From: Dysgonomonas mossii DSM 22836
GTDB taxonomy: Bacteria; Bacteroidota; Bacteroidia; Bacteroidales; Dysgonomonadaceae
DNA: 64,000 nucleotides
Reading direction: 5' to 3'
NCBI RefSeq assembly: GCF_000213575.1
Contig: NZ_GL892004.1
Location: 496,001 to 560,000 of the forward strand
The position numbers and the translations under genes were made by a program. How positions within the stretch are numbered: position 1 is the first letter of the stretch; each line of letters begins with the position of its first letter. The notes below the pieces were generated by a model. It was given only the letters and a program-made list of their open reading frames with translations. It was not told the origin of the DNA and made no database searches. Below are positions 1 through 64,000 of the stretch, one piece after another.

Positions 1-341
1 AGGATATCTCTAACTTTAAGTTGCGTCGTAAGATGCCGATTGGCGTAATGGTAACATTGCGTAACGAAAAGATGTATGAATTCCTTGAAAGACTTGTACG
101 TGTAGCACTTCCTCGTATTCGTGACTTTAAAGGTATCGAAAGTAAGCTTGACGGACGTGGAAACTATACACTAGGTATCGAAGAGCAGATTATCTTCCCT
201 GAAATTAATATCGACAACATTAGCCGTATTTTGGGAATGAATATTACCTTTGTAACTTCTGCAAAAACAGATGAAGAAGGTTATGCTTTACTTAGAGAGT
301 TCGGATTACCATTTAAAAACGCAAAAAAAGAATTGATATAA
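1..341 (+). CDS. rplE: 50S ribosomal protein L5, 5' truncated by window edge
   Basis: The reading frame is open from base 3 to a TAA at 339-341 and shows the C-terminal 112 residues of L5. The family signature PRIRDFKG is followed by the conserved core around [14 protein letters not shown]5 is normally about 180 residues, so roughly the first 70 lie outside the window. L5 binds 5S rRNA in the central protuberance of the large subunit. The next gene, rpsN, starts one base after the stop, so the two are almost certainly co-translated in the spc operon. The apparent TTG at position 21 is internal and not a real start. Confidence 0.97.
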
Positions 342-342
342 G

Positions 343-612
343 ATGGCAAAAGAATCAATGAAAGCTCGCGAGGTAAAAAGAGCTAAACTGGTTGCTAAAT
401 ATGCAGCTAAAAGAGCGCAGTTGAAAGCCGATGGCGATTACGAAGCGCTACAAGCTCTACCTAAGAATGCTTCACCTGTACGTCTGCACAATCGTTGCAG
501 CCTTACAGGTCGTCCAAAAGGGTATATTCGCCAGTTTGGAATTTCCCGTATCCAATTTAGGGAAATGGCTTCTAAGGGGTTAATACCCGGAGTTAAAAAA
601 GCAAGTTGGTAA
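343..612 (+). CDS. rpsN: 30S ribosomal protein S14, zinc-free form
   Basis: 89 residues, with the S14 signature [22 protein letters not shown] spread over the middle and the usual C-terminal ending KKASW. Only one cysteine is present, so the paired CxxC zinc ligands of the short (about 61 aa) form are absent; this is the longer C-minus type. It assembles into the 30S head. It sits one base after rplE and 65 bases before rpsH; that gap contains a small hairpin listed separately. Confidence 0.97.
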
Positions 613-642
613 GAAATTATTTTAGTATAGAATTAAATATTG

Positions 643-656
643 TCCCGGTTGCGGGA
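643..656 (+). promoter_or_regulatory. GC-rich hairpin in rpsN-rpsH gap
   Basis: TCCCG at 643-647 pairs perfectly with CGGGA at 652-656 across a GTTG loop. An outer AATTAA (631-636) can pair with TTAATT (657-662) to extend the stem. It lies 16 bases before rpsH. In E. coli the spc operon is autoregulated by S8 binding an mRNA hairpin; whether this stem plays that role here is only inference. Confidence 0.35.
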
Positions 657-677
657 TTAATTTAAATCAATTTAAAC

Positions 678-1073
678 ATGACAGATCCAATAGCAGATTA
701 TTTGACGCGTGTTAGAAACGCTATCATGGCTGGACACAGAGTTGTGGAAATTCCAGCGTCAAATTTGAAGAAAGAGATTACAAAAATTCTCATGGAAAAG
801 GGCTACATCCTTAACTATAAGTTTGTAGACGAGGGTCCTCAAGGTTCAATTAAGATTGCCTTGAAGTATGATCCGGTAAATAAAGTAAACGCGATTAAGA
901 AATTAATCCGCGTATCGTCTCCAGGTCTACGTAAATACGTAGGGTATAAAGAAATGCCTCGTGTTCTTAACGGACTAGGTATAGCTGTAGTATCTACCTC
1001 TAAAGGAGTGATGACAGACAAGGAAGCTCGCGAACTGAAAGTTGGTGGCGAAGTAATGTGTTATGTTTATTAA
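678..1073 (+). CDS. rpsH: 30S ribosomal protein S8
   Basis: 131 residues, the normal S8 length. It begins [15 protein letters not shown], the family's classic N-terminus, and ends with the conserved GGEVMCYVY-like tail. S8 is a primary 16S rRNA binder of the central domain, and in enterobacteria it is the translational repressor of the spc operon. It has no close overlap with its neighbours: 65 bases after rpsN and 22 before rplF. Confidence 0.97.
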
Positions 1074-1095
1074 TTAAGAGGGAGGATAGAAAGTT

Positions 1096-1650
1096 ATGTC
1101 AAGAATAGGAAAATTACCCGTAAATCTTCCGGCCGGAGTAACAGTTACTGTTGGCAAGGATAATGTAGTTACAGTAAAAGGGCCTAAAGGGGAACTATCG
1201 CAAGAAATTAATTCTGATCTCAAAGTCTCTGTTGAAGACGGATTGTTGTCTGTGACACGTCCTTCTGATGATAGAATTCATCGTGCGTTACATGGTCTTT
1301 ACAGATCATTGATTAACAACATGGTTATTGGCGTTTCTGAAGGATATCGCAAAGAGTTGGAATTAGTAGGGGTTGGTTACCGTGCATCAAATGCAGGTCA
1401 GCTTCTGGAATTATCTTTAGGATTTACACACAACATCCACATGATGTTGCCTCCTGAAGTGAAACTAGAAACTAAATCGGAGAGAAACAAAAACCCTCTA
1501 ATTATACTAGAATCTTGTGATAAACAGCTGATTGGCCAGATTTGTGCAAAAATCCGCTCATTCCGTAAACCGGAACCTTACAAAGGTAAAGGTATACGCT
1601 TTGTTGGTGAGATTATTCGTCGCAAGTCAGGTAAGGCCGCAGGTAAATAA
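1096..1650 (+). CDS. rplF: 50S ribosomal protein L6
   Basis: 184 residues with the tandem L6 fold. It starts MSRIGKLPVNLPAGV and ends with the conserved PEPYKGKGIRFVGE block and a basic tail. A purine-rich ribosome-binding stretch (gagggagga) lies a few bases upstream. L6 binds domain VI of 23S rRNA near the sarcin-ricin loop. Gene order and spacing fit the spc operon. Confidence 0.97.
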   Translation: MSRIGKLPVNLPAGVTVTVGKDNVVTVKGPKGELSQEINSDLKVSVEDGLLSVTRPSDDRIHRALHGLYRSLINNMVIGVSEGYRKELELVGVGYRASNAGQLLELSLGFTHNIHMMLPPEVKLETKSERNKNPLIILESCDKQLIGQICAKIRSFRKPEPYKGKGIRFVGEIIRRKSGKAAGK

Positions 1651-1669
1651 TTCATAAACTGTAGTAATC

Positions 1670-2014
1670 ATGGTAACAAAGACAGAAAGAAGAAATAAAA
1701 TAAAGATGCGTGTACGTGGCAAGATCCGCGGAACAAGCGAACGTCCACGCCTGACTGTATTCAGAAGCAACAAGCAAATTTATGCGCAAGTTATCGACGA
1801 TTTGACAGGTAAAACTTTGGCGGCAGCATCTTCTCTGAAATTATCAGAGAAAGCTCCTAAAAAAGAAATAGCTGCTAAAGTTGGAGAACTTATCGCTAAG
1901 AGTGCTCAGGAAGCTGGTATTACAACTGTGGTATTCGACCGTAACGGTTACCTGTATCATGGTAGAATTAAAGAATTGGCAGATGCTGCCCGTAACGGTG
2001 GACTTAAATTTTAA
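1670..2014 (+). CDS. rplR: 50S ribosomal protein L18
   Basis: 114 residues. A basic N-terminus is followed by the L18 motif [20 protein letters not shown] and the C-terminal [20 protein letters not shown]18 binds 5S rRNA together with L5. It lies five bases before rpsE, which indicates coupled translation. Confidence 0.97.
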
Positions 2015-2019
2015 TAGAA

Positions 2020-2538
2020 ATGGCAGGAGTTAACAATAGAGTAAAATCGACAAACGACATCGAACTAAAAGATAGACTAGTAGCTATCAACCGTGTTACT
2101 AAAGTAACAAAGGGAGGTCGTACATTCAGCTTTGCCGCTATCGTAGTTGTAGGTAATGAAGATGGTATCGTAGGCTGGGGCCTAGGTAAAGCGGGTGAAG
2201 TAACTACAGCCATTGCTAAAGGAGTTGAAGCTGCAAAGAAAAACCTTATCAAAGTTCCGATTCTTAAAGGAACAGTTCCTCACGAGCAAATCGCTCGTTT
2301 CGGTGGATCTGAAGTTATGCTTCGTCCTGCTGCTCCCGGTACAGGGGTTAAGGCAGGGGGTGCGATGCGTGCCGTACTTGAGAGTGTGGGAGTAACAGAT
2401 GTATTGGCAAAGTCGAAAGGTTCGTCTAACCCTCACAACCTTGTGAAGGCTACTATCGAAGCTTTGGGCGAATTGAGAGATGCTTACACTGTAGCTCAGA
2501 ATAGAGGTATTTCTATGGAAAAAGTGTTTAAAGGTTAA
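2020..2538 (+). CDS. rpsE: 30S ribosomal protein S5
   Basis: 172 residues, with the S5 N-terminal double-stranded-RNA-binding fold ([15 protein letters not shown], then FAAIVVVG) and the C-terminal domain containing the conserved GGAMRAVLE stretch and [12 protein letters not shown]5 helps decoding fidelity in the 30S body. It is followed 20 bases later by rpmD. Confidence 0.97.
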
Positions 2539-2558
2539 TTTGCAAAGAAAAAATTATT

Positions 2559-2735
2559 ATGGCAAAAATTAAAGTTAAACAAGTAAAGAGCAGAATCAAA
2601 TGTCCTAAAGACCAAAAGATGACATTAGACGCTTTGGGTCTTAGAAAGTTGAATCGTGTAGTAGAGCATGAAGACACACCGTCTATCAGAGGTATGATCA
2701 ACAAGGTGAGCCATCTGGTCTCTATTGTCGAGTAA
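2559..2735 (+). CDS. rpmD: 50S ribosomal protein L30
   Basis: 58-codon gene beginning [16 protein letters not shown] and ending VSHLVSIVE, with TAA at 2733-2735. The length and the internal ALGLRKLN-like motif are those of bacterial L30, and the position between rpsE and rplO is its standard place in the spc operon. The start is preceded by an A-rich stretch rather than a strong GGAGG, as is common in Bacteroidota. Confidence 0.95.
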
Positions 2736-2766
2736 TTTAGTTTAGTAAGATAAAAAAATATAAAAT

Positions 2767-3216
2767 ATGAGTTTATCAAATATGAGACCTGCTGAAGGAT
2801 CAACTAAAACTGGAAAGAGAATCGGACGTGGTACCGGATCTGGTTTAGGTGGTACTTCCACAAGAGGTCATAAAGGAGCTAAGTCCAGATCAGGTTATTC
2901 CAGAAAGTTTGGATTCGAAGGGGGTCAGATGCCGATTCAACGTCGTTTGCCTAAATTCGGTTTCAAAAACATTAACCGTGTTGAATACAAAGCTATCAAC
3001 CTGGATGTTTTACAACGTTTAGCTGATGTTAAGAAACTTACAAAAATCGATGTTCAAACATTGATCGATGGCGGTTTCCTATCAGGTAATCAATTAGTAA
3101 AGATACTTGGAAACGGAGCCCTTACAGCTAAAGTTGACGTAGAAGCACATGCCTTCTCTAAATCAGCAGAAGCAGCTATTGAGGCTATAGGTGGAACAGT
3201 AACAAAACTGAAGTAA
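2767..3216 (+). CDS. rplO: 50S ribosomal protein L15
   Basis: 149 residues. The glycine- and arginine-rich N-terminal extension (GRGTGSGLGGTSTRGHKG) threads into 23S rRNA, and the QMPIQRRLPKFGF motif is diagnostic of L15. The stop is separated by one base from the secY start (TAAGATG), so translation of the two is probably coupled. Confidence 0.97.
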   Translation: MSLSNMRPAEGSTKTGKRIGRGTGSGLGGTSTRGHKGAKSRSGYSRKFGFEGGQMPIQRRLPKFGFKNINRVEYKAINLDVLQRLADVKKLTKIDVQTLIDGGFLSGNQLVKILGNGALTAKVDVEAHAFSKSAEAAIEAIGGTVTKLK

Positions 3217-3217
3217 G

Positions 3218-4534
3218 ATGGGATTGGTAAAAACACTGGAAAATATATGGAAGATTGAGGACCTTAGAAAAAGGCTCCTCATCACCTTCTTTTTCGTAGT
3301 GATCTATCGCTTCGGAGTTCACATCATCCTTCCCGGAGTAGATCCTCAGCAGCTTGCTAGTTTGCATTCTATGACTGCCGGAGGTTTGCTCGGAATATTG
3401 GATATGTTCTCGGGAGGTGCATTTGCCAATGCTTCGATCTTTGCATTAGGTATCATGCCTTATATCTCGGCATCTATCGTTATCCAATTATTGGGTATCG
3501 CGATACCATATTTCCAAAAGTTGCAGAGAGAAGGCGAAAGCGGACGTACCAAGATGAACCAATATACACGTTATCTGACAGTAGCAATCCTTGTATTCCA
3601 AGGACCTGCATACCTGTTGGGAGCGTTAGGACCTGCAGCCCCTTCTTCATGGGATTTTCTTATTCCTTCTACAATTATTCTTGCGGGAGGTAGTATGTTT
3701 GTCTTATGGTTAGGAGAGCGTATCACAGATAAAGGTATAGGTAATGGTGTTTCTTTCATTATCCTTGTGGGTATCATATCACGTCTTCCACATGCGCTGA
3801 TCGGTGAATTTACTTCACGATTGAGCAACCCTGCTGGAGGATTGGTTATGTTTTTGGCAGAAATAGTATTTTTGTTACTGGTTGTTTGCGGAGCAATATT
3901 ACTAGTACAAGGTACTCGCCGTATACCGGTTCAATATGCTAAGAGAGTAGTGGGTAACAAACAATATGGCGGAGCTCGTCAGTATATTCCACTTAAGGTA
4001 AATGCAGCGAACGTAATGCCTATCATCTTTGCTCAGGCAATCATGATGGTGCCAGTTATGTTTGCAGGATTCTCTACCGATAAAACAGGTTTTCTAGGGT
4101 CTTTTACCGATCATACAAGTGTAGTATACAATGTTGTACTTGCCGTACTTATTATTGCTTTCACATGGTTCTATACTGCTGTTACCATCAATCCGGTGCA
4201 GATGGCAGATGAACTGAAGCGCAACAATGGTTTCATTCCGGGTATCAAACCGGGCAAAAAGACAGCAGACTATATCGACTCGATAATGTCCCGTATAACA
4301 TTCCCGGGATCATTGTTCTTGGCGTTGGTTGCTATCATGCCTGCATTTGCAAGTACTTTTGGAGTAAGCCGTGAGTTTTCTCAATTCTTTGGGGGAACAT
4401 CGTTGCTGATTCTTGTGGGAGTTGTTTTGGATACACTGCAACAAATTGAGAGCCACCTATTGATGAGACATTACGATGGCTTATTGAAATCTGGTAGAAT
4501 CAAAGGACGTTCGGGTTCGATCGCAGCTTATTAA
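3218..4534 (+). CDS. secY: Protein translocase subunit SecY
   Basis: 438 residues forming the channel of the Sec translocon in the inner membrane. About ten hydrophobic segments are visible, including the plug-region sequence after TM1 (GGAFANASIFALGIMPYISASI) and the cytoplasmic loop NPVQMADELKRNNGFIPGIKPG, both highly conserved in SecY. It is the last large spc-operon gene and is followed after 12 bases, with a good aggaggt ribosome-binding site, by map. Confidence 0.98.
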   Translation: MGLVKTLENIWKIEDLRKRLLITFFFVVIYRFGVHIILPGVDPQQLASLHSMTAGGLLGILDMFSGGAFANASIFALGIMPYISASIVIQLLGIAIPYFQKLQREGESGRTKMNQYTRYLTVAILVFQGPAYLLGALGPAAPSSWDFLIPSTIILAGGSMFVLWLGERITDKGIGNGVSFIILVGIISRLPHALIGEFTSRLSNPAGGLVMFLAEIVFLLLVVCGAILLVQGTRRIPVQYAKRVVGNKQYGGARQYIPLKVNAANVMPIIFAQAIMMVPVMFAGFSTDKTGFLGSFTDHTSVVYNVVLAVLIIAFTWFYTAVTINPVQMADELKRNNGFIPGIKPGKKTADYIDSIMSRITFPGSLFLALVAIMPAFASTFGVSREFSQFFGGTSLLILVGVVLDTLQQIESHLLMRHYDGLLKSGRIKGRSGSIAAY

Positions 4535-4546
4535 GGAGGTTTATAA

Positions 4547-5347
4547 ATGATATTCCTGAAAACAGACGAAGAAATTGAATTGATGCGTGAAGCTAACCGC
4601 CTGGTGGGTATGACCCTGGGCGAGGTAGCTAAACATATTAAGCCGGGGGTAACTCCTGCTCAGTTAGATAAAATTGCTAAAGAATTTATATACGATCACG
4701 GAGCAATACCTTCTTTCTTAGGATACAAGGGTGCTCCGGGAACCGTAGACTTTCCGGGTGCTATATGTGCTTCGGTAAACGATCAGGTGGTGCACGGTTT
4801 CCCTACTGATTATATTCTTAAAGATGGAGACGTGATCTCTGTTGATTGCGGTACTGAGAAGAACGGATTTTGTGGCGATTCGGCCTATACATTTTGTGTA
4901 GGAGAAGTTGCGGAAGATGTGAAAGCTTTGTTGCGGACAACAAAAGAATCTCTTTATTTGGGTATAGAGAAAGCTATAGAGGGTAATCGTATAGGAGATA
5001 TCGGTGAGGCAGTACAAACATATTGTGAGAAACATGGCTATTCGGTCGTTCGCGAACTGGTTGGACATGGTATAGGTCGCAAGATGCACGAAGCTCCCGA
5101 GGTTCCTAACTATGGTAAACGAGGTACAGGCCCTTTGTTGAAAAAAGGTATGTGCATCGCCATAGAACCGATGATTAATATGGGAAGCAAGAATGTCGTT
5201 TTCGAAAATGATGGGTGGACTATAAGAACTCGTGACCGTAAACCTTCGGCTCACTTTGAGCATACAGTCGCTATTCGTCAGGGAAAAGCAGACATATTAT
5301 CTACATTTGAATTTGTAGAAGCTGTTTTAGGAAGTAACGCAATTTAA
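4547..5347 (+). CDS. map: Methionine aminopeptidase type I
   Basis: 266 residues. It removes the initiator methionine from nascent proteins, using a di-metal centre. The five metal ligands can be recognised: Asp in SVDCGT, Asp in CGDSAYTF, His in GHGIGRKMHE, Glu in AIEPMI and Glu in FEHTVA. It lacks the N-terminal zinc-finger extension of some types. The location between secY and infA is conserved in many bacteria and ties N-terminal processing to the translation operon. Confidence 0.96.
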   Translation: MIFLKTDEEIELMREANRLVGMTLGEVAKHIKPGVTPAQLDKIAKEFIYDHGAIPSFLGYKGAPGTVDFPGAICASVNDQVVHGFPTDYILKDGDVISVDCGTEKNGFCGDSAYTFCVGEVAEDVKALLRTTKESLYLGIEKAIEGNRIGDIGEAVQTYCEKHGYSVVRELVGHGIGRKMHEAPEVPNYGKRGTGPLLKKGMCIAIEPMINMGSKNVVFENDGWTIRTRDRKPSAHFEHTVAIRQGKADILSTFEFVEAVLGSNAI

Positions 5348-5365
5348 AAAACCTTTTATTTATTT

Positions 5366-5584
5366 ATGGCTAAACAATCGGCAATAGAACAAGATGGAGT
5401 TATAGTTGAAGCACTATCAAATGCTATGTTTCGTGTAGAACTCGAAAACGGTCACGAAATCACAGCACATATCTCAGGAAAGATGCGTATGCATTACATT
5501 AAAATACTTCCCGGAGATAAGGTACGTGTAGAGATGTCTCCTTATGATTTAACAAAAGGACGGATTTCATTCAGATACAAATAA
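5366..5584 (+). CDS. infA: Translation initiation factor IF-1
   Basis: 72 residues, the exact family length, folding as one OB barrel that sits in the A site of the 30S subunit during initiation. It starts [30 protein letters not shown] and contains the conserved [19 protein letters not shown] core. It lies 18 bases after map and 14 before rpmJ. Confidence 0.97.
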
Positions 5585-5598
5585 AAAAAACATAAGAT

Positions 5599-5715
5599 AT
5601 GAAAGTAAGAGCATCAATTAAGAAGCGTACTGCTGACTGCAAGATTGTCAGAAGAAAAGGTCGCTTATACGTGATAAACAAAAAAAATCCTAAGTTCAAA
5701 CAACGTCAGGGATAA
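5599..5715 (+). CDS. rpmJ: 50S ribosomal protein L36
   Basis: 38-residue gene starting [19 protein letters not shown] and ending KFKQRQG, with TAA at 5713-5715. It matches L36 in size and motif. Only one cysteine remains, so the C-x2-C...C-x4-H zinc site of the classical form is missing; this is a zinc-independent L36. The position between infA and rpsM is canonical. Confidence 0.95.
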
Positions 5716-5718
5716 TTT

Positions 5719-5737
5719 ATTAATTTTGCAAATTAAT
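5719..5737 (+). promoter_or_regulatory. Inverted repeat with TAATTTTG promoter-like element before rpsM
   Basis: ATTAATTT (5719-5726) and AAATTAAT (5730-5737) form a perfect 8-bp inverted repeat around TGC. Inside it, 5721-5728 reads TAATTTTG, which matches the Bacteroidota -7 consensus TAnnTTTG, 21 bases before the rpsM ATG. No good -33 TTG is seen at the expected distance, so an internal alpha-operon promoter is only a possibility; a weak attenuator is the alternative. Confidence 0.3.
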
Positions 5738-5748
5738 CTAAAAAATAT

Positions 5749-6129
5749 ATGGCAATAAGAATAGTTGGGGTCGATTTACCACAAAATAAGAGAGGCGAGA
5801 TAGCCTTGACATACATTTATGGTATCGGACGTAGCTCTGCTAACAAAATCCTTGCTGAAGCAGGTATTGATAAAGATGTCAAGGTAAAAGACTGGAACGA
5901 TGATCAGGCCGGAGCTGTGCGTGAAATCATCGCTGCTCAGTTTAAAGTAGAAGGAGACTTGCGTTCGGAAGTACAACTAAACATCAAGCGATTGATGGAT
6001 ATAGGTTGTTACAGAGGTATCCGTCATCGTATCGGTTTACCATTGAGAGGTCAAAGTACTAAGAACAACGCCCGTACACGTAAGGGTAGAAAGAAAACTG
6101 TTGCTAACAAGAAAAAAGCTACAAAATAA
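5749..6129 (+). CDS. rpsM: 30S ribosomal protein S13
   Basis: 126 residues. It begins [27 protein letters not shown] and has the family signature [25 protein letters not shown] and a lysine-rich tail. S13 contacts the P-site tRNA and bridges to the large subunit. It is the first gene of the alpha-type block, followed 10 bases later by rpsK. Confidence 0.97.
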
Positions 6130-6139
6130 TTAATTTGAT

Positions 6140-6529
6140 ATGGCAAAAAAAACAGTCGCAGCGAAAAAGAGAAATGTTAAGGTGGATGCAATTGGCCAGG
6201 CTCATGTGCATTCTTCTTTCAACAATATCATTATATCGCTTACAAACAATGATGGGCAGGTTATCAGCTGGTCATCGGCAGGGAAGATGGGTTTCAGAAG
6301 CTCAAAAAAGAACACTCCTTACGCAGCTCAGATGGCAGCACAGGATTGTGCTAAAGTAGCATTTGACCTTGGACTAAGAAAGGTGAAAGTATACGTAAAA
6401 GGACCGGGCAACGGACGTGAGTCTGCTATCCGTACTATCCACGCAGCAGGAATCGAAGTAACAGAAATCGTTGACGTTACTCCACTTCCTCACAACGGAT
6501 GTCGTCCTCCAAAACACAGAAGAGTTTAA
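6140..6529 (+). CDS. rpsK: 30S ribosomal protein S11
   Basis: 129 residues, with the S11 motif [15 protein letters not shown] and the C-terminal [18 protein letters not shown]11 forms part of the mRNA exit region of the 30S platform. The 105 bases after it are the longest gap in the whole ribosomal cluster and may hold a regulatory leader for rpsD. Confidence 0.97.
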
Positions 6530-6550
6530 TCAAATTTAAAAATTGGATCT

Positions 6551-6605
6551 TAAATTGTGATTTGATTACAAAAACCCTCTCTGTAGTCGCGGCTGCACAA
6601 TTTTA
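6551..6605 (+). promoter_or_regulatory. Structured leader upstream of rpsD
   Basis: AAATTGTG (6552-6559) pairs perfectly with CACAATTT (6596-6603). Between them GTAG/CTGC can form an inner stem around a TCGCGG loop. No TAnnTTTG element is present in the gap. S4 is an autogenous translational repressor in several bacteria, so a leader bound by S4 is a reasonable but unproven reading. Confidence 0.35.
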
Positions 6606-6634
6606 GCTTCATTTCATTATTAATTAGAAAGAAA

Positions 6635-7243
6635 ATGGCAAGATATACTGGACCAAAATCAAAAATCGCCCGTAAATTCGGAGAGCCAATATTCGGACCT
6701 GACAAAGTTCTCTCAAAAAAGAACTATCCTCCGGGACAACATGGTAACGGAAGAAAAAAGAAATCGTCCGAGTACGGTATTCAATTACGTGAAAAGCAAA
6801 AAGCAAAATATACATACGGAGTACTCGAAAGACAGTTCCGTAATATGTTTGATAGAGCTCTTGCTTCACGTGGAATCACAGGGGAAGTATTACTTCAGAT
6901 GTTAGAATCAAGATTAGATAATGTTGTATTCCGTCTAGGAATAGCTCCAACAAGAGCAGCAGCACGTCAGCTTGTTTCTCACCGTCATATTGTAGTAGAC
7001 GGATCTGTGGTAAATATTCCTTCATATTCACTAAAACCAGGCCAATTGGTAGGTGTTCGCGAAAAATCAAAATCACTTGAAGTAGTAGGCGAAGCATTAT
7101 CTGGTTTTAACCATAGCAAATACCCTTGGATCGAGTGGGATCAAGCTACGATGACAGGAAAATTCTTACATCTTCCTGAAAGAGCGGATATCCCTGAAAA
7201 CATTAAAGAACAGTTGATCGTAGAGTTGTATTCTAAAAATTAA
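6635..7243 (+). CDS. rpsD: 30S ribosomal protein S4
   Basis: 202 residues. The N-terminal domain carries [14 protein letters not shown] and the NYPPGQHG motif; an S4/Hsp45 RNA-binding domain follows from about residue 90 ([30 protein letters not shown]). There are no N-terminal zinc-binding cysteines. S4 nucleates 30S assembly on the 16S 5' domain. It is nine bases before rpoA, as in other alpha operons. Confidence 0.97.
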
Positions 7244-7251
7244 TTAAATTC

Positions 7252-8244
7252 ATGGCTATATTAGCATTTCAAAAACCGGATAAAGTATTGATGTTAGAAG
7301 CGGATGATTTCTTCGGAAAATTCGAATTTCGTCCGTTAGAACCCGGGTATGGTATTACCGTGGGTAATGCTTTACGCCGTATTCTGCTTTCATCTCTTGA
7401 GGGTTTTGCTATCACTTCTATAAAAATCGACGGTGTCGAACATGAATTTGCAACCGTACCGGGTGTTATAGAAGATGTAACGAATATAATATTGAACTTG
7501 AAACAAGTTCGATTCAAGCAAATCGTAGAAGAGATTGAAACAGAAAAGGTAAGTATTACTGTCTCAGGTACCGAAGTATTCAAAGCTGGAGATATAGGGA
7601 AGCATCTGTCAGGATTTGAAGTATTAAACCCTGATCTTGTAATTTGTCACTTAGACAAAAGTGCAAGCTTCCAAATAGAATTGAATATTAACAAAGGCCG
7701 TGGGTATGTACCTGCTGATGAAAATCGTAGTCTGTCCGACGATGTTAATGTTATAGCTATCGATTCTATTTATACTCCGATCCGTAATGTAAAATATGCG
7801 ATAGAAAACTATCGTGTAGAGCAGAAAACGGACTATGAGAAATTAGTAATAGAAATAGCAACCGACGGGTCTATTCATCCAAAAGATGCTTTGAAAGAAG
7901 CAGCTAAAATCCTTATTCATCACTTTATGTTGTTCTCTGACGAAAAGATTCTTCTTGAACAAAACGAAGTAGATGGTAACGAAGAGTTTGATGAAGAAAT
8001 CCTGCACATGCGCCAGTTGCTTAAGACTAAGTTATCTGATATGAACCTTTCGGTTCGTGCACTTAACTGTCTGAAGTCAGCAGAAGTGGAAACACTTGGC
8101 GAATTGGTTCAGTTCAATAAGAATGACCTTCTTAAATTCAGAAACTTCGGTAAAAAATCGCTTACCGAGCTTGATGAGTTATTGGATAGCCTGAGCCTTT
8201 CATTCGGTATGGATATTTCTAAATATAAATTAGATAAAGATTAA
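7252..8244 (+). CDS. rpoA: RNA polymerase alpha subunit
   Basis: 330 residues. The N-terminal dimerisation domain contains [19 protein letters not shown], essential for assembly with beta and beta'. An acidic linker (about 240-250, [11 protein letters not shown]) leads to the C-terminal helix-hairpin domain [20 protein letters not shown], which contacts UP elements and activators. It is eight bases upstream of rplQ. Confidence 0.98.
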
Positions 8245-8252
8245 TAAGCGAC

Positions 8253-8858
8253 ATGAGACATAATAAAAAAATTAATCATTTAGGACGTAAAAGTGCACAC
8301 AGAAATGCGATGTTATCCAATATGTGTACTTCTTTGTTACTTAGTCCTAATAAGCGCATCTTTACGACTGTAGCAAAGGCCAAAGCTTTGAGAAAAGTGG
8401 TTGAGCCTATTATTACTAAGTCAAAAGAAGATACAACTCAATCGAGACGTTTGGTTTTCCAAGAACTTCAGAGCAAAGCTGCTGTGACAGAACTGTTCCA
8501 GAATATCTCGCAGAAGATAGCCGACCGTCCGGGAGGATATACACGTATCATCAAGACAGGTAATCGTTTAGGTGACAATGCTTCAATGTGTTTTATCGAA
8601 TTAGTAGACTATAACGAAAACATGTTGAAAGAGAAGAAAGCTGCAGCTAAAGGTAGAACTCGTCGTTCGAAGAAGAAAGATGAAGCTGCTCCTGCTGTAG
8701 AAGCTAAAGAAACTGCAAAAAAAGCAAAAGCAGAAAAGGTAGAAAAAGCTGAAGAAGTAGAAGCTTTGGAAGTTGCACCAGAAACTTTGCCGGTAGTTGA
8801 AGAAACTGCTGCGCCTGAAGCTCCGGTTGCAGAAGAACCTAAAAAAGAAGAAGAGTAA
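8253..8858 (+). CDS. rplQ: 50S ribosomal protein L17 with long charged C-terminal extension
   Basis: The first ~125 residues are canonical L17 ([21 protein letters not shown], later [19 protein letters not shown]). The remaining ~75 residues are a low-complexity tail of Lys, Ala and Glu, ending in a strongly acidic PKKEEE stretch. Bacterial L17 is usually 115-130 residues. Extended tails occur in Bacteroidota; their role is not known to me. It is the last gene of the cluster and is followed 22 bases later by a terminator. Confidence 0.95.
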
Positions 8859-8880
8859 GAAATTACTCTTTTATATAAAT

Positions 8881-8920
8881 AAAAAAAGTATCTGGGGATC
8901 CAGATACTTTTTTTATTTTT
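8881..8920 (+). terminator. Bidirectional intrinsic terminator after rplQ
   Basis: GTATCTGG (8888-8895) and CCAGATAC (8900-8907) form a perfect stem with a GGAT loop. Seven A residues lie before it and seven T residues after, so the structure works in both directions. It sits between convergent rplQ (+) and pbpC (-). Confidence 0.9.
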
Positions 8921-9019
8921 TAAATCGGCGATTTAATAGGGGCATACTCTAAATTGCGATTTCTTTTTAATATAGCTATTGTACACTGTGTTTTGTATGA
9001 AGGCTGAGAAGTCTTCTAA

Positions 9020-9091
9020 AAAAATATATTATAAAGATGCATTTCTTTTAAAAACGTTGCATGGGAATGTTGTAAAAAATAATATATTTTT
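9020..9091. repeat. AT-rich 13-bp inverted repeat, possible cruciform
   Basis: AAAAATATATTAT at 9020-9032 has its exact reverse complement at 9079-9091. Inside the intervening 46 bases ATGCA (9037-9041) pairs with TGCAT (9058-9062). It lies 3' of pbpC. It may be a weak terminator or the remnant of a small inverted-repeat element. AT composition makes chance more likely than the length suggests. Confidence 0.35.
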
Positions 9092-9143
9092 CATTTTATT
9101 TTATAACTGATTGCTGTGTAGATGTTTGTGGTGTGTTTGTTTT

Positions 9144-11537
9144 TTATTTTATTGTGAATTTTGTGGAAAGACTAGCTCCGGTATCGTCTACTACGGTTAA
9201 AGTATGCTCTCCTTTTTCCGGAATATATTCTTTTTTGTGAAATATTTCAGTTTCTCCTATATATTGCCCATCGAGATGCCAGAACACACGGCTCTGAGGA
9301 TTTCTGTGAGCCAGCTCAAATACAAGTTGTCCCGGAGAGCCATCCAACTGTTTCGGTAGTGAAATGAGGGCATTCGGAAAAGGATAAATAAACTCCATAG
9401 GTTTCACATCCGAATCTTTTATACATTCGGGAGAATAAGGAGGTAGAGAACGATAAAAAGGGTGCTGCTCTTTGTAATACCATTCCCACGATGGCGGTAG
9501 AATGAACCATGATGTATGTATAATACCTCTGCTGCCTGCACAGTTTTCGTAAACCTGATAACGCATATCCTCGGACAGGTGCACAAGTTTATGATATGGG
9601 CATGGCTTTGCTTCCAACCCTTTTTTGCAAATCCACATCGTGTCTATTTCTGTTTCGGGGCAATTCATACTTTTCAAGAATCCACTTTCGTGACATATCT
9701 CTGCTCTTACAAGATCTCGATCAGGTCTTTCGAACCAACGGCTTTGCGGTAATGAACTGAATATGTCGAACATCACCATGCCGGCAGTACGAGCACCGGT
9801 TAGCCCGGGGCGTCCTTCTCCATCCGAATTTCCAACCCAGACTCCAACTACATATTTGGGATTTACACCCACAGCCCATCCGTCACGAAACCCAAAGCTG
9901 GTACCCGTTTTCCACGCTATCTTTTGTATAGATGGTATCGACCGCCAATCTATTTCTTCGGGGCGGTTCAGGTTTGTCAGGGCATCGAATGTTTGCCAGA
10001 TTGCTCCTGCCGAAAATAGCGGGTTTCTGATACGGTCGTCTTTTTCTCCATTATTTTTATTCAGTATATAAGATGGTTGATTCAGTTCGTAATATCTGCC
10101 ATCTTCATTATAAAAGTTTAATTGCTGCGCCATACTGAGGTACATAGAGCTTATATCCCATAGTTTCCCTTCTGCACCGCCTAATATAAGAGACAGTCCA
10201 TAATTGTCGGCAGAACGGTTGAGTGTAGTCATTCCCGCCTTTTTGAGGAGGTTATAGAATTTGGGTATGCTATAATTGCGAAGGGATACCACAAACGGAA
10301 CGTTTAGAGAGCGTGCAAGAGCCTCGGAGGCATAAACGGCTCCATCGTATTGCAAGCTGAAGTTCTTGGGCGCAAACCCTCCTATATTGATCGGTATGTC
10401 GGGTAGGAGTTGATTGGGGAGTAATTCTCCCTCTTGCAACATAGCACAATAGAGAAAAGGCTTGAGTATACTGCCTGTACTGCGAGGGGCTTGTATGATG
10501 TCTACCTGATTGGCGGAGATATCTTTCTCGAAATCAACGTTCCCGCAATAGGCTACAACCTCATTCTTTTCTACATCGAAAACTATTGCTGCTATATTTT
10601 TAATTCCATTTTGGGCAAATTCTGCATTCCAACGGTTAAGAATAGATTCTGTCTGTTCTTGTTGGTATTTATCTATGGTGGTTGTTATATGTTTACCTCC
10701 ATCCTCTTTGTATATGCGGGTAACCAAGTGTGGTGTTATCTGTGGTAGAGCATAAGGCTGAAAGGGTAAAGGTTCGCCTACTGCCAGTTCGTAATCTATT
10801 TTTTCTATAATACCTCGCTGATGAAGTGTTTCCAGCAACTTGTTTCTCTTGCTCAGAAGCTTGTCTCTGTTTTTACCGAAGTGCATCAGGCTCGGAGAAT
10901 TGGGGAGTACGGCGAGGGTTGCTGCCTCTGCCCATGATAGTGTTGCCGCCTGATGTCCGAAGTATCGCCACGATGCAGCGTCTATTCCTACCACGTTGCC
11001 TCCCATCGGAGCATGTGATGCATACAGATTAAGTATTTCGTCTTTAGAGTATGAAAATTCGAGGCGTGTAGCCAATATCATCTCAATGAATTTTTCTCCG
11101 AATGTGCGGTTCTCTTTCCGAGACAGACGGATGGTTTGCATGGTGATAGTACTTGCCCCGCTGATAATTTTTCCGCTGCTGATATTCTGTTTTACAGCAC
11201 GTGCTATTGCTAAAGGGTTTACCCCCCAATGTGCACGGAAGTGCTGGTCTTCGAACTCTATCAGGCAGATCTTATACTTTTCAGGGATGGAATCACTTGT
11301 GGGAAAACGCCATTGCTGATCGTCTGCAATACGTGCGCCAAGCAGCTCTTCGTGTCTGTCGGATACAACTGTACTATATGGTACATGGAATAGGGGAGAA
11401 GGCAAACAAAATATATACCACACAAGAAGAATGAGACAAATCGGAATACCTATTTGGTACTTCTTTTTTGCTCCTTTATACTTCTCCCATAAGCGCAAAA
11501 TAAATGCTTTGATGCTTTGTGTATATTTTTCAATCAT
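9144..11537 (-). CDS. pbpC: Penicillin-binding protein 1C (bifunctional transglycosylase/transpeptidase)
   Basis: 797 residues. One N-terminal membrane anchor (about 28-46) is followed by a GT51 glycosyltransferase with catalytic Glu96 in EDQHF and the GASTITMQ motif near 127-134. The transpeptidase has Ser356-x-x-Lys359, SxN at 409-411 and KTG at 542-544. The final ~100 residues resemble the PBP1C C-terminal domain. It polymerises and cross-links periplasmic peptidoglycan. The start overlaps the upstream GNAT gene by eight bases, so it is the last gene of a three-gene operon. In many bacteria pbpC is paired with an alpha-2-macroglobulin gene; none is adjacent here. Confidence 0.95.
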   Translation of the reverse strand: MIEKYTQSIKAFILRLWEKYKGAKKKYQIGIPICLILLVWYIFCLPSPLFHVPYSTVVSDRHEELLGARIADDQQWRFPTSDSIPEKYKICLIEFEDQHFRAHWGVNPLAIARAVKQNISSGKIISGASTITMQTIRLSRKENRTFGEKFIEMILATRLEFSYSKDEILNLYASHAPMGGNVVGIDAASWRYFGHQAATLSWAEAATLAVLPNSPSLMHFGKNRDKLLSKRNKLLETLHQRGIIEKIDYELAVGEPLPFQPYALPQITPHLVTRIYKEDGGKHITTTIDKYQQEQTESILNRWNAEFAQNGIKNIAAIVFDVEKNEVVAYCGNVDFEKDISANQVDIIQAPRSTGSILKPFLYCAMLQEGELLPNQLLPDIPINIGGFAPKNFSLQYDGAVYASEALARSLNVPFVVSLRNYSIPKFYNLLKKAGMTTLNRSADNYGLSLILGGAEGKLWDISSMYLSMAQQLNFYNEDGRYYELNQPSYILNKNNGEKDDRIRNPLFSAGAIWQTFDALTNLNRPEEIDWRSIPSIQKIAWKTGTSFGFRDGWAVGVNPKYVVGVWVGNSDGEGRPGLTGARTAGMVMFDIFSSLPQSRWFERPDRDLVRAEICHESGFLKSMNCPETEIDTMWICKKGLEAKPCPYHKLVHLSEDMRYQVYENCAGSRGIIHTSWFILPPSWEWYYKEQHPFYRSLPPYSPECIKDSDVKPMEFIYPFPNALISLPKQLDGSPGQLVFELAHRNPQSRVFWHLDGQYIGETEIFHKKEYIPEKGEHTLTVVDDTGASLSTKFTIK

Positions 11538-12048
11538 GTATTCTTATAGCGTATTTGTGTTCGATGCAATTTTCGCCTTTGCAAACTAGCCGGGTTTCGA
11601 AGTCCGGAACTTTAACCATGCCCAATGATTGCATCAACCTGACAGAAGGGATGTTTCTTGAATCGGTGATCCCTATTATTTCTTTTACATCTTTATTTTT
11701 AAGGAAATAACGAATGAGAATGTTCAATGATTCTTTTGCGAACCCCATGCCCTGATACTCGGGCGAAATATTGCAACCGACTTCTGCTATATTATCACTA
11801 ACCTTGAAAGCGCAATCACCTATAACTTTTCCCTGATACACGATAGCCAAGCCTATCCATTTATTTTCTTGGTCCAAATTAGGATTACAGCATCTGCTGA
11901 CAAAATCTTGCGTTTGCTCCATGGTAAAAGGTTCCCAATATTGATATTTGGCTACTTCGGGCAACGAGCGATAATTGTATATAGCTTCAGTATCGGTTTC
12001 TAAGATTGCTCTTAGTTTTATTCTTTCCGAGTGTAGAGTAAAATTCAT
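11530..12048 (-). CDS. GNAT family N-acetyltransferase (RimJ/RimL-like)
   Basis: 172 residues with the GNAT fold. It has an N-terminal RLxLR-like strand (SERIKLRAI), a central strand, and the acetyl-CoA pyrophosphate loop in ISPEYQGMGFAKES; SVRLMQSLGM near the C-terminus is also typical. The substrate cannot be told from sequence; relatives acetylate protein N-termini or small amines. It overlaps C_GCAxxG by four bases (ATGA) and pbpC by eight, so the three are translated together. Confidence 0.85.
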   Translation of the reverse strand: MNFTLHSERIKLRAILETDTEAIYNYRSLPEVAKYQYWEPFTMEQTQDFVSRCCNPNLDQENKWIGLAIVYQGKVIGDCAFKVSDNIAEVGCNISPEYQGMGFAKESLNILIRYFLKNKDVKEIIGITDSRNIPSVRLMQSLGMVKVPDFETRLVCKGENCIEHKYAIRIHD

Positions 12049-12482
12049 TTCTTTCTGATTAAATGTTCTTCGATAAGTTCGGCGGATAACTTAACGAATT
12101 TGGAACATCGTTTTTTACCATCGGCAGGTTCGGGTTCTTTCTCCAGTTCGAGTAAGAGATTCTGACAGATGACTGATTTGTTTTCTTTCTTAAATTCATT
12201 CATTAGATATTGTGCCTTATCGAATGAATATTGTTTCCCATCCTGATCGTTGGCTTTTGCCGTTCCTGTTTCCAGTCCGGCTATCATTGTCATGGCGGAT
12301 ACAGCTCCGCACATCTCACGTGTCCCGGCCATCCCGCCACCGAATGTGCAGGATAGTTTCAGGGCTGTTTCAGGGTCGATACCATACATATCCGCATAAG
12401 CTGTGAAGACTGCTTGAGCGCAATTATAACCGCTATTGAATAAAGCGATTGCTTTTTCTACTCTGTTTTGCATATCGTTCAT
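12045..12482 (-). CDS. C_GCAxxG_C_C family protein (probable redox/metal protein)
   Basis: 145 residues with the family's spaced cysteines: NCAQAVF near residue 20, CTFGGGMAG around 45, EMCGAVSAM around 57, then later cysteines in the C-terminal half. This family is small, cytoplasmic and often linked to redox or metal chemistry, but its function is not established. It is the first gene of the operon leading to pbpC and is divergent from the LPG-synthase-TM gene at 12573. Confidence 0.85.
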   Translation of the reverse strand: MNDMQNRVEKAIALFNSGYNCAQAVFTAYADMYGIDPETALKLSCTFGGGMAGTREMCGAVSAMTMIAGLETGTAKANDQDGKQYSFDKAQYLMNEFKKENKSVICQNLLLELEKEPEPADGKKRCSKFVKLSAELIEEHLIRKK

Positions 12483-12544
12483 TTGTTATTAAGAGTTCGC
12501 CTATGTAAATGTACGAAAGAAAAGAAAAAGACGAAATGTTTTCT

Positions 12545-12552
12545 TATTTTTG
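12545..12552 (+). promoter_or_regulatory. Putative -7 element TATTTTTG
   Basis: TATTTTTG matches TAnnTTTG exactly and lies 20 bases before the ATG at 12573. A matching -33 TTG at 19-20 bases is not obvious, so support is partial. Confidence 0.35.
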
Positions 12553-12572
12553 TACGTTTTCAGATTTTAAAT

Positions 12573-13616
12573 ATGGAAAAAGAATCTCAAGGATTTAGTA
12601 TATGGAAGATATTGCTCCCTACCTTCATCGGTATAGGAGTTATCATATACATGCTTAGCCGTGAATTTGACATGTCTGATCTGAAACAGATAACGATTAC
12701 AGAACATACTGTATTCTGGATATGTATAGCCTTTTGTTTTATGTTGGGGCGTGATATCGGCTTTACAATCCGTTATCGCTATCTTACCGAAAAGCAATTG
12801 TCGTGGATACAATGTATCAAAGTCACTCTTTTGGCTGAATTTGGTTCGGCAATAACACCCTCGGTAGTAGGAGGTTCTACAATGGCTGTTGTTTTCTTGA
12901 CAAAAGAGAAAATCCCTGTCGGGCGAAGTACGGCAATGGTTTTTGTTACGTTGTTGCTCGACGAAATGTACTTTGTTGTTACATTTCCTATTCTACTTCT
13001 TCTTATCCCTTTCGATACTTTATTTTCCGACCATTCGGCCCTTGGTAACGGAGTGTTAGCTTTGTTTGCGGTCGCTTATCTCATAAAAATGGTTTTGTGT
13101 ACACTGCTGGTAATTGGGCTGTTTTTTAGACCTCAGGCAATACGCTGGCTTATTATTAAGCTTTTTAGATTACCATTTCTGAGGCGATGGCACAAAAGTG
13201 CGGTGAAGGCGGGGGATGATCTGGTTATTAGTTCGAGGGAAATACGAGGAAAAGGTTTTTCTTTTTGGTGGCCTCTGATACTCGCTACCATTTTGTCTTG
13301 GGGGTCACGATATCTGGTAGTCAATGCTATCTTTATGGCGTTCTTTACTGTGCATGACAATCTGCTTATCTTTGCCCGTCAGTTTGTGATGTGGATTATG
13401 ATGGTAGTAAGCCCTACACCCGGAGGAAGCGGTTTCAGTGAGTTTATCTTTAAAGAATATCTGAGCGAATTTATACCATTAGTAGGTGTTGTGCCGTTGA
13501 TGATCCTTTTGTGGCGATTGCTTACCTATTATAATTACCTGTTGATGGGGGCGTTAATTGTTCCTCGCTGGGTAAAGAAATCTTTTGGAAAACAACAAGA
13601 AAAGGAAGAGAACTAA
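12573..13616 (+). CDS. Lysylphosphatidylglycerol synthase TM-region family protein (UPF0104-like flippase domain)
   Basis: 347 residues from the ATG at 12573; an in-frame earlier start overlaps the divergent gene and is less likely. Seven or eight hydrophobic segments and the family motif SPTPGGSGFSEF near residue 275 place it in the integral-membrane family whose MprF members flip aminoacylated lipids. The soluble synthase domain of MprF is absent, so it is a stand-alone transporter-like membrane protein of unknown substrate. Confidence 0.85.
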   Translation: MEKESQGFSIWKILLPTFIGIGVIIYMLSREFDMSDLKQITITEHTVFWICIAFCFMLGRDIGFTIRYRYLTEKQLSWIQCIKVTLLAEFGSAITPSVVGGSTMAVVFLTKEKIPVGRSTAMVFVTLLLDEMYFVVTFPILLLLIPFDTLFSDHSALGNGVLALFAVAYLIKMVLCTLLVIGLFFRPQAIRWLIIKLFRLPFLRRWHKSAVKAGDDLVISSREIRGKGFSFWWPLILATILSWGSRYLVVNAIFMAFFTVHDNLLIFARQFVMWIMMVVSPTPGGSGFSEFIFKEYLSEFIPLVGVVPLMILLWRLLTYYNYLLMGALIVPRWVKKSFGKQQEKEEN

Positions 13617-13680
13617 ATCTCTTTACAATATTTATTATTTCAGACTTCACTTTTAGAAAGTTTCAAAATAAACTATTCTT

Positions 13681-13688
13681 TATTTTTG
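13681..13688 (+). promoter_or_regulatory. Putative -7 element TATTTTTG before DUF2147 gene
   Basis: Exact match to TAnnTTTG, 40 bases before the start at 13729. No clear -33 TTG is seen at 20 bases. Confidence 0.35.
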
Positions 13689-13728
13689 ACTATTTTCGCA
13701 TACGAATAACCAATTAAAAAATTATTGT

Positions 13729-14157
13729 ATGAAATTAAAACTTATATTGCTGTCGGCGTTCTTTATTTCTATACTTACTGCAAATGCACAGTCTGTAGTT
13801 GGTAAATGGAAAACATTTGATGATGAAACCAAAGAAGCTAAATCGATTGTAGAAATTACCGAACGTGGCGGTAAAATCTATGGAAAAGTGATCGAGATCC
13901 TCAATCCTGCCAAGAAAGATATAAAGTGTAAAGACTGTTCGGGGGCTGATAAAGACAAGCCGGTTCTTGGCCTTGAGATTCTAAAAGGCTTATCTAAAGA
14001 TGGCAAAGAATATAGTGACGGAAAGATACTAGACCCTTCGAATGGTAAACTGTACAAATGTACCGTATCGCTTGACGGAAACGATAAGCTGAAAGTAAGG
14101 GGCTATGTCGGCATTTCGGCTTTTGGAAGAACACAGGTCTGGACAAGAGTGAAGTAA
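13729..14157 (+). CDS. Secreted DUF2147 protein
   Basis: 142 residues with a cleavable signal peptide ending near ANAQ (residue 21). The mature part has the DUF2147 pattern: VVGKWKTFDDET at the start, an internal KCKDCSGADKDKPVLG with two cysteines, GLEILKGL, and RTQVWTRVK at the end. The family is periplasmic and lipocalin-like; its function is unknown. It has its own promoter candidate and is 20 bases before glycerate kinase. Confidence 0.85.
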   Translation: MKLKLILLSAFFISILTANAQSVVGKWKTFDDETKEAKSIVEITERGGKIYGKVIEILNPAKKDIKCKDCSGADKDKPVLGLEILKGLSKDGKEYSDGKILDPSNGKLYKCTVSLDGNDKLKVRGYVGISAFGRTQVWTRVK

Positions 14158-14177
14158 ATCTACGAAGTTACTAATCT

Positions 14178-15314
14178 GTGAAAAACCCAATTTTTGTATT
14201 AGCTCCCGATTCGTTTAAAGGTTCCATGACAGCCAAGCAAGTGTGCGATGCAATGGAAAGAGGTATAAAAAGAGTCTATCCCGAAGCAATATGCACGAAA
14301 ATTCCAATGGCAGATGGAGGAGAGGGAACTGTGCAATCTTTGGTAGATGCTACCGGAGGCAAGGTATATGAAGAGCGTGTAACAGATCCGTTAGGAGGTA
14401 TTGTCTTTGCTAAATATGGAATTCTGGGTGACGGATCTACTGCCGTTATTGAGATGGCATCGGCAAGCGGACTCTACTTGATAGATAAGGGTAGCCGCAA
14501 TCCACTTGTGACCACTACATACGGCACAGGTGAGTTGGTTAAGGCATGCCTCAACAGAGGCGTAACAAAAATAATATTGGGAATAGGAGGTAGCGCTACC
14601 AACGATGGTGGCGCAGGCTTCGCCCAAGCATTAGGAGTCAGATTCCTTGATAAGGAAAATAAAGATCTGCCGTTTGGCGGATTAGCTCTTCGAGAATTGG
14701 ACAAGATAGATATTTCTTCTATAGATCAGCGATTGCAAGATATAGATATTGAGGTAGCCTGTGATGTATCCAATCCTTTGTGCGGAGAAAACGGAGCCTC
14801 TTTTGTTTTCGCACCGCAAAAAGGAGCTACTGCGGAAATGGTAAGTACTCTGGATGATGCATTGCTGCATTATGCAGAAGTGATAAAAAATCAACTGGGC
14901 AGAGACGTGAAAGATGTGCCGGGAGCCGCTGCTGCCGGAGGTCTTGGTGCAGGATTGCTAACGTTTACAAATGCACGTTTACAGAAAGGAATAGATATTA
15001 TAATTGACTATACCAATCTTAAAGCTGCTATAAAAAAAGCTGATGTAGTATTTACCGGTGAAGGTAAAATCGATTTCCAAACCCAATACGGGAAAACCCC
15101 TTATGGCGTCGCTCAACTGGCACGAGCAGAAGGGAAAAAAGTAATAGCTATTGCAGGAGATGCGGAAAAAGGAGCACAGGAGTTATATGCTTCTGTCTTT
15201 GATTTTATAATTCCTATTAAACCTGAAAGTGTTTCCCTGGATGAATCGATGAAAAGAGGAGAGGAGTATGTAGAGCAGGCTATTGCAGACTTCTTGACGA
15301 AGCATGAACTATAA
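14178..15314 (+). CDS. glxK: Glycerate kinase (GlxK family)
   Basis: 378 residues from a GTG start. It phosphorylates D-glycerate. Conserved features are the N-terminal APDSFKGSMTA, MADGGEGT near residue 50, the GIGGSATNDGGAGF motif around 135-148 and TGEGKIDFQTQYGK near 295. In the same direction and 20 bases after DUF2147; the spacing permits co-transcription. A hydroxyacid dehydrogenase at 18.2-19.1 kb could supply glycerate from hydroxypyruvate, but the genes are not adjacent. Confidence 0.93.
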   Translation: MKNPIFVLAPDSFKGSMTAKQVCDAMERGIKRVYPEAICTKIPMADGGEGTVQSLVDATGGKVYEERVTDPLGGIVFAKYGILGDGSTAVIEMASASGLYLIDKGSRNPLVTTTYGTGELVKACLNRGVTKIILGIGGSATNDGGAGFAQALGVRFLDKENKDLPFGGLALRELDKIDISSIDQRLQDIDIEVACDVSNPLCGENGASFVFAPQKGATAEMVSTLDDALLHYAEVIKNQLGRDVKDVPGAAAAGGLGAGLLTFTNARLQKGIDIIIDYTNLKAAIKKADVVFTGEGKIDFQTQYGKTPYGVAQLARAEGKKVIAIAGDAEKGAQELYASVFDFIIPIKPESVSLDESMKRGEEYVEQAIADFLTKHEL

Positions 15315-15331
15315 TTATTGACTAAAATATT

Positions 15332-16150
15332 ATGAAAAAACAAGCTGTTTTATTTTTACTTGCAATCTTTGCTTTGTGTTCTGTACAGGCTCAGACTGTG
15401 GATACAATTGAGGTATTCAGTGCTAAAATGAACCGAAGTATTAAAAATGTGATAATTCTTCCTGATGGATATAAGAAGGATGGTACGGTTAAATACCCTG
15501 TGCTGTATCTTCTGCATGGCTACTCGGGACGTTATGATTCGTGGGTGTCGCTCAAACCAACACTACCGCAAGATGCTACCCGATTGGGGATGATCGTTGT
15601 TTGCCCCGATGGACAAAATAGCTGGTATTGGGATAGCCCTATCGATCCTAAGTTTCAGTTTGAGACCTACGTGAGCAAAGAATTGGTGCAGTATATCGAC
15701 CAAAATTATAAAACAATTACTTCACCCAAAGGCCGTGCGATAACAGGGCTTAGCATGGGTGGTCATGGAGGTTTGTGGCTAGGTATAAACCATCCTGATG
15801 TTTTTGGTGCGTGCGGGTCGATGAGTGGAGGTTTAGATATTCGCCCTTTCCCAAACAACTGGGATATGAAGCTGCGTATAGGTTCGTATAAAGAGAACTC
15901 CGAATTGTGGGATAGCCATACGGTGATTAATCAACTGGATAAGATAGAACCGGGCTCGTTATCTATTATTTTCGATTGCGGAACAGACGACTTTTTCTAT
16001 CAGGTAAACGAGCAATTGCACAAAGAAATGGTATACCGAAATATCAATCATGATTATATTGTTCGTCCGGGAGGACATACAGGAGAATACTGGAATAACG
16101 CAATTGATTATCAAATGCTATTTTTTTATAAGTTTTTTAAACAGAAATAA
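15332..16150 (+). CDS. Secreted alpha/beta-hydrolase esterase (PF00756-like)
   Basis: 272 residues with a signal peptide (MKKQAVLFLLAIFALCSVQAQ). The nucleophile is Ser141 in GLSMGG; an Asp in FDCGTDDFF and a His in RPGGHTGEYW complete the triad. The oxyanion region reads LLHGYSGRYDSW. The fold is that of esterase D, tributyrin esterase and feruloyl esterases. The substrate is unknown. Runs 17 bases after glxK and 33 before the response regulator. Confidence 0.88.
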   Translation: MKKQAVLFLLAIFALCSVQAQTVDTIEVFSAKMNRSIKNVIILPDGYKKDGTVKYPVLYLLHGYSGRYDSWVSLKPTLPQDATRLGMIVVCPDGQNSWYWDSPIDPKFQFETYVSKELVQYIDQNYKTITSPKGRAITGLSMGGHGGLWLGINHPDVFGACGSMSGGLDIRPFPNNWDMKLRIGSYKENSELWDSHTVINQLDKIEPGSLSIIFDCGTDDFFYQVNEQLHKEMVYRNINHDYIVRPGGHTGEYWNNAIDYQMLFFYKFFKQK

Positions 16151-16183
16151 CTAACTTTACTGTTCTTTGCATCAAATGAATAA

Positions 16184-16840
16184 ATGGAACAGAAAGATGT
16201 TATAATCGTAGACCGACAAGGTATAACCCGTATCGGGATGGAGACGCTGGTAGGTGAGACAAAAAAAGCCTCTTCGGTACTTTTCACGGAAAGTAAATCT
16301 GAACTGGTAAGATTGTTGAGCTCTCACCCCGAAGCCGTTGTGATACTGGACTATACCCTGTCTGATTTTATAAGCGTAGATGACTTGCTGAATGTAGGTT
16401 ATCGCTTTTCGCATGTAAACTGGTTGTTATTCTCCGAAGAACTGAGCTATGACTTCCTGCGCAGATTGACATCTACGAGCGAAGCATACAGTATTGTGCT
16501 CAAGTCGTCGGGACTCGATGAGATAAATATTGCGCTGGCTCATGTATTAAGGGGCGAACGTTTTATTTGTGCAAGGGTTGCCAACCAATTACTGCAAGCA
16601 CAGAAAGCACCTACCGATACTGTGGATCATATACTGACCTCTACAGAAAAAGAAATACTGAAAGAAATAGCCATAGGACGTACTACAAAAGAAATTGCGG
16701 CGAATCGCAATCTTAGCTTTCATACTATCATTACTCACCGTAAGAATATCTTTCGCAAGCTGGAAGTAAACAATGTGCACGAAGCAACGAAATATGCGAT
16801 GCGTGCAGGGCTGATTGATATGGCAGAGTATTATATCTGA
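16184..16840 (+). CDS. Orphan LuxR/NarL-type response regulator with atypical receiver
   Basis: 218 residues. The receiver spans 1-120, with Asp56 as the likely phosphoacceptor in VVILDYTL, Ser84 and Lys107. The acidic pair near the N-terminus is broken: Asp10 is followed by Arg11 where a second Asp or Glu is expected. The LuxR helix-turn-helix is at 150-210 (LTSTEKEILKEIAIGRTTKEIA, then HRKNIFRKL). No histidine kinase is next to it. Phosphorylation-independent activity is possible. Confidence 0.88.
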   Translation: MEQKDVIIVDRQGITRIGMETLVGETKKASSVLFTESKSELVRLLSSHPEAVVILDYTLSDFISVDDLLNVGYRFSHVNWLLFSEELSYDFLRRLTSTSEAYSIVLKSSGLDEINIALAHVLRGERFICARVANQLLQAQKAPTDTVDHILTSTEKEILKEIAIGRTTKEIAANRNLSFHTIITHRKNIFRKLEVNNVHEATKYAMRAGLIDMAEYYI

Positions 16841-16892
16841 TTCTCAGATAATAGTTTATTTATAAAAGCCTTTATTTCATGTTACTCCTTTA

Positions 16893-16953
16893 TCATTCTG
16901 ACGAAGGAAGGATACTTGTTGCTAAATATAGAAACTTCGTTACCTCAGTATGA
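16893..16953. repeat. Imperfect inverted-repeat element, probably a decayed REP/MITE-like unit
   Basis: TCATTCTGACGAAG at 16893-16906 is partly complementary to CTTCGTTACCTCAGTATGA at 16935-16953. From memory, elements with CTGA...CGAAG / CTTCG...TCAG ends recur in Bacteroidota intergenic DNA. The stem here has mismatches, so it looks degraded. It lies between the response regulator and the small membrane protein gene. Confidence 0.4.
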
Positions 16954-16996
16954 AAAAAAGTTTAAGATAACTTCATTGTTTACATTATGGATATAA

Positions 16997-17470
16997 TTAC
17001 TCCCAATAGTGCTTCATTTGTTCAACTTCTTTGCGGTTTTGTATAAGGTTAATCATGATGTCAGTTTTCGTAATAAAAGTTTTATTATTTCTCATATCCT
17101 TTCTTATTAGTAGCATTAATTCAAGAAAATATTTCATATGCTTATTGTCGTCTTTATACTCATTCGTATAGCAAAGCCATTCGTTGAATTTTCTAAATAC
17201 TTCGTCCGAACCGTATATAAACAAATCTTTTTTAGCTTCGAGCATTCGTTCCGTCATAATTGTACTATCGGACTTCTTCTCCTTTTTTACATCTTTTAGT
17301 ATATTATAAAACATACCGACCAAGTCAGCATAAGCCATATATTTTTTTTCTGAAAGTTGACTTTCAATAATTTTTATTTTTTCAGTTTTCCTTTGAATAA
17401 TCAGACCGAAAATGGCACATACAGCTGTTAATACTGCAATGAAAATCGAGATGAGAGTTGTTACATCCAT
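16997..17470 (-). CDS. Small membrane-anchored protein of unknown function
   Basis: 157 residues, not recognised. An N-terminal hydrophobic helix (about 6-24) is followed by a positively charged, helix-rich region (IQRKTEKIKIIESQLSEKK) likely to form a coiled coil, and a soluble C-terminus with repeated charged helices. It is predicted to be anchored in the inner membrane with a cytoplasmic tail. It stands alone on the minus strand in an AT-rich stretch, so it could be an acquired orphan. Confidence 0.6.
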   Translation of the reverse strand: MDVTTLISIFIAVLTAVCAIFGLIIQRKTEKIKIIESQLSEKKYMAYADLVGMFYNILKDVKKEKKSDSTIMTERMLEAKKDLFIYGSDEVFRKFNEWLCYTNEYKDDNKHMKYFLELMLLIRKDMRNNKTFITKTDIMINLIQNRKEVEQMKHYWE

Positions 17471-17622
17471 GGCTTATTTATTAATTATGGGTTAATTTAT
17501 TCTCATAAAGATAGTGATTGTTTAATTATAATTATTAAAATTCATTATTCCATTTCCGAACGAAATTTATCTGTCATCTGTTCTAAGAAAGTGCTTTAAT
17601 TAGGGTACTAAGCAAATAATTA

Positions 17623-17630
17623 TATCTTTG
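17623..17630 (+). promoter_or_regulatory. Putative -7 element TATCTTTG of the phosphatase gene
   Basis: Exact TAnnTTTG match, 48 bases upstream of the start at 17678. A palindrome, ATTAATCGATTAAT (17642-17655), follows in the presumed 5' UTR. Confidence 0.4.
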
Positions 17631-17677
17631 TATAAATCGTTATTAATCGATTAATATAAACCAAAACGAAAAAATAA

Positions 17678-18175
17678 ATGCAAAATATTGACAATCAAAA
17701 GGAATATAAAGTACTCTTCGTCTGTTTAGGAAATATCTGCCGCTCTCCTGCTGCGGAAGGAATTTTCAAGACGAAGGTAAAAGAGCAGGGGTTAAGTGAT
17801 AAAATTACGGTTGATTCGGCGGGAACGTCAGGATATCATATCGATGAATTGCCCGACTTACGAATGAGAAAGCATGCAACACGGAGGGGTTATACACTGG
17901 ATTCTTTGTCTCGTAAGTTCACGGTGAACGACTTCGATAATTTTGATCTTATCTTGGTGATGGACGACAACAATCATCGTGATGTAATGCGACTGGCACC
18001 CGACTTGGAATCGGAAAAGAAGGTATACCGTATGATGGATTTTTCGCAAGACTTTGTACACGATCACGTACCCGATCCTTACTACTCGGGCGCTGATGGC
18101 TTCGAGCTGGTTCTCGATCTGCTGGAAGATTCTTGTGATGGGCTGCTGAATAAAATAAAGAAAGGTGAATTGTAA
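17678..18175 (+). CDS. Low-molecular-weight protein-tyrosine phosphatase
   Basis: 165 residues. The P-loop CLGNICRS gives nucleophile Cys16 and Arg22, and the catalytic Asp is in VPDPYYSG near residue 130. These enzymes dephosphorylate tyrosine, in bacteria often on polysaccharide-synthesis kinases; no such kinase is adjacent. The stop codon abuts the stop of the convergent dehydrogenase with no base between, and a hairpin spans both ends. Confidence 0.93.
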   Translation: MQNIDNQKEYKVLFVCLGNICRSPAAEGIFKTKVKEQGLSDKITVDSAGTSGYHIDELPDLRMRKHATRRGYTLDSLSRKFTVNDFDNFDLILVMDDNNHRDVMRLAPDLESEKKVYRMMDFSQDFVHDHVPDPYYSGADGFELVLDLLEDSCDGLLNKIKKGEL

Positions 18176-18187
18176 CTAATTCACCTT
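18162..18187. terminator. Palindromic hairpin spanning two abutting stop codons
   Basis: AAGGTGAATT (18162-18171) pairs perfectly with AATTCACCTT (18178-18187) across a GTAACT loop, a 10-bp stem. It contains the last codons of both the phosphatase (+) and the dehydrogenase (-). There is no strong T-run after it on either strand, so a protective 3' end structure or weak terminator is more likely than a classical one. Confidence 0.55.
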
Positions 18188-19126
18188 ATCTATTTGTCCT
18201 CCTTCAAAGAAGTTGATTATATTTTTTACCACTTCGTGAGCCATATCCCGCCGTGCGCTATAAGTGCCTGTTCCGGCATGAGGGGAGAGAATGGCATTAT
18301 CCAATTCCAATAGTTCCGGGAAAATCTTAGGCTCTTTTTCGAACACATCAAGACCCGCCGCATATATTTCTCCTGTTTTCAAGGCTGCGGCAAGAGCTTT
18401 CTCGTCTACCAGTTGCCCACGGGCAGTATTGATAAGTATAGCACTGTTTTTCATTTTCTTGAATTCGGCTTCTCCCATCAGGTGATAAGTCTCGGCTGTG
18501 GCAGGTGCGTTAAGCGATACCACGTCCGACTCTTTGAGGAGTGTGTCGAAATCTACATAGGTGGCGTTATACTTCTCTTCAATGTCTTTTGGCAGCCTGT
18601 TTCTATTATGATAAATGATGTTCATGCCCGATGCTATGGCTCTGCGTGCAACCGCCTGCCCGATACGCCCCATGCCATATATACCAAGCGTTTGCCCATA
18701 GAGCGAAACGCCCAAATCTCCATATATACTCCAATCGAGTCTGACGCCAGAGTGCAACTTGTGATTGTAGTAAGCGACTTTACGCGCTGTTGCCATCATC
18801 AGGGTAAAGCACAACTCTGCTGTAGGTTCTAGTACCGACTGGGGAGTGTTGGTTACGGCAATGCCTTTCGAGGCAGCATATTCCACATCTATATTGTTAT
18901 AGCCTACACCATAGTTGGCTATCAGTTTTAGGTTTTTTGCAGCATCTATGATCTCTGCATCTGTCTGAAACGAAAAATTAGGGACGAATACATCTATGTC
19001 GGATATCTGTTCTAGAATTTCATCTTTCGTGAACAGCTTGTTTTCGGGGTATATAATGATAAATTTTCCTTCAAGTCCGGCAAAATCTTCCCGCCTGAAA
19101 TTATGCCCCATCAATATCTTTTTCAT
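18176..19126 (-). CDS. D-2-hydroxyacid dehydrogenase (glyoxylate/hydroxypyruvate reductase-like)
   Basis: 316 residues. The NAD(P)-binding motif GIYGMGRIGQAVARR lies near 145-160. The catalytic Arg is in INTARGQLVDE, Glu in LDVFEKEP and His in SPHAGTGT. NYGVGYNNIDV is typical of the substrate-domain hinge. It reduces 2-keto acids such as glyoxylate or hydroxypyruvate; exact substrate unknown. Confidence 0.9.
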   Translation of the reverse strand: MKKILMGHNFRREDFAGLEGKFIIIYPENKLFTKDEILEQISDIDVFVPNFSFQTDAEIIDAAKNLKLIANYGVGYNNIDVEYAASKGIAVTNTPQSVLEPTAELCFTLMMATARKVAYYNHKLHSGVRLDWSIYGDLGVSLYGQTLGIYGMGRIGQAVARRAIASGMNIIYHNRNRLPKDIEEKYNATYVDFDTLLKESDVVSLNAPATAETYHLMGEAEFKKMKNSAILINTARGQLVDEKALAAALKTGEIYAAGLDVFEKEPKIFPELLELDNAILSPHAGTGTYSARRDMAHEVVKNIINFFEGGQIDKVN

Positions 19127-19257
19127 CTTAATGTTTTTGAGTTAAGTAATAAATAGCATTACCGATCATCTTCCGGCTTTATCATGTTTGCGAAGAAAGT
19201 GTTTTCACTGCTCAGGTCGGATTGTTCGCATCTATCTAAATGACAGAATCTTCTGTT

Positions 19258-19680
19258 TTACAAGACTCCTTTTTCGACAAGCATTTCTTTTATCTTCAGC
19301 CAGTCCACATAAGGCCTGTCACAAATACTTTCGTCGTAAATAAGCGGACATCCCAGATTGGCATCATCTATGTAAAGATGTCCATAGGCCTTGGGCGATG
19401 ATGTCCAAAACCGTTGGGTCGGATTTTTTTGAATGCCATACAAAGGTATGCCATTATCTTCAAACCATTTTACGGCTTCTGTCAGTACGTTTTCTTCAAC
19501 GATGACTTCCTCGCCATTTATTTTTTTCTTCTTTTTGCGGTCGCTGCGCATCGTAAAGAGTATCAGCCGATGCCCCTTATCCGTTAGTTCTTTCAAAACA
19601 GGTATTGCGCCAATATCTTTTCCTATATTAGGGAACTCATGTGTTACACATGTCCCGTCAAAATCTATACATATATCCAT
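19258..19680 (-). CDS. HAD-like hydrolase
   Basis: 140 residues. DFDGT at 6-10 supplies the nucleophile and acid/base aspartates of the haloacid dehalogenase superfamily; a Ser/Thr-type motif 2 (LFTMRS) follows near residue 40, and YIDDANLG near 104 is the acidic motif. A short charged insert (RKKKKK) lies between. It is a small, cap-less member, so the substrate cannot be assigned. A terminator separates it from tatA upstream. Confidence 0.8.
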   Translation of the reverse strand: MDICIDFDGTCVTHEFPNIGKDIGAIPVLKELTDKGHRLILFTMRSDRKKKKKINGEEVIVEENVLTEAVKWFEDNGIPLYGIQKNPTQRFWTSSPKAYGHLYIDDANLGCPLIYDESICDRPYVDWLKIKEMLVEKGVL

Positions 19681-19721
19681 ATTACTTAAAACAGAAATAA
19701 AACGCTTTTGTTTACAAATCG

Positions 19722-19748
19722 AAAAACCCGGATTATAACTAATCCGGG
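19722..19748 (-). terminator. Intrinsic terminator of tatA
   Basis: CCCGGATTA (19727-19735) and TAATCCGGG (19740-19748) form a perfect 9-bp stem around TAAC. Read on the minus strand, the stem is followed by five T residues, so it ends tatA transcription before the HAD gene. Confidence 0.85.
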
Positions 19749-19781
19749 CCTATATCAAAAGAATAATTTTCTAAGAAATTA

Positions 19782-19973
19782 TTACTTGTTTTCAGAAGTT
19801 CCGTTTATATCGTCTTCAAGGCCATTTACACCATCTTTGAAGCTTTTTACTCCTTTACCCAATCCTTTCATGAGTTCAGGAATTTTCTTTCCTCCAAACA
19901 ATAGTAAAACAACAATGGCAATGATGATGATTTCTCCGGTTCCTAAGTTTCCTAAAAATAAAAGAGTGTTCAT
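19782..19973 (-). CDS. tatA: Sec-independent translocase subunit TatA/E
   Basis: 63 residues. An N-terminal membrane helix (about 10-27) is followed by the [23 protein letters not shown] amphipathic segment typical of TatA, with the FG pair at the hinge. TatA oligomers form the Tat translocation pore for folded proteins. TatC is not in this window. It is followed on its own strand by a strong terminator, so it is probably a monocistronic gene. Confidence 0.92.
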
Positions 19974-20160
19974 CTGGCTATTAATTTATATCGTTATACA
20001 TTTAGATTGCTAAAGTAGTCAGAATAAAATTATTCTTGATAACTTTTTACATCTTTTAAATAAAGGTTTTATTATACTGGGGTAACGAAGTCCGTCGGCT
20101 TTTTTACGGTATATACAATAAAAAACATGGTGCTGATGAAGCTTTCTTTATATCCAATTT

Positions 20161-20191
20161 TTTGTCAAATAGAATTATTTGTCTAATTTAG
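20161..20191 (+). promoter_or_regulatory. Candidate promoter of outer-membrane barrel gene
   Basis: TTTG (20161-20164) and TAATTTAG (20184-20191, one mismatch to TAnnTTTG) are separated by 19 bases, the right geometry for the Bacteroidota -33/-7 promoter, 34 bases before the start. Confidence 0.45.
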
Positions 20192-20225
20192 GGTGCTTAA
20201 GAACCAGAACTAATTTATTAATATT

Positions 20226-20834
20226 ATGAGAATTATTAAAATTTCTTTTGCTTTGCTTGTTGCTTTGGTAACAAGCGTTAGTATGTTTGCACAATTGCCT
20301 GTATCTCTAGGAGTAAAGGCCGGAATGAATTTGACCGAGTTGCAAAATGTAGATGATGATAATAAGGTTGGTTTCAATATTGGGTTGACTGCCGAGCTTG
20401 CATTGCCAAGTAGTTTTTATTTGATGTCGGGACTTGAGTTTACAACGAAAGGGACTAAGGGTAAAAATGTACCAGTTGATGCTTCCGGTACGAAGGATAA
20501 AGTTACCTATAATTCGATGTATATTCAATTGCCTATACATGCCGGATATAAACTGGATTTAACACCCGGTACTAAACTCGTATTCCGTGCAGGGCCGTAT
20601 TTGGCTTATGGAGTAGGGGGAAAAATAAAATCGGATGCAAAGCAATTTGAAGATCAGGACTTCTTTGGAGATGATGCCAATCGTTTCGATTTTGGAATTG
20701 GCGGAGCTGTAGGTGTTGAATTCCTAAATAAAATAAATGTTAGCCTTGGTGCCGATCATGGATTAACCAAAGTATTTAAAGATACTAGAATCAAAAATCG
20801 GGCTGCATATATCAGTGTAGGATATAAATTCTGA
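20226..20834 (+). CDS. Outer-membrane beta-barrel protein (PorT/OMP_b-brl_2-like)
   Basis: 202 residues. Signal peptide to about residue 22 (SVSMFAQ), then the typical GVKAGMNLTEL start and alternating hydrophobic strands with FDFGIGGAVGVEF and a C-terminal aromatic residue (YISVGYKF). Eight-stranded barrels of this family sit in the outer membrane; function is unknown. The gene is monocistronic, followed by a long hairpin. Confidence 0.85.
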   Translation: MRIIKISFALLVALVTSVSMFAQLPVSLGVKAGMNLTELQNVDDDNKVGFNIGLTAELALPSSFYLMSGLEFTTKGTKGKNVPVDASGTKDKVTYNSMYIQLPIHAGYKLDLTPGTKLVFRAGPYLAYGVGGKIKSDAKQFEDQDFFGDDANRFDFGIGGAVGVEFLNKINVSLGADHGLTKVFKDTRIKNRAAYISVGYKF

Positions 20835-20938
20835 TCCGTTCTATTGTAAGCTTATTAAGAACTATCTGTCTTGATTTACTTTTTGCATTTTCAGCTATAA
20901 AGTTTATCTAATAAGAGAGGGTTCTTTGATATAACAGG

Positions 20939-20995
20939 GTGACAAAAGGTGACACTTTAAAACATGCTTAAAAGTGTCACTTTTGTCACTTTTTG
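20939..20995. repeat. Long imperfect hairpin built from GTCAC repeats; probable convergent terminator
   Basis: The arms 20939-20960 and 20968-20989 pair over about 20 bp with two bulges. The right arm contains GTGTCACTTTTGTCAC and runs into a T5 stretch. A third GTCACTTTTT copy follows at 21040-21050. The 20 bases at 20970-20989 recur exactly at 39571-39590. The element lies between the convergent OMP gene and DUF5131 gene. Confidence 0.6.
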
Positions 20996-21069
20996 ATTGT
21001 AAGTGATTGATATGTAGTGAATACGTTTTTTCGCTGAATTGTCACTTTTTAGACTTTTATCGGCACTTT

Positions 21070-21795
21070 TTATGGTTTATAGTTGATTCCGGCTTTGCGT
21101 GCCTGAGCATGTTGCAGTCTTCTGGGAACATTATAGAGCCTTCCATCTTTTATCAGTCGCGAACCGGTTTGCTTAAACCAGAATGATATGTTATTCGCTA
21201 TACATAGCTCGTGCAGTTCCATGATCCAGTCGAAATTGCAAGGGCGTGCATCTTGACCCGATTCTCCTCCGGCGGTAATATGCTCTACCCATGACCCGAT
21301 GTAAGGGTTCAGGTCTATCCTTTCCAAGAGGGGTTCGCATATAATCATTTTGTGTTTGATGGGTGCCGCCTTATAAATGGGTAGCCTATAGTCGGCTCTG
21401 TCCTGATTCTCTACCGTGCAGCAAATGGTGACATTGTCGTAGCCATCGCCCCAATCGTCGGGAAGCCCTACTGTCAGTCGATCGATGCGTTTGGTTATCA
21501 TCAGAAAGGTTAGGTCGCTTCGTTCCCTTATCATTCGCCATGCTTCGGGACGCCATTGGTCTGCATCTTTGTTGAAGAAGTCGGATGTGAAGCAGGTGTA
21601 TACTTCTGTGCCGGATGGTATTTTGTATTCTCCGTTTCTCTTTTTCCGGATGGGTACATCGAAGTTTTTTGTTTGGGTTACAATCGTGCTGTCTATGCCT
21701 CGTCTTGCATCACCACGATACACATAGCAGTGTTTGCAACCTTCGCTTATCTTGTGGCAGCCGTGCCACGGATTCCATAGTGCTGACATAATCAT
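21070..21795 (-). CDS. DUF5131 family protein (phage Gp37/Gp68-like, radical-SAM-related)
   Basis: About 241 residues from the ATG at 21795 (or 239 from 21789). A longer open frame to 21825 starts upstream of a -7 element at 21808-21815, so the shorter start is preferred. WNPWHGCHKISEGCKHCY carries clustered cysteines, and GGESGQDARPC recurs in the family. These proteins occur in phages and bacteria; a role in modification is inferred from relatives only. Confidence 0.82.
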   Translation of the reverse strand: MIMSALWNPWHGCHKISEGCKHCYVYRGDARRGIDSTIVTQTKNFDVPIRKKRNGEYKIPSGTEVYTCFTSDFFNKDADQWRPEAWRMIRERSDLTFLMITKRIDRLTVGLPDDWGDGYDNVTICCTVENQDRADYRLPIYKAAPIKHKMIICEPLLERIDLNPYIGSWVEHITAGGESGQDARPCNFDWIMELHELCIANNISFWFKQTGSRLIKDGRLYNVPRRLQHAQARKAGINYKP

Positions 21796-21807
21796 TCTTT
21801 GTGACTT

Positions 21808-21815
21808 CAAATATA
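21808..21815 (-). promoter_or_regulatory. Putative -7 element of the DUF5131 gene
   Basis: Reads TATATTTG on the minus strand, an exact TAnnTTTG match, 13 to 19 bases before the two possible starts. Confidence 0.4.
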
Positions 21816-21856
21816 AGAAAAGCATAGTGAGTTTTTCACTTTATACCAAAAGTTTA

Positions 21857-21864
21857 TATCTTTG
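21857..21864 (+). promoter_or_regulatory. Putative -7 element of ffh
   Basis: TATCTTTG, an exact match, 41 bases before the ffh ATG. A TTTTTC stretch sits 20 bases upstream where TTG would be expected. Confidence 0.4.
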
Positions 21865-21904
21865 TGCACCCATGTAATTTGATTATAAATAACAACCATA
21901 TAAT

Positions 21905-23224
21905 ATGTTCGAAAGTTTAAGTAATAGATTAGAGCGCTCGTTTAAGATACTGAAGGGTGAAGGTAAAATCACCGAGATAAATGTTGCGGAAACCCTAAAG
22001 GATGTTCGCCGTGCTTTATTGGATGCCGACGTAAACTATAAGACAGCAAAACAGTTTACCGAGACTGTGAAGGAAAAGGCAATGGGGCAGAATGTGCTTA
22101 CTGCCGTTAAGCCTGAGCAATTGATGGTGAAGATAGTTCATGACGAACTTGCTGCCTTGATGGGTGGAACCGCTACAGATGTTCATCTGAAAGGCAATCC
22201 GGCTGTAATCCTTATGTCGGGTCTTCAGGGTTCGGGTAAGACTACTTTCTCAGGTAAGCTTGCCAAGATGCTGAAATCTAAGAAGGGCAAGAATCCGTTA
22301 CTTGTAGCCGGAGACGTTTACCGTCCTGCTGCGATCGAACAGTTGAAGATATTAGGAGAGCAAATCGAAGTTCCTGTATATTGGGAAGAGGGAAGCAAAA
22401 ACCCGGTACAGATAGCTCAAAATGCAATTAAGCATGCAAAGCAAAATGGCAATGACCTTGTCATCGTCGATACCGCCGGTCGTTTGGCTATCGATGAAGA
22501 GATGATGAAAGAGATCACAGCGATTAAAGATGCTGTGAAACCTGACGAGATTCTCTTTGTGGTAGACTCTATGACAGGGCAGGATGCTGTGAATACAGCA
22601 AAAGAATTTAATGACAGGCTCAACTTCGACGGGGTAGTGCTTACCAAGCTAGATGGTGATACGCGTGGTGGTGCTGCGCTTTCTATCCGCTCGGTTGTAG
22701 ACAAGCCGATCAAGTTTGTGGGTACAGGCGAAAAGATGGATGCATTGGATGTATTCCACCCTGAACGTATGGCAGACCGTATCTTGGGTATGGGTGATAT
22801 CGTTTCGCTCGTAGAAAGAGCACAGGAGCAATACGATGAAGAAGAAGCACGTCGCCTGCAAAAGAAAATAGCAAAGAACCAGTTTGACTTCAACGACTTT
22901 ATCGGACAGATACAACAGATCAAAAAGATGGGTAACCTGAAGGATTTGGCATCTATGATTCCGGGAGTTGGTAAAGCTATTAAAGATATGGATATTGATG
23001 ATGATGCTTTCAAGAGTATCGAAGCTATTATTTATTCGATGACACCGAAAGAGCGTTCAACTCCTGAGATCTTGAACGGAAGCCGTCGTGAGCGTATCGC
23101 TAAAGGTAGCGGAACATCTATCCAAGAGGTGAATAAGCTTATCAAGCAGTTTGACCAAACTCGTAAGATGATGAAGATGATGACTCAGATGAAAGGTGGC
23201 AAAATGCCGAATATGAGAAGGTAA
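21905..23224 (+). CDS. ffh: Signal recognition particle protein Ffh
   Basis: 439 residues: N domain 1-90, G domain with P-loop [15 protein letters not shown] near 105, [14 protein letters not shown] and TKLDGD motifs, then a methionine-rich M domain ending [18 protein letters not shown]. It binds signal sequences and 4.5S RNA to target membrane proteins to FtsY and SecYEG. It converges on trxB and shares a bidirectional terminator with it. Confidence 0.98.
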
Positions 23225-23244
23225 TTCTTTATAGAACGATATAT

Positions 23245-23287
23245 AAAAAAGAAAATCCGGATCATATGATCCGGATTTTCTTTTTTT
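23245..23287. terminator. Bidirectional terminator between ffh and trxB
   Basis: A perfect 42-bp palindrome (23245-23286): six A residues, the GAAAATCCGG arm, the centre ATCAT/ATGAT, the mirrored arm and six T residues plus one. Works on both strands for the converging genes. Confidence 0.92.
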
Positions 23288-23301
23288 AGTATATAGATGC
23301 C

Positions 23302-24243
23302 TTACAGGCCTTTTTCGCTTAAGTATCTTTCTGCTTCTATCGCAGCTTGACAACCACTTCCGGCAGCTGTAATCGCTTGACGATATATAGGGTCGGCTAC
23401 GTCTCCTGCGGCAAAAACGCCTTCTACTCCTGTTTTTGGAGTACCTGGTGTTGTTATGATATATCCTACAGGGTCGAGGTTAAGCTGCGCCTTGAATATG
23501 TCGGTATTTGGCTTGTGTCCTATAGCAAGGAAGAATCCGTCGATCTTGATATCGAACTTCTCTTCGTTAGGTTTGCCTAAGTGTTTTACTACATGTACAC
23601 CTTCTACGCCATTTTCGCCAAATAGTCCTGTAGCATTACATTCGAACAAGATCTCTATTTTAGGATTTTGCATAGCTCTGTCTTGCATCACCTTCGATGC
23701 ACGTAGATATGGTTTACGTACAATCAGATACACTTTCTCGGCTAGTCCTGCCAGATAGATTGCTTCTTCACAAGCTGTGTCTCCACCGCCAACAACGGCT
23801 ACAACCTTTTTGCGATAGAAGAATCCGTCGCATGTAGCACACGCAGAAACTCCCATGCCTGCATATTTAGTTTCGTCTGATAGACCTAAGTATTTGGCAC
23901 TGGCTCCTGTTGCTATTATAACAGTATCTGCTTCGATCACTTTTTCTCCATCGATAGTCACTTTGTGTGGATGAGAAGAGAAGTCTGCCGCTGTAGCTAT
24001 GCCAAAGCGTACATCAGCACCAAAGCGTGTGGCTTGTTTCTTTAAGTCTTCCATCAACTCGGGGCCGGTAATACCTTCAGGATATCCCGGAAAGTTTTCA
24101 ACCTCGGTAGTTGTGGTTAATTGTCCTCCGGGTTGTATTCCTTCATATAGTACCGGAGAAAGATTTGCTCTCGATGCATAAATAGCTGCAGTGTATCCCG
24201 CAGGTCCTGAGCCAATAATGAGGCAACGTACTTTTTCGTTCAT
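23302..24243 (-). CDS. trxB: Thioredoxin reductase
   Basis: 313 residues. The FAD-binding GSGPAGYTAAIYASRA starts at residue 11, the active-site Cys135-Ala-Thr-Cys138 is in SACATCDG, and GGGDTACEE near 155 binds NADPH. FAAGDVAD near the end is the second FAD motif. It recycles thioredoxin with NADPH. The ftsK-lolA-trxB order on the minus strand is common in Bacteroidota, with trxB 113 bases after lolA here. Confidence 0.97.
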   Translation of the reverse strand: MNEKVRCLIIGSGPAGYTAAIYASRANLSPVLYEGIQPGGQLTTTTEVENFPGYPEGITGPELMEDLKKQATRFGADVRFGIATAADFSSHPHKVTIDGEKVIEADTVIIATGASAKYLGLSDETKYAGMGVSACATCDGFFYRKKVVAVVGGGDTACEEAIYLAGLAEKVYLIVRKPYLRASKVMQDRAMQNPKIEILFECNATGLFGENGVEGVHVVKHLGKPNEEKFDIKIDGFFLAIGHKPNTDIFKAQLNLDPVGYIITTPGTPKTGVEGVFAAGDVADPIYRQAITAAGSGCQAAIEAERYLSEKGL

Positions 24244-24356
24244 GTCTTATGTTTTTATATGTTTTGTTTATATTTTATACAAAGATATAGAATTCGCTTA
24301 TATCCTCAAAGGTTATTCGGTTCGTATTTTCTATGTAATGATAAACACAATCTATG

Positions 24357-24995
24357 TTATCTAAGGTCTACAATTTCTGCACTGGGATAATCTTTCTTAT
24401 TGAAAGAAAAAGTAGCATCAGAAATATTACTCCCTGTTTGATAGCTTTTTATAGATAAGATATTTTGTATGCCGGCTTTATCTGTCAGTGTGATCTTTGA
24501 GAATACATTGCTGGCTTTATCTATTTGTACCAGTATTTTGGTGATGTCTGCATTTTTCTTTTGGGGAATGAGTTCTATCTCCAAAACGGTTTTTCCTCCT
24601 ATTCTTTTTTCACCTTTATATGATAGATTATAGCCTTTCTTATAAATACTGAAAAGCATAGAAGGGCTTATTCCTTGTAGCTCTGCACCTGTAGGATTGC
24701 TGATGTTTACCTCTTCAGTATCTTTTACATATACCCATTGTGTTTTACCATCGAACCAAGTAATAGCATCGGGTATTTCTATCTTGAATTTGTCTCCCTT
24801 CATATAAGCCTTGCCATCGTAGCTATATACCAATTTAGCCTTTGTGTCTTTAGAGTCTAAGGTAAAGCTTGCTACAACTCCTCCGGCTTTGTTGTATGTT
24901 TCGGCGGCCTTGTCTAAGATCGTGCGTGCATCTTGTGCAGAAGTGCTCAATGTGAATACTAAGAGTGATATAAGGGAAAGTAACTTTGTTTTCAT
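24357..24995 (-). CDS. LolA-like outer-membrane lipoprotein carrier
   Basis: 212 residues with a signal peptide ending near TSAQ (residue 20). The mature part has the LolA pattern: DARTILDKAAETYNKAGG, then AFTL/VKASF-like strands, DAITWFDGKTQWVY and a hydrophobic barrel core. LolA ferries lipoproteins across the periplasm. It is the second gene after ftsK. I call it LolA-like rather than LolA because Bacteroidota homologues are divergent. Confidence 0.82.
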   Translation of the reverse strand: MKTKLLSLISLLVFTLSTSAQDARTILDKAAETYNKAGGVVASFTLDSKDTKAKLVYSYDGKAYMKGDKFKIEIPDAITWFDGKTQWVYVKDTEEVNISNPTGAELQGISPSMLFSIYKKGYNLSYKGEKRIGGKTVLEIELIPQKKNADITKILVQIDKASNVFSKITLTDKAGIQNILSIKSYQTGSNISDATFSFNKKDYPSAEIVDLR

Positions 24996-25100
24996 CTTTT
25001 GTTATATTGTTTAGCTTCTTTGACTTTGTTATTCATTAAAGGTTTAAATATTAAACTTTCCTAGTCTTTTTTGTATAATCATGTTGATCCCTAAGGCGGC

Positions 25101-27590
25101 TTAGCCAAATGAATTTAACTTCTGTTCTAAGCTGTATTCGTCAGCAATAAGAACATCACGAGCCTTGCTTCCTTGTGTTGGCCCTACTATCCCTGCTGCT
25201 TCCAATTGATCCATCAGGCGACCTGCACGGTTGTATCCGATAGAGAATTTACGCTGTATTAGCGATGTCGATCCTTGCTGGTGAACTACGAGAAGGCGTG
25301 CAGCTTCTTCAAATAGTGGGTCTTTATCATTGAGGTCGATACTTCCACCTTTGTCTTCGCCCATCTCGCTTATATATTCAGGGAGTTCGAATGCGCTCGA
25401 ATAACCCTGTTGATTTCCTATATATTGAGCGATACCTTCCACCTCAGGAGTGTCGACAAAGGCGCATTGGATACGTACAAGGTCACTGCCCTGTGAGAAG
25501 AGCATATCTCCACGTCCTATCAATTGATTGGCACCTGACATATCAAGTATAGTGCGGGAGTCGATCTGCGAAGTGACACGGAAAGCCATACGGGCAGGGA
25601 AGTTCGCTTTTATCGTTCCTGTAATGATATTTGTTGTCGGACGCTGTGTTGCTATCACCATGTGCATACCTACGGCACGAGCCTTTTGGGCAATACGGGC
25701 GATAGGCATTTCTATCTCTTTTCCGGCAGTCATTATCAGGTCGCCAAACTCGTCGATGATAATAACCAGGTAAGGCAGAAAGCGGTGTCCTTTCAATGGG
25801 TTTAGTCGGCGTTTGCGGAACTTTTCATTGTATTCTTTTATATTACGCACTCCGGCATTCATAAGCAGCTCATAACGATCATCCATCTCTTTAGTCAGAG
25901 ATTTTAGCGTCTCAGTCACTTTGGTGACATCGGTGATAATCGCTTTTTCTGCGTCAGGGAGTTTTGCCAGATAGTGTTTCTCTATTCTTGAATAAATATT
26001 GAACTCTACCATCTTTGGGTCAACCAGTACCATCTTCATTTCGGCCGGATGCTTTTTGTATAGTAACGAAGTTATTATGGCATTTAATCCCACCGATTTT
26101 CCTTGTCCTGTTGCTCCTGCTACCAGTAAGTGAGGCATTTTGCATAGGTCGAACATGAAAATCTCATTTGTGATTGTCTTCCCTAAAGCAACGGGGAGAT
26201 CGAAAGCACATTCCTGAAATTTGCGAGAGGCGATTACAGATTGCATCGAGACTATCTGAGGGTCTTTGTTCGGAACCTCAATTCCTATCGTGCCTTTACC
26301 CGGCATAGGGGCTATAATACGTATACCCAGAGCCGAGAGGCTAAGAGCTATGTCGTCTTCGAGGTTACGGATCTTTGAGATGCGTACACCTGCTTTTGGT
26401 ACGATCTCGTATAAGGTGATTGTAGGTCCTACAGTTGCTTTGATGGATGTGATCTCGATACCATAATTTTGTAGAGTCGTGATGATCTTACTCTTGTTGG
26501 CATTCTGTTCTTCCATATCTACACCTTTGCCTGTCATGTCATATATTTTCAGCAATTCTGTAGATGGGAAATGGAAGCTAGATAGATCTTTGGTCGGATC
26601 GTATTCTTCCATCTCTTCGCCTTCGGGCAAGAAGTCCGGAACATTTTCCGTATTCGTAACAGACTGAGGATTTGCGGGAGGAATAAATGTATTTTGTGTA
26701 GGATTAAATTCTTCATCCTCAGGTATTACAATCTCGAAATCGTTGTCGATCTTCATCGATGTTACCGGCTTGTCCTTTGTTTTCTTATCCTTTGCGGTAG
26801 CTGTAGGTAATATAAAGTCATCTCCTAAGTCCTCTGTTTCCGAAGATTGATCATCCTCTTTTTTCTTTCTCCTTAAAAAGCTGAACCAGCTTTTCTTTTC
26901 TTCAGCCCGAAGCTCTTCTTCATATACCTCTTCTTCCTCTTCGATTATCTCTTCTTCCTGATTAGAGCTTTTTAGTGGATTCTTAAATAGTCCACGGAAG
27001 AATTCCATAGAAGCTTTCTTTGTAATGATAAGGAATATAATGAGTAGAAGAATAATAACCATAATAACGCCCGGTATACCCAATGCGGCTTCCAGTATTC
27101 TTTCTACCCACATTCCGTGACGACCACCCCAAAGGATGTTGCTTCCGTCGTTTATCAGTCTCGAAATAAAAGCACATGTAATAGAACCCCACACAAGGGC
27201 ATAAGCCATAAGCAGGAATGAACGGATAGCCGAAATGTTGACGACACGCATCAACTTCAATCCCATCAGTATAAGATATACCGGGATAAGCAGCGAGAAT
27301 ATTCCAAACCAATTGTTTATAAGCTTCTCTGCGACGAATGCACCTACAACACCTGTCCAGTTGCTTATTTCCTGTTTGTGAGAAATAAGATCAAGAAAGA
27401 ATTTATTTGTTACCTTGCTTTGATCGGCAGCACCTGTAAAGAAAAATGATATTTCTCCCAGTAGTATGTATGCCCCAAAAAATGAGAGACAGACTCCCAA
27501 TAGGAATTTTGTACGCTCTTTTTTTATGAATTCGATGAAAGAGCTGCTTTTATCTTGAGTTTTCTTTTTCCTGACTGTTTTTTTTGCCAT
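25101..27590 (-). CDS. ftsK: DNA translocase FtsK/SpoIIIE
   Basis: 829 residues. Four N-terminal membrane helices (about 30-190) and an acidic, charged linker (about 205-330) precede the AAA+ motor. Walker A is GATGQGKSVGL, Walker B is LVIIIDEFGDL, and a winged-helix gamma domain at the C-terminus reads SLIQRKFSIGYNRAGRLMDQLE. It pumps chromosome termini through the division septum. It is the first gene of a run with lolA and trxB, and divergent from the outer-membrane barrel gene. Confidence 0.97.
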   Translation of the reverse strand: MAKKTVRKKKTQDKSSSFIEFIKKERTKFLLGVCLSFFGAYILLGEISFFFTGAADQSKVTNKFFLDLISHKQEISNWTGVVGAFVAEKLINNWFGIFSLLIPVYLILMGLKLMRVVNISAIRSFLLMAYALVWGSITCAFISRLINDGSNILWGGRHGMWVERILEAALGIPGVIMVIILLLIIFLIITKKASMEFFRGLFKNPLKSSNQEEEIIEEEEEVYEEELRAEEKKSWFSFLRRKKKEDDQSSETEDLGDDFILPTATAKDKKTKDKPVTSMKIDNDFEIVIPEDEEFNPTQNTFIPPANPQSVTNTENVPDFLPEGEEMEEYDPTKDLSSFHFPSTELLKIYDMTGKGVDMEEQNANKSKIITTLQNYGIEITSIKATVGPTITLYEIVPKAGVRISKIRNLEDDIALSLSALGIRIIAPMPGKGTIGIEVPNKDPQIVSMQSVIASRKFQECAFDLPVALGKTITNEIFMFDLCKMPHLLVAGATGQGKSVGLNAIITSLLYKKHPAEMKMVLVDPKMVEFNIYSRIEKHYLAKLPDAEKAIITDVTKVTETLKSLTKEMDDRYELLMNAGVRNIKEYNEKFRKRRLNPLKGHRFLPYLVIIIDEFGDLIMTAGKEIEMPIARIAQKARAVGMHMVIATQRPTTNIITGTIKANFPARMAFRVTSQIDSRTILDMSGANQLIGRGDMLFSQGSDLVRIQCAFVDTPEVEGIAQYIGNQQGYSSAFELPEYISEMGEDKGGSIDLNDKDPLFEEAARLLVVHQQGSTSLIQRKFSIGYNRAGRLMDQLEAAGIVGPTQGSKARDVLIADEYSLEQKLNSFG

Positions 27591-27643
27591 ATCGTGAAGC
27601 GGTAAAGCTTTTTATTTTTCTTTTAAGTAGGTTATATTGGATA

Positions 27644-27677
27644 CAAAGATAACTCTTTTTCAGAAAGATTATCTTTG
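27644..27677. promoter_or_regulatory. Divergent -7 elements in an inverted repeat between ftsK and the barrel gene
   Basis: The minus strand reads TATCTTTG at 27644-27651 and the plus strand reads TATCTTTG at 27670-27677, so CAAAGATAA and TTATCTTTG mirror each other. Each matches TAnnTTTG for the gene it faces. No good -33 is seen for either, so this is suggestive only. Confidence 0.4.
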
Positions 27678-27804
27678 CCGTTTCTTCTTTTATAAAGATA
27701 TAAAAAGATAGTAAAATAAAAAGATTTATAAAAAATAGAAATATAATTAAACCTTTTAATGTTTTGCCAGTCACAGAAATCAGTCAAAAATAATTAAAAG
27801 GAAA

Positions 27805-30651
27805 ATGAAAAGGAATATCCCCATACTTTTATTTCTATGTGCATTTTTAGGATTGAGTGCACAATCGCAGACCACAGCGATAACAGGAACAGTATTCGAC
27901 AATGAAATGAAAGAGCCGATAGAGATGGCCAGTATAAGAATCCTAAATGCTAGAGATAGTGCGTATGTAACTGGTACAGTGACGGACGAGAATGGAAAAT
28001 TCAGCGTAGGAGTCAGACAAGGACGCTATATTGCTCAAATATCATTTATTGGATATACGGATCAGTACTTCAAAGCAAATGCCCAAAAGTCTGTGTCCCT
28101 TGGCGATATATACATGAAGGAGGATGCTATTATGCTTGGGGAGGCTGTAGTGGAAGCTAAAGCTATAGAGGTACAAGTGAAAGGCGATACCATAGAATAC
28201 AATGCCGACTCGTATAAAGCCCAGCAAAGCGATGTGGTAGAAGATATGATAAAACGAATGCCCGGCGCTGAAATAGATGAGAATGGAAAAATAACAATCA
28301 ACGGAAGGGAAGTTAAAAAATTCCTTGTAGACGGAAAAGAGTTTTTCAGCGATGACCCCAAAGTTGCATCTAAAAGTTTGCCCGCTAATATTATAGATAA
28401 GCTTCAGGTGCTTGATCGTAAATCTGACATGTCTCAGATGACCGGCTTTGATGATGGCGATGACGAAACCGTGATCAATCTAACGATAAAGAAAGGTATG
28501 AAGCAGGGTTTTATGGGCGATACTTATGTCGGCTATGGAAGTAAAAAGCGTTATGAAGCAAATGGGGTATTTAATTATATGCGGGATAATATTCAAATTA
28601 CACTGTTGGGAGGATTAAATAATACAAATAATGCCAGTTTCTCAGATTTTGCCTCGAGTGCCTTTGGTGGACGTGGCGGAGGGCGATTGAGATTTGGTGC
28701 TAACAATGGAGTTGCAAAAACACTAAATGGAGGGTTGAACTTTGCTACTGAGTATTCGGATAAGCTAAAATATGGAGGAAATGTTCGGTATGGTTCTGTG
28801 GATAATGATGTATCTATTATGACAAGCAGAAGATTTACAGGAACCAGTCAAACTCAAAATGGTAATTCGTACGGAAATAATAAAAGTGATAACTTCGGTG
28901 CAAACTTTCGCTTCGAATGGACTCCCGATTCACTGACAAAGATCGTTTTCAGACCGAATATACAATACAATAAGAACAGAAATGATCAAGAGGGGGAAAG
29001 TGAAACTTCATTTGCTGATAATCCTGAGAGAAACTACAAGGAATCGTCTTGGAATACGGTTGATGGAAAGGGGCTTTCCTTGAGCGGAAATCTCGATATC
29101 AGTCGTAAGTTGAATAATCAGGGGCGAGTACTGAGTTTCAGTTTTTCGGGTGGACTGAATAATTCGGACAGTGAAGGCTATGATTACTCTCACTCTATCT
29201 ATGCAGACCCTCTTAAGAATGATTCCATCAGGGATCAAAAGTCATTGCAGGATGACAAAGGTTATAATTGGCGTGCATTTGTTTCGTATGTAGAGCCTTT
29301 GGGAAGAAATAATTTTTTGCAATTGACTTATAATGTACGTAATAACCATTCTGAGACTGACCGCAAGGCTTACAATAAAGATGCCGAAGGAAATTATAAT
29401 GTGATAGCTGAAGAATATACACGTAATGTGAAGAATGACTTCCTTAACCAGAATGTTTCTCTAAATTTTAAATCGATTAGGCAAAAGTTCGATTATACAT
29501 TGGGAGTCGGGTTAGAGCCATCGAGGTCTAAGACCAGTATTTTTCAGCCCGGCCAGCCTGAAAAAGATATAAAGCCCCGCAATTCTCTGAGTTTTGCTCC
29601 TAATGCCCAGTTTAATTATAAGTGGGATAGAAGAAATACACTTCGGGTAGATTATAGTGGTAGAACATCGCAGCCTACGACAACCCAGCTATATGATGGA
29701 ATCATATCTCAGAGCGGGTTTGATGTTACTTATGGTAATCCCGATTTGAAGCCAAGCTTTCAACATAGCTTGAGAGGACGATATCAGAATTTCAACACAA
29801 ACAGAAATTCAAACTTGGCTATTTTCACAAATTTCAATTATACAATGGATGCTATCGTCAATGTTTCTACATACAAAGATCAGGGACGTGAAATGACCTA
29901 TAAGAATGTAGATGGCAATATGGATGGTTTTATGGGTTTGACGTATAATACTCCACTTCGAAACAAGAAGTTCTCGATTAATACGTTTACAATGGGAAGA
30001 TATGCCCACAACACTACATTTATAAATGAAAGGGAAAATAAGGCAGATACATATAACTTTAGAGAGAATATGACATTGCAGTTTCGCACCGGTTCTCTTG
30101 ATGATCAGATAAGAACGTTGAGCGATGCTCGCTTTTTGTTGAATATCGGCGGTAACTTCGGATATAACAATATAAAAAATACAATATCAACCGATCAGGA
30201 CAGAGAGACATTTAATTATGGAGCGAAGGGTGACTTCACCACTTATTTCCCTTTGGGGCTTACTTTGCAATCAGATATTCAATATTCGACCAACTCGGGT
30301 TATACTTCCGGTTATAAATTGAATGAATGGCTGTGGAATGCTTCGGTAACTTACAATATGGATTCGATGCTGAAAGGTATATTTAAAAACAAATATACGG
30401 GAAATGCTTTATTACGGTTCAAAATATATGACATCTTGCAGCAGAGAAGTAATATAAATATCGATCAGAATGCATTATATATACAAGAATCCATTTCTAA
30501 TACGATCAATAGTTACTTTATGGTCAATTTTGTGTATAAGTTCCAGATATTTGGAAAAGGTACAAAAAGAGAAGATATGGATGGAGGAGATAGAGGCTGG
30601 GGAGGTAGAGGCCCCGGAGGTCATCCGGGAGGAGGCCCTATAGTGTTTTAA
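27805..30651 (+). CDS. Outer-membrane beta-barrel protein with carboxypeptidase-regulatory-like N-terminus
   Basis: 948 residues. Signal peptide to about residue 22, then a CarboxypepD_reg-like domain (TTAITGTVFDNEMKEPIEMASIRILN), a plug-like section with VEDMIKRMPGAEIDENGKI and FLVDGKEFFSDDP, and a long barrel from about residue 230. The last ~22 residues are an unusual Gly-rich tail. The family (Outer_memb_beta-barrel, PF14905-like) is TonB-receptor-related and probably imports or exports envelope ligands, but the substrate is unknown. Confidence 0.85.
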   Translation: MKRNIPILLFLCAFLGLSAQSQTTAITGTVFDNEMKEPIEMASIRILNARDSAYVTGTVTDENGKFSVGVRQGRYIAQISFIGYTDQYFKANAQKSVSLGDIYMKEDAIMLGEAVVEAKAIEVQVKGDTIEYNADSYKAQQSDVVEDMIKRMPGAEIDENGKITINGREVKKFLVDGKEFFSDDPKVASKSLPANIIDKLQVLDRKSDMSQMTGFDDGDDETVINLTIKKGMKQGFMGDTYVGYGSKKRYEANGVFNYMRDNIQITLLGGLNNTNNASFSDFASSAFGGRGGGRLRFGANNGVAKTLNGGLNFATEYSDKLKYGGNVRYGSVDNDVSIMTSRRFTGTSQTQNGNSYGNNKSDNFGANFRFEWTPDSLTKIVFRPNIQYNKNRNDQEGESETSFADNPERNYKESSWNTVDGKGLSLSGNLDISRKLNNQGRVLSFSFSGGLNNSDSEGYDYSHSIYADPLKNDSIRDQKSLQDDKGYNWRAFVSYVEPLGRNNFLQLTYNVRNNHSETDRKAYNKDAEGNYNVIAEEYTRNVKNDFLNQNVSLNFKSIRQKFDYTLGVGLEPSRSKTSIFQPGQPEKDIKPRNSLSFAPNAQFNYKWDRRNTLRVDYSGRTSQPTTTQLYDGIISQSGFDVTYGNPDLKPSFQHSLRGRYQNFNTNRNSNLAIFTNFNYTMDAIVNVSTYKDQGREMTYKNVDGNMDGFMGLTYNTPLRNKKFSINTFTMGRYAHNTTFINERENKADTYNFRENMTLQFRTGSLDDQIRTLSDARFLLNIGGNFGYNNIKNTISTDQDRETFNYGAKGDFTTYFPLGLTLQSDIQYSTNSGYTSGYKLNEWLWNASVTYNMDSMLKGIFKNKYTGNALLRFKIYDILQQRSNINIDQNALYIQESISNTINSYFMVNFVYKFQIFGKGTKREDMDGGDRGWGGRGPGGHPGGGPIVF

Positions 30652-30663
30652 ATACATAAAATG

Positions 30664-30697
30664 AAAAATCTGTAATTTAAATATTGCGGATTTTTTT
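30664..30697 (+). terminator. Intrinsic terminator after the barrel gene
   Basis: AAAAATCTGTAAT (30664-30676) pairs with ATTGCGGATTTTT (30683-30695), 13 bp with two G-U pairs, six-base loop, then a T-run. It is 12 bases after the stop. Confidence 0.8.
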
Positions 30698-30767
30698 CTT
30701 TTATAGATATAGAGAGGATACTTATTATAGATTACTATAACGTAAATAAAATACCTAGAAATAGTGA

Positions 30768-30798
30768 TTGTCGGATTTTTTTGATTTTTATACCTTTG
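30768..30798 (+). promoter_or_regulatory. Bacteroidota-type promoter of the TonB receptor gene
   Basis: TTG at 30768-30770 and TACCTTTG at 30791-30798 are 20 bases apart, matching the -33/-7 pattern. The prfB promoter has the same spacing and the same ATTGTCG context. The start is 49 bases downstream. Confidence 0.65.
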
Positions 30799-30846
30799 CG
30801 TCGCATCCAGAAACAACAATTTATCTATTCTTATTTTAAACACACT

Positions 30847-33243
30847 ATGAATTTTTTAAAACGTCTTTCTAAACACTTTCTATTGTTTATTATCCTTCTA
30901 TTTTTCTCTTCGTTTATACATGCTAATTTGATCAGGACAGATGCCAATATATTTGGTCATGTCGTCAATGCTAAAACAGGCGAGCATATTCCATTTATAA
31001 ACGTTGTACTGAAAAATACAACAATAGGTGTGTCAACCGATGCCACCGGGCATTACTCCTTAACGAACTTACCTGAGGGAAGGTTTATAGCCGTAACACA
31101 TGGAATCGGATACAAGCCGCAGGAAAAAGAAGTTGAACTTAAAAGAGGCAAATCTATAGAAATTAACTTCGAGGTAGAAGAAGATGCTCTTAATCTTAAT
31201 GAAGTAGTGGTAACCGCAGGGCGTACATCGCAGAAACGTACCGAGGCTCCTGTAATTGTGAACACGATAAGTACAAAGATGCTTGAGACCACACAGTCGG
31301 TAGTATTAGGTGAAGGACTTAACTTTTGTACAGGTCTACGTTATGAAAATGATTGCCAGAACTGTGGCTTTTCGCAAGTGAGAATGAATGGGATGGAAGG
31401 TCCTTATTCTCAGATATTGATAAACAGCCGCCCTATATTTAGCGGTTTGGCGGGAGTATATGGGCTTGAACTTATTCCGTCTAATATGCTTGAACGTATC
31501 GAGGTAGTCAGAGGCGGTGGCTCTGTTTTATATGGTTCGAATGCAATTGCAGGAACAATAAATCTTATACTTAAAGATCCGAAGACAAATAGCTTCGAAG
31601 CCGGCCTGAATACATCTCTCATCGGAATGGGGGTAGGCGGTTCGAATGGCTCTGTGGCAGATTATAACGCTACGTTTAATGCTACATTGGTAACCGAAGA
31701 TCATAAGACGGGTATCTCTGTTTTCGGAAATATGCGAGATCGTAATATGTTTGATGCAAATGGCGATAGCTTTTCGGAAATAGCACCTATGAAGAATACG
31801 GTTATCGGAACTCGTATTTTTTATCGTCCGGCATACAGAAGTAAATTGAGCCTCGACTTTTTTAATATCCGAGAAGAGCGCAAAGGAGGGAATAAGCAAG
31901 ACTATCCCGACCACGAAAGAGATATCTCCGAGTCGGTAAAGCATGATATGATAACCGGGGCATTGACATACGAGCAATATTTCAGAGAGAGTGATTTGCT
32001 TACAGTATTCGGTTCGGGGCAATATCTTGATCGAGATTCTTACTATGGAGCCAAGCAGTCGTTGAGCGATTATGGAAATACAAAGGATAAAACCTATAAT
32101 ATGGGTGTTCAATATAAGTTGTCGGTCAACGATGTCTCTACATTAATCGGTGGAGTGGAGCATACCGGCTCGCACCTTACCGATATGAAGCTAGGATATC
32201 CCGAATATAAACTGAATGAGGGAGGTACAGATATCATTGTCACGCATGTTCCGAATCGTATAGTATCCGATCAGGCTTTGAATATTACGGGAGCTTTTGC
32301 ACAATATGAGATAAAGGTAGGAAAAGCAAAGTTCCTAGCCGGAGCACGTGTAGAACATTACTCTATTGATGATAAGCAGACCGATAGCGATAAGTCGGGA
32401 ACGGTAGTTGTGCCCCGGGCAAGTATAATGTATGATATTTCATCATATTTGCAGACCCGTATTGGTTTCTCAAAGGGGTATCGTGCTCCTCAAATTTTTG
32501 ATGAAGATCTTCATATAGAAACATCCGGCTCTCGTCAGGTAATCAACAAGAATGACCCACATCTAAAACAAGAAAATAGCTCTAGCTTTACATTATCCTT
32601 CGACTTTAATAAAAAAATAGGAAGTATCAATACAAATATTTTGGTAGAAGGGTTCTATAATAAACTGCATAATCCATTCAGAAACGAAATTGGTGAGCCT
32701 GACGAAAATGGAACAGTGATTTATACTCGTATCAATTCTAAAGATGGAGCTGCTGTTCAGGGTGTAAACCTAGAGGTGAAGCTTATGCCGTCCGATAAAT
32801 TAAGTCTGAATGCAGGATTTACTGTTCAGTCGAGCCGATACAAAGTGAGTGATGAAACCTTCGGTGAAAAGAGGTTTTTCCGAACACCGGACGCTTATGG
32901 GTTTTTAGCGTTGGATTGGGAGTTTGCTCGTAATTTTGGGGTATCTGCAACGGGGAATTATACAGGCAAAATGTTAGTTCCGTACTTTGGTCCCGAGATC
33001 GCTAACCCCGAAGCCGGAGAATTGCGCAAGTCAAAAACCTTTTTTGATACAGGAGTTAAGTTCCATTATGATATGAGGCTTGCGGGTAATATTACTATAG
33101 AATGGTTTGCAGGTATGAAAAATATTTTCAATTCATATCAGAATGACTTTGATAAAGGCATCGACCGTGACCCTTCATACATTTATGGTCCTAGCTTGCC
33201 ACGAACCGCATTTTTAGGTTTTAAGATTGGAAATTTGCTATAG
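30847..33243 (+). CDS. TonB-dependent receptor
   Basis: 798 residues from the ATG at 30847; a longer open frame from 30781 overlaps the promoter and is rejected. Signal peptide 1-27, CarboxypepD_reg-like domain 35-115 with a TonB-box-like EVVVTAGR at its end, plug about 135-240 (NMLERIEVVRGGGSVLYG), then a barrel. The plug has a DCQNCGF cysteine pair, and the barrel has a YRAP motif followed by NDPHL, reminiscent of the FRAP/NPNL boxes of heme and some metal receptors. Ligand unproven. Confidence 0.9.
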   Translation: MNFLKRLSKHFLLFIILLFFSSFIHANLIRTDANIFGHVVNAKTGEHIPFINVVLKNTTIGVSTDATGHYSLTNLPEGRFIAVTHGIGYKPQEKEVELKRGKSIEINFEVEEDALNLNEVVVTAGRTSQKRTEAPVIVNTISTKMLETTQSVVLGEGLNFCTGLRYENDCQNCGFSQVRMNGMEGPYSQILINSRPIFSGLAGVYGLELIPSNMLERIEVVRGGGSVLYGSNAIAGTINLILKDPKTNSFEAGLNTSLIGMGVGGSNGSVADYNATFNATLVTEDHKTGISVFGNMRDRNMFDANGDSFSEIAPMKNTVIGTRIFYRPAYRSKLSLDFFNIREERKGGNKQDYPDHERDISESVKHDMITGALTYEQYFRESDLLTVFGSGQYLDRDSYYGAKQSLSDYGNTKDKTYNMGVQYKLSVNDVSTLIGGVEHTGSHLTDMKLGYPEYKLNEGGTDIIVTHVPNRIVSDQALNITGAFAQYEIKVGKAKFLAGARVEHYSIDDKQTDSDKSGTVVVPRASIMYDISSYLQTRIGFSKGYRAPQIFDEDLHIETSGSRQVINKNDPHLKQENSSSFTLSFDFNKKIGSINTNILVEGFYNKLHNPFRNEIGEPDENGTVIYTRINSKDGAAVQGVNLEVKLMPSDKLSLNAGFTVQSSRYKVSDETFGEKRFFRTPDAYGFLALDWEFARNFGVSATGNYTGKMLVPYFGPEIANPEAGELRKSKTFFDTGVKFHYDMRLAGNITIEWFAGMKNIFNSYQNDFDKGIDRDPSYIYGPSLPRTAFLGFKIGNLL

Positions 33244-33278
33244 CGACACACCTTCTCTTTATTCTATATGATTTACTT

Positions 33279-33325
33279 AGAGGTAATTAATTGTTCCTTT
33301 CGGATAAGATATTACCTCTTTTTCT
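33279..33325 (+). terminator. Possible terminator after the TonB receptor
   Basis: AGAGGTAAT (33279-33287) pairs with ATTACCTCT (33311-33319) across a 23-base loop, followed by TTTTC. The long loop lowers confidence. Confidence 0.5.
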
Positions 33326-33491
33326 ATTTTATGATTTAGATACTTTAAGTTGTTTAAGTTTTTCATAACATAAACTTTCCTTAAATCATTAATATATTCT
33401 ATTTACTTCCTATATTTTACAAATAACGATACATCTTATACCAACTAAAAGCTATTATCCTTATTTTTGTATAAAACATACGAATAAAGAT

Positions 33492-34904
33492 ATGAAAAGA
33501 ACTACATTTTTTGTTTGCTTCTTGCTAGCAGCTTCACTTTCTGTATTCTCTCAGGAATATAACTATAAATTCCGCCTTACACTCAAGGATAAAAAAAGCG
33601 ATTATTCTATTGATAAGCCGGAAGACTTTCTGTCCGCTAAGTCGCTTGAAAGGAGACAGAAATATAATATAAAGATCGATGAAACCGACCTTCCGATATC
33701 TAAAGAGTATATAAAAGCGATTGAAAGTATTGGAGGAAAAGTTGTAGCACAGAGCAAGTGGCAGCGAACCGTTGCCGTTCATTGTTCGGATAGTACAATG
33801 GTTGATAAGTATAAGGCGTTGCCTTTTGTGTCGGATGCATTGTTTGTATGGAGAGGTAAGCCGGTAGAAGAAACAAAGAAGGATAGTATAATCGCCTATC
33901 CGGCTGTGGAAACTGTAGTGTTTGGTGATTATTACGCAAGAGGAAAAAACAATATCAAAATTAATAACGGACAATACCTTCATGATTCGGGGTATAAAGG
34001 TAAAGGGATGACAATTGCTGTAATCGATGCCGGCTTTAATCATTTACCTCAAATCGCAATGCTAGACAATTTGGATATCAAAGGATACAAAGGCTTTGTT
34101 TACGAAAATGAAGATATGTTTAATAGAGCCAACCAGCATGGATTAAATGTGTTGTCTTGCATTGGGACGAATAAGCCTATGCAGTTTGTGGGAACAGCTC
34201 CTGAAGCTAGTTTTTGGTTGCTGGGATCTGAAGATGCTCGCAGTGAGTATCCTATAGAAGAGGATTACTGGGCAGCAGCTATCGAGTTTGCCGATAGTGT
34301 TGGCGTTAATATAGTAAATACATCGCTCGGTTATAATAGTTTCGACTATCCGGCAAAAAGCTATACACATGAAGACCTGACAGGAAGAACGGCTCTTATA
34401 TCCCGTGCGGCTGATGCTGCAGCAAAGAAAGGAATATTGGTCGTTATCAGTGCGGGTAATTCTGGAGATTCGGAATGGGAGAAAATAACTCCGCCGTCCG
34501 ATGCCTTCAATATATTGACGGTAGGTGCTGTTCAGAAAGACTCTGTTATAGCTCCGTTTAGCTCAAGAGGCTTGACCGAGGATCTTAGGATAAAACCCGA
34601 TGTAATGGCTCTCGGACAAGGAGCAACGGTAGTGGGAGACAATGGGTTGGTTACATATAAAAGTGGAACTTCTTTCTCTTCACCTATTATGTGCGGTATG
34701 GTAGCTTGCCTGTGGCAGGCTTTTCCTGCATTGACCAACAAGGAGATAATAGAGGTGGTAAGGCAATCTTCTGATATTTATGAGCATCCGAACAGGGATT
34801 ATGGTTATGGTATTCCCGATATGAAGAAAGCGATGGAGATAGCACAACAGTTGGTTGATAAAAAAACAGCAGTGCAACAGCCGCTAAAGAAAGGAAAGAA
34901 ATGA
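33492..34904 (+). CDS. Secreted subtilisin-like serine protease (S8)
   Basis: 470 residues with a signal peptide (to about residue 20). The triad is Asp179 (AVIDAGF), His216 (ANQHGLNVL) and Ser394 (GTSFSSP), with Asn in SAGNSG as the oxyanion residue. An N-terminal segment of about 130 residues is probably a prodomain. It overlaps xseA by four bases, so the two are translated together. Confidence 0.9.
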   Translation: MKRTTFFVCFLLAASLSVFSQEYNYKFRLTLKDKKSDYSIDKPEDFLSAKSLERRQKYNIKIDETDLPISKEYIKAIESIGGKVVAQSKWQRTVAVHCSDSTMVDKYKALPFVSDALFVWRGKPVEETKKDSIIAYPAVETVVFGDYYARGKNNIKINNGQYLHDSGYKGKGMTIAVIDAGFNHLPQIAMLDNLDIKGYKGFVYENEDMFNRANQHGLNVLSCIGTNKPMQFVGTAPEASFWLLGSEDARSEYPIEEDYWAAAIEFADSVGVNIVNTSLGYNSFDYPAKSYTHEDLTGRTALISRAADAAAKKGILVVISAGNSGDSEWEKITPPSDAFNILTVGAVQKDSVIAPFSSRGLTEDLRIKPDVMALGQGATVVGDNGLVTYKSGTSFSSPIMCGMVACLWQAFPALTNKEIIEVVRQSSDIYEHPNRDYGYGIPDMKKAMEIAQQLVDKKTAVQQPLKKGKK

Positions 34905-36268
34905 ACCGTCCTGCAATCTCTCTTTATGAATTGAATAATCTCATCAAGGGTGTCTTGAAAGAGACCCTTCCCGAAGTGTTTTGGATTCGTGCTGAGACAA
35001 GCGATGTGCGTGTCAATCAGAATGGACATTGCTACCTCGAGTTCATAGAGAAGGATATAAACGGGCGAGCCTTGATTGCTAAAGCCCGGGGAATGATATG
35101 GGCAAATACGTTTTATATACTCAAGGCGTATTTCGAGAACACGACAAAACAGACCTTTTCATCGGGGCTGAAAGTGCTGGTTCAGGTAAGTGTTGAGTTT
35201 CATGAACTATACGGATTCACGCTTACGGTTCACGATATCGATCCCACTTATACACTCGGAGATCAGGCGCTGAATAGAGCCGCAATAATAAAACAATTGG
35301 AAGAAGACGGAGTTCTTTCCTTAAATAAAGAACTCGAATTGCCTATTCCTACAAATAAGATTGCCATAATATCTTCTCCCACAGCTGCAGGATATGAGGA
35401 TTTTCTCGATCAATTGGCAAATAATCCTTATGGATTTATTTTTTATACCAAGTTATTTCCGGCTCTCATGCAAGGTGAGCGCACCGAGAGTTCTATAATC
35501 TCAGCATTGGAGCGTATTTATGAATATCAGGATTGTTTCGATGCCGTAGTTATTATTCGGGGAGGAGGAGCAACTTCGGATTTGAGCAGCTTTGATTCTT
35601 ATCTTTTGGCAGCAAGCTGTGCACAGTTTCCTTTGCCTGTAATAACAGGAATAGGGCATGAGCGGGACGATACGGTTCTGGATATCGTAGCGCATACACG
35701 CATGAAGACGCCCACTGCTGTTGCGGAATTCTTGATCGGGAATATTGCAGAAACAGCGATGGAATTGGACGAAATGGCTCATGATATTGTCTCTGTCGTT
35801 ACGCAAAGACTACAGGATGAGGCTGTACGTTTAAGCGTTTTTGAAACAAAGAATACATTCTTACTTAAAGCATGGCTCAAAGAGCAGGATACAATTCTAT
35901 CCTCTGCAAAGAATGTTTTGATAAGAGGTTTGCAAAGTTCACATAAAGAAAATCATAGTAAGTTGTCTTCGTTCCAGGATATTCTTATCAGGGAATCGCA
36001 GCAATTAAACAAAGAGAGTATAAACAATCTTACAGTGTTTGAGAATACTTTAAAACGAGTTGCTTTGCAAAAGTTTAAGGATGAAAATACACAATTGGAC
36101 ATGTTTGAAAAACATCTTCTTTTGGCGTCGCCCGAGAATATTCTGAAAAAAGGATATACCTTGACCATGAAAGATGGGAAAGTGATAAAGCAAAGTAGCG
36201 CAGTGAAAAAAGGGGATAAACTGACCACCGTGTTTGCTGATGGGAAGCTTGATTCTATAGTGAAATAA
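34901..36268 (+). CDS. xseA: Exodeoxyribonuclease VII large subunit
   Basis: 455 residues. The N-terminal OB-fold (about 1-105) starts RPAISLYELNNLIKGVLKETLPE; the catalytic region carries IAIISSPTAAGYEDFLDQL, VIIRGGGATSDLSSFDSY and PVITGIGHERDDTVLD, followed by a coiled-coil domain. The enzyme degrades single-stranded DNA to oligonucleotides together with XseB. Its partner xseB is 2.3 kb downstream rather than adjacent. Confidence 0.96.
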   Translation: MNRPAISLYELNNLIKGVLKETLPEVFWIRAETSDVRVNQNGHCYLEFIEKDINGRALIAKARGMIWANTFYILKAYFENTTKQTFSSGLKVLVQVSVEFHELYGFTLTVHDIDPTYTLGDQALNRAAIIKQLEEDGVLSLNKELELPIPTNKIAIISSPTAAGYEDFLDQLANNPYGFIFYTKLFPALMQGERTESSIISALERIYEYQDCFDAVVIIRGGGATSDLSSFDSYLLAASCAQFPLPVITGIGHERDDTVLDIVAHTRMKTPTAVAEFLIGNIAETAMELDEMAHDIVSVVTQRLQDEAVRLSVFETKNTFLLKAWLKEQDTILSSAKNVLIRGLQSSHKENHSKLSSFQDILIRESQQLNKESINNLTVFENTLKRVALQKFKDENTQLDMFEKHLLLASPENILKKGYTLTMKDGKVIKQSSAVKKGDKLTTVFADGKLDSIVK

Positions 36269-36294
36269 ATAAATTTCAGAAATATCATATAGGT

Positions 36295-37416
36295 ATGAAA
36301 AAAAGTATTTTGTTAACCTGTATTATTTTTTTTCTTATTAGTTGTAAAAATAACAATCCGGATAGTTTTTTACTAAAAGGGTCGATTGAAGGGGTTAATC
36401 ATGGATTGGCCTATTTGAAGTATACGATTGAAGGAGAAAATCAGTGGGTCGAAATTAAAGATTCTGCAAAAATAGAATCCGGAAAATTTACCTTCGAAGG
36501 TAAAACGAAGACACCTTCCTTTGCTACTTTAGTCGTGAATGATGTGAATATTCGTTTTTTTGTTGAACCATCAAAAATTCAAATCAAGATTTTGAATGAT
36601 AGCTTAAATAGCTTTGATGTAGAAGGGTCGAAGACCCAAAAAGAATATGAACTTTTATTTAATGAAGATCTTAAAGCGTTGTCTAAAGAATTTATACATG
36701 TTCAGATAAAACCCGATACTTCTGTGGAAAAGAAAAGAGTTGTTGATGCTATAGTGAAGTCTCAAAAAGAATTTATTATGAAATATACTGATTCATATAT
36801 AGCCCCACAACTTATACGAGATTTGCTATTTTCTAAAATGATAAATGTCAAGGACGCTAGATATTTATATATGTATTTAGGCGATAGCCTAAAAAATACT
36901 TTGCGAGGAAAGGACGTTGATTATTACATACAAGGCAAAGAAAATACACAAATAGGAAGTGTCGCTCCTGATTTTAGTGCTCCTGATATCAAAGGAGAAG
37001 TCGTAAAATTGTGTGAGTATAGAGGGAAATATGTACTACTTGATTTTTGGGCTAGTTGGTGTACGTATTGTATTGAAGGAATGACTCATCTGAAGAAAAT
37101 ACAAGAGAAATATAAAAATAAAAATTTTGCAATAATTGGAATCTCAAAAGATGATAATAAAGCAGATTGGATTAATTCAATAGAAAAATATGAATTGAAT
37201 CGCTGGTCTCAGGTCTCTTATGTTCAGAGTTTTGATGCCCATTCTCTTGGAATGATAAATAGAGATGATATAAATCAAAGATATCAGGTCAATGGAATTC
37301 CACAATATTATCTTCTTGATGAAAACGGCAAAATCATAGGGTCTTGGTTTGGATATAGTGAAAGCAACAAGCAAAATATGGATAAAATGCTTGATGATAT
37401 TTTTATGAACAAATAA
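36295..37416 (+). CDS. TlpA-like thiol-disulfide lipoprotein (DUF4369 + thioredoxin)
   Basis: 373 residues. A lipoprotein signal with the lipobox LISC (Cys about 17) precedes a DUF4369-like N-terminal domain (FLLKGSIEGVNHGLAYLKY). The thioredoxin fold begins near residue 220 (IGSVAPDFSAPDIKG) with the active site WASWCTYC near 252-259. It is predicted to be a periplasmic thiol oxidoreductase. The gene appears more AT-rich than xseA, which may hint at insertion. Confidence 0.88.
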   Translation: MKKSILLTCIIFFLISCKNNNPDSFLLKGSIEGVNHGLAYLKYTIEGENQWVEIKDSAKIESGKFTFEGKTKTPSFATLVVNDVNIRFFVEPSKIQIKILNDSLNSFDVEGSKTQKEYELLFNEDLKALSKEFIHVQIKPDTSVEKKRVVDAIVKSQKEFIMKYTDSYIAPQLIRDLLFSKMINVKDARYLYMYLGDSLKNTLRGKDVDYYIQGKENTQIGSVAPDFSAPDIKGEVVKLCEYRGKYVLLDFWASWCTYCIEGMTHLKKIQEKYKNKNFAIIGISKDDNKADWINSIEKYELNRWSQVSYVQSFDAHSLGMINRDDINQRYQVNGIPQYYLLDENGKIIGSWFGYSESNKQNMDKMLDDIFMNK

Positions 37417-37451
37417 GATTTATTTATAAAACGATTATTAAATTTAAAGAC

Positions 37452-38507
37452 TTGAAAAATATCAATAACAATATAATACCCTTCTCCTACGCATTCAGTT
37501 TTCAAGAGGGGATGGCACACATTATACGAAAATCGGGGACAGGGTTTATTAATAAATTCGGAGAATTGGTTGTTCCTTGTATTTATGAAATGGCTTTTAG
37601 TTATTCCGAAGGCTTGGTAATGGTGCAAAAGAAGGGAAAATGCGGATATCTTGATAAAGCCGGTAACGAGGTTATTCCTATCGAGTATGAAGATGCTGAT
37701 GTGTTTTCGAATGGATTAGCCGGGGTATGCAAGGATGGTAAGTGGGGATTTATCGATAAAAAGGGAGAATCGGTGATCCCTTGCCGTTATGATCGGATAA
37801 ACTGCTTTTCGGAAGATCTTTGTGGTGTTTTTAAGGATGGTAAAGCCGGAATAATAGACAAACAGGGTAACGAAGTTGTGCCATTTGTTTATGATGATAT
37901 CTTCGAGTTTAGCGAAGGGCTTATTTGTGTTTGCAAAGATGAAAAATGCGGATTTATCGATACTTTTGGTAATGAAGTTATTCCCTTTATATATGATCGT
38001 TCGGAAGGTGTAAAATGTAAAGATGGTCTGATTTGTATCGCTAAAGATAAGAAGTGGGGAGTGATCGACAAGGTCGGTAATGAAAGAGTTTCTTTTATAT
38101 ATGACGATATTGCATCCCAATATTCAGAAGGATTAGCGTATGCCAATTTAAACGGAAAATACGGCTTTATTAATGAAAGTGGAGAGGAAATTATTCCTTT
38201 TATATATGAGGACTTATCTATTTTCTCAGAAGGGCTTGCCGCTGCAAAGATGGGTAGCAAATGGGGATTTATAAACAAGGAAAATAAAGTACTTGTGTCC
38301 CTTATTTATGAGAGGGTCTATTCTTTTTCCGATGGATTGGCTTTGATTATGGAGAAAGGGAGAAATGCTTATTTTATAGATAAGTTTGGAGAGGTAAATA
38401 TTGCACTCAAGAGAAGTTATACACTTCTTGAAAAACTGAAGTTCGCAATACTCTCCTTGGCTGTTGCTACGGTTATATATATGCTGATTAAATCAATCTT
38501 CGGTTAA
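37452..38507 (+). CDS. WG-repeat protein with C-terminal membrane anchor
   Basis: 351 residues from a TTG; no ATG is found near the N-terminus, and the repeat region begins about residue 15, so the exact start is uncertain. About ten WG-type repeats (for example KWGFIDKKGESVIP) cover 20-315. The only membrane helix is at 328-347, so it is a tail-anchored protein with a soluble N-terminal repeat domain. The role of WG repeats is not known to me. Confidence 0.75.
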   Translation: MKNINNNIIPFSYAFSFQEGMAHIIRKSGTGFINKFGELVVPCIYEMAFSYSEGLVMVQKKGKCGYLDKAGNEVIPIEYEDADVFSNGLAGVCKDGKWGFIDKKGESVIPCRYDRINCFSEDLCGVFKDGKAGIIDKQGNEVVPFVYDDIFEFSEGLICVCKDEKCGFIDTFGNEVIPFIYDRSEGVKCKDGLICIAKDKKWGVIDKVGNERVSFIYDDIASQYSEGLAYANLNGKYGFINESGEEIIPFIYEDLSIFSEGLAAAKMGSKWGFINKENKVLVSLIYERVYSFSDGLALIMEKGRNAYFIDKFGEVNIALKRSYTLLEKLKFAILSLAVATVIYMLIKSIFG

Positions 38508-38598
38508 TAGACTTGGAATAAAAAAAAGAACAATTGTGTTCGGTTGGTAATAAATGATAGAAATAATTATAATTTGTTCTTGTAACTAATAATAAATT

Positions 38599-38796
38599 AT
38601 GGCAAAGAAAGAGCAAACATACGGAGAAGCAATGCAAGAATTGCAGGACATTATGGGCAGTATCGAAAATGAAGATTTGGATGTAGATATCCTTCTCGAA
38701 AAAGTAAAAAAAGCGGCAACCCTCATTAAGTTTTGTAAAGATAAGTTGCAAAAAACGAATGTAGAAATACAAAAGATTCTGGACGAAATAGAATGA
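38599..38796 (+). CDS. xseB: Exodeoxyribonuclease VII small subunit
   Basis: 65 residues. The conserved [32 protein letters not shown] motif is XseB, a small helical protein that assembles with XseA. Overlaps ispD by four bases (ATGA). Separation from xseA by the TlpA and WG genes is unusual for a tight partner. Confidence 0.93.
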
Positions 38797-39464
38797 AAAA
38801 AAATGTCATTATAGTAGCCGGAGGAAAAGGGCTGCGCATGGGTAATGATTTGCCGAAACAGTTTATTCCTATCGGCGGTAAACCCGTTCTTATGCATACA
38901 ATAGAGGCTTTCTATCGGTTTGATGAGGATATAAATATTGTTTTGGTGTTGCCTGACTCTCATCAGGAGTATTGGAAAAGCCTGTGCGAAGAATATAACT
39001 TCACGATAGAACATGCAATTGCCAATGGAGGAGAAACTCGCTTTCATTCAGTGAAAAACGGATTGGCTCTTGTGGCTGACGGATTGGTTGGTGTGCAAGA
39101 CGGAGTTCGCCCTTTTGGCTCGGAAGAGATGATAAAGCGGTGTTTTGATGCTGCGAGAGAATACCCTGCTGTTATACCTGTTATAGACTCTACCGACAGC
39201 CTCAGGGAAGTTGTTGATGAGGATAAAAGCCGCATTGTTGATCGGTCTAAGATACGGTTGGTGCAAACGCCTCAGGTCTTCGAGGTGGATATTCTTAAAA
39301 AAGCGTATCAAACGGACTTCAAAGAAACATTTACCGATGATGCTTCGGTTGTAGAAGCGATGGGCGTAAATGTCCATCTTGTAAAAGGGGAAGTAACCAA
39401 TATAAAGATCACTACGCCGTTGGACTTAAAGATCGGCGAACTGATTGTACGTGATAAAGAATAA
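38793..39464 (+). CDS. ispD: 2-C-methyl-D-erythritol 4-phosphate cytidylyltransferase
   Basis: 223 residues. The CTP-binding [16 protein letters not shown] near the start, then GVQDGVRPF (where most IspD have DAVRPF), and TDDASVVE in the C-terminal third. It makes the cytidyl-linked MEP intermediate of isoprenoid synthesis. Translation is coupled to xseB. Confidence 0.93.
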
Positions 39465-39570
39465 AGTGTGTATCCTTTGTTCGAATAGCTATAATAAATA
39501 CTTAATATTATCTAATATAAGAGCTTGATGCGCTTCAATAATAGAAAAAGTAACAACTCAAAACAATGGA

Positions 39571-39590
39571 AAAAGTGTCACTTTTGTCAC
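39571..39590. repeat. Second copy of the GTCAC intergenic repeat
   Basis: Twenty bases identical to 20970-20989, but here the mirrored arm is missing. It continues into a third unit, giving GTCACTTTT, GTCACCTTTT and CAC. It lies 23 bases before the start of the M20 gene. A tiny ATG...TAA frame of 11 codons runs through it and is not considered real. Confidence 0.55.
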
Positions 39591-39613
39591 CTTTTCACTA
39601 AAATATAAAATCT

Positions 39614-40681
39614 ATGGAACAAGATATTGATGCTTTATACTACAATGCAGTTGATCTATTGAAGGAAATGATAAGTACTCCATCTTTCAGTAGAGAGGAG
39701 CATCATGTAGCAGAAGTAATAATTTCGTGCATGCGTAAGATGGGATTTTCTCCCGATAGAAAGGGAAATAATCTTTGGATTCGGAACAAGGATTTTGATT
39801 CTTCAAAACCTACTATTCTGCTCAATTCGCACATGGATACTGTTCGTCCTGTATCCGGCTGGACAAAAGACCCTTTCTTTCCCGAGGAAGACGGAGATAC
39901 ACTTTACGGATTGGGAAGTAACGATGCAGGAGCCAGCTTGGTGTGCTTGTTACATGCTTTCTTTATGTTGGCACAAAAGAAACAAGATTATAATCTGATT
40001 TTCTTAGCATCGTGCGAAGAAGAGGTTTCCGGTAATGGTGGAGCTGAAGCTGTTGTTCCCGAACTTCCGGAGATTACGTTTGGTATTGTGGGTGAGCCTA
40101 CTCAGATGAATCCTGCTATTGCGGAGAAAGGTCTCTTAGTGCTTGATTGTACTTCATACGGAAAAGCGGGACACGCTGCACGTAACGAAGGAGAGAATGC
40201 GATTTATAAGGCGATCAAAGATATCGAATGGTTTAGGACGTACGAGTTTCCGCAGACAAGCGATTTGCTTGGGCCTGTAAAGATGACTGTAAGTATGGTG
40301 AGTGCAGGAACACAGCATAATGTAGTACCCGACAAGTGTCACTTTGTTGTGGATGTAAGAAGCAATGAATTGTATAGCAACGAAGAACTTTATCATATTA
40401 TAGATAAGCATACAGACTGTGAAGTAAAACCCCGGTCTTTTCGCCTGAATTCATCGAGAATTTCTCTCGAAAATCCGTTTGTTCAACGTGCTATTATCAT
40501 TGGAAAAACTCCTTATGGATCGCCTACGTTGTCTGATCAGACATTTATGCCTTTTCCTACCTTGAAGATGGGACCCGGAGACTCAGCCCGCTCGCATACA
40601 GCAAACGAATATATCCATTTGAGTGAGATAAGGGAGGCTATAGAGCTTTATGTGAAGCTGCTGGACGGACTTCGAGTTTAA
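39614..40681 (+). CDS. M20 family metallopeptidase, probable acetylornithine deacetylase
   Basis: 355 residues. Metal ligands and catalytic residues are seen in HMDTV (near 75), GSNDAGAS and ASCEEEVSGNGG; GIVGEPTQ and AGHAARN are the usual dimer and lid motifs. Bacteroidota annotate such proteins as ArgE-like, but specificity is not visible. The stop abuts the convergent kup stop with no gap. Confidence 0.88.
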   Translation: MEQDIDALYYNAVDLLKEMISTPSFSREEHHVAEVIISCMRKMGFSPDRKGNNLWIRNKDFDSSKPTILLNSHMDTVRPVSGWTKDPFFPEEDGDTLYGLGSNDAGASLVCLLHAFFMLAQKKQDYNLIFLASCEEEVSGNGGAEAVVPELPEITFGIVGEPTQMNPAIAEKGLLVLDCTSYGKAGHAARNEGENAIYKAIKDIEWFRTYEFPQTSDLLGPVKMTVSMVSAGTQHNVVPDKCHFVVDVRSNELYSNEELYHIIDKHTDCEVKPRSFRLNSSRISLENPFVQRAIIIGKTPYGSPTLSDQTFMPFPTLKMGPGDSARSHTANEYIHLSEIREAIELYVKLLDGLRV

Positions 40682-42649
40682 CTACTCCGCTTCATTTGCT
40701 TGGTTCAGCAAGTCTTTCAGTTGCTCCTCGGTATGGTCTACTTGCCTTAATGGTACAGTCTCAACAACAGCAAGAGATGGGTCTATATCATACATCTGTG
40801 TGTCTGAGGTTGTTAATCTCTTTACAAGGTTGTAGCATCCTAAGATAATCTGTCTTGAAGGGTTCATGTGCACATTGCGGAATATGCGGTCTACAATCAT
40901 AAACTTAAAATCTCCTCGTTTCTCTTTAGCATCCTGCATAGATGGATATCGAGACGTTAGATCTACAAGACCTAGTCGTTCCAACTCGTTGGTTATCAAG
41001 TTTACATATTTGTCTGTGTGTATTCCTAGTTTAAACCCTGCACGGATATTGACACGGAAAATTTTCTTAGGGGCATATATCGTTGTTTCGTAACTGAATT
41101 CATAAGGTTCATCGGTTCTTTTTATTCTTACAAACCAGTATGTATCAGCACGTTTTGGTGTCCGTTTAAATAGAGAATAAGCAATCTTGCTCTCTAAAAA
41201 GTTCTTATTATTGGCTTTTACTATATACACCAGATGGGTCGCTGCTTTAGGTATAGTTGTGTCGTCACTTATCTTTAATAGCTGGCTGACGTAATGTTCA
41301 TCCACCTGATCATAAACTGTATAGTGGCGTTTAATACGGCGTCCGTTATACCATGAATACATCAGAAGGAGTAGTACTCCTGCAATTATAATAGGTATAA
41401 ATCCTCCATGTGCAAACTTTTGCATATTTGCGAAGAAGAAGCTGAGTTCTATGATAACGAAGAATAGAGTGAGTGGAATGGTAAACCACAGAGGTCTCTT
41501 CTTTTTCATAAAATAAAGGAATAGCAAGGCGCTGGTCATCAACATGCTGAGGGTGATGGCTAGACCATAGGCCGCTTCCAGTTTCATCGAAGATTGCATT
41601 GTGAGTATGATGATAAGGCAGAGTACCATCATCATGTAGTTGATAGAGGGGATGTATAATTGTCCTTTGATATCTGTCGGGTATTGTATTTTTACATTCG
41701 GCCAGATATTCAGGGATATAGCTTCACTGATAACGGTGAAAGACCCACTTATCAATGCTTGGCTGGCAATAATTGCCGCCACAGTAGCCATTATTACACC
41801 TGTGAGTCTGAACCATTCGGGCATCATCGAAAAAAACGGATTTACATCAGGGGTGACATGTCCGCTATTAATAATCCATGCTGCCTGTCCTAAGTAGTTG
41901 AGTATAAGTGCTGCTTTAACATAGATCCATGAAATGCGTATGTTTTTCAGTCCACAATGCCCTAAGTCTGAATACAAGGCTTCTGCTCCTGTTGTACACA
42001 GAAAGATAGCACCAAGTATAATCATCGCCTGTGGTACTTCTATCAAAAAGCGAATGGCATACATGGGATTAAAAGCTCTGAATACACTCAGGTCGTGTAC
42101 TACCTGACTTAGACCCATTACAGCCATCATCGTAAACCAGATGATCATCAGTGGCCCGAAGTATCTTCCCAAAGAGCCTGTCCCGAAGGGTTGTACCAGA
42201 AATAGGATGAGTACTATAGCTACAGTAATAGGTATAACCGGTATATGCGGAGCGATTGGTTGAAGCCCTTCTACGGCAGACATCACGGTCATGGCAGGAG
42301 TTATAATGCCATCGGCAAGTAATGTGGCTGCACCGATACCGGCAAGGATATAAGCCCAACGGTATTTTTGCCGGATAAGGGCATATAAAGAAAGAATACC
42401 ACCTTCGCCTTTATTATCGGCACGAAGGGTGATGATGACATATTTAAGTGTGGTTTGAATTGTCAAAGTCCATATCACACAAGATATAGCACCGAGAATA
42501 TATTCCGCATGGTTGTGTTGTCCCGCAGGTAGTGTGTTCAAGATAGCTCTCATCACATATAAAGGCGATGTACCAATATCTCCAAATACGATACCTATTG
42601 CTAAAACGACACCTAATGCGCTAAACGGAACTTTGTGATTCTCTTTCAT
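40682..42649 (-). CDS. kup: KUP family potassium transporter
   Basis: 655 residues with about 12 membrane helices. GDIGTSPLYVMRAIL near residue 25 is the KUP/HAK/KT signature; a C-terminal soluble domain of ~170 residues follows. It takes up K+ coupled to protons. It is convergent with the M20 gene. Confidence 0.95.
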   Translation of the reverse strand: MKENHKVPFSALGVVLAIGIVFGDIGTSPLYVMRAILNTLPAGQHNHAEYILGAISCVIWTLTIQTTLKYVIITLRADNKGEGGILSLYALIRQKYRWAYILAGIGAATLLADGIITPAMTVMSAVEGLQPIAPHIPVIPITVAIVLILFLVQPFGTGSLGRYFGPLMIIWFTMMAVMGLSQVVHDLSVFRAFNPMYAIRFLIEVPQAMIILGAIFLCTTGAEALYSDLGHCGLKNIRISWIYVKAALILNYLGQAAWIINSGHVTPDVNPFFSMMPEWFRLTGVIMATVAAIIASQALISGSFTVISEAISLNIWPNVKIQYPTDIKGQLYIPSINYMMMVLCLIIILTMQSSMKLEAAYGLAITLSMLMTSALLFLYFMKKKRPLWFTIPLTLFFVIIELSFFFANMQKFAHGGFIPIIIAGVLLLLMYSWYNGRRIKRHYTVYDQVDEHYVSQLLKISDDTTIPKAATHLVYIVKANNKNFLESKIAYSLFKRTPKRADTYWFVRIKRTDEPYEFSYETTIYAPKKIFRVNIRAGFKLGIHTDKYVNLITNELERLGLVDLTSRYPSMQDAKEKRGDFKFMIVDRIFRNVHMNPSRQIILGCYNLVKRLTTSDTQMYDIDPSLAVVETVPLRQVDHTEEQLKDLLNQANEAE

Positions 42650-42772
42650 TATTCTAATTCGAAAATTGGGCTAAAAGTACAAGATTATTTAAATATGAGA
42701 ATAAGATATATTGTTAATTTTACTCCTTTGGGTTTCTATCTGATTATTATAGGGGTTTTTAGTATAACTTCA

Positions 42773-44545
42773 CTAAAATTCTTCAAACTGTTCCTGATAC
42801 AGACTGTAATACTTCCCTTTGAGGTTAAGTAGCTCTGTATGTGTGCCCTGTTCTATTATCTGGCCATCATCGAGTACGAGTATTTTGTCTGCATTACGCA
42901 CTGTAGAAAGCCTGTGTGCTATGATAATGCTGGTACGTCCTTCCATTAGCTTGTCCAGTCCTTTTTGTATAAGCAGTTCGCTGCGGGTATCGATGTTGCT
43001 GGTAGCCTCGTCTAGCAAAAGGATAGGAGGGTCTGCAATAGCTGCTCGTGCTATATTTAATAGCTGTCGCTGCCCCTGGCTCAAATTTGCCCCATCATTT
43101 TCGAGCATCGTATGATATCCTTTTGGGAGCCGCTTGATGAACGAATGCGCCGCGGTTAGTTTTGCTGCTTGTATTACATCTTCATCTGTGGCTTCGGGGT
43201 GTCCAAAACGGATATTCTCACATACCGTTCCTGTGAATAAATGGGTGTCTTGTAGTACGATAGCCATCGACTGCCTGAGGCTTTCTCTCTTTATATCATG
43301 TATCGATATACCATCTATGGTTATTTCTCCCGATTTAATGTCGAAGAAGCGGGGAAGCATATTCAATATAGTTGTCTTTCCTGCGCCTGTTTCCCCCACT
43401 AACGCTATTTTCGTCCCTGGTGTTGCATGTAGTGATACTCCTTTTAGGATTAGTTTGTCTTGTTTGTATCCAAAATAGACATCTTTCATTTCCAGATCAC
43501 CTTTCACATCGTTGAGGCTTATCGCATTGGGAGCATCTTCTTGTTCCGGAGCCTCATCTATTACCTGAAAGATACGTTCTGCTCCTGCCATTGCCGCTTG
43601 TATGCTATTGTAAAGGCTGGCAAGCTCATTTATTGGACGACCAAACTGACGGGAATATTGAAGAAATGCGGCCAATCCACCGACATCAAACCCTCTGAAT
43701 ATAGCAAGTAGCCCACCGACTATAGTAACAACAACAAAGTTTAAAGTATTAAGATTTTGCATCACAGGCATCATCATTCCCGAGTAAAATTGTGCTTTTT
43801 TTGATTTCTCATTTAGCTTTTGATTCAGTTGTTTGAAGTCCTGTTCTACCTTTTTCTCATAGCCGAATACTTTGATCACCTTTTGCCCGCTAATCATTTC
43901 TTCTATATACCCATTTGCGTCTCCCAGTGTATCTTGTTGTGCTTTGAAGTATTTCTTGCTTCGTTTTACGATCGTTTTGGCACTAAGGAACATGAGAGGG
44001 ATGGTAATCAGGGTAGCTAAAGTTAGTATAGGGCTTATATAGATCATGAGTGAGAATATCCCTATCAGCATCAGTGCGCTGGTCAGCATATCCGATAAGC
44101 TATCAGTAAGAGCATTGCTCACCTGATCTATGTCATTTGTATATCGGCTCATGATGTCGCCATGCTGATGGGTGTCAAAATACTTAATAGGCAGCTTTTC
44201 CATCTTCTTGAACAGATCTGTACGCATACGGGTTACTGCACGCTGGCCTATTCTATTTAATAGCCTGTATTGTATATATATAGCGGCTACACCTATCAGA
44301 TATATAACACCGAGAATAATAAGTATATGCAGCAGTCCTTCATAGTTGCCCGGTATGATATAATTGTTGATGATAGGACGTATCATATATGAACCAACAA
44401 GATTGCACCCGATGCTGATAATGATAAGGGAACCGATAACGATCAAAAGGTTTTTATCCTTCGCAAGATATGCCATTAGCCTGAAGAAGGTTTTCCTAAC
44501 CTCTGTCGGCTTACCGCTCTGTTTGTAGTGATCTCCGTGTGCCAT
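42773..44545 (-). CDS. Heterodimeric ABC exporter subunit with catalytic NBD
   Basis: 590 residues: six membrane helices (about 30-310) and an NBD with Walker A GETGAGKTTI, Walker B ILLLDEATS and switch His in IAHRLST. The signature is LSQGQ rather than LSGGQ. The four-base gap after the partner gene and the complementary degeneracy indicate a heterodimer; similar pairs (e.g. YheI/YheH, TM287/288) export drugs or lipids. Substrate unknown. Confidence 0.92.
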   Translation of the reverse strand: MAHGDHYKQSGKPTEVRKTFFRLMAYLAKDKNLLIVIGSLIIISIGCNLVGSYMIRPIINNYIIPGNYEGLLHILIILGVIYLIGVAAIYIQYRLLNRIGQRAVTRMRTDLFKKMEKLPIKYFDTHQHGDIMSRYTNDIDQVSNALTDSLSDMLTSALMLIGIFSLMIYISPILTLATLITIPLMFLSAKTIVKRSKKYFKAQQDTLGDANGYIEEMISGQKVIKVFGYEKKVEQDFKQLNQKLNEKSKKAQFYSGMMMPVMQNLNTLNFVVVTIVGGLLAIFRGFDVGGLAAFLQYSRQFGRPINELASLYNSIQAAMAGAERIFQVIDEAPEQEDAPNAISLNDVKGDLEMKDVYFGYKQDKLILKGVSLHATPGTKIALVGETGAGKTTILNMLPRFFDIKSGEITIDGISIHDIKRESLRQSMAIVLQDTHLFTGTVCENIRFGHPEATDEDVIQAAKLTAAHSFIKRLPKGYHTMLENDGANLSQGQRQLLNIARAAIADPPILLLDEATSNIDTRSELLIQKGLDKLMEGRTSIIIAHRLSTVRNADKILVLDDGQIIEQGTHTELLNLKGKYYSLYQEQFEEF

Positions 44546-44549
44546 ATCC

Positions 44550-46274
44550 TCAGTAGACTATTTGTTGAGAGTTGTATATTTCCTGATACAGCTTCGATTT
44601 TTCTATTAGTTCGTCAGGTTTACCAATAGCATCTATCTCACCATCTTCCAGTACTATCACTCTGTCGGCTGATTGCATTGTATTGATACGTTGTGTGATA
44701 ATAAAGACAGTTGTTCCTTTTAATAGATTGTTAAGATTATATCTGATTTTCTGTTCGGTCTCCGTATCCACAGCACTTGTACTATCATCCAATATAAGGA
44801 TTTTGGGCTTACGTAATAGTGCACGTGCAATACAAATCCGTTGCTTTTGTCCTCCTGAAACATTAATGCCTCCACGTCCCAAAAGAGTGTTATATCCATC
44901 TGTGAAAGATATGATGAAATCGTGTGCTTGAGCTGCTTTTGCCGCTTCTTCTATTTCCTCTATTGTTGCATCGGGTCGTCCCCAGCGGAGATTATCTATA
45001 ATTGTTCCGGTGAAGAGTTCATTTTTTTGCAGTACCATACCTATTTCGGCATGCAATTCTTTCAGATTATAATCCTTTACATTAACTCCATCTATGAGAA
45101 TCTCTCCTGCTGTAACATCGTATAGTCGTGGGATAAGCTGAAGCATGGAACTCTTTGCCGACCCTGTTGCTCCTACTACAGCGATTGTTTCACCTTGTTT
45201 TATGTGGAAATTAATATCCTTCAATACATCGTTTTCACCGCCATTATAACGGAAAAAGACATTACTGAAAGTAACTTCTCCCTTTGTTATTTTATGCTTG
45301 TTTGATAAGCCTTCTTCGGTATTTGCAAGAGAGGGTTCTGTATTCATTACTTCGAGTATGCGCTCTGATGAGGCCGAAGCTCTCGCTATATTTACAATCA
45401 CCATCGAGAGGAACATTAAAGCCATCAGTATTTGTGTCATGTAATTGACAAAAGAAATAAGCTCTCCCACTTTAAGGTTACCTTCTATCGCTTTTGCTCC
45501 GCCTACCCAAAGGATTACGATAACAGATACATTCATTATCAGTTGCATGACAGGAAATATTGCTATCACAACATTAGACGCATTCACTACCATATCTTGC
45601 AGGTCATGGCTTCTCTTCTCAAATTTCTTAGTTTCAAAATCCTCCCTTACAAATGATTTAACGACACGGATATTGATCAGGTTCTCTCTTACCACGGCAT
45701 TGAGTTGATCAATCTTTTGTTGTACTTTCATAAAGAGTGGAAGCCCTTTATACATGATGAGGAAAATGCTAATACTAAGTATAGGTACAACTCCCAACAT
45801 GATAAAAGCAAGATCGGTATTTATTTTTATAACAAAGAAAAAAGACATAACCAACATTAACGGCGAACGTAACAACAAGCGCATACTCATTAGTGCAACT
45901 TGCTGTATACGGGTGATATCGTTTGTTAGACGTGTGATTAATGAAGCGGAATTAAATCTATCGATTTCTGTAAAAGAAAGCTGCTGTATTTTCGAAAATA
46001 ATTTGCTCCTAAGATCTGTGCCAAATCCGATGGATGCTTGAGAAGATACATATACATTAATGATGCTTACAACAAGTCCCAGAATGGATATCCCCACCAT
46101 GTATGCTCCAATTTCAGTAATGACAGATAGGTTACGGTGCACAACCCCATCGTCTACAATCTTTGCCATAAACCAAGGCTGTATTGTTTCACACAGTACG
46201 GTGATCAATACAAGAACCGGGCTTATAATGAGGCTTGTTTTGTACTTCTTTAGTATCTGCCAATATATTTTCAT
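44550..46274 (-). CDS. Heterodimeric ABC exporter subunit with degenerate NBD
   Basis: 574 residues with the same layout. Its own nucleotide site is degenerate: Walker A reads GATGSAKSS, the Walker B Glu is Asp (LDDSTS) and the switch His is Gln (ITQR). Its signature VSGGQ is canonical and would complete the partner's site. It is transcribed first; a TATTTTTG -7 element lies at 46330-46337 on the minus strand. Confidence 0.92.
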   Translation of the reverse strand: MKIYWQILKKYKTSLIISPVLVLITVLCETIQPWFMAKIVDDGVVHRNLSVITEIGAYMVGISILGLVVSIINVYVSSQASIGFGTDLRSKLFSKIQQLSFTEIDRFNSASLITRLTNDITRIQQVALMSMRLLLRSPLMLVMSFFFVIKINTDLAFIMLGVVPILSISIFLIMYKGLPLFMKVQQKIDQLNAVVRENLINIRVVKSFVREDFETKKFEKRSHDLQDMVVNASNVVIAIFPVMQLIMNVSVIVILWVGGAKAIEGNLKVGELISFVNYMTQILMALMFLSMVIVNIARASASSERILEVMNTEPSLANTEEGLSNKHKITKGEVTFSNVFFRYNGGENDVLKDINFHIKQGETIAVVGATGSAKSSMLQLIPRLYDVTAGEILIDGVNVKDYNLKELHAEIGMVLQKNELFTGTIIDNLRWGRPDATIEEIEEAAKAAQAHDFIISFTDGYNTLLGRGGINVSGGQKQRICIARALLRKPKILILDDSTSAVDTETEQKIRYNLNNLLKGTTVFIITQRINTMQSADRVIVLEDGEIDAIGKPDELIEKSKLYQEIYNSQQIVY

Positions 46275-46624
46275 ATATGTATAATCTGTTAAGACCAGAT
46301 ATTGTTCAACAATTATTTTATTTGTATGGCAAAAATAGGAATAACTTCTTAAACTTATTTATATTCGAGGAATCTCTTGCTCTTCATAAAATGACCATTT
46401 GCAAAAATAATAATACACCGGTTCCTATTTAGAATAGTCTTTTAGGTAACATTTGCTATTGAAAGCCTGTTTTTACCAAGTAAAAATGTTATTAAATATC
46501 TCTTTTACATCATGTTTTCGTTTACGGTCCTTCCATAATAAACTTTTTTCAATATATTGGCATTGGTTATGCAAATAAATTTTTTGCAACAATTCAATGA
46601 AATTTAAACAATCTCTTAGCAAAA
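46275..46624. other. 350-base gap between the ABC exporter and the AraC gene
   Basis: AT-rich, no gene seen. It holds the -7 element of the ABC pair (minus strand, 46330-46337), a hairpin TTTTTAC-CAA-GTAAAAA at 46470-46486 and the left copy of the cassette inverted repeat (46592-46619). Sequence between 46500 and 46590 could be remains of a mobile element, but no coding frame survives. Confidence 0.6.
46592..46619 (+). repeat. Left copy of 28-bp inverted repeat bounding AraC/VOC cassette
   Basis: The first 19 bases, ATTCAATGAAATTTAAACA, are exactly mirrored at 47950-47968, and 25 of 28 bases match over the full length. It ends five bases before the AraC ATG. The sequence on its minus strand (TGTTTAAATTTC...) resembles IS-type terminal repeats. 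Confidence 0.75.
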
Positions 46625-47446
46625 ATGCAGTACGAAACATTTGAACCAAGCAATGTCCTTAAGTCATTAGTTAAATGTTACTGGACGTTGGAAGTCCCTG
46701 CCGAAAATAACGCAGACAAACAACGAATTGTGCCCGATGGCTGTTTGGAAATGGCTTTTATTCTCGGTGATGATATTAGACGTTTTACTTCCGAATGTGA
46801 ATTTATCCTTCAACCACGTGCAATGGTGCTTGGTCATACCACTGACCCTTTTTACATTAAACCAACAGGATATGTAAATACTTTTGCTGTTCGTTTCTAT
46901 CCTTATGGTTTTGCAAATTTTGTAAAAACGTCTATCAAAAATCTTGCAAATAAGGAAACCCCGATCACTGAGCTTTTTGAAGAAACAAAAGCAAACGATT
47001 TGGAACAAAACATCATTCACGCAACCGACACGCAACAAAGAATTAAGATTGTCGAGACTTTTTTATTGAACAAAATCAACGAGAAAGCCACAATCGACAA
47101 TATTGTAAAATCAACTATTGATACACTTCTCCTAACAAATGGAAATTCATCGATCAGTAAAATCCTCAAAGAAAATGTATCAAAACGCAGACAATTGGAA
47201 AGAAATTTTATAAAGCAAATTGGAATCAGTCCCAAACAATTGGGGAAAGTAATCCGCTTACAAGCTGCCCTGAAAATGTTACTTAACCATAAAACCGAAA
47301 CTCTCACTCAAATCGCTTACGAAAACGAATATTACGACCAGGCACACTTTATCAAAGATTTTAAAGAATTTACGGGAATCAATCCTAAAGATTTTTTAGA
47401 AGACAGGCAAAATGTGCTGTCATCCCTTTTCTATCGAAAAGATTAG
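46625..47446 (+). CDS. AraC family transcriptional regulator
   Basis: 273 residues. N-terminal ligand-type domain (about 1-115, with IVPDGCLEMAFIL and VNTFAVRFYPYG). The C-terminal HTH includes LGKVIRLQAALKMLL and the family signature LTQIAYENEYYDQAHFIKDFKEFTGINPKDF near 225-255. Likely controls the VOC gene 97 bases downstream. Both lie inside the inverted-repeat cassette. Confidence 0.92.
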   Translation: MQYETFEPSNVLKSLVKCYWTLEVPAENNADKQRIVPDGCLEMAFILGDDIRRFTSECEFILQPRAMVLGHTTDPFYIKPTGYVNTFAVRFYPYGFANFVKTSIKNLANKETPITELFEETKANDLEQNIIHATDTQQRIKIVETFLLNKINEKATIDNIVKSTIDTLLLTNGNSSISKILKENVSKRRQLERNFIKQIGISPKQLGKVIRLQAALKMLLNHKTETLTQIAYENEYYDQAHFIKDFKEFTGINPKDFLEDRQNVLSSLFYRKD

Positions 47447-47542
47447 TAATGTCGCATTTATACAATTTTGAAGATAAACTGTATTTTATCTTCGCAATTT
47501 CTAATCAATGTAATTAACTAAAATAATAAAAGATAAAAAATT

Positions 47543-47910
47543 ATGCGTAATTTAATTTCAATAGTAGAGATTCCAACAACAGACTTCTCAAGAGCAGTTC
47601 ATTTTTATCAAACGATCTTAGACATTACGATCGAAGAAGTCGATATGGACGGAACACAAATGGGAGTTTTGCCGAGTGACGGAGAAACCGTAAATGTAGT
47701 TTTAGTTAAAGGCAGCGATTATAAACCCACAAGTGATGGAGCGGTTCTTTATCTGAATGCAGGAAATGACTTGCAACCAATGCTCGAAAAGATAAGTAAA
47801 AATGGAGGACAAATCATTGTACAGAAAACCCCAATCACTCCTGAAATGGGATTTTTGCATTATTTATGGATACAGAAGGAAATAAGTTAGGACTTCATTC
47901 AGCACAATAA
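47543..47910 (+). pseudogene. VOC (glyoxalase/dioxygenase-like) gene broken by a frameshift
   Basis: The frame from 47543 runs to a TAG at 47888-47890 (115 residues) and ends in a non-family tail. One base added in the T5 run at 47852-47856 restores FFALFMDTEGNKLGLHSAQ, the normal VOC ending, with TAA at 47908-47910. The rest is VOC-like (IVEIPTTDFSRAVHFYQTIL). It is a disrupted gene, a phase-variable tract or a sequencing error. Confidence 0.8.
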
Positions 47911-47940
47911 GCTGATGAAATGGAAAATATAAATTAGGGA

Positions 47941-47968
47941 CTTAGAGCCTGTTTAAATTTCATTGAAT
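47941..47968 (-). repeat. Right copy of 28-bp inverted repeat bounding AraC/VOC cassette
   Basis: Reverse complement of 46592-46619 with three mismatches; the outer 19 bases (47950-47968) are identical. It starts 31 bases after the restored VOC stop. Confidence 0.75.
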
Positions 47969-48055
47969 AGTTTTTTATATTCTGGTTTAGAATTTTATTT
48001 GTGAAATAGTTGTGTTAAAGAAATATATTTATAATAGTGTTTTTTAATATCCTCT

Positions 48056-48068
48056 TGACTATTAGTCA
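48056..48068. promoter_or_regulatory. Palindromic operator candidate before the HTH-cupin gene
   Basis: TGACT-ATT-AGTCA is a perfect 5-bp inverted repeat. It ends 20 bases before a TATTTTTG -7 element at 48089-48096, i.e. over the expected -33 position, where a repressor would block polymerase. The HTH-cupin protein itself is a candidate binder. Confidence 0.35.
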
Positions 48069-48138
48069 TACTAATTAAAGAAATATCATATTTTTGTATA
48101 TTACACTAAAAATAAATAATAAACATTACTATCTATTC

Positions 48139-48717
48139 ATGAAAACGAATAAACGCATCGGGGAGAGGATTCGCGAAATCCGCGAATCGAAATCAATATC
48201 TCTTGCTGATATGATAGAGCGTTCGGGCTTAGCCGAGAAGCAAGTTGTTGCAATAGAAGAGACTGGAGGAATTCCTTCTTTAGCTCCGCTGATAAAGATA
48301 GCCCGTGTATTAGGTGTAAGATTGGGAACTTTTCTTGATGATGTGGACGAGTCGGGTCCTGTAATATCTCGCAAAGAACAATACAACAAGAGTATAAGCT
48401 TTTCTACAAAAGATACTTCCTCTGTTAAACACATGGATTACTACTCTCTGTCTTCTACAAAATCGGGGAGGCACATGGAGCCATTTGTTATACAGATTGA
48501 GCCCATAAAAAAAGGTGTTGATTTTATTCTTTCCACGCATGAGGGTGAAGAGTTTATTTATTGCCTAGAAGGTGTTGTTGAAATAAACTATGGCACTGAT
48601 GTATATTGGCTTGAAGAAGGGGATAGCATTTATTACGATTCTATCGTATCCCATCATGTGCATGCGGGAGGTGAAAGTGGAGCTAAGATTTTAGCGGTGA
48701 TTTATACTCCTTTATGA
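48139..48717 (+). CDS. XRE-cupin transcriptional regulator
   Basis: 192 residues from the ATG at 48139; an earlier in-frame start at 48094 lies in the promoter. XRE helix-turn-helix at 5-60 ([25 protein letters not shown]) and cupin at about 115-190 ([36 protein letters not shown]). The cupin probably senses a small ligand. It is 23 bases before the acyl-CoA synthetase, which it probably regulates. Confidence 0.9.
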
Positions 48718-48739
48718 TAATACCTTCAAAAATCATGAA

Positions 48740-50392
48740 ATGCAACTATCGGAAAGAACAATAGGAGAATGGCTCGAATATTGGGCAGAGAAAACTCCTG
48801 ACAAAGAATATATAGTATATTCAGATAGAGATCTTCGTTTCACATGGAAAGAGTTTGACGAGCGGGTAAATAATATGGCTAAGGGGCTTTTGGCGATAGG
48901 AGTTAAGTCCGGTTCTCATGTTGGTATATGGGCTACAAACGTACCCGACTGGTTGACTTTTTTGTATGCAGGAGCCAAGATTGGAGCGGTTTTGGTTACG
49001 ATCAATACCAATTATAAGCAGCACGAATTAGAATATATTGTCGATAATGCAGATATAGATACTCTTTGCATTACCGAAGGTGTTTTTGATGGAAGCTATA
49101 TTGACATGGTTTATGAGATGGCTCCCGAGTTAAAAACTACTCAAAGAGGCTACCTCAATGTAGAGCGTTTCCCTAAATTGAAGAATGTCGTTTTTATCGG
49201 ACAGGAAAAATATAGAGGAATGTATAATACTGCCGAGATATTGTTGTTAGGTAAAAATGTATCGTGTGATGTCTTAAATAAAACGAAGCGTACTGTAAAT
49301 TGTCACGATGTCGTGAATATGCAGTATACATCAGGCACTACCGGATTCCCTAAGGGTGTCATGCTCACTCATTATAACATCGTAAATAATGGTTTTTTTA
49401 CAGGCGAGGCTATGCAATTTACAGCGGATGATAAATTGTGTGTATGCGTGCCTCTGTTCCATTGTTTTGGTATTGTTTTGGCAACGATGAACTGCCTAAC
49501 GCATGGTTCTACACAGGTAATGGTTGAACGTTTCGATCCGTTAGTGGTGTTGGCATCTATACATAAAGAACGATGTACGGCTTTGTACGGTGTGCCGACA
49601 ATGTTTATTGCAGAGCTGAATCATCCGATGTTCAATTTATTTGATGTCAGTTCCTTGCGAACAGGAATTATGGCAGGGGCACTTTGTCCTATAGAGCTAA
49701 TGCGCCAAGTAACAGAAAAGCTCCATGTAACACATATTACAAGTGTCTACGGGTTAACTGAATCTTCTCCGGGAATGACGCACTCTACTACTGAAGACCC
49801 ATTTGAAGTACGCTGTACGACTGTTGGCAGGGAGTACCCTTTTACAGAAGTGAAGATTGTAAATCCTGATACAGGCGAAGAGTGTGCTATAGAAGAGCAG
49901 GGCGAGGTCTGCTGTCGTGGTTATCTTGTGATGAAAGGTTATTATAAAAATCCTGAGGCAACAAACGAAGTAATAGACAAAGATGGTTGGTTGCATTCGG
50001 GTGATTTGGGTGTCAAAGATAAGAATGGATATTATCGCATTACGGGACGTATTAAAGATATGATAATACGGGGCGGCGAGAATATTTATCCCCGTGAAAT
50101 AGAAGAATATCTTTATCACATGCAAGGCATAAAGGATATTCAAGTGGCCGGAATACCTTCCGAAAAATATGGAGAGGAAGTCGGTGCTTTCATTATATTG
50201 CAAGAGGGTGCAGATCTCCTGTCTGAAGATGTAAAAGCTTTTTGTAGAGGAAAAATAGCTCGTCACAAAATTCCGAAATATATCTTTTTTGTAAATTCTT
50301 TTCCTCTAACAGGAAGTGGAAAAATACAGAAATTTAAACTTAAAGATATTGGTCTCAACTTGCTGAAGGAGCAAGGAGTGGATGTGATATAA
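48740..50392 (+). CDS. Acyl-CoA synthetase (AMP-forming)
   Basis: 550 residues. The P-loop [18 protein letters not shown] near 195-212, [17 protein letters not shown] and the C-terminal catalytic Lys in [10 protein letters not shown] are typical of medium/long-chain fatty-acid CoA ligases. It activates fatty acids for uptake or recycling. The HTH-cupin neighbour suggests fatty-acid-responsive control. Confidence 0.92.
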
Positions 50393-50425
50393 AAAAATAG
50401 GCTGGATAATTTCCAGCCTATTTTT
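50393..50425. terminator. Bidirectional terminator between synthetase and S9 peptidase
   Basis: AAAAATAGGCTGGA (50393-50406) and TCCAGCCTATTTTT (50412-50425) form a perfect 14-bp stem with loop TAATT. The A- and T-runs serve both strands. Confidence 0.88.
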
Positions 50426-50444
50426 CTCTCTATATTAGTATCTC

Positions 50445-53213
50445 TTATTCCAATTCAAATCCATACGTCCTTCCTTTCTCTGTAGCTGGAACACCCGTTT
50501 TCATCCATACAGGCATTGGGTCTCCTTTGAGATAATGATCAAAGAACTGTTGCAGGCGTATACTTAAATCCTTCGAATTCTTCCGTTCTTTCAAATTATG
50601 GGCTTCGTTGTTGTACTGTAGCATCCACACAGGTTTCCCCAAACGGCGTAAAGCCATAAAATACTCTATTCCCTGATACCAAGGCACAGCATCATCGTTA
50701 TCGTTGTGCATAATAAGGAGTGGAGTTTGAACCTTATCAGCAAAGAATATCGGCGAGTTTTCTTTATAAAGTTCGGGAGCTTCCCACATCGTAGCACCTA
50801 TTCGAGACTGTGTTTGTTCATATTGAAACTGCCTGCTCATTCCACTGCCCCAACGTATACCTCCGTATGCACTAAACATATTGGATACGGGAGCCCCTGC
50901 GCCCGCAGCTTTAAACATATTTGTCCGTGTGATAAGATAAGCGGTTTGATATCCTCCCCAACTTTGCCCTTGTATAGCCATATTGGCTTTATCTACCCAT
51001 GTGTTTTTTGCTAATTCCTCAGCACCTGATACAATCGAATTGTATGCACTTTCACCGGGGTGTCCTGTTGTGTACTGTATGTCGGGCGTGAAAACAATAT
51101 AACCTCTGCTACAGTAAAACGGTATATTGATAATAGAGCGGCTTGGAGCAGGAGGGAAGTACTGATACAATTCTTCCGAATGCTTTTCGTAGAAGTAAAT
51201 CATCACCGGATATTTCTTGTTCGGGTCGAAATCTTCAGGCTTGTATACTATTCCCTGTGTTGGTTTCCCATCAAATGTTGTCCACGACATCAATTCGGCG
51301 GTTCCCCAGTTGTAATCTTTCATTTGTGGATTTATATCGGAGAGCTTGCTTTCAGTTTTCCACAAATTGCTTGTAAAATATAAATCAGGTGAGGTATTAA
51401 AGTTACTTTTCGTATAAGCAAATACTTCTTTATTTTTTGCCTTTACAGGTGTGCTATAAGAGTATTTTGCTATGGTCAACGGCTTAATATTGTTTTTAGC
51501 TAATTCATAAAAGCCATTTTCTTTTGTCGTATTATCGAATGCCGAGAGAAGTAGTTTTTCGTTTGGTTTTATAAACCTACTTTCGGGATCGGTTTTGATA
51601 TATCGCAATGTCACTTTCTTTTCTCGACCTAAGCCTTTTGTTATATTCTCAGGAGCTTTTATTCCTGTAGGGTCTAATTTCCAGATATCATACATGTCGT
51701 AAACAAGCAAAGCTGCGTCATTCTCCGTCCATGCTGCATATCCGTATGGAGAAGGGGCTGTAGGAATGTCGTTTTTCTCATCCCAAAAGTTGACATTCAA
51801 TTTATCAGTCAAACAAACTTCCTTACCATCTGGTATAGAATAGGCATAGTACTGAAGGGTATTTATATCATACCAAGCCAGAAAGTTGCCCAGTGGTGAA
51901 AACATAAGCCTGGCTTGTAATCCGCTCTTGATCTGCTTTTTTGTATGATTGTTTAAGTCGAAAAGCCAGATGTCATTTTCCTGATTTGCACGATAATCCC
52001 ATTGAGTCTTTAATTGATATTTCAGGTCTGAAGTTCCGATGGCATATTGCCCGTTATTTTCGTCAGAGATACTAACATCGGGTATTTCCTCTGTTGCTAA
52101 TTGATAGAATGTGTTTGATTCCAAATCAATGTAAGACAGAAATGTTTGCTTCTGTTTCTTTTCCAGCTGTACAAGCTGTTGTGGTTGGATAAGCGGTTCT
52201 TGCCAGTGCCAGATGTCAAGCTTTGCTTTTTCGAAATCGGGAATAGTCGTGTCCTTTGGTAAGACAATAGGGGCTATTCCTAGCAACAGTCTTTTCTCAT
52301 TTTTACTGAACAGTGGAGTATAATTATCACTTACAGTCCACTTTTCGGGGATGCCTGCGGTGTTCTTATCTGCAATCATTTTTGCAGAGTCTAAAGCCGG
52401 GTCAAAGTAGAAAAGATTGTAATCTTTAATTTCCTTTTTCAGACTATCTGATGTAGCTAAATAAGCCAGCTTCTTACCTGATTCGGATAAAGCAAGATTT
52501 TTATAGATTATTTTATTTATAGAAACCGTATCCTTGCTTAAATTATTCAGGTCGACAAAAAGGACACCCGGTTTATTGACCGTATCTTTTGCTGAAGGTT
52601 TCAATATTGTCGCAAAGCCTTTACCATTACGGCTAAAAATATATTCTGTCGTATTTTTTATGGTATCTTCTTTCGATGTATAAAGATTGCGGAGTACAAG
52701 CGTGAGAGCTTTGGGCTCTTTTTTATCTTTAGATTTTAATGTGTCGTCTATTGTATAAGCAATGTAATCAGAAAAATCTTTTCCTATTTTGAAGCTCTTT
52801 ACATTCGGAATTTTAGAAACTACAAGTTTGTCCAGCGAAATTAAGGCTAAAGAATCTTTTGGCATCTTTTCATCGGCCGTTTTCTTTATTTTGGCTTGGC
52901 GTGTTACTGCATAAGGAGCTTTAATCTGCGCTATTATGTGTTTCTGGTCTGGTGATATGGTGTAGGTATATGCACGTGGGATTTTCAGCTCCTGCTTTGT
53001 CTTCAGATTACTAATCAGAAGATAATCATCTCCTTCTTGTTCTTTGACTACGGTCGCTGTATAAATGCCGTCATTTGTAATACTGATATTGGATATACTT
53101 TTCCACGAATCGTAGACCGTATGATCTAATACTTTCTTTTGTGCATTTCCCTGCAATGCTGATAGTACAGCAATACAGAGAAAGACACATGTTAAATATG
53201 TCTTTCTTGTCAT
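50445..53213 (-). CDS. Secreted S9 family prolyl oligopeptidase-like peptidase
   Basis: 922 residues with a signal peptide (to about residue 24). A long beta-propeller region precedes the alpha/beta-hydrolase domain: nucleophile Ser near 750 in GQSWGGYQ, Asp in NDDAVPW and His in NEAHNL. It lacks a recognisable DPP-IV-specific EE motif that I can place, so the specificity is open. Likely periplasmic. Confidence 0.88.
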   Translation of the reverse strand: MTRKTYLTCVFLCIAVLSALQGNAQKKVLDHTVYDSWKSISNISITNDGIYTATVVKEQEGDDYLLISNLKTKQELKIPRAYTYTISPDQKHIIAQIKAPYAVTRQAKIKKTADEKMPKDSLALISLDKLVVSKIPNVKSFKIGKDFSDYIAYTIDDTLKSKDKKEPKALTLVLRNLYTSKEDTIKNTTEYIFSRNGKGFATILKPSAKDTVNKPGVLFVDLNNLSKDTVSINKIIYKNLALSESGKKLAYLATSDSLKKEIKDYNLFYFDPALDSAKMIADKNTAGIPEKWTVSDNYTPLFSKNEKRLLLGIAPIVLPKDTTIPDFEKAKLDIWHWQEPLIQPQQLVQLEKKQKQTFLSYIDLESNTFYQLATEEIPDVSISDENNGQYAIGTSDLKYQLKTQWDYRANQENDIWLFDLNNHTKKQIKSGLQARLMFSPLGNFLAWYDINTLQYYAYSIPDGKEVCLTDKLNVNFWDEKNDIPTAPSPYGYAAWTENDAALLVYDMYDIWKLDPTGIKAPENITKGLGREKKVTLRYIKTDPESRFIKPNEKLLLSAFDNTTKENGFYELAKNNIKPLTIAKYSYSTPVKAKNKEVFAYTKSNFNTSPDLYFTSNLWKTESKLSDINPQMKDYNWGTAELMSWTTFDGKPTQGIVYKPEDFDPNKKYPVMIYFYEKHSEELYQYFPPAPSRSIINIPFYCSRGYIVFTPDIQYTTGHPGESAYNSIVSGAEELAKNTWVDKANMAIQGQSWGGYQTAYLITRTNMFKAAGAGAPVSNMFSAYGGIRWGSGMSRQFQYEQTQSRIGATMWEAPELYKENSPIFFADKVQTPLLIMHNDNDDAVPWYQGIEYFMALRRLGKPVWMLQYNNEAHNLKERKNSKDLSIRLQQFFDHYLKGDPMPVWMKTGVPATEKGRTYGFELE

Positions 53214-53239
53214 AACTATAAGATTTATAATGAACAGAA

Positions 53240-54353
53240 TCAGGCTTCTTCGCCGTATTCCATTAAATATTCTTTGATAAAATCATCCAGATCTCCATCC
53301 ATCACGGCATTTACATTTGATGTCTGGTAATTTGTCCGGTGATCTTTTACTCGGCGGTCATCAAACACATAGCTTCGTATCTGAGAACCCCATTCTATTT
53401 TTTTCTTTCCGGCCTCTACTTTCGACTGTTCGCGGCTACGTCTCTCCAATTCCAATTCATACAATTGAGATTTCAGTAAGCGTATCGCATTGTCTTTATT
53501 TCCAAACTGAGAGCGGCTCTCTGTGTTTTCGATGACGATTTCTTTCTCTTCGCCGGTTTCAGGATCTTTGTACTTATAGTGCAGACGCACACCTGTCTCC
53601 ACTTTATTAACGTTCTGTCCTCCTGCACCACTCGAACGGAATGTGTCCCATGTGATGTCAGACAGATTGATGTCAATGTCTATCGTATCGTCGACCAAAG
53701 GAACCACAAAGACAGAAGCGAACGAGGTCATACGTTTTCCTTGTGCATTGAATGGAGATACTCGTACCAAACGGTGAACTCCATTTTCGGACTTGAGATA
53801 TCCGTATGCATATTCGCCTTCTACCTGCAACGTTGCTGTTTTTATACCGGCTTCATCGCCGTCTTGCCAGTTGGTTATAGTCGTTTTATACTTCTTGTCT
53901 TCGCACCAACGCTGATACATACGGAATAGCATCGAAGCCCAATCTTGTCCTTCTGTACCTCCTGCGCCACTGTTTATTTTTAATACAGCTCCTAGTTTGT
54001 CTTCCTCACGGCGGAGCATGTTTTTCAATTCGAGATTCTCTATAAGGCTTAGGGCATTTTTATATGCTTCGTCCACCTCTTCTTCGGTAGTAATACCTTC
54101 TTTCTGAAAATCGAATGCAAGCTGTAACTCATCTGTCGAGGCCTTTACTTCATTATAGCCTTCTATCCAGCCTTTCAGCCCACGTATAATTTTCATCTGG
54201 GCTTCTGCTGTTTTTGCATTATCCCAAAATCCCGGAGCTTGAGTTCTTAGCTCTTCTTCTTCGAGTTGTATTTTTTTCGCATCGACGTCAAAGATACCTC
54301 CTCAGCGCGTCCTCGCGCTCCAACACTTCTTTGAGTTGGTCTGCAGTAATCAT
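53240..54353 (-). CDS. prfB: Peptide chain release factor 2, with programmed +1 frameshift
   Basis: Two parts. Codons from ATG at 54353 give 21 residues (starting MITADQLKEVLERED) ending at CTT and an in-frame TGA (54288-54290). Skipping one T (54290) and reading GAC onward gives 349 residues to 53240, about 370 in total. The slip site CTT-TGA-C is preceded by AGGAGG-TAT, the classic autoregulatory signal. GGQ in SSGAGGQNVN and SPF in RVSPFNAQGKR identify RF2, which reads UGA and UAA. Confidence 0.96.
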
Positions 54354-54391
54354 AAGATTAATATTTAGTTGTTTCTATGTTTTTAGAGGTG

Positions 54392-54422
54392 CAAATGTAT
54401 TAAAAAAACGTGTAAGCGACAA
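54392..54422 (-). promoter_or_regulatory. Bacteroidota-type promoter of prfB
   Basis: On the minus strand, TTG (54422-54420) and TACATTTG (54399-54392) are 20 bases apart, 39 bases before the ATG. Confidence 0.65.
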
Positions 54423-54518
54423 TTTGATAAACAAATAATTAGAAAACAAACCCTATGCTGCTTATAAGAGAAAAGCTTAAAATACATAACATATAACATT
54501 CGGCTTATAACTTTTGCA

Positions 54519-54526
54519 TACCTTTG
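54519..54526 (+). promoter_or_regulatory. Putative -7 element of coaA
   Basis: TACCTTTG, an exact consensus match, 24 bases before the start at 54550. The -33 is not obvious. Confidence 0.4.
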
Positions 54527-54549
54527 TGGCAGTTATCAAAAGTAAACAA

Positions 54550-55491
54550 ATGGCAACTCTTCCTATTAGCCCTTATATGATTTTCACTCGTGAACAGTGG
54601 GCTGCGTTACGTGACTCCGAACCGATGACTCTCACCTATGAGGAATTGCTAACTCTACAAGGAATTGACTACGAATTATCGATAGATGAGGTGGAAGATA
54701 TTTATCTGCCTCTATCCCGTCTGTTAAGCTATTATGTACATGCACGTGCGAGCCGGCAGTCCGTATTGATGCGATTTCTCAATCAAGGAGTACAGAAGAT
54801 TCCTTTTATAATAGGTATCGCAGGTAGTGTGTCGGTAGGAAAAAGTACTACTGCCCGTGTCTTGCAGGCATTGCTTAGCCGATGGAAAGAAAATACAAGA
54901 GTGTCTTTGGTAACTACAGACGGATTCCTTTATCCGAATGCTACTCTCGAAGAAAAAGGGATAATGCTGAAGAAAGGATTTCCTCAATCGTATGATATAA
55001 AGCGTCTTCTTCAATTTGTGACAGATATAAAATCAGGGAAAGATCGGGTAGAAGTGCCGAGATACTCTCACTTGGTATACGATATTATCCCTAACGAATA
55101 TGATATCGTTGAGCAACCCGACATCTTGATTCTGGAAGGTCTGAATGTATTGCAAAGTGGAATGGATTATCCGAGCGAAAAGCCAAGGATATTTGTATCC
55201 GACTTTGTCGACTTCTCTATTTATGTAGATGCTGAAGAGCAGTTGCTCGAAGATTGGTATATCTCCCGTTTTATGAAATTCAGACAAGGAGCATTTACCA
55301 ACCCTCGGTCTTATTTCAAGAGCTTTTCGGGGCTATCGGAGAAGGATGCGATGAAAACGGCGAAAACGATTTGGCGAGAGATTAACCGTAAAAATCTGCG
55401 CAAAAATATTCTGCCGACAAAGGAAAGAGCCAACCTGATACTTCACAAGAGAGAAGGACACTCTGTTGACTTTGTAAGGTTGAGGAAATAG
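54550..55491 (+). CDS. coaA: Pantothenate kinase type I
   Basis: 313 residues from the ATG at 54550. The P-loop [15 protein letters not shown] is near residue 95, with [15 protein letters not shown] and the CoaA motif [10 protein letters not shown]. It catalyses the first step of coenzyme A synthesis. A longer frame from 54514 starts inside the promoter and is rejected. Confidence 0.95.
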
Positions 55492-55504
55492 TTAATAATC
55501 TTAC

Positions 55505-55888
55505 TTACTCGGGTTCATCAGTATCCAGGCAAAAGGGGTGTCCTGCCGGGTCGATCATTGTTTTTGAAGTTTTATAATATTGTTCGCTGGCAAGTCTTGC
55601 TCCACATTGTATCGCATATTGTACAGCTTCTTCCAGGTTTTCCACATAAAAGTCTAAATGTAGCATTTGCCCTTGTTTCCCTTTTTGCCAAGGCCAGACC
55701 GGAGGAGTATAATTTTCTATCTCCTGAAAAGCTATCACCATGCCGGTGGGAGATGTTATAGCTGCCCAGCCATTTGCATGATGATGCGTATATTCCCAGT
55801 TTAGAATCTTGCTATAAAACTCCGCCATAACTCCGGCATCGGCGGAATCGATAACAATGTTTATTTTTTTATGAGAGCTTTGGTTTTC
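55505..55888 (-). pseudogene. VOC family protein, probable frameshift at the N-terminus
   Basis: The visible frame starts MAEFYSKILNW at 55828 (107 residues), missing the first beta strand of a VOC domain. Upstream, ATG at 55888 starts MKTKALIKK and then stops; one extra A in the A7 run (55864-55870 on the plus strand) would join it to KINIVIDSADAGVMAEF, giving a full VOC domain. It is either a frameshifted gene, a phase-variable tract or a sequencing error. Confidence 0.7.
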
Positions 55889-56022
55889 ATGTTGCAGAAT
55901 TAAGAAATTATATGTTTGTGTTCCACTAAATAGTATCTTACTTAATCCGTGAATAGAATGGAGCGAAAAGACTATCGTTTATTGAGGTACTCTTCGCTCC
56001 ATCTTGAATGACAAAGGTTATC

Positions 56023-57099
56023 TTATTTCTTTATCGTAAATCGATGTACAGTTTTGCTCTTGAACGTTTCTCCGGGTCTGAGTATTACACTCGGATACTC
56101 CGGTTTGTTGATACTATCCGGAAAATGTTGAGTTTCGAAACATACCGCTGCGCGCATCGGATAACGGTGTCCGTGTTTTCCTTCAAAATTTCCTGTCATC
56201 CAGTTGCCTGTATATATCTGAACACCCGGTTCGGTAGTCGAAATATTCATTTGAATTCCTGATTTCGGAGAAAAACATTCTACTGCTAAGGCCAATTCAC
56301 CCTCTTTTTTATCTAATACCATTGTATGGTCGTAGCCTTTCCCGAAATGTAACTGTTCGAAGTCGTCCTCAATTCGTTCTCCGATAGTATGAGGAATAGT
56401 GAAGTCAAACGGTGTTCCTTTTACAGGTTCAGCTTTTCCGTAAGGAATAGCAGTATCGTCCGTTGGGAGATAGCTAGAGGCATGCATGACCAGAATGTGA
56501 TCGTTTATAGTAGGATCTCCCTCGCCCGAAAGATTGAAATATGAATGATTTGTAAGATTCAAAATTGTTGCCTTGTCTGTTGTGGCTTCGTAGTCTATAT
56601 CAAACGAATTGTCATCTGTCAATTTATAGATCATTTTTACATTCAGATTACCCGGAAATCCCTCTTCTCCGTCTTTGGATAGATATGTCAGCTCTAGAGT
56701 TTGATGATCCGTTTGTTTTGCATCCCATACCACAGCATTAAAACCTTTAAGCCCACCATGTAGGTTATTTGGCCCATTGTTTATTGCCAATTCGTAGGTT
56801 GTGCCATCGAGCGTAAATTTTCCTTTGGCAATGCGGTTTCCTGTTCGTCCGCATACAGCTCCAAAGTATGGCTCTTCAGAATTGAGATATTCGTTTAGAT
56901 TATTATGTCCGAGAACGACATCGGTGAGTTGGCCGTTTTTATCAGGTACGGATAAGGAAACTATTTTTGCTCCGTAATTAATGACGGTTGCTTCCAATCC
57001 ATTCTTATTGGATAGCACATACATTTTTACCTCTTTACCATCTACTTTTCCGGAGAAGTCTGTTGGATTCAATTTTGATTTGGTTAATTCTGTCTGCAT
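56023..57099 (-). CDS. galM: Aldose 1-epimerase (mutarotase)
   Basis: 358 residues. Conserved motifs are GRTGNRIAKGKF near 90, NNGPNNLHGG with the catalytic His near 115, NHSYFNLSGEG near 190 and VCFETQHFPDSIN with the catalytic Glu near 320. It interconverts anomers of hexoses such as galactose. There is no signal peptide, so it is cytoplasmic. No galactokinase is adjacent. A TATATTTG -7 element on the minus strand is at 57145-57152. Confidence 0.94.
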   Translation of the reverse strand: MQTELTKSKLNPTDFSGKVDGKEVKMYVLSNKNGLEATVINYGAKIVSLSVPDKNGQLTDVVLGHNNLNEYLNSEEPYFGAVCGRTGNRIAKGKFTLDGTTYELAINNGPNNLHGGLKGFNAVVWDAKQTDHQTLELTYLSKDGEEGFPGNLNVKMIYKLTDDNSFDIDYEATTDKATILNLTNHSYFNLSGEGDPTINDHILVMHASSYLPTDDTAIPYGKAEPVKGTPFDFTIPHTIGERIEDDFEQLHFGKGYDHTMVLDKKEGELALAVECFSPKSGIQMNISTTEPGVQIYTGNWMTGNFEGKHGHRYPMRAAVCFETQHFPDSINKPEYPSVILRPGETFKSKTVHRFTIKK

Positions 57100-57529
57100 G
57101 ATATTTTATTAAGTTATATGAGCCTTTGTAATAAATGATAAACACAAATATAAGGCTATTTTTAACAAAAAATATTTTTCCTCCCCTGAATGTCAATCTA
57201 ACGATATATAAAAAAATAAAATTCCTATGCTTACATGTTGAGCCTGTATAGTCATTGGCGGGGCAAATGTTGTGATTTTATTATGTTATAGATAACGGCT
57301 GAGAGAGTTGAGAATGGGCTTAGTCTGATTAAAAGTGCTTTAATGTCTTAAATTAAGCTATAAGCCAAAACAAATGGTGTTTTAATAGTGTTTATTCTAT
57401 AATTGCAAAGAACTATTTATTAAAAAAGATAAAAATACTACTGTAAGATGTATTTATTTTGTTTCTTTGCAGCGAATTTGGGTGTTTTGTACTCATTCAC
57501 TAAATACTACTTATTTGTCTTTGTACAAT
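57100..57529. other. 430-base gap before ftsX
   Basis: AT-rich, no gene seen. Holds the probable galM -7 element and a nested hairpin: GGCTTA (57317-57322) with TAAGCC (57361-57366), enclosing ATTAAA (57328-57333) and TTTAAT (57339-57344). No TAnnTTTG element is convincing just before ftsX. Confidence 0.5.
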
Positions 57530-58423
57530 ATGTCTGATAAGCATCAGTATAAAACGATATCACTATTTACTACAGGAGTCATTACTACGATTAGTATAAC
57601 TCTTGTTCTTTTTCTTTTGGGTTTGACCTTTTTGGTAGGGTTTACTGCTAAAGGGATCGGTTCGTATCTGAAAGAGAATATGGGTATATCGATAGAGCTT
57701 GCAGAAAATGTAGATGATGCTTCTATCACGAAGATACAGAAAAACTTGAATGCAAATCCGTATGTTAAGTCTGTTGTGTATATCAGCAAAGATGAGGCGA
57801 AAAAACAACTGGTAGAAGATCTAGGTCGAGATCCCGAAGAGGTGTTAGGATATAATCCTGCTCATGCCTATTTTGATGTGTTTATAAAGTCTGACTATGT
57901 CAATCCCGACAGCATAAAAAAAGTAGAAGCAAGTCTTAAGGTTCATAATCTAAAAGGAGCTCAGATAGTAAATAATATCGTTTATAATGAAAGTGATATT
58001 ATAAATGCAAACTCTAAGCTTTCTTTAATTGGAACTATATTGGCTATACTGGCTGTGATACTTGTACTCATATCCTTTACGCTGATACGAAGCATTATTC
58101 AGCTGAATATATATTCAAAAAGATTTTTGATAAATACAATGCGATTGGTGGGTGCCACAAACTCTTTTATCAGATGGCCTTTTATGTGGCGTATGATAAT
58201 TAGTGGTGTTGTTGCTGCTATCTTTGCCAATTTAGCTATTACGGGAGTAATATATTATATTACAAGCATAATTCCTGATATGCTGTCTATTGTGAAAATG
58301 TACGAATTGTTGATTGTATACGGGCTTGTCCTTATCTTTGGCATACTTATAGCGGCCTTTGCCACAGCATTTTCAGTGAATAGGTATTTAAGAATGACTA
58401 CAAATAAACTTTATCACGTTTAA
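57530..58423 (+). CDS. ftsX: Cell division protein FtsX
   Basis: 297 residues from the ATG at 57530. Four membrane helices (near 14-40, 170-195, 218-240 and 260-285) with a large periplasmic loop between the first two. With the ATPase FtsE it controls septal peptidoglycan hydrolases. ftsE is not adjacent here. It is five bases before the DUF3098 gene. Confidence 0.94.
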   Translation: MSDKHQYKTISLFTTGVITTISITLVLFLLGLTFLVGFTAKGIGSYLKENMGISIELAENVDDASITKIQKNLNANPYVKSVVYISKDEAKKQLVEDLGRDPEEVLGYNPAHAYFDVFIKSDYVNPDSIKKVEASLKVHNLKGAQIVNNIVYNESDIINANSKLSLIGTILAILAVILVLISFTLIRSIIQLNIYSKRFLINTMRLVGATNSFIRWPFMWRMIISGVVAAIFANLAITGVIYYITSIIPDMLSIVKMYELLIVYGLVLIFGILIAAFATAFSVNRYLRMTTNKLYHV

Positions 58424-58428
58424 AACAT

Positions 58429-58686
58429 ATGGATAAGAAAGATTTTGCTTTTGGCAAGCTAAATTACATCATTTGTGCTGTGTCGGTCGTAATTATTATA
58501 GTTGGGTTTATCCTGATGACAGGGCCATCTTCCAGCATTGAAGGCGGATTTGAACCGGACATCTTTAGTGCCAAGAGAATCGTTGTGGCTCCAATGGTTT
58601 GTCTTGCAGGGTTCTTACTGATGATTGTCGGAATACTGTATCCTCGTCGTAAGAGTTTAGCAGAAGATAATAAAGAACACAACTGA
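58429..58686 (+). CDS. DUF3098 membrane protein
   Basis: 85 residues, two membrane helices (about 12-32 and 52-72) with the DUF3098 core FEPDIFSAKRIVVAPMVCLAG. It is found beside ftsX and uppP in many Bacteroidota, so a role in division or envelope synthesis is likely, but unknown. Confidence 0.88.
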   Translation: MDKKDFAFGKLNYIICAVSVVIIIVGFILMTGPSSSIEGGFEPDIFSAKRIVVAPMVCLAGFLLMIVGILYPRRKSLAEDNKEHN

Positions 58687-58711
58687 TTAATTACAAAACT
58701 TATAAATAACG

Positions 58712-59581
58712 ATGAGTATTTTTGAGGCAATTATAATTGCTATTGTAGAAGGACTTACCGAGTTTCTTCCTGTATCGTCAACCGGGCATATGATTATTGC
58801 TCAAAGTCTTTTAGGGATCGAAAGTAGCGAATTTGTAAAGGCTTTCACTGTCATTATACAATTTGGTGCGATTTTGTCTGTGATTGTTCTATACTGGAAC
58901 CGTTTTTTTCGCTTTAGAAATGATAGACTAAGAGCCGATTTTAAAAACATATTCAGCTATTTGTTTTATAAATTAGAGTTCTATTGGAAGTTGCTGATCG
59001 GTTTTGTTCCGGCTGCTTTTTTAGGATTGATATTTAGTGATAAAATAGATGAATTGCTCGAAAGTGTAACAGTTGTAGCTATCATGTTGGTGCTTGGCGG
59101 TATTGTGATGCTCTTTGTAGATAAATGGTTTAATAAGCCGAAAGAAGACTCACAAGAAATAACATATAAGAATGCGTTTATAATTGGTTTTTTTCAGTGC
59201 ATAGCTATGATTCCCGGAGTGTCTCGTTCTATGGCTACCATCGTAGGGGGGATGAGTCAGGGCTTGAGTAGAAAAAATGCAGCAGAATTTTCCTTCTTCC
59301 TTGCAGTTCCTACAATGGCTGCTGCTACCGGATGGAAAGTGTATAAGCTGATAAAAGCACCCAATGGAGGAGCATTTGATTTTGATTTCAGCATATTATT
59401 GGATAATATGACTGTTCTTATAATAGGAAATGTAGTAGCGTTTATAGTAGCGCTGTTGGCTATCAAATTCTTTATAGGATTTGTAACCAAGTATGGATTT
59501 AAACTTTTTGGCTGGTATAGAATTGTAGTTGGAGGAATTATTCTAATCCTTATGCTGGCAGGACACGAATTAACAGTATAA
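58712..59581 (+). CDS. uppP: Undecaprenyl-diphosphate phosphatase
   Basis: 289 residues. [11 protein letters not shown] near 17-27 and [10 protein letters not shown] near 170 are the UppP active-site motifs. It recycles the undecaprenyl carrier for peptidoglycan synthesis. Its TAA shares one base with the truB ATG (TAATG). Confidence 0.96.
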
Positions 59582-60276
59582 TGGATTTTATATCAGGAGA
59601 GGTCTTATATATAAATAAGCCACTAAATTGGACATCATTCACCCTTGTGCGCAAATTGAGAAACAAATTATGCCGCAAGCTGGGTATTAAGAAATTAAAA
59701 GTCGGCCATGCCGGCACTCTAGACCCGCTGGCTACGGGTGTTATGATCGTTTGTACAGGGAAAAAGACAAAGTTGATAGAATCCTTTCAATATCAGACTA
59801 AAGAATATATTGCAACGATAAAGATTGGAGAAACAACTCCTTCATTTGATTTGGAAACAGCTGTAGATGGCGTCTTCCCCGTAGAACATATAACTAAGGA
59901 GCTGGTTGAGGCTAAACTTAAAGATTTTATTGGAGAAATAGAGCAAGTGCCGCCAACATATTCAGCCTGTAAGGTGGATGGAAAAAGGGCATACGAGTTT
60001 GCGAGAGAAGGACAGGACGTAGAGTTGAAACCAAAGTTGTTGGTTATAGATGAAATCGAGCTTCTCAACTATTCCTTTCCCGAAATAAGAGTTAGAGTGG
60101 TATGTAGTAAGGGTACATACATCAGAGCTTTGGCTCGAGATATTGGAGTTGCGTTAGGCTCAGGTGCACATCTTACCGCACTGGAGCGAACACGAATAGG
60201 TGAGGTTACTCTTGATCAGTGTATTGAGGGAAGCCAGATAGAAGAATTTGTGGACGCACTAATTATTGATAAATAA
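59581..60276 (+). CDS. truB: tRNA pseudouridine55 synthase
   Basis: 231 residues. The catalytic Asp is in GHAGTLDPLATGVM near 40-50. It makes pseudouridine 55 in the T loop. It is slightly shorter than E. coli TruB, as in many Bacteroidota, lacking a full C-terminal PUA domain. Confidence 0.95.
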   Translation: MDFISGEVLYINKPLNWTSFTLVRKLRNKLCRKLGIKKLKVGHAGTLDPLATGVMIVCTGKKTKLIESFQYQTKEYIATIKIGETTPSFDLETAVDGVFPVEHITKELVEAKLKDFIGEIEQVPPTYSACKVDGKRAYEFAREGQDVELKPKLLVIDEIELLNYSFPEIRVRVVCSKGTYIRALARDIGVALGSGAHLTALERTRIGEVTLDQCIEGSQIEEFVDALIIDK

Positions 60277-60295
60277 TAAATTTAGATAAAGAAAC

Positions 60296-61345
60296 ATGAA
60301 ACTTTCTCAATTCAGATTTGATCTTCCAGAGGAATTGATCGCCACTCATCCTTCAAAGAACAGGGATGAGTCACGTTTGTTGGTTGTCAACCGTAAAACC
60401 GGGGGTATTGAACACAAAAGTTTTAAGGATATTATTGACTATTTCGACGATAAAGATGTTTTTGTTTTCAACGATACGAAAGTCTTTCCTGCCCGTTTAT
60501 ATGGAAATAAGGAGAAGACCGGGGCTACAATAGAGGTATTCTTGCTGCGTGAGTTAAACGAGGAATTCCATCTGTGGGATGTACTTGTTGATCCTGCGCG
60601 TAAAATACGTATAGGAAATAAATTGTATTTTGGTGACGATGACTCAATGGTTGCCGAAGTTATAGATAATACAACTTCGCGTGGACGTACGCTTCGTTTT
60701 TTGTATGATGGCCCATCCGAAGAGTTCAGAAAAGCACTTTATGCTCTTGGTGAAACTCCAATCCCTAAATACCTGAACAGAGGTGAAGAACCCGAAGATA
60801 AGGATCGCTATCAGACTATATTCGCTAAAAACGAAGGTGCTGTCGTAGCTCCTGCTGCCGGACTTCACTTTAGCCGTGAGTTAATGAAACGCTTAGAAAT
60901 TAAAGGTGTTCATTTCGCATATATAACTTTACACTCGGGCTTGGGTAATTATAGAGATATTGATGTAGAAGATCTTACCAAGCATAAAATGGACTCGGAG
61001 CAATTACTTATTACTCAGGAAGCGACAGAAATAGTAAACAAAGCAAAGGATGAAAGTCGTAGAGTGTGTGCTGTTGGTACTTCGGTAATGAGAGCTGTTG
61101 AAACAATAGTGAGTACAGATGGTTACCTGAAAACAAATCAAGGTTGGACGAATAAGTTTATTTTCCCTCCGTATGATTTTGGTATAGCCGACTCTATGGT
61201 TACTAATTTTCATTTGCCACAGTCTACATTGTTGATGATGACTGCAGCATTTGGCGGGTATGACCGTATAATGGATATATATGAAATCGCTGTAAAGGAA
61301 AAATATAAATTCGGAACTTACGGAGACGCAATGCTTATCATTTGA
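60296..61345 (+). CDS. queA: S-adenosylmethionine:tRNA ribosyltransferase-isomerase
   Basis: 349 residues. Starts [41 protein letters not shown] near 195 and [10 protein letters not shown] are conserved. It makes epoxyqueuosine in tRNA. Its stop overlaps folK by one base (TGATG). Confidence 0.97.
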
Positions 61346-61848
61346 TGATACTCGAAAAAGAAAAAAAGCGTAATGTTTATCTGGGACTTGGCTCCAACTT
61401 GGGAGACCGAGGAGAAAATCTGGATAATGCAATAGATTATATAGAAGAGCGGATTGGCGAGGTGATCGCCACTTCCGCTTTTTATATTACCGAGCCTGTC
61501 GGCTTTGAGTCTGCTAATCAGTTCTTGAATGCTGCATGCAAAGTGGAGACTAAACTTACTCCGGTTGAAGTATTGCAAGCCACTCAATGGATCGAGAAAA
61601 AGATGGGGAGAGATGTTAAATCTCAGGATCAGAGATATACCGATCGAATTATAGATATTGATGTATTGTTATACGAAGATGTAATTCTGGATTCTGCTGA
61701 TTTGAAATTACCGCACCCTCATATTCAAGAAAGGTCTTTTGTTTTATTTCCTCTAGCTGAGATTGCAGGGGAATACATGCATCCAATTCTTCATAAGACA
61801 ATCAATCAATTAAAGGATGCCATAGTGCCACCGACTTCCATAGCGTAA
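61345..61848 (+). CDS. folK: 6-hydroxymethyl-7,8-dihydropterin pyrophosphokinase
   Basis: 167 residues from the ATG at 61345; a TTG three bases earlier is not used. GLGSNLGDRGENL near 15 and DRIIDIDVLLY near 95 are the FolK motifs. It transfers pyrophosphate from ATP in folate synthesis. Last gene of the ftsX-folK run. Confidence 0.95.
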   Translation: MILEKEKKRNVYLGLGSNLGDRGENLDNAIDYIEERIGEVIATSAFYITEPVGFESANQFLNAACKVETKLTPVEVLQATQWIEKKMGRDVKSQDQRYTDRIIDIDVLLYEDVILDSADLKLPHPHIQERSFVLFPLAEIAGEYMHPILHKTINQLKDAIVPPTSIA

Positions 61849-61880
61849 TAAGGGATAGTATTATTGTATTGAAAATATAT

Positions 61881-61920
61881 AAATCAGCAGTTTTATTGTA
61901 AACTGTTGATTTTCTTTTTT
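61881..61920 (+). terminator. Intrinsic terminator after folK
   Basis: AAATCAGCAGTTT (61881-61893) pairs with AAACTGTTGATTT (61900-61912), with one G-U pair and loop TATTGT, followed by a T-rich tract. 33 bases after the folK stop. Confidence 0.85.
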
Positions 61921-61971
61921 TATGATTTCCTTATAAATTATGACTGAAGTCAAAATTCACTTGATGCCTGC

Positions 61972-63426
61972 CTATTGCTCATTTGTTGAATGAGAGAAAA
62001 ATGCGGGGAAGGTAACCGTACTCTCATTGTGATATCTATCTGATGCTGTTACTGTATAGTAATACCCAAAATCACCCTCTTTGATTGTAAAAGTATAGCT
62101 ATTTGTCCGTAGTCCTGTTGATAATATATTACCTGCATTGTTGGTGTCTATGGGTTCTTTATCTGATACATAAACTGTATACGTGTAATCACCATCTGCT
62201 GTCGGCGGATTCCATTTAATGTTTAGCTTGTTGTCTTTGTCTTTAAAGACTTGTAGATCAGTTGGGGAATTCGGTGCAATGTTGTTTAGCCATGTCAATG
62301 GCGGTAGCTTCGCCGGAGTAGGGTAGTAGGTGTGTATAGAATCTAAAACCCCTTTCAGATTGCTGAGAACATTCGCTGTTCTGAAATATGCTGCTCCGGG
62401 GATCTTTTTATCCCGAATGTATTGCATTTGGTTCGTAATATCTTGTAGCGGCCACTTTAATTCATCCATCTGATAAACACCCAATCCGGGAGCAATAAGC
62501 CGTCCGTTACTGTTTGCAATCCAGTCGTTAAGGAACGGATAGAAATAATGGTCACGGTAATACATCATTGGGAAAAGTAGGTCGTGTTTTCCACTTTTCA
62601 GCCAATGACCTGCATCCTGAAACACTGTTTCATAAGCTGTCCATCCATCGTTGGGTGAAACCTCCGGCAGAACTTTGTATCTGCCTAAAGGAGAGCTGCT
62701 TACTTGCACCCATTTTTTTAGAGCCTTTACCGTATCGTATGCTTCACTGATCAGCTTGTTGATATTTTCTCTACGCCAATCGTATAGATTCATCCCGTTT
62801 CCATATTTTCGGTAGGTATCGTCATCCGGAAATTTGCGGGAGTTGCTCGGATAGCGGATATAATCGAAATGAATGCCATCTACATCATAATTCTGAACGA
62901 TCTCCTTCACTATCGATACTATCAGATTGCGTGTTTCTGGCATTCCGGGGTCGAGATACCACCTTTCTCCTATAGCCTTATAATATGATGGTTTGTTTTG
63001 CACAACGGTGGCTTTTCTTCGCCTGCCTTTGCCTTTATATCGTACTGTGGCTTTGTCCATAGGGTAGGCTATAACCCATGCATGGCATTCCATCCCTCTC
63101 TTGTGACATTCTTCTATAGCGAAGGCCAACGGGTCGAAATTGTCTTCATGATTGAAATATGAGCTGAGAGGTTCTATCTTGGAGCGATAAAAAACATATC
63201 CTTGAGCTCTTGCCTGAAAGAGGACAGTGTTGAAATTCGCTTCCTGTAATTTATCCAGAATTTTTTTTAATTGTTCTTTCTGAGCCTTAACGCTGGTATG
63301 CTGGGTAGGCCAGTCGAGACCCCAGTTTGTTGTTAGCCAAACGGCACGTATTTCGGTGGCAGGAGCCTGAGAAAATATATATATAGGAAGTAATAAAAGT
63401 AGAAATAAGAGGTGGAAGGGTTTCAT
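61972..63426 (-). CDS. Glycoside hydrolase-like GHL10 family protein with C-terminal Fn3-like domain
   Basis: 484 residues with a signal peptide (to about residue 21). EIRAVWLTTNWGLDWP is the GHL10 (PF02638-like) start; GMECHAWVI and the acidic DGIHFDYIRYP near 185 belong to the TIM barrel. Residues 375-475 resemble a fibronectin type III module (PNSPTDLQVF). Probably a periplasmic or surface carbohydrase, substrate unknown. It is divergent/convergent with no near partner but lies two bases after the TldD/PmbA gene. Confidence 0.85.
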   Translation of the reverse strand: MKPFHLLFLLLLLPIYIFSQAPATEIRAVWLTTNWGLDWPTQHTSVKAQKEQLKKILDKLQEANFNTVLFQARAQGYVFYRSKIEPLSSYFNHEDNFDPLAFAIEECHKRGMECHAWVIAYPMDKATVRYKGKGRRRKATVVQNKPSYYKAIGERWYLDPGMPETRNLIVSIVKEIVQNYDVDGIHFDYIRYPSNSRKFPDDDTYRKYGNGMNLYDWRRENINKLISEAYDTVKALKKWVQVSSSPLGRYKVLPEVSPNDGWTAYETVFQDAGHWLKSGKHDLLFPMMYYRDHYFYPFLNDWIANSNGRLIAPGLGVYQMDELKWPLQDITNQMQYIRDKKIPGAAYFRTANVLSNLKGVLDSIHTYYPTPAKLPPLTWLNNIAPNSPTDLQVFKDKDNKLNIKWNPPTADGDYTYTVYVSDKEPIDTNNAGNILSTGLRTNSYTFTIKEGDFGYYYTVTASDRYHNESTVTFPAFFSHSTNEQ

Positions 63427-63429
63427 ATT

Positions 63430-64000
63430 CTATAATCCGCTAAAGTTTACATTGTTGAATAAAAGCGATGGAATGCGCCAAGAGGAAGTCTCGCGGGGAT
63501 CGTTTCCCGCTTCTGTAAGACTATCCCAAAGAGACAGCATATTTCCGGTTATGTTCATTTCTCCCAATGGAGTTGAAATCTTTCCGTTTTCGATCAAAAA
63601 GCCCTCTATGCCAAACGAAAAATCTCCGGTAGTAGGGTTGCTGTTACCTCCGTTGAAGTTGGTGACCCATATACCTTTCTGTACAGATGCCAAAATGGCA
63701 TCAAAGTTTCTTTCTCCCAAAGACATTTTAAGAATAGAAGGGGACGATATGGTAGGAGCTACTCCCATTTTCAGAGAATTGTATGTGTCTATGAAATAAT
63801 TTTGCAGCATACCTTTCTCTATAATCGTTCTATCCTTTGTCTCTACGCCTTCACCATCAAACCATCGGGCACCAAAGGAGCGTTTTAGATGTGGTGTATC
63901 GTAAAGGGTAAAGATGTCAGCCGTTATCTTTTCTCCCATTTTGTTCAATAGGAAAGAATTTTTCTGTTGAAGTGCTGTTCCGTACATTGCGCTGATAAGC
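63430..64000 (-). CDS. TldD/PmbA family protein, C-terminal part, cut by window edge
   Basis: At least 189 residues, open to the edge. Contains the TldD/PmbA C-terminal motifs (GARWFDGEGVETKD near the start, GVAPTISS, NGGNSNPTTGDFSFGIEG). These metalloproteases act on small peptides. The frame continues beyond base 64000, so the N-terminal half is missing. It lies upstream of the GHL10 gene by three bases. Confidence 0.85.
   Translation of the reverse strand, partial: LISAMYGTALQQKNSFLLNKMGEKITADIFTLYDTPHLKRSFGARWFDGEGVETKDRTIIEKGMLQNYFIDTYNSLKMGVAPTISSPSILKMSLGERNFDAILASVQKGIWVTNFNGGNSNPTTGDFSFGIEGFLIENGKISTPLGEMNITGNMLSLWDSLTEAGNDPRETSSWRIPSLLFNNVNFSGL

Follow-up and report, generated by a model that had tools for sequence, protein, structure and literature searches.

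Composite transposons such as Tn10 and Tn5 carry inverted copies of an insertion sequence (IS), IS10 and IS50, respectively. In a further kind of mobile unit, the mobile insertion cassette (MIC), the IS-like tips mark the outer limits. PMC3129680 uses the name MIC, and such cassettes resemble the locus described here in that passenger genes, but no transposase, lie between IS-type ends. We analyzed a window of 64,000 nucleotides from Dysgonomonas mossii DSM 22836 (contig NZ_GL892004.1, positions 496,001 to 560,000), in which genes for an AraC-type regulator and a VOC protein are enclosed by an inverted repeat. Judging from comparison with related genomes, the locus is very likely a decayed IS5-type composite transposon with the AraC-VOC pair as its cargo.

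The original prediction, made from this DNA alone, had described a 19-base sequence that is exactly mirrored between 46592-46610 and 47950-47968, with 25 of 28 bases matching over its arms. Both values were reproduced. When the arms are extended to 46588-46619 and 47941-47972, 28 of 32 bases pair. The longest exact inverted pair no more than 2 kb apart was 17 nt in 200 dinucleotide-preserving shuffles of the window, so a 19-base pair at a spacing of 1.3 kb is above chance, and a chance origin was rejected. The prediction had named as evidence against mobility an arm occurring nowhere else and a gene pair keeping the same place in all close relatives. An 18-base core of the arm indeed has no third occurrence in the genome of the window, G000 (3.95 Mb in 28 contigs, up to two mismatches), yet it is found in two other genomes of the genus, G010 and G020 (3 of 25 genomes including that of the window, at most one mismatch), and the pair lies at a different place in the relatives that carry it. 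The longest exact inverted pair of the window is a different, unrelated one, a 42-base perfect palindrome at 23245-23286 that runs into a T-run and is probably a bidirectional terminator. The window also holds a 51-nt direct repeat of 78% identity (20944-20994 and 39545-39595, 18.6 kb apart), both copies of which contain GTGTCACTTTTGTCAC.

Between the arms, the AraC-type regulator (46625-47446, forward strand, 273 aa) carries DUF6597 and HTH_18 domains. The left arm had been thought to begin five bases before its ATG; the start shared by the relatives (MQY...) is at 46625, 33 bases past 46592 and in another frame than the ATG at 46597. The VOC protein belongs to the glyoxalase/bleomycin-resistance superfamily (47543-47910, forward strand). 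Its frame breaks within a T-run (47852-47856). The end of this gene, from which the distance to the right arm had been counted as 31 bases, has to be given twice, since the open frame stops at 47890 and the counterpart of the stop in intact relatives is at 47908-47910. Intact copies of 122 aa are present in three other genomes. As had been proposed, the frames between the arms include no transposase.

The origin of the arms became apparent from an IS with the same ends, for which the original prediction had advised a search. A full-length relative of the arm-bearing IS, 875 bp long, is present in G010, a genome of the same genus (within contig C235, 19161-20056), where one of the two copies of the arm core terminates it. 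Its transposase is encoded in two overlapping frames with DDE_Tnp_1 in both. The first frame scored 130.7 bits (6.8e-38) against the IS5-family model NF033580, above the cut-off of 110, and the second 54.8 bits (1e-14), below it; the element thus has an IS5-type DDE transposase. It starts with GAGCCTGTTTAAATTTCATTGA, its other end is a diverged inverted copy, GAGCCTGTTTAAATTT is found at both ends, and TAA flanks it on both sides, so that it shows terminal inverted repeats together with a short target duplication. The left arm of the window matches the 5' end of this IS at 25 of 28 bases and the 3' end at 20 of 28; the right arm matches at 26 and 23 of 28, respectively. Since both arms match the 5' end better, both represent 5' ends; their tips, at 46615 and 47945, point towards AraC-VOC, and the IS bodies extend outward. 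On these alignments two IS5-family copies in opposite orientation flank the pair, and the arms are to be read as their inside ends. Elsewhere in G010 (contig C118, locus L008, 3079-4551), near a contig end, a solitary IS tip of this type is followed by two further cargo-like genes, methyltransferase-like and PhnB-like VOC as named by reading. This is possibly a second unit of the same composite kind.

Both IS copies of the window are stumps. Within the left arm (46588-46619, reverse strand), 46588-46615 is the 5' inside end of an IS5-family remnant that covers 46379-46615 on the reverse strand and reads away from AraC. On the outer side of the arm, 46380-46570 is 80% identical to the interior of the full-length IS of G010. 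This 5' part is truncated on its outer side, with part of the leader gone, and none of the three frames of its coding strand is free of stops (46384-46614). On the other side, 47945-47972 (forward strand, the right arm minus its target bases) is the 5' inside end of the right IS and reads away from VOC; just about 28 bases of this copy are left before host sequence, compared with about 237 of the left one. TTA adjoins both tips, at 46616-46618 on the left, in a junction identical in G020 and in a genome of another genus (G032), and at 47942-47944 on the right, where G020 has TAA. We read these as the inner target bases of both IS, given the TAA on either side of the relative in G010. The original prediction had seen no target-site duplication; a matching outer duplication indeed cannot be shown.

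The comparison with G020, the nearest relative searched, showed that the unit occupies different places. At the locus of the window, G020 has the same host flanks, an ABC transporter gene (44550-46274, reverse strand, in the window) and an XRE-cupin regulator (48139-48717, forward strand, 99% identical protein), and the two genomes are 92% identical in DNA over two core ABC genes. The unit is absent here. The match to the window stops at 46378, which sets the outer border of the left remnant, and restarts at 47967; between these points G020 has 48 own bases. This stretch (locus L011, ~1281-1328, contig C3) holds TTGAATAAAATTTA, which is also found in the 3' end of the IS, so that the cassette-free site may once have held an insertion, now lost, and could be a scar instead of a virgin site. 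G020 carries the cassette elsewhere, between nucleotidyltransferase-like and channel-like genes (named from their reading frames). At the corresponding site of G000 the unit is absent, with both sides matching and 36 own bases between them. The empty sites that had been suggested as a check therefore exist in both directions.

In G020 more of the two IS is preserved, and the inner IS junctions around the cassette are the same two as in the window. Its right IS is 237 bp long and internally deleted, with both ends kept and the body on the outer side. The outer tip of this copy is the host junction: it abuts TAAGCAAATC, and homology to the unoccupied site of G000 (CTAAACAAACC) restarts exactly there. 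TAA is present on both sides of this IS, and the TAA at the host junction is also found in the unoccupied site. Of the left IS, 418 bp are kept before host DNA begins; its outer left end is missing and stops interrupt all three frames of the IS strand.

An AraC protein with more than 90% identity is encoded in 4 of 101 genomes of the family, at four different loci. Besides G000 and G020 these are G032 and G034, which belong to another genus. The unit of G032 has a DNA-alkylation-repair-like gene on one side and a second VOC gene on the other. In G034 and in a further genome, G029, these two genes adjoin without an insertion, with just 19 and 20 bases between them, respectively. A 127-bp IS derivative occupies the same left junction as in the other copies. 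Its outer end, which is accompanied by TTA, is closer to the 3' end of the IS (24 of 32 bases) than to the 5' end (19 of 32). No IS was found at the right junction of the G032 cassette, and no tip of the arm type within two mismatches in the 15 kb read around the G034 cassette. The pair in G034 is flanked by a 95-bp direct repeat of 91.6% identity (locus L041, 1287-1380 and 2799-2893). Among five genomes searched, this repeat occurs at two places in G034 and at one in G010, in contig C118 beside an IS tip, and is absent from G000, G020 and G032. G034 additionally has a second AraC-VOC pair, 76-78% identical (AraC 76%). About 2 kb from this second pair (locus L129, 2009-7027) are two IS21-like genes, which by reading resemble IstA and IstB, and a recombinase-like frame lies farther away. 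With no IS tip in G034 and a single IS in G032, one or more of the copies may have been moved in another way or may no longer have the IS, and these two genomes are the worst fit to a single mechanism.

A composite transposon best accounts for these observations taken together: two inverted copies of the same IS around the cargo in the window and in G020, differing loci, sites in G000 and in G020 that are each empty where the other genome has the unit, and a host junction in G020 that is formed by the outer tip of an IS. This bears out the suggestion that the module was caught between two IS ends: the arms are IS5-family 5' ends and the empty sites document movement. Sites without the unit are also seen for the copy of G032, whose insertion is absent in G034 and G029. 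Two outer IS ends with a matching target duplication survive in no copy. Single outer ends survive on the right in G020, with TAA, and on the left in G032, with TTA; the window has none. Because the outer ends are lost, we apply the name to the ancestor and speak of a decayed composite. In this ancestor, two copies of one IS5-family element would have flanked AraC-VOC in opposite orientations with their 5' ends facing the cargo, both IS and the gene pair together forming the transposon. We infer that the unit moved by transposition at its two outer ends, where transposase from either IS would have cut before IS, AraC-VOC and IS were carried together to a TNA target. The unit would additionally have been transferred between genera. 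The IS bodies would then have decayed, losing their outer parts and gaining stops, and left the gene pair fixed between two stumps.

The alternative that deserves most attention, although we consider it unlikely, is that AraC-VOC spread by conjugation, or by transformation and recombination, and that the IS merely landed beside the pair in a common source. This would account for the G034 pair without an IS tip, for the IS on one side only in G032 and for the fact that matching outer target duplications are not demonstrable. It would also agree with the situation in distant Bacteroidota, which keep the pair: 38 of 39 loci lack a tip (up to two mismatches, at most 4 kb of flank per locus), and the exception (L086, Dysgonomonas sp. 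HGC4) is the copy of G032. Two observations speak against this alternative: in all four copies, homology begins at the left IS junction (TTAG) and stops at the right one or within about 25 bases of it, and the host junction in G020 is formed by an outer IS tip.

The original prediction had also considered a transposase-less mobile unit. In explicit form this would be a MIC-like unit with the 28-bp arms as its own terminal repeats, which an IS sharing those ends would mobilise in trans. Such an IS does exist in G010 and a transposase gene is absent between the arms, yet the orientation of the tips contradicts this and leaves it very improbable: at 46615 and 47945 they face the cargo instead of the outer border, and inward-pointing arms cannot delimit a moving unit. 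Moreover, IS sequence rather than target lies outside the left arm, and on both sides in G020, and a full-length IS was not found by DNA search in the genome of the window. Given that the left arm lies directly upstream of araC, the arms might instead be regulatory operators such as AraC binding sites, with no relation to an IS. This we regard as hardly credible, since two observations contradict it: in G010 the arm sequence forms the end of an IS that bears a transposase, with no match to AraC-VOC in 19 kb around, and the pair in G034 is without arms.

If a composite transposon brought the pair to its present place, little of its machinery is left. Beyond the DNA search, a search of G000 with the profile NF033580 returned one diverged IS5-type frame (contig C3, 191574-192320, locus L146) that contains an in-frame TGA and scored 85.6 bits against a cut-off of 110; no arm-like tips were present at this frame within four mismatches. 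A transposase able to act on the ends was not identified among the IS copies themselves, the left remnants of the window and of G020 being stop-ridden and the right one of the window too short. With no usable transposase and both outer parts lost, the unit in the window appears to be immobile now, as far as tested. As the tips face the cargo, the arms alone cannot move the pair.

The four cassettes are 92.5-94.9% identical to one another at the nucleotide level. The two core ABC genes share 70-74% identity between the two genera, and their dS is very high or not computable. We infer from this that the cassette passed between the genera. For G000 and G020, a core dS of 0.34-0.36 and an AraC dS of 0.28 are similar, and their copies may date from roughly the time of the species split. 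The bootstrap values of a maximum likelihood tree of the cassette copies (56 and 41) were too low to settle whether these two are sisters. No plasmid carrier of the cassette was found in a plasmid collection: cassette DNA gave a single weak match (72% over 13% of the query), four records had short partial matches to the IS, and no AraC relative of at least 60% identity was present (90 records; the best among the matches listed had 57.6%).

Both genes are under constraint, with dN/dS values of 0.11-0.19 for AraC (six pairs of the four cassettes) and 0.08-0.14 for VOC (three pairs, the broken copy of the window being left out). The AraC values suggest that the pair probably does something useful. 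From the protein fold one might guess at a response to a small toxic molecule. In a genome scan, a VOC relative lies downstream on the same strand in 22 of 39 loci with an AraC relative, a count that includes L086, the copy of G032 itself; the other 17 do not have one there. As a regulator-enzyme pair, the two genes are conserved over part of the AraC relatives. When 38 proteins (34 of the 39 loci and four others) were placed in a tree, the four copies join the second copy of G034 with a local support of 0.99, and the next joining group includes Flavobacteriaceae (0.85).

These results offer a solution to a puzzling inverted repeat around a gene pair, which came from the orientation of the tips and the unit-free sites, and they point to a small regulator-enzyme pair having moved between genera with such dissimilar core genes. 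A more tentative idea, which we hold to be rather doubtful, is that AraC-VOC is a recurrently captured cassette of this bacterial family and that the four genomes freeze different stages in the assembly and decay of one composite transposon, with no IS of this type in G034, one in G032 and two in G020 and the window. If so, two or more kinds of element would have carried the pair, owing to an advantage that the pair itself confers.

The mechanism of movement as proposed is most likely a textbook one and does not call for a new kind of mobile unit. In its parts the unit resembles the IS5-family insertion sequences, IS1031/IS427-like by an assignment at the family level, which share the 875 bp, the two-frame DDE transposase, the inverted ends and the TAA duplication of three bases, as seen in the relative in G010. 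Compared with complete members of the family, the window retains 5' parts only, of two copies. In its architecture it resembles Tn10/IS10 and Tn5/IS50, where likewise two opposite copies of one IS surround non-IS cargo; a search of the literature for Dysgonomonas together with composite transposons returned nothing. Like compound transposons generally, the unit sits at different places and relatives have sites free of it. Unlike Tn10 and Tn5, it appears to be built from IS5-family copies that are too decayed to work, its outer left end is lost in the window and in G020, and its 1.3-kb cargo is a regulator-VOC pair.
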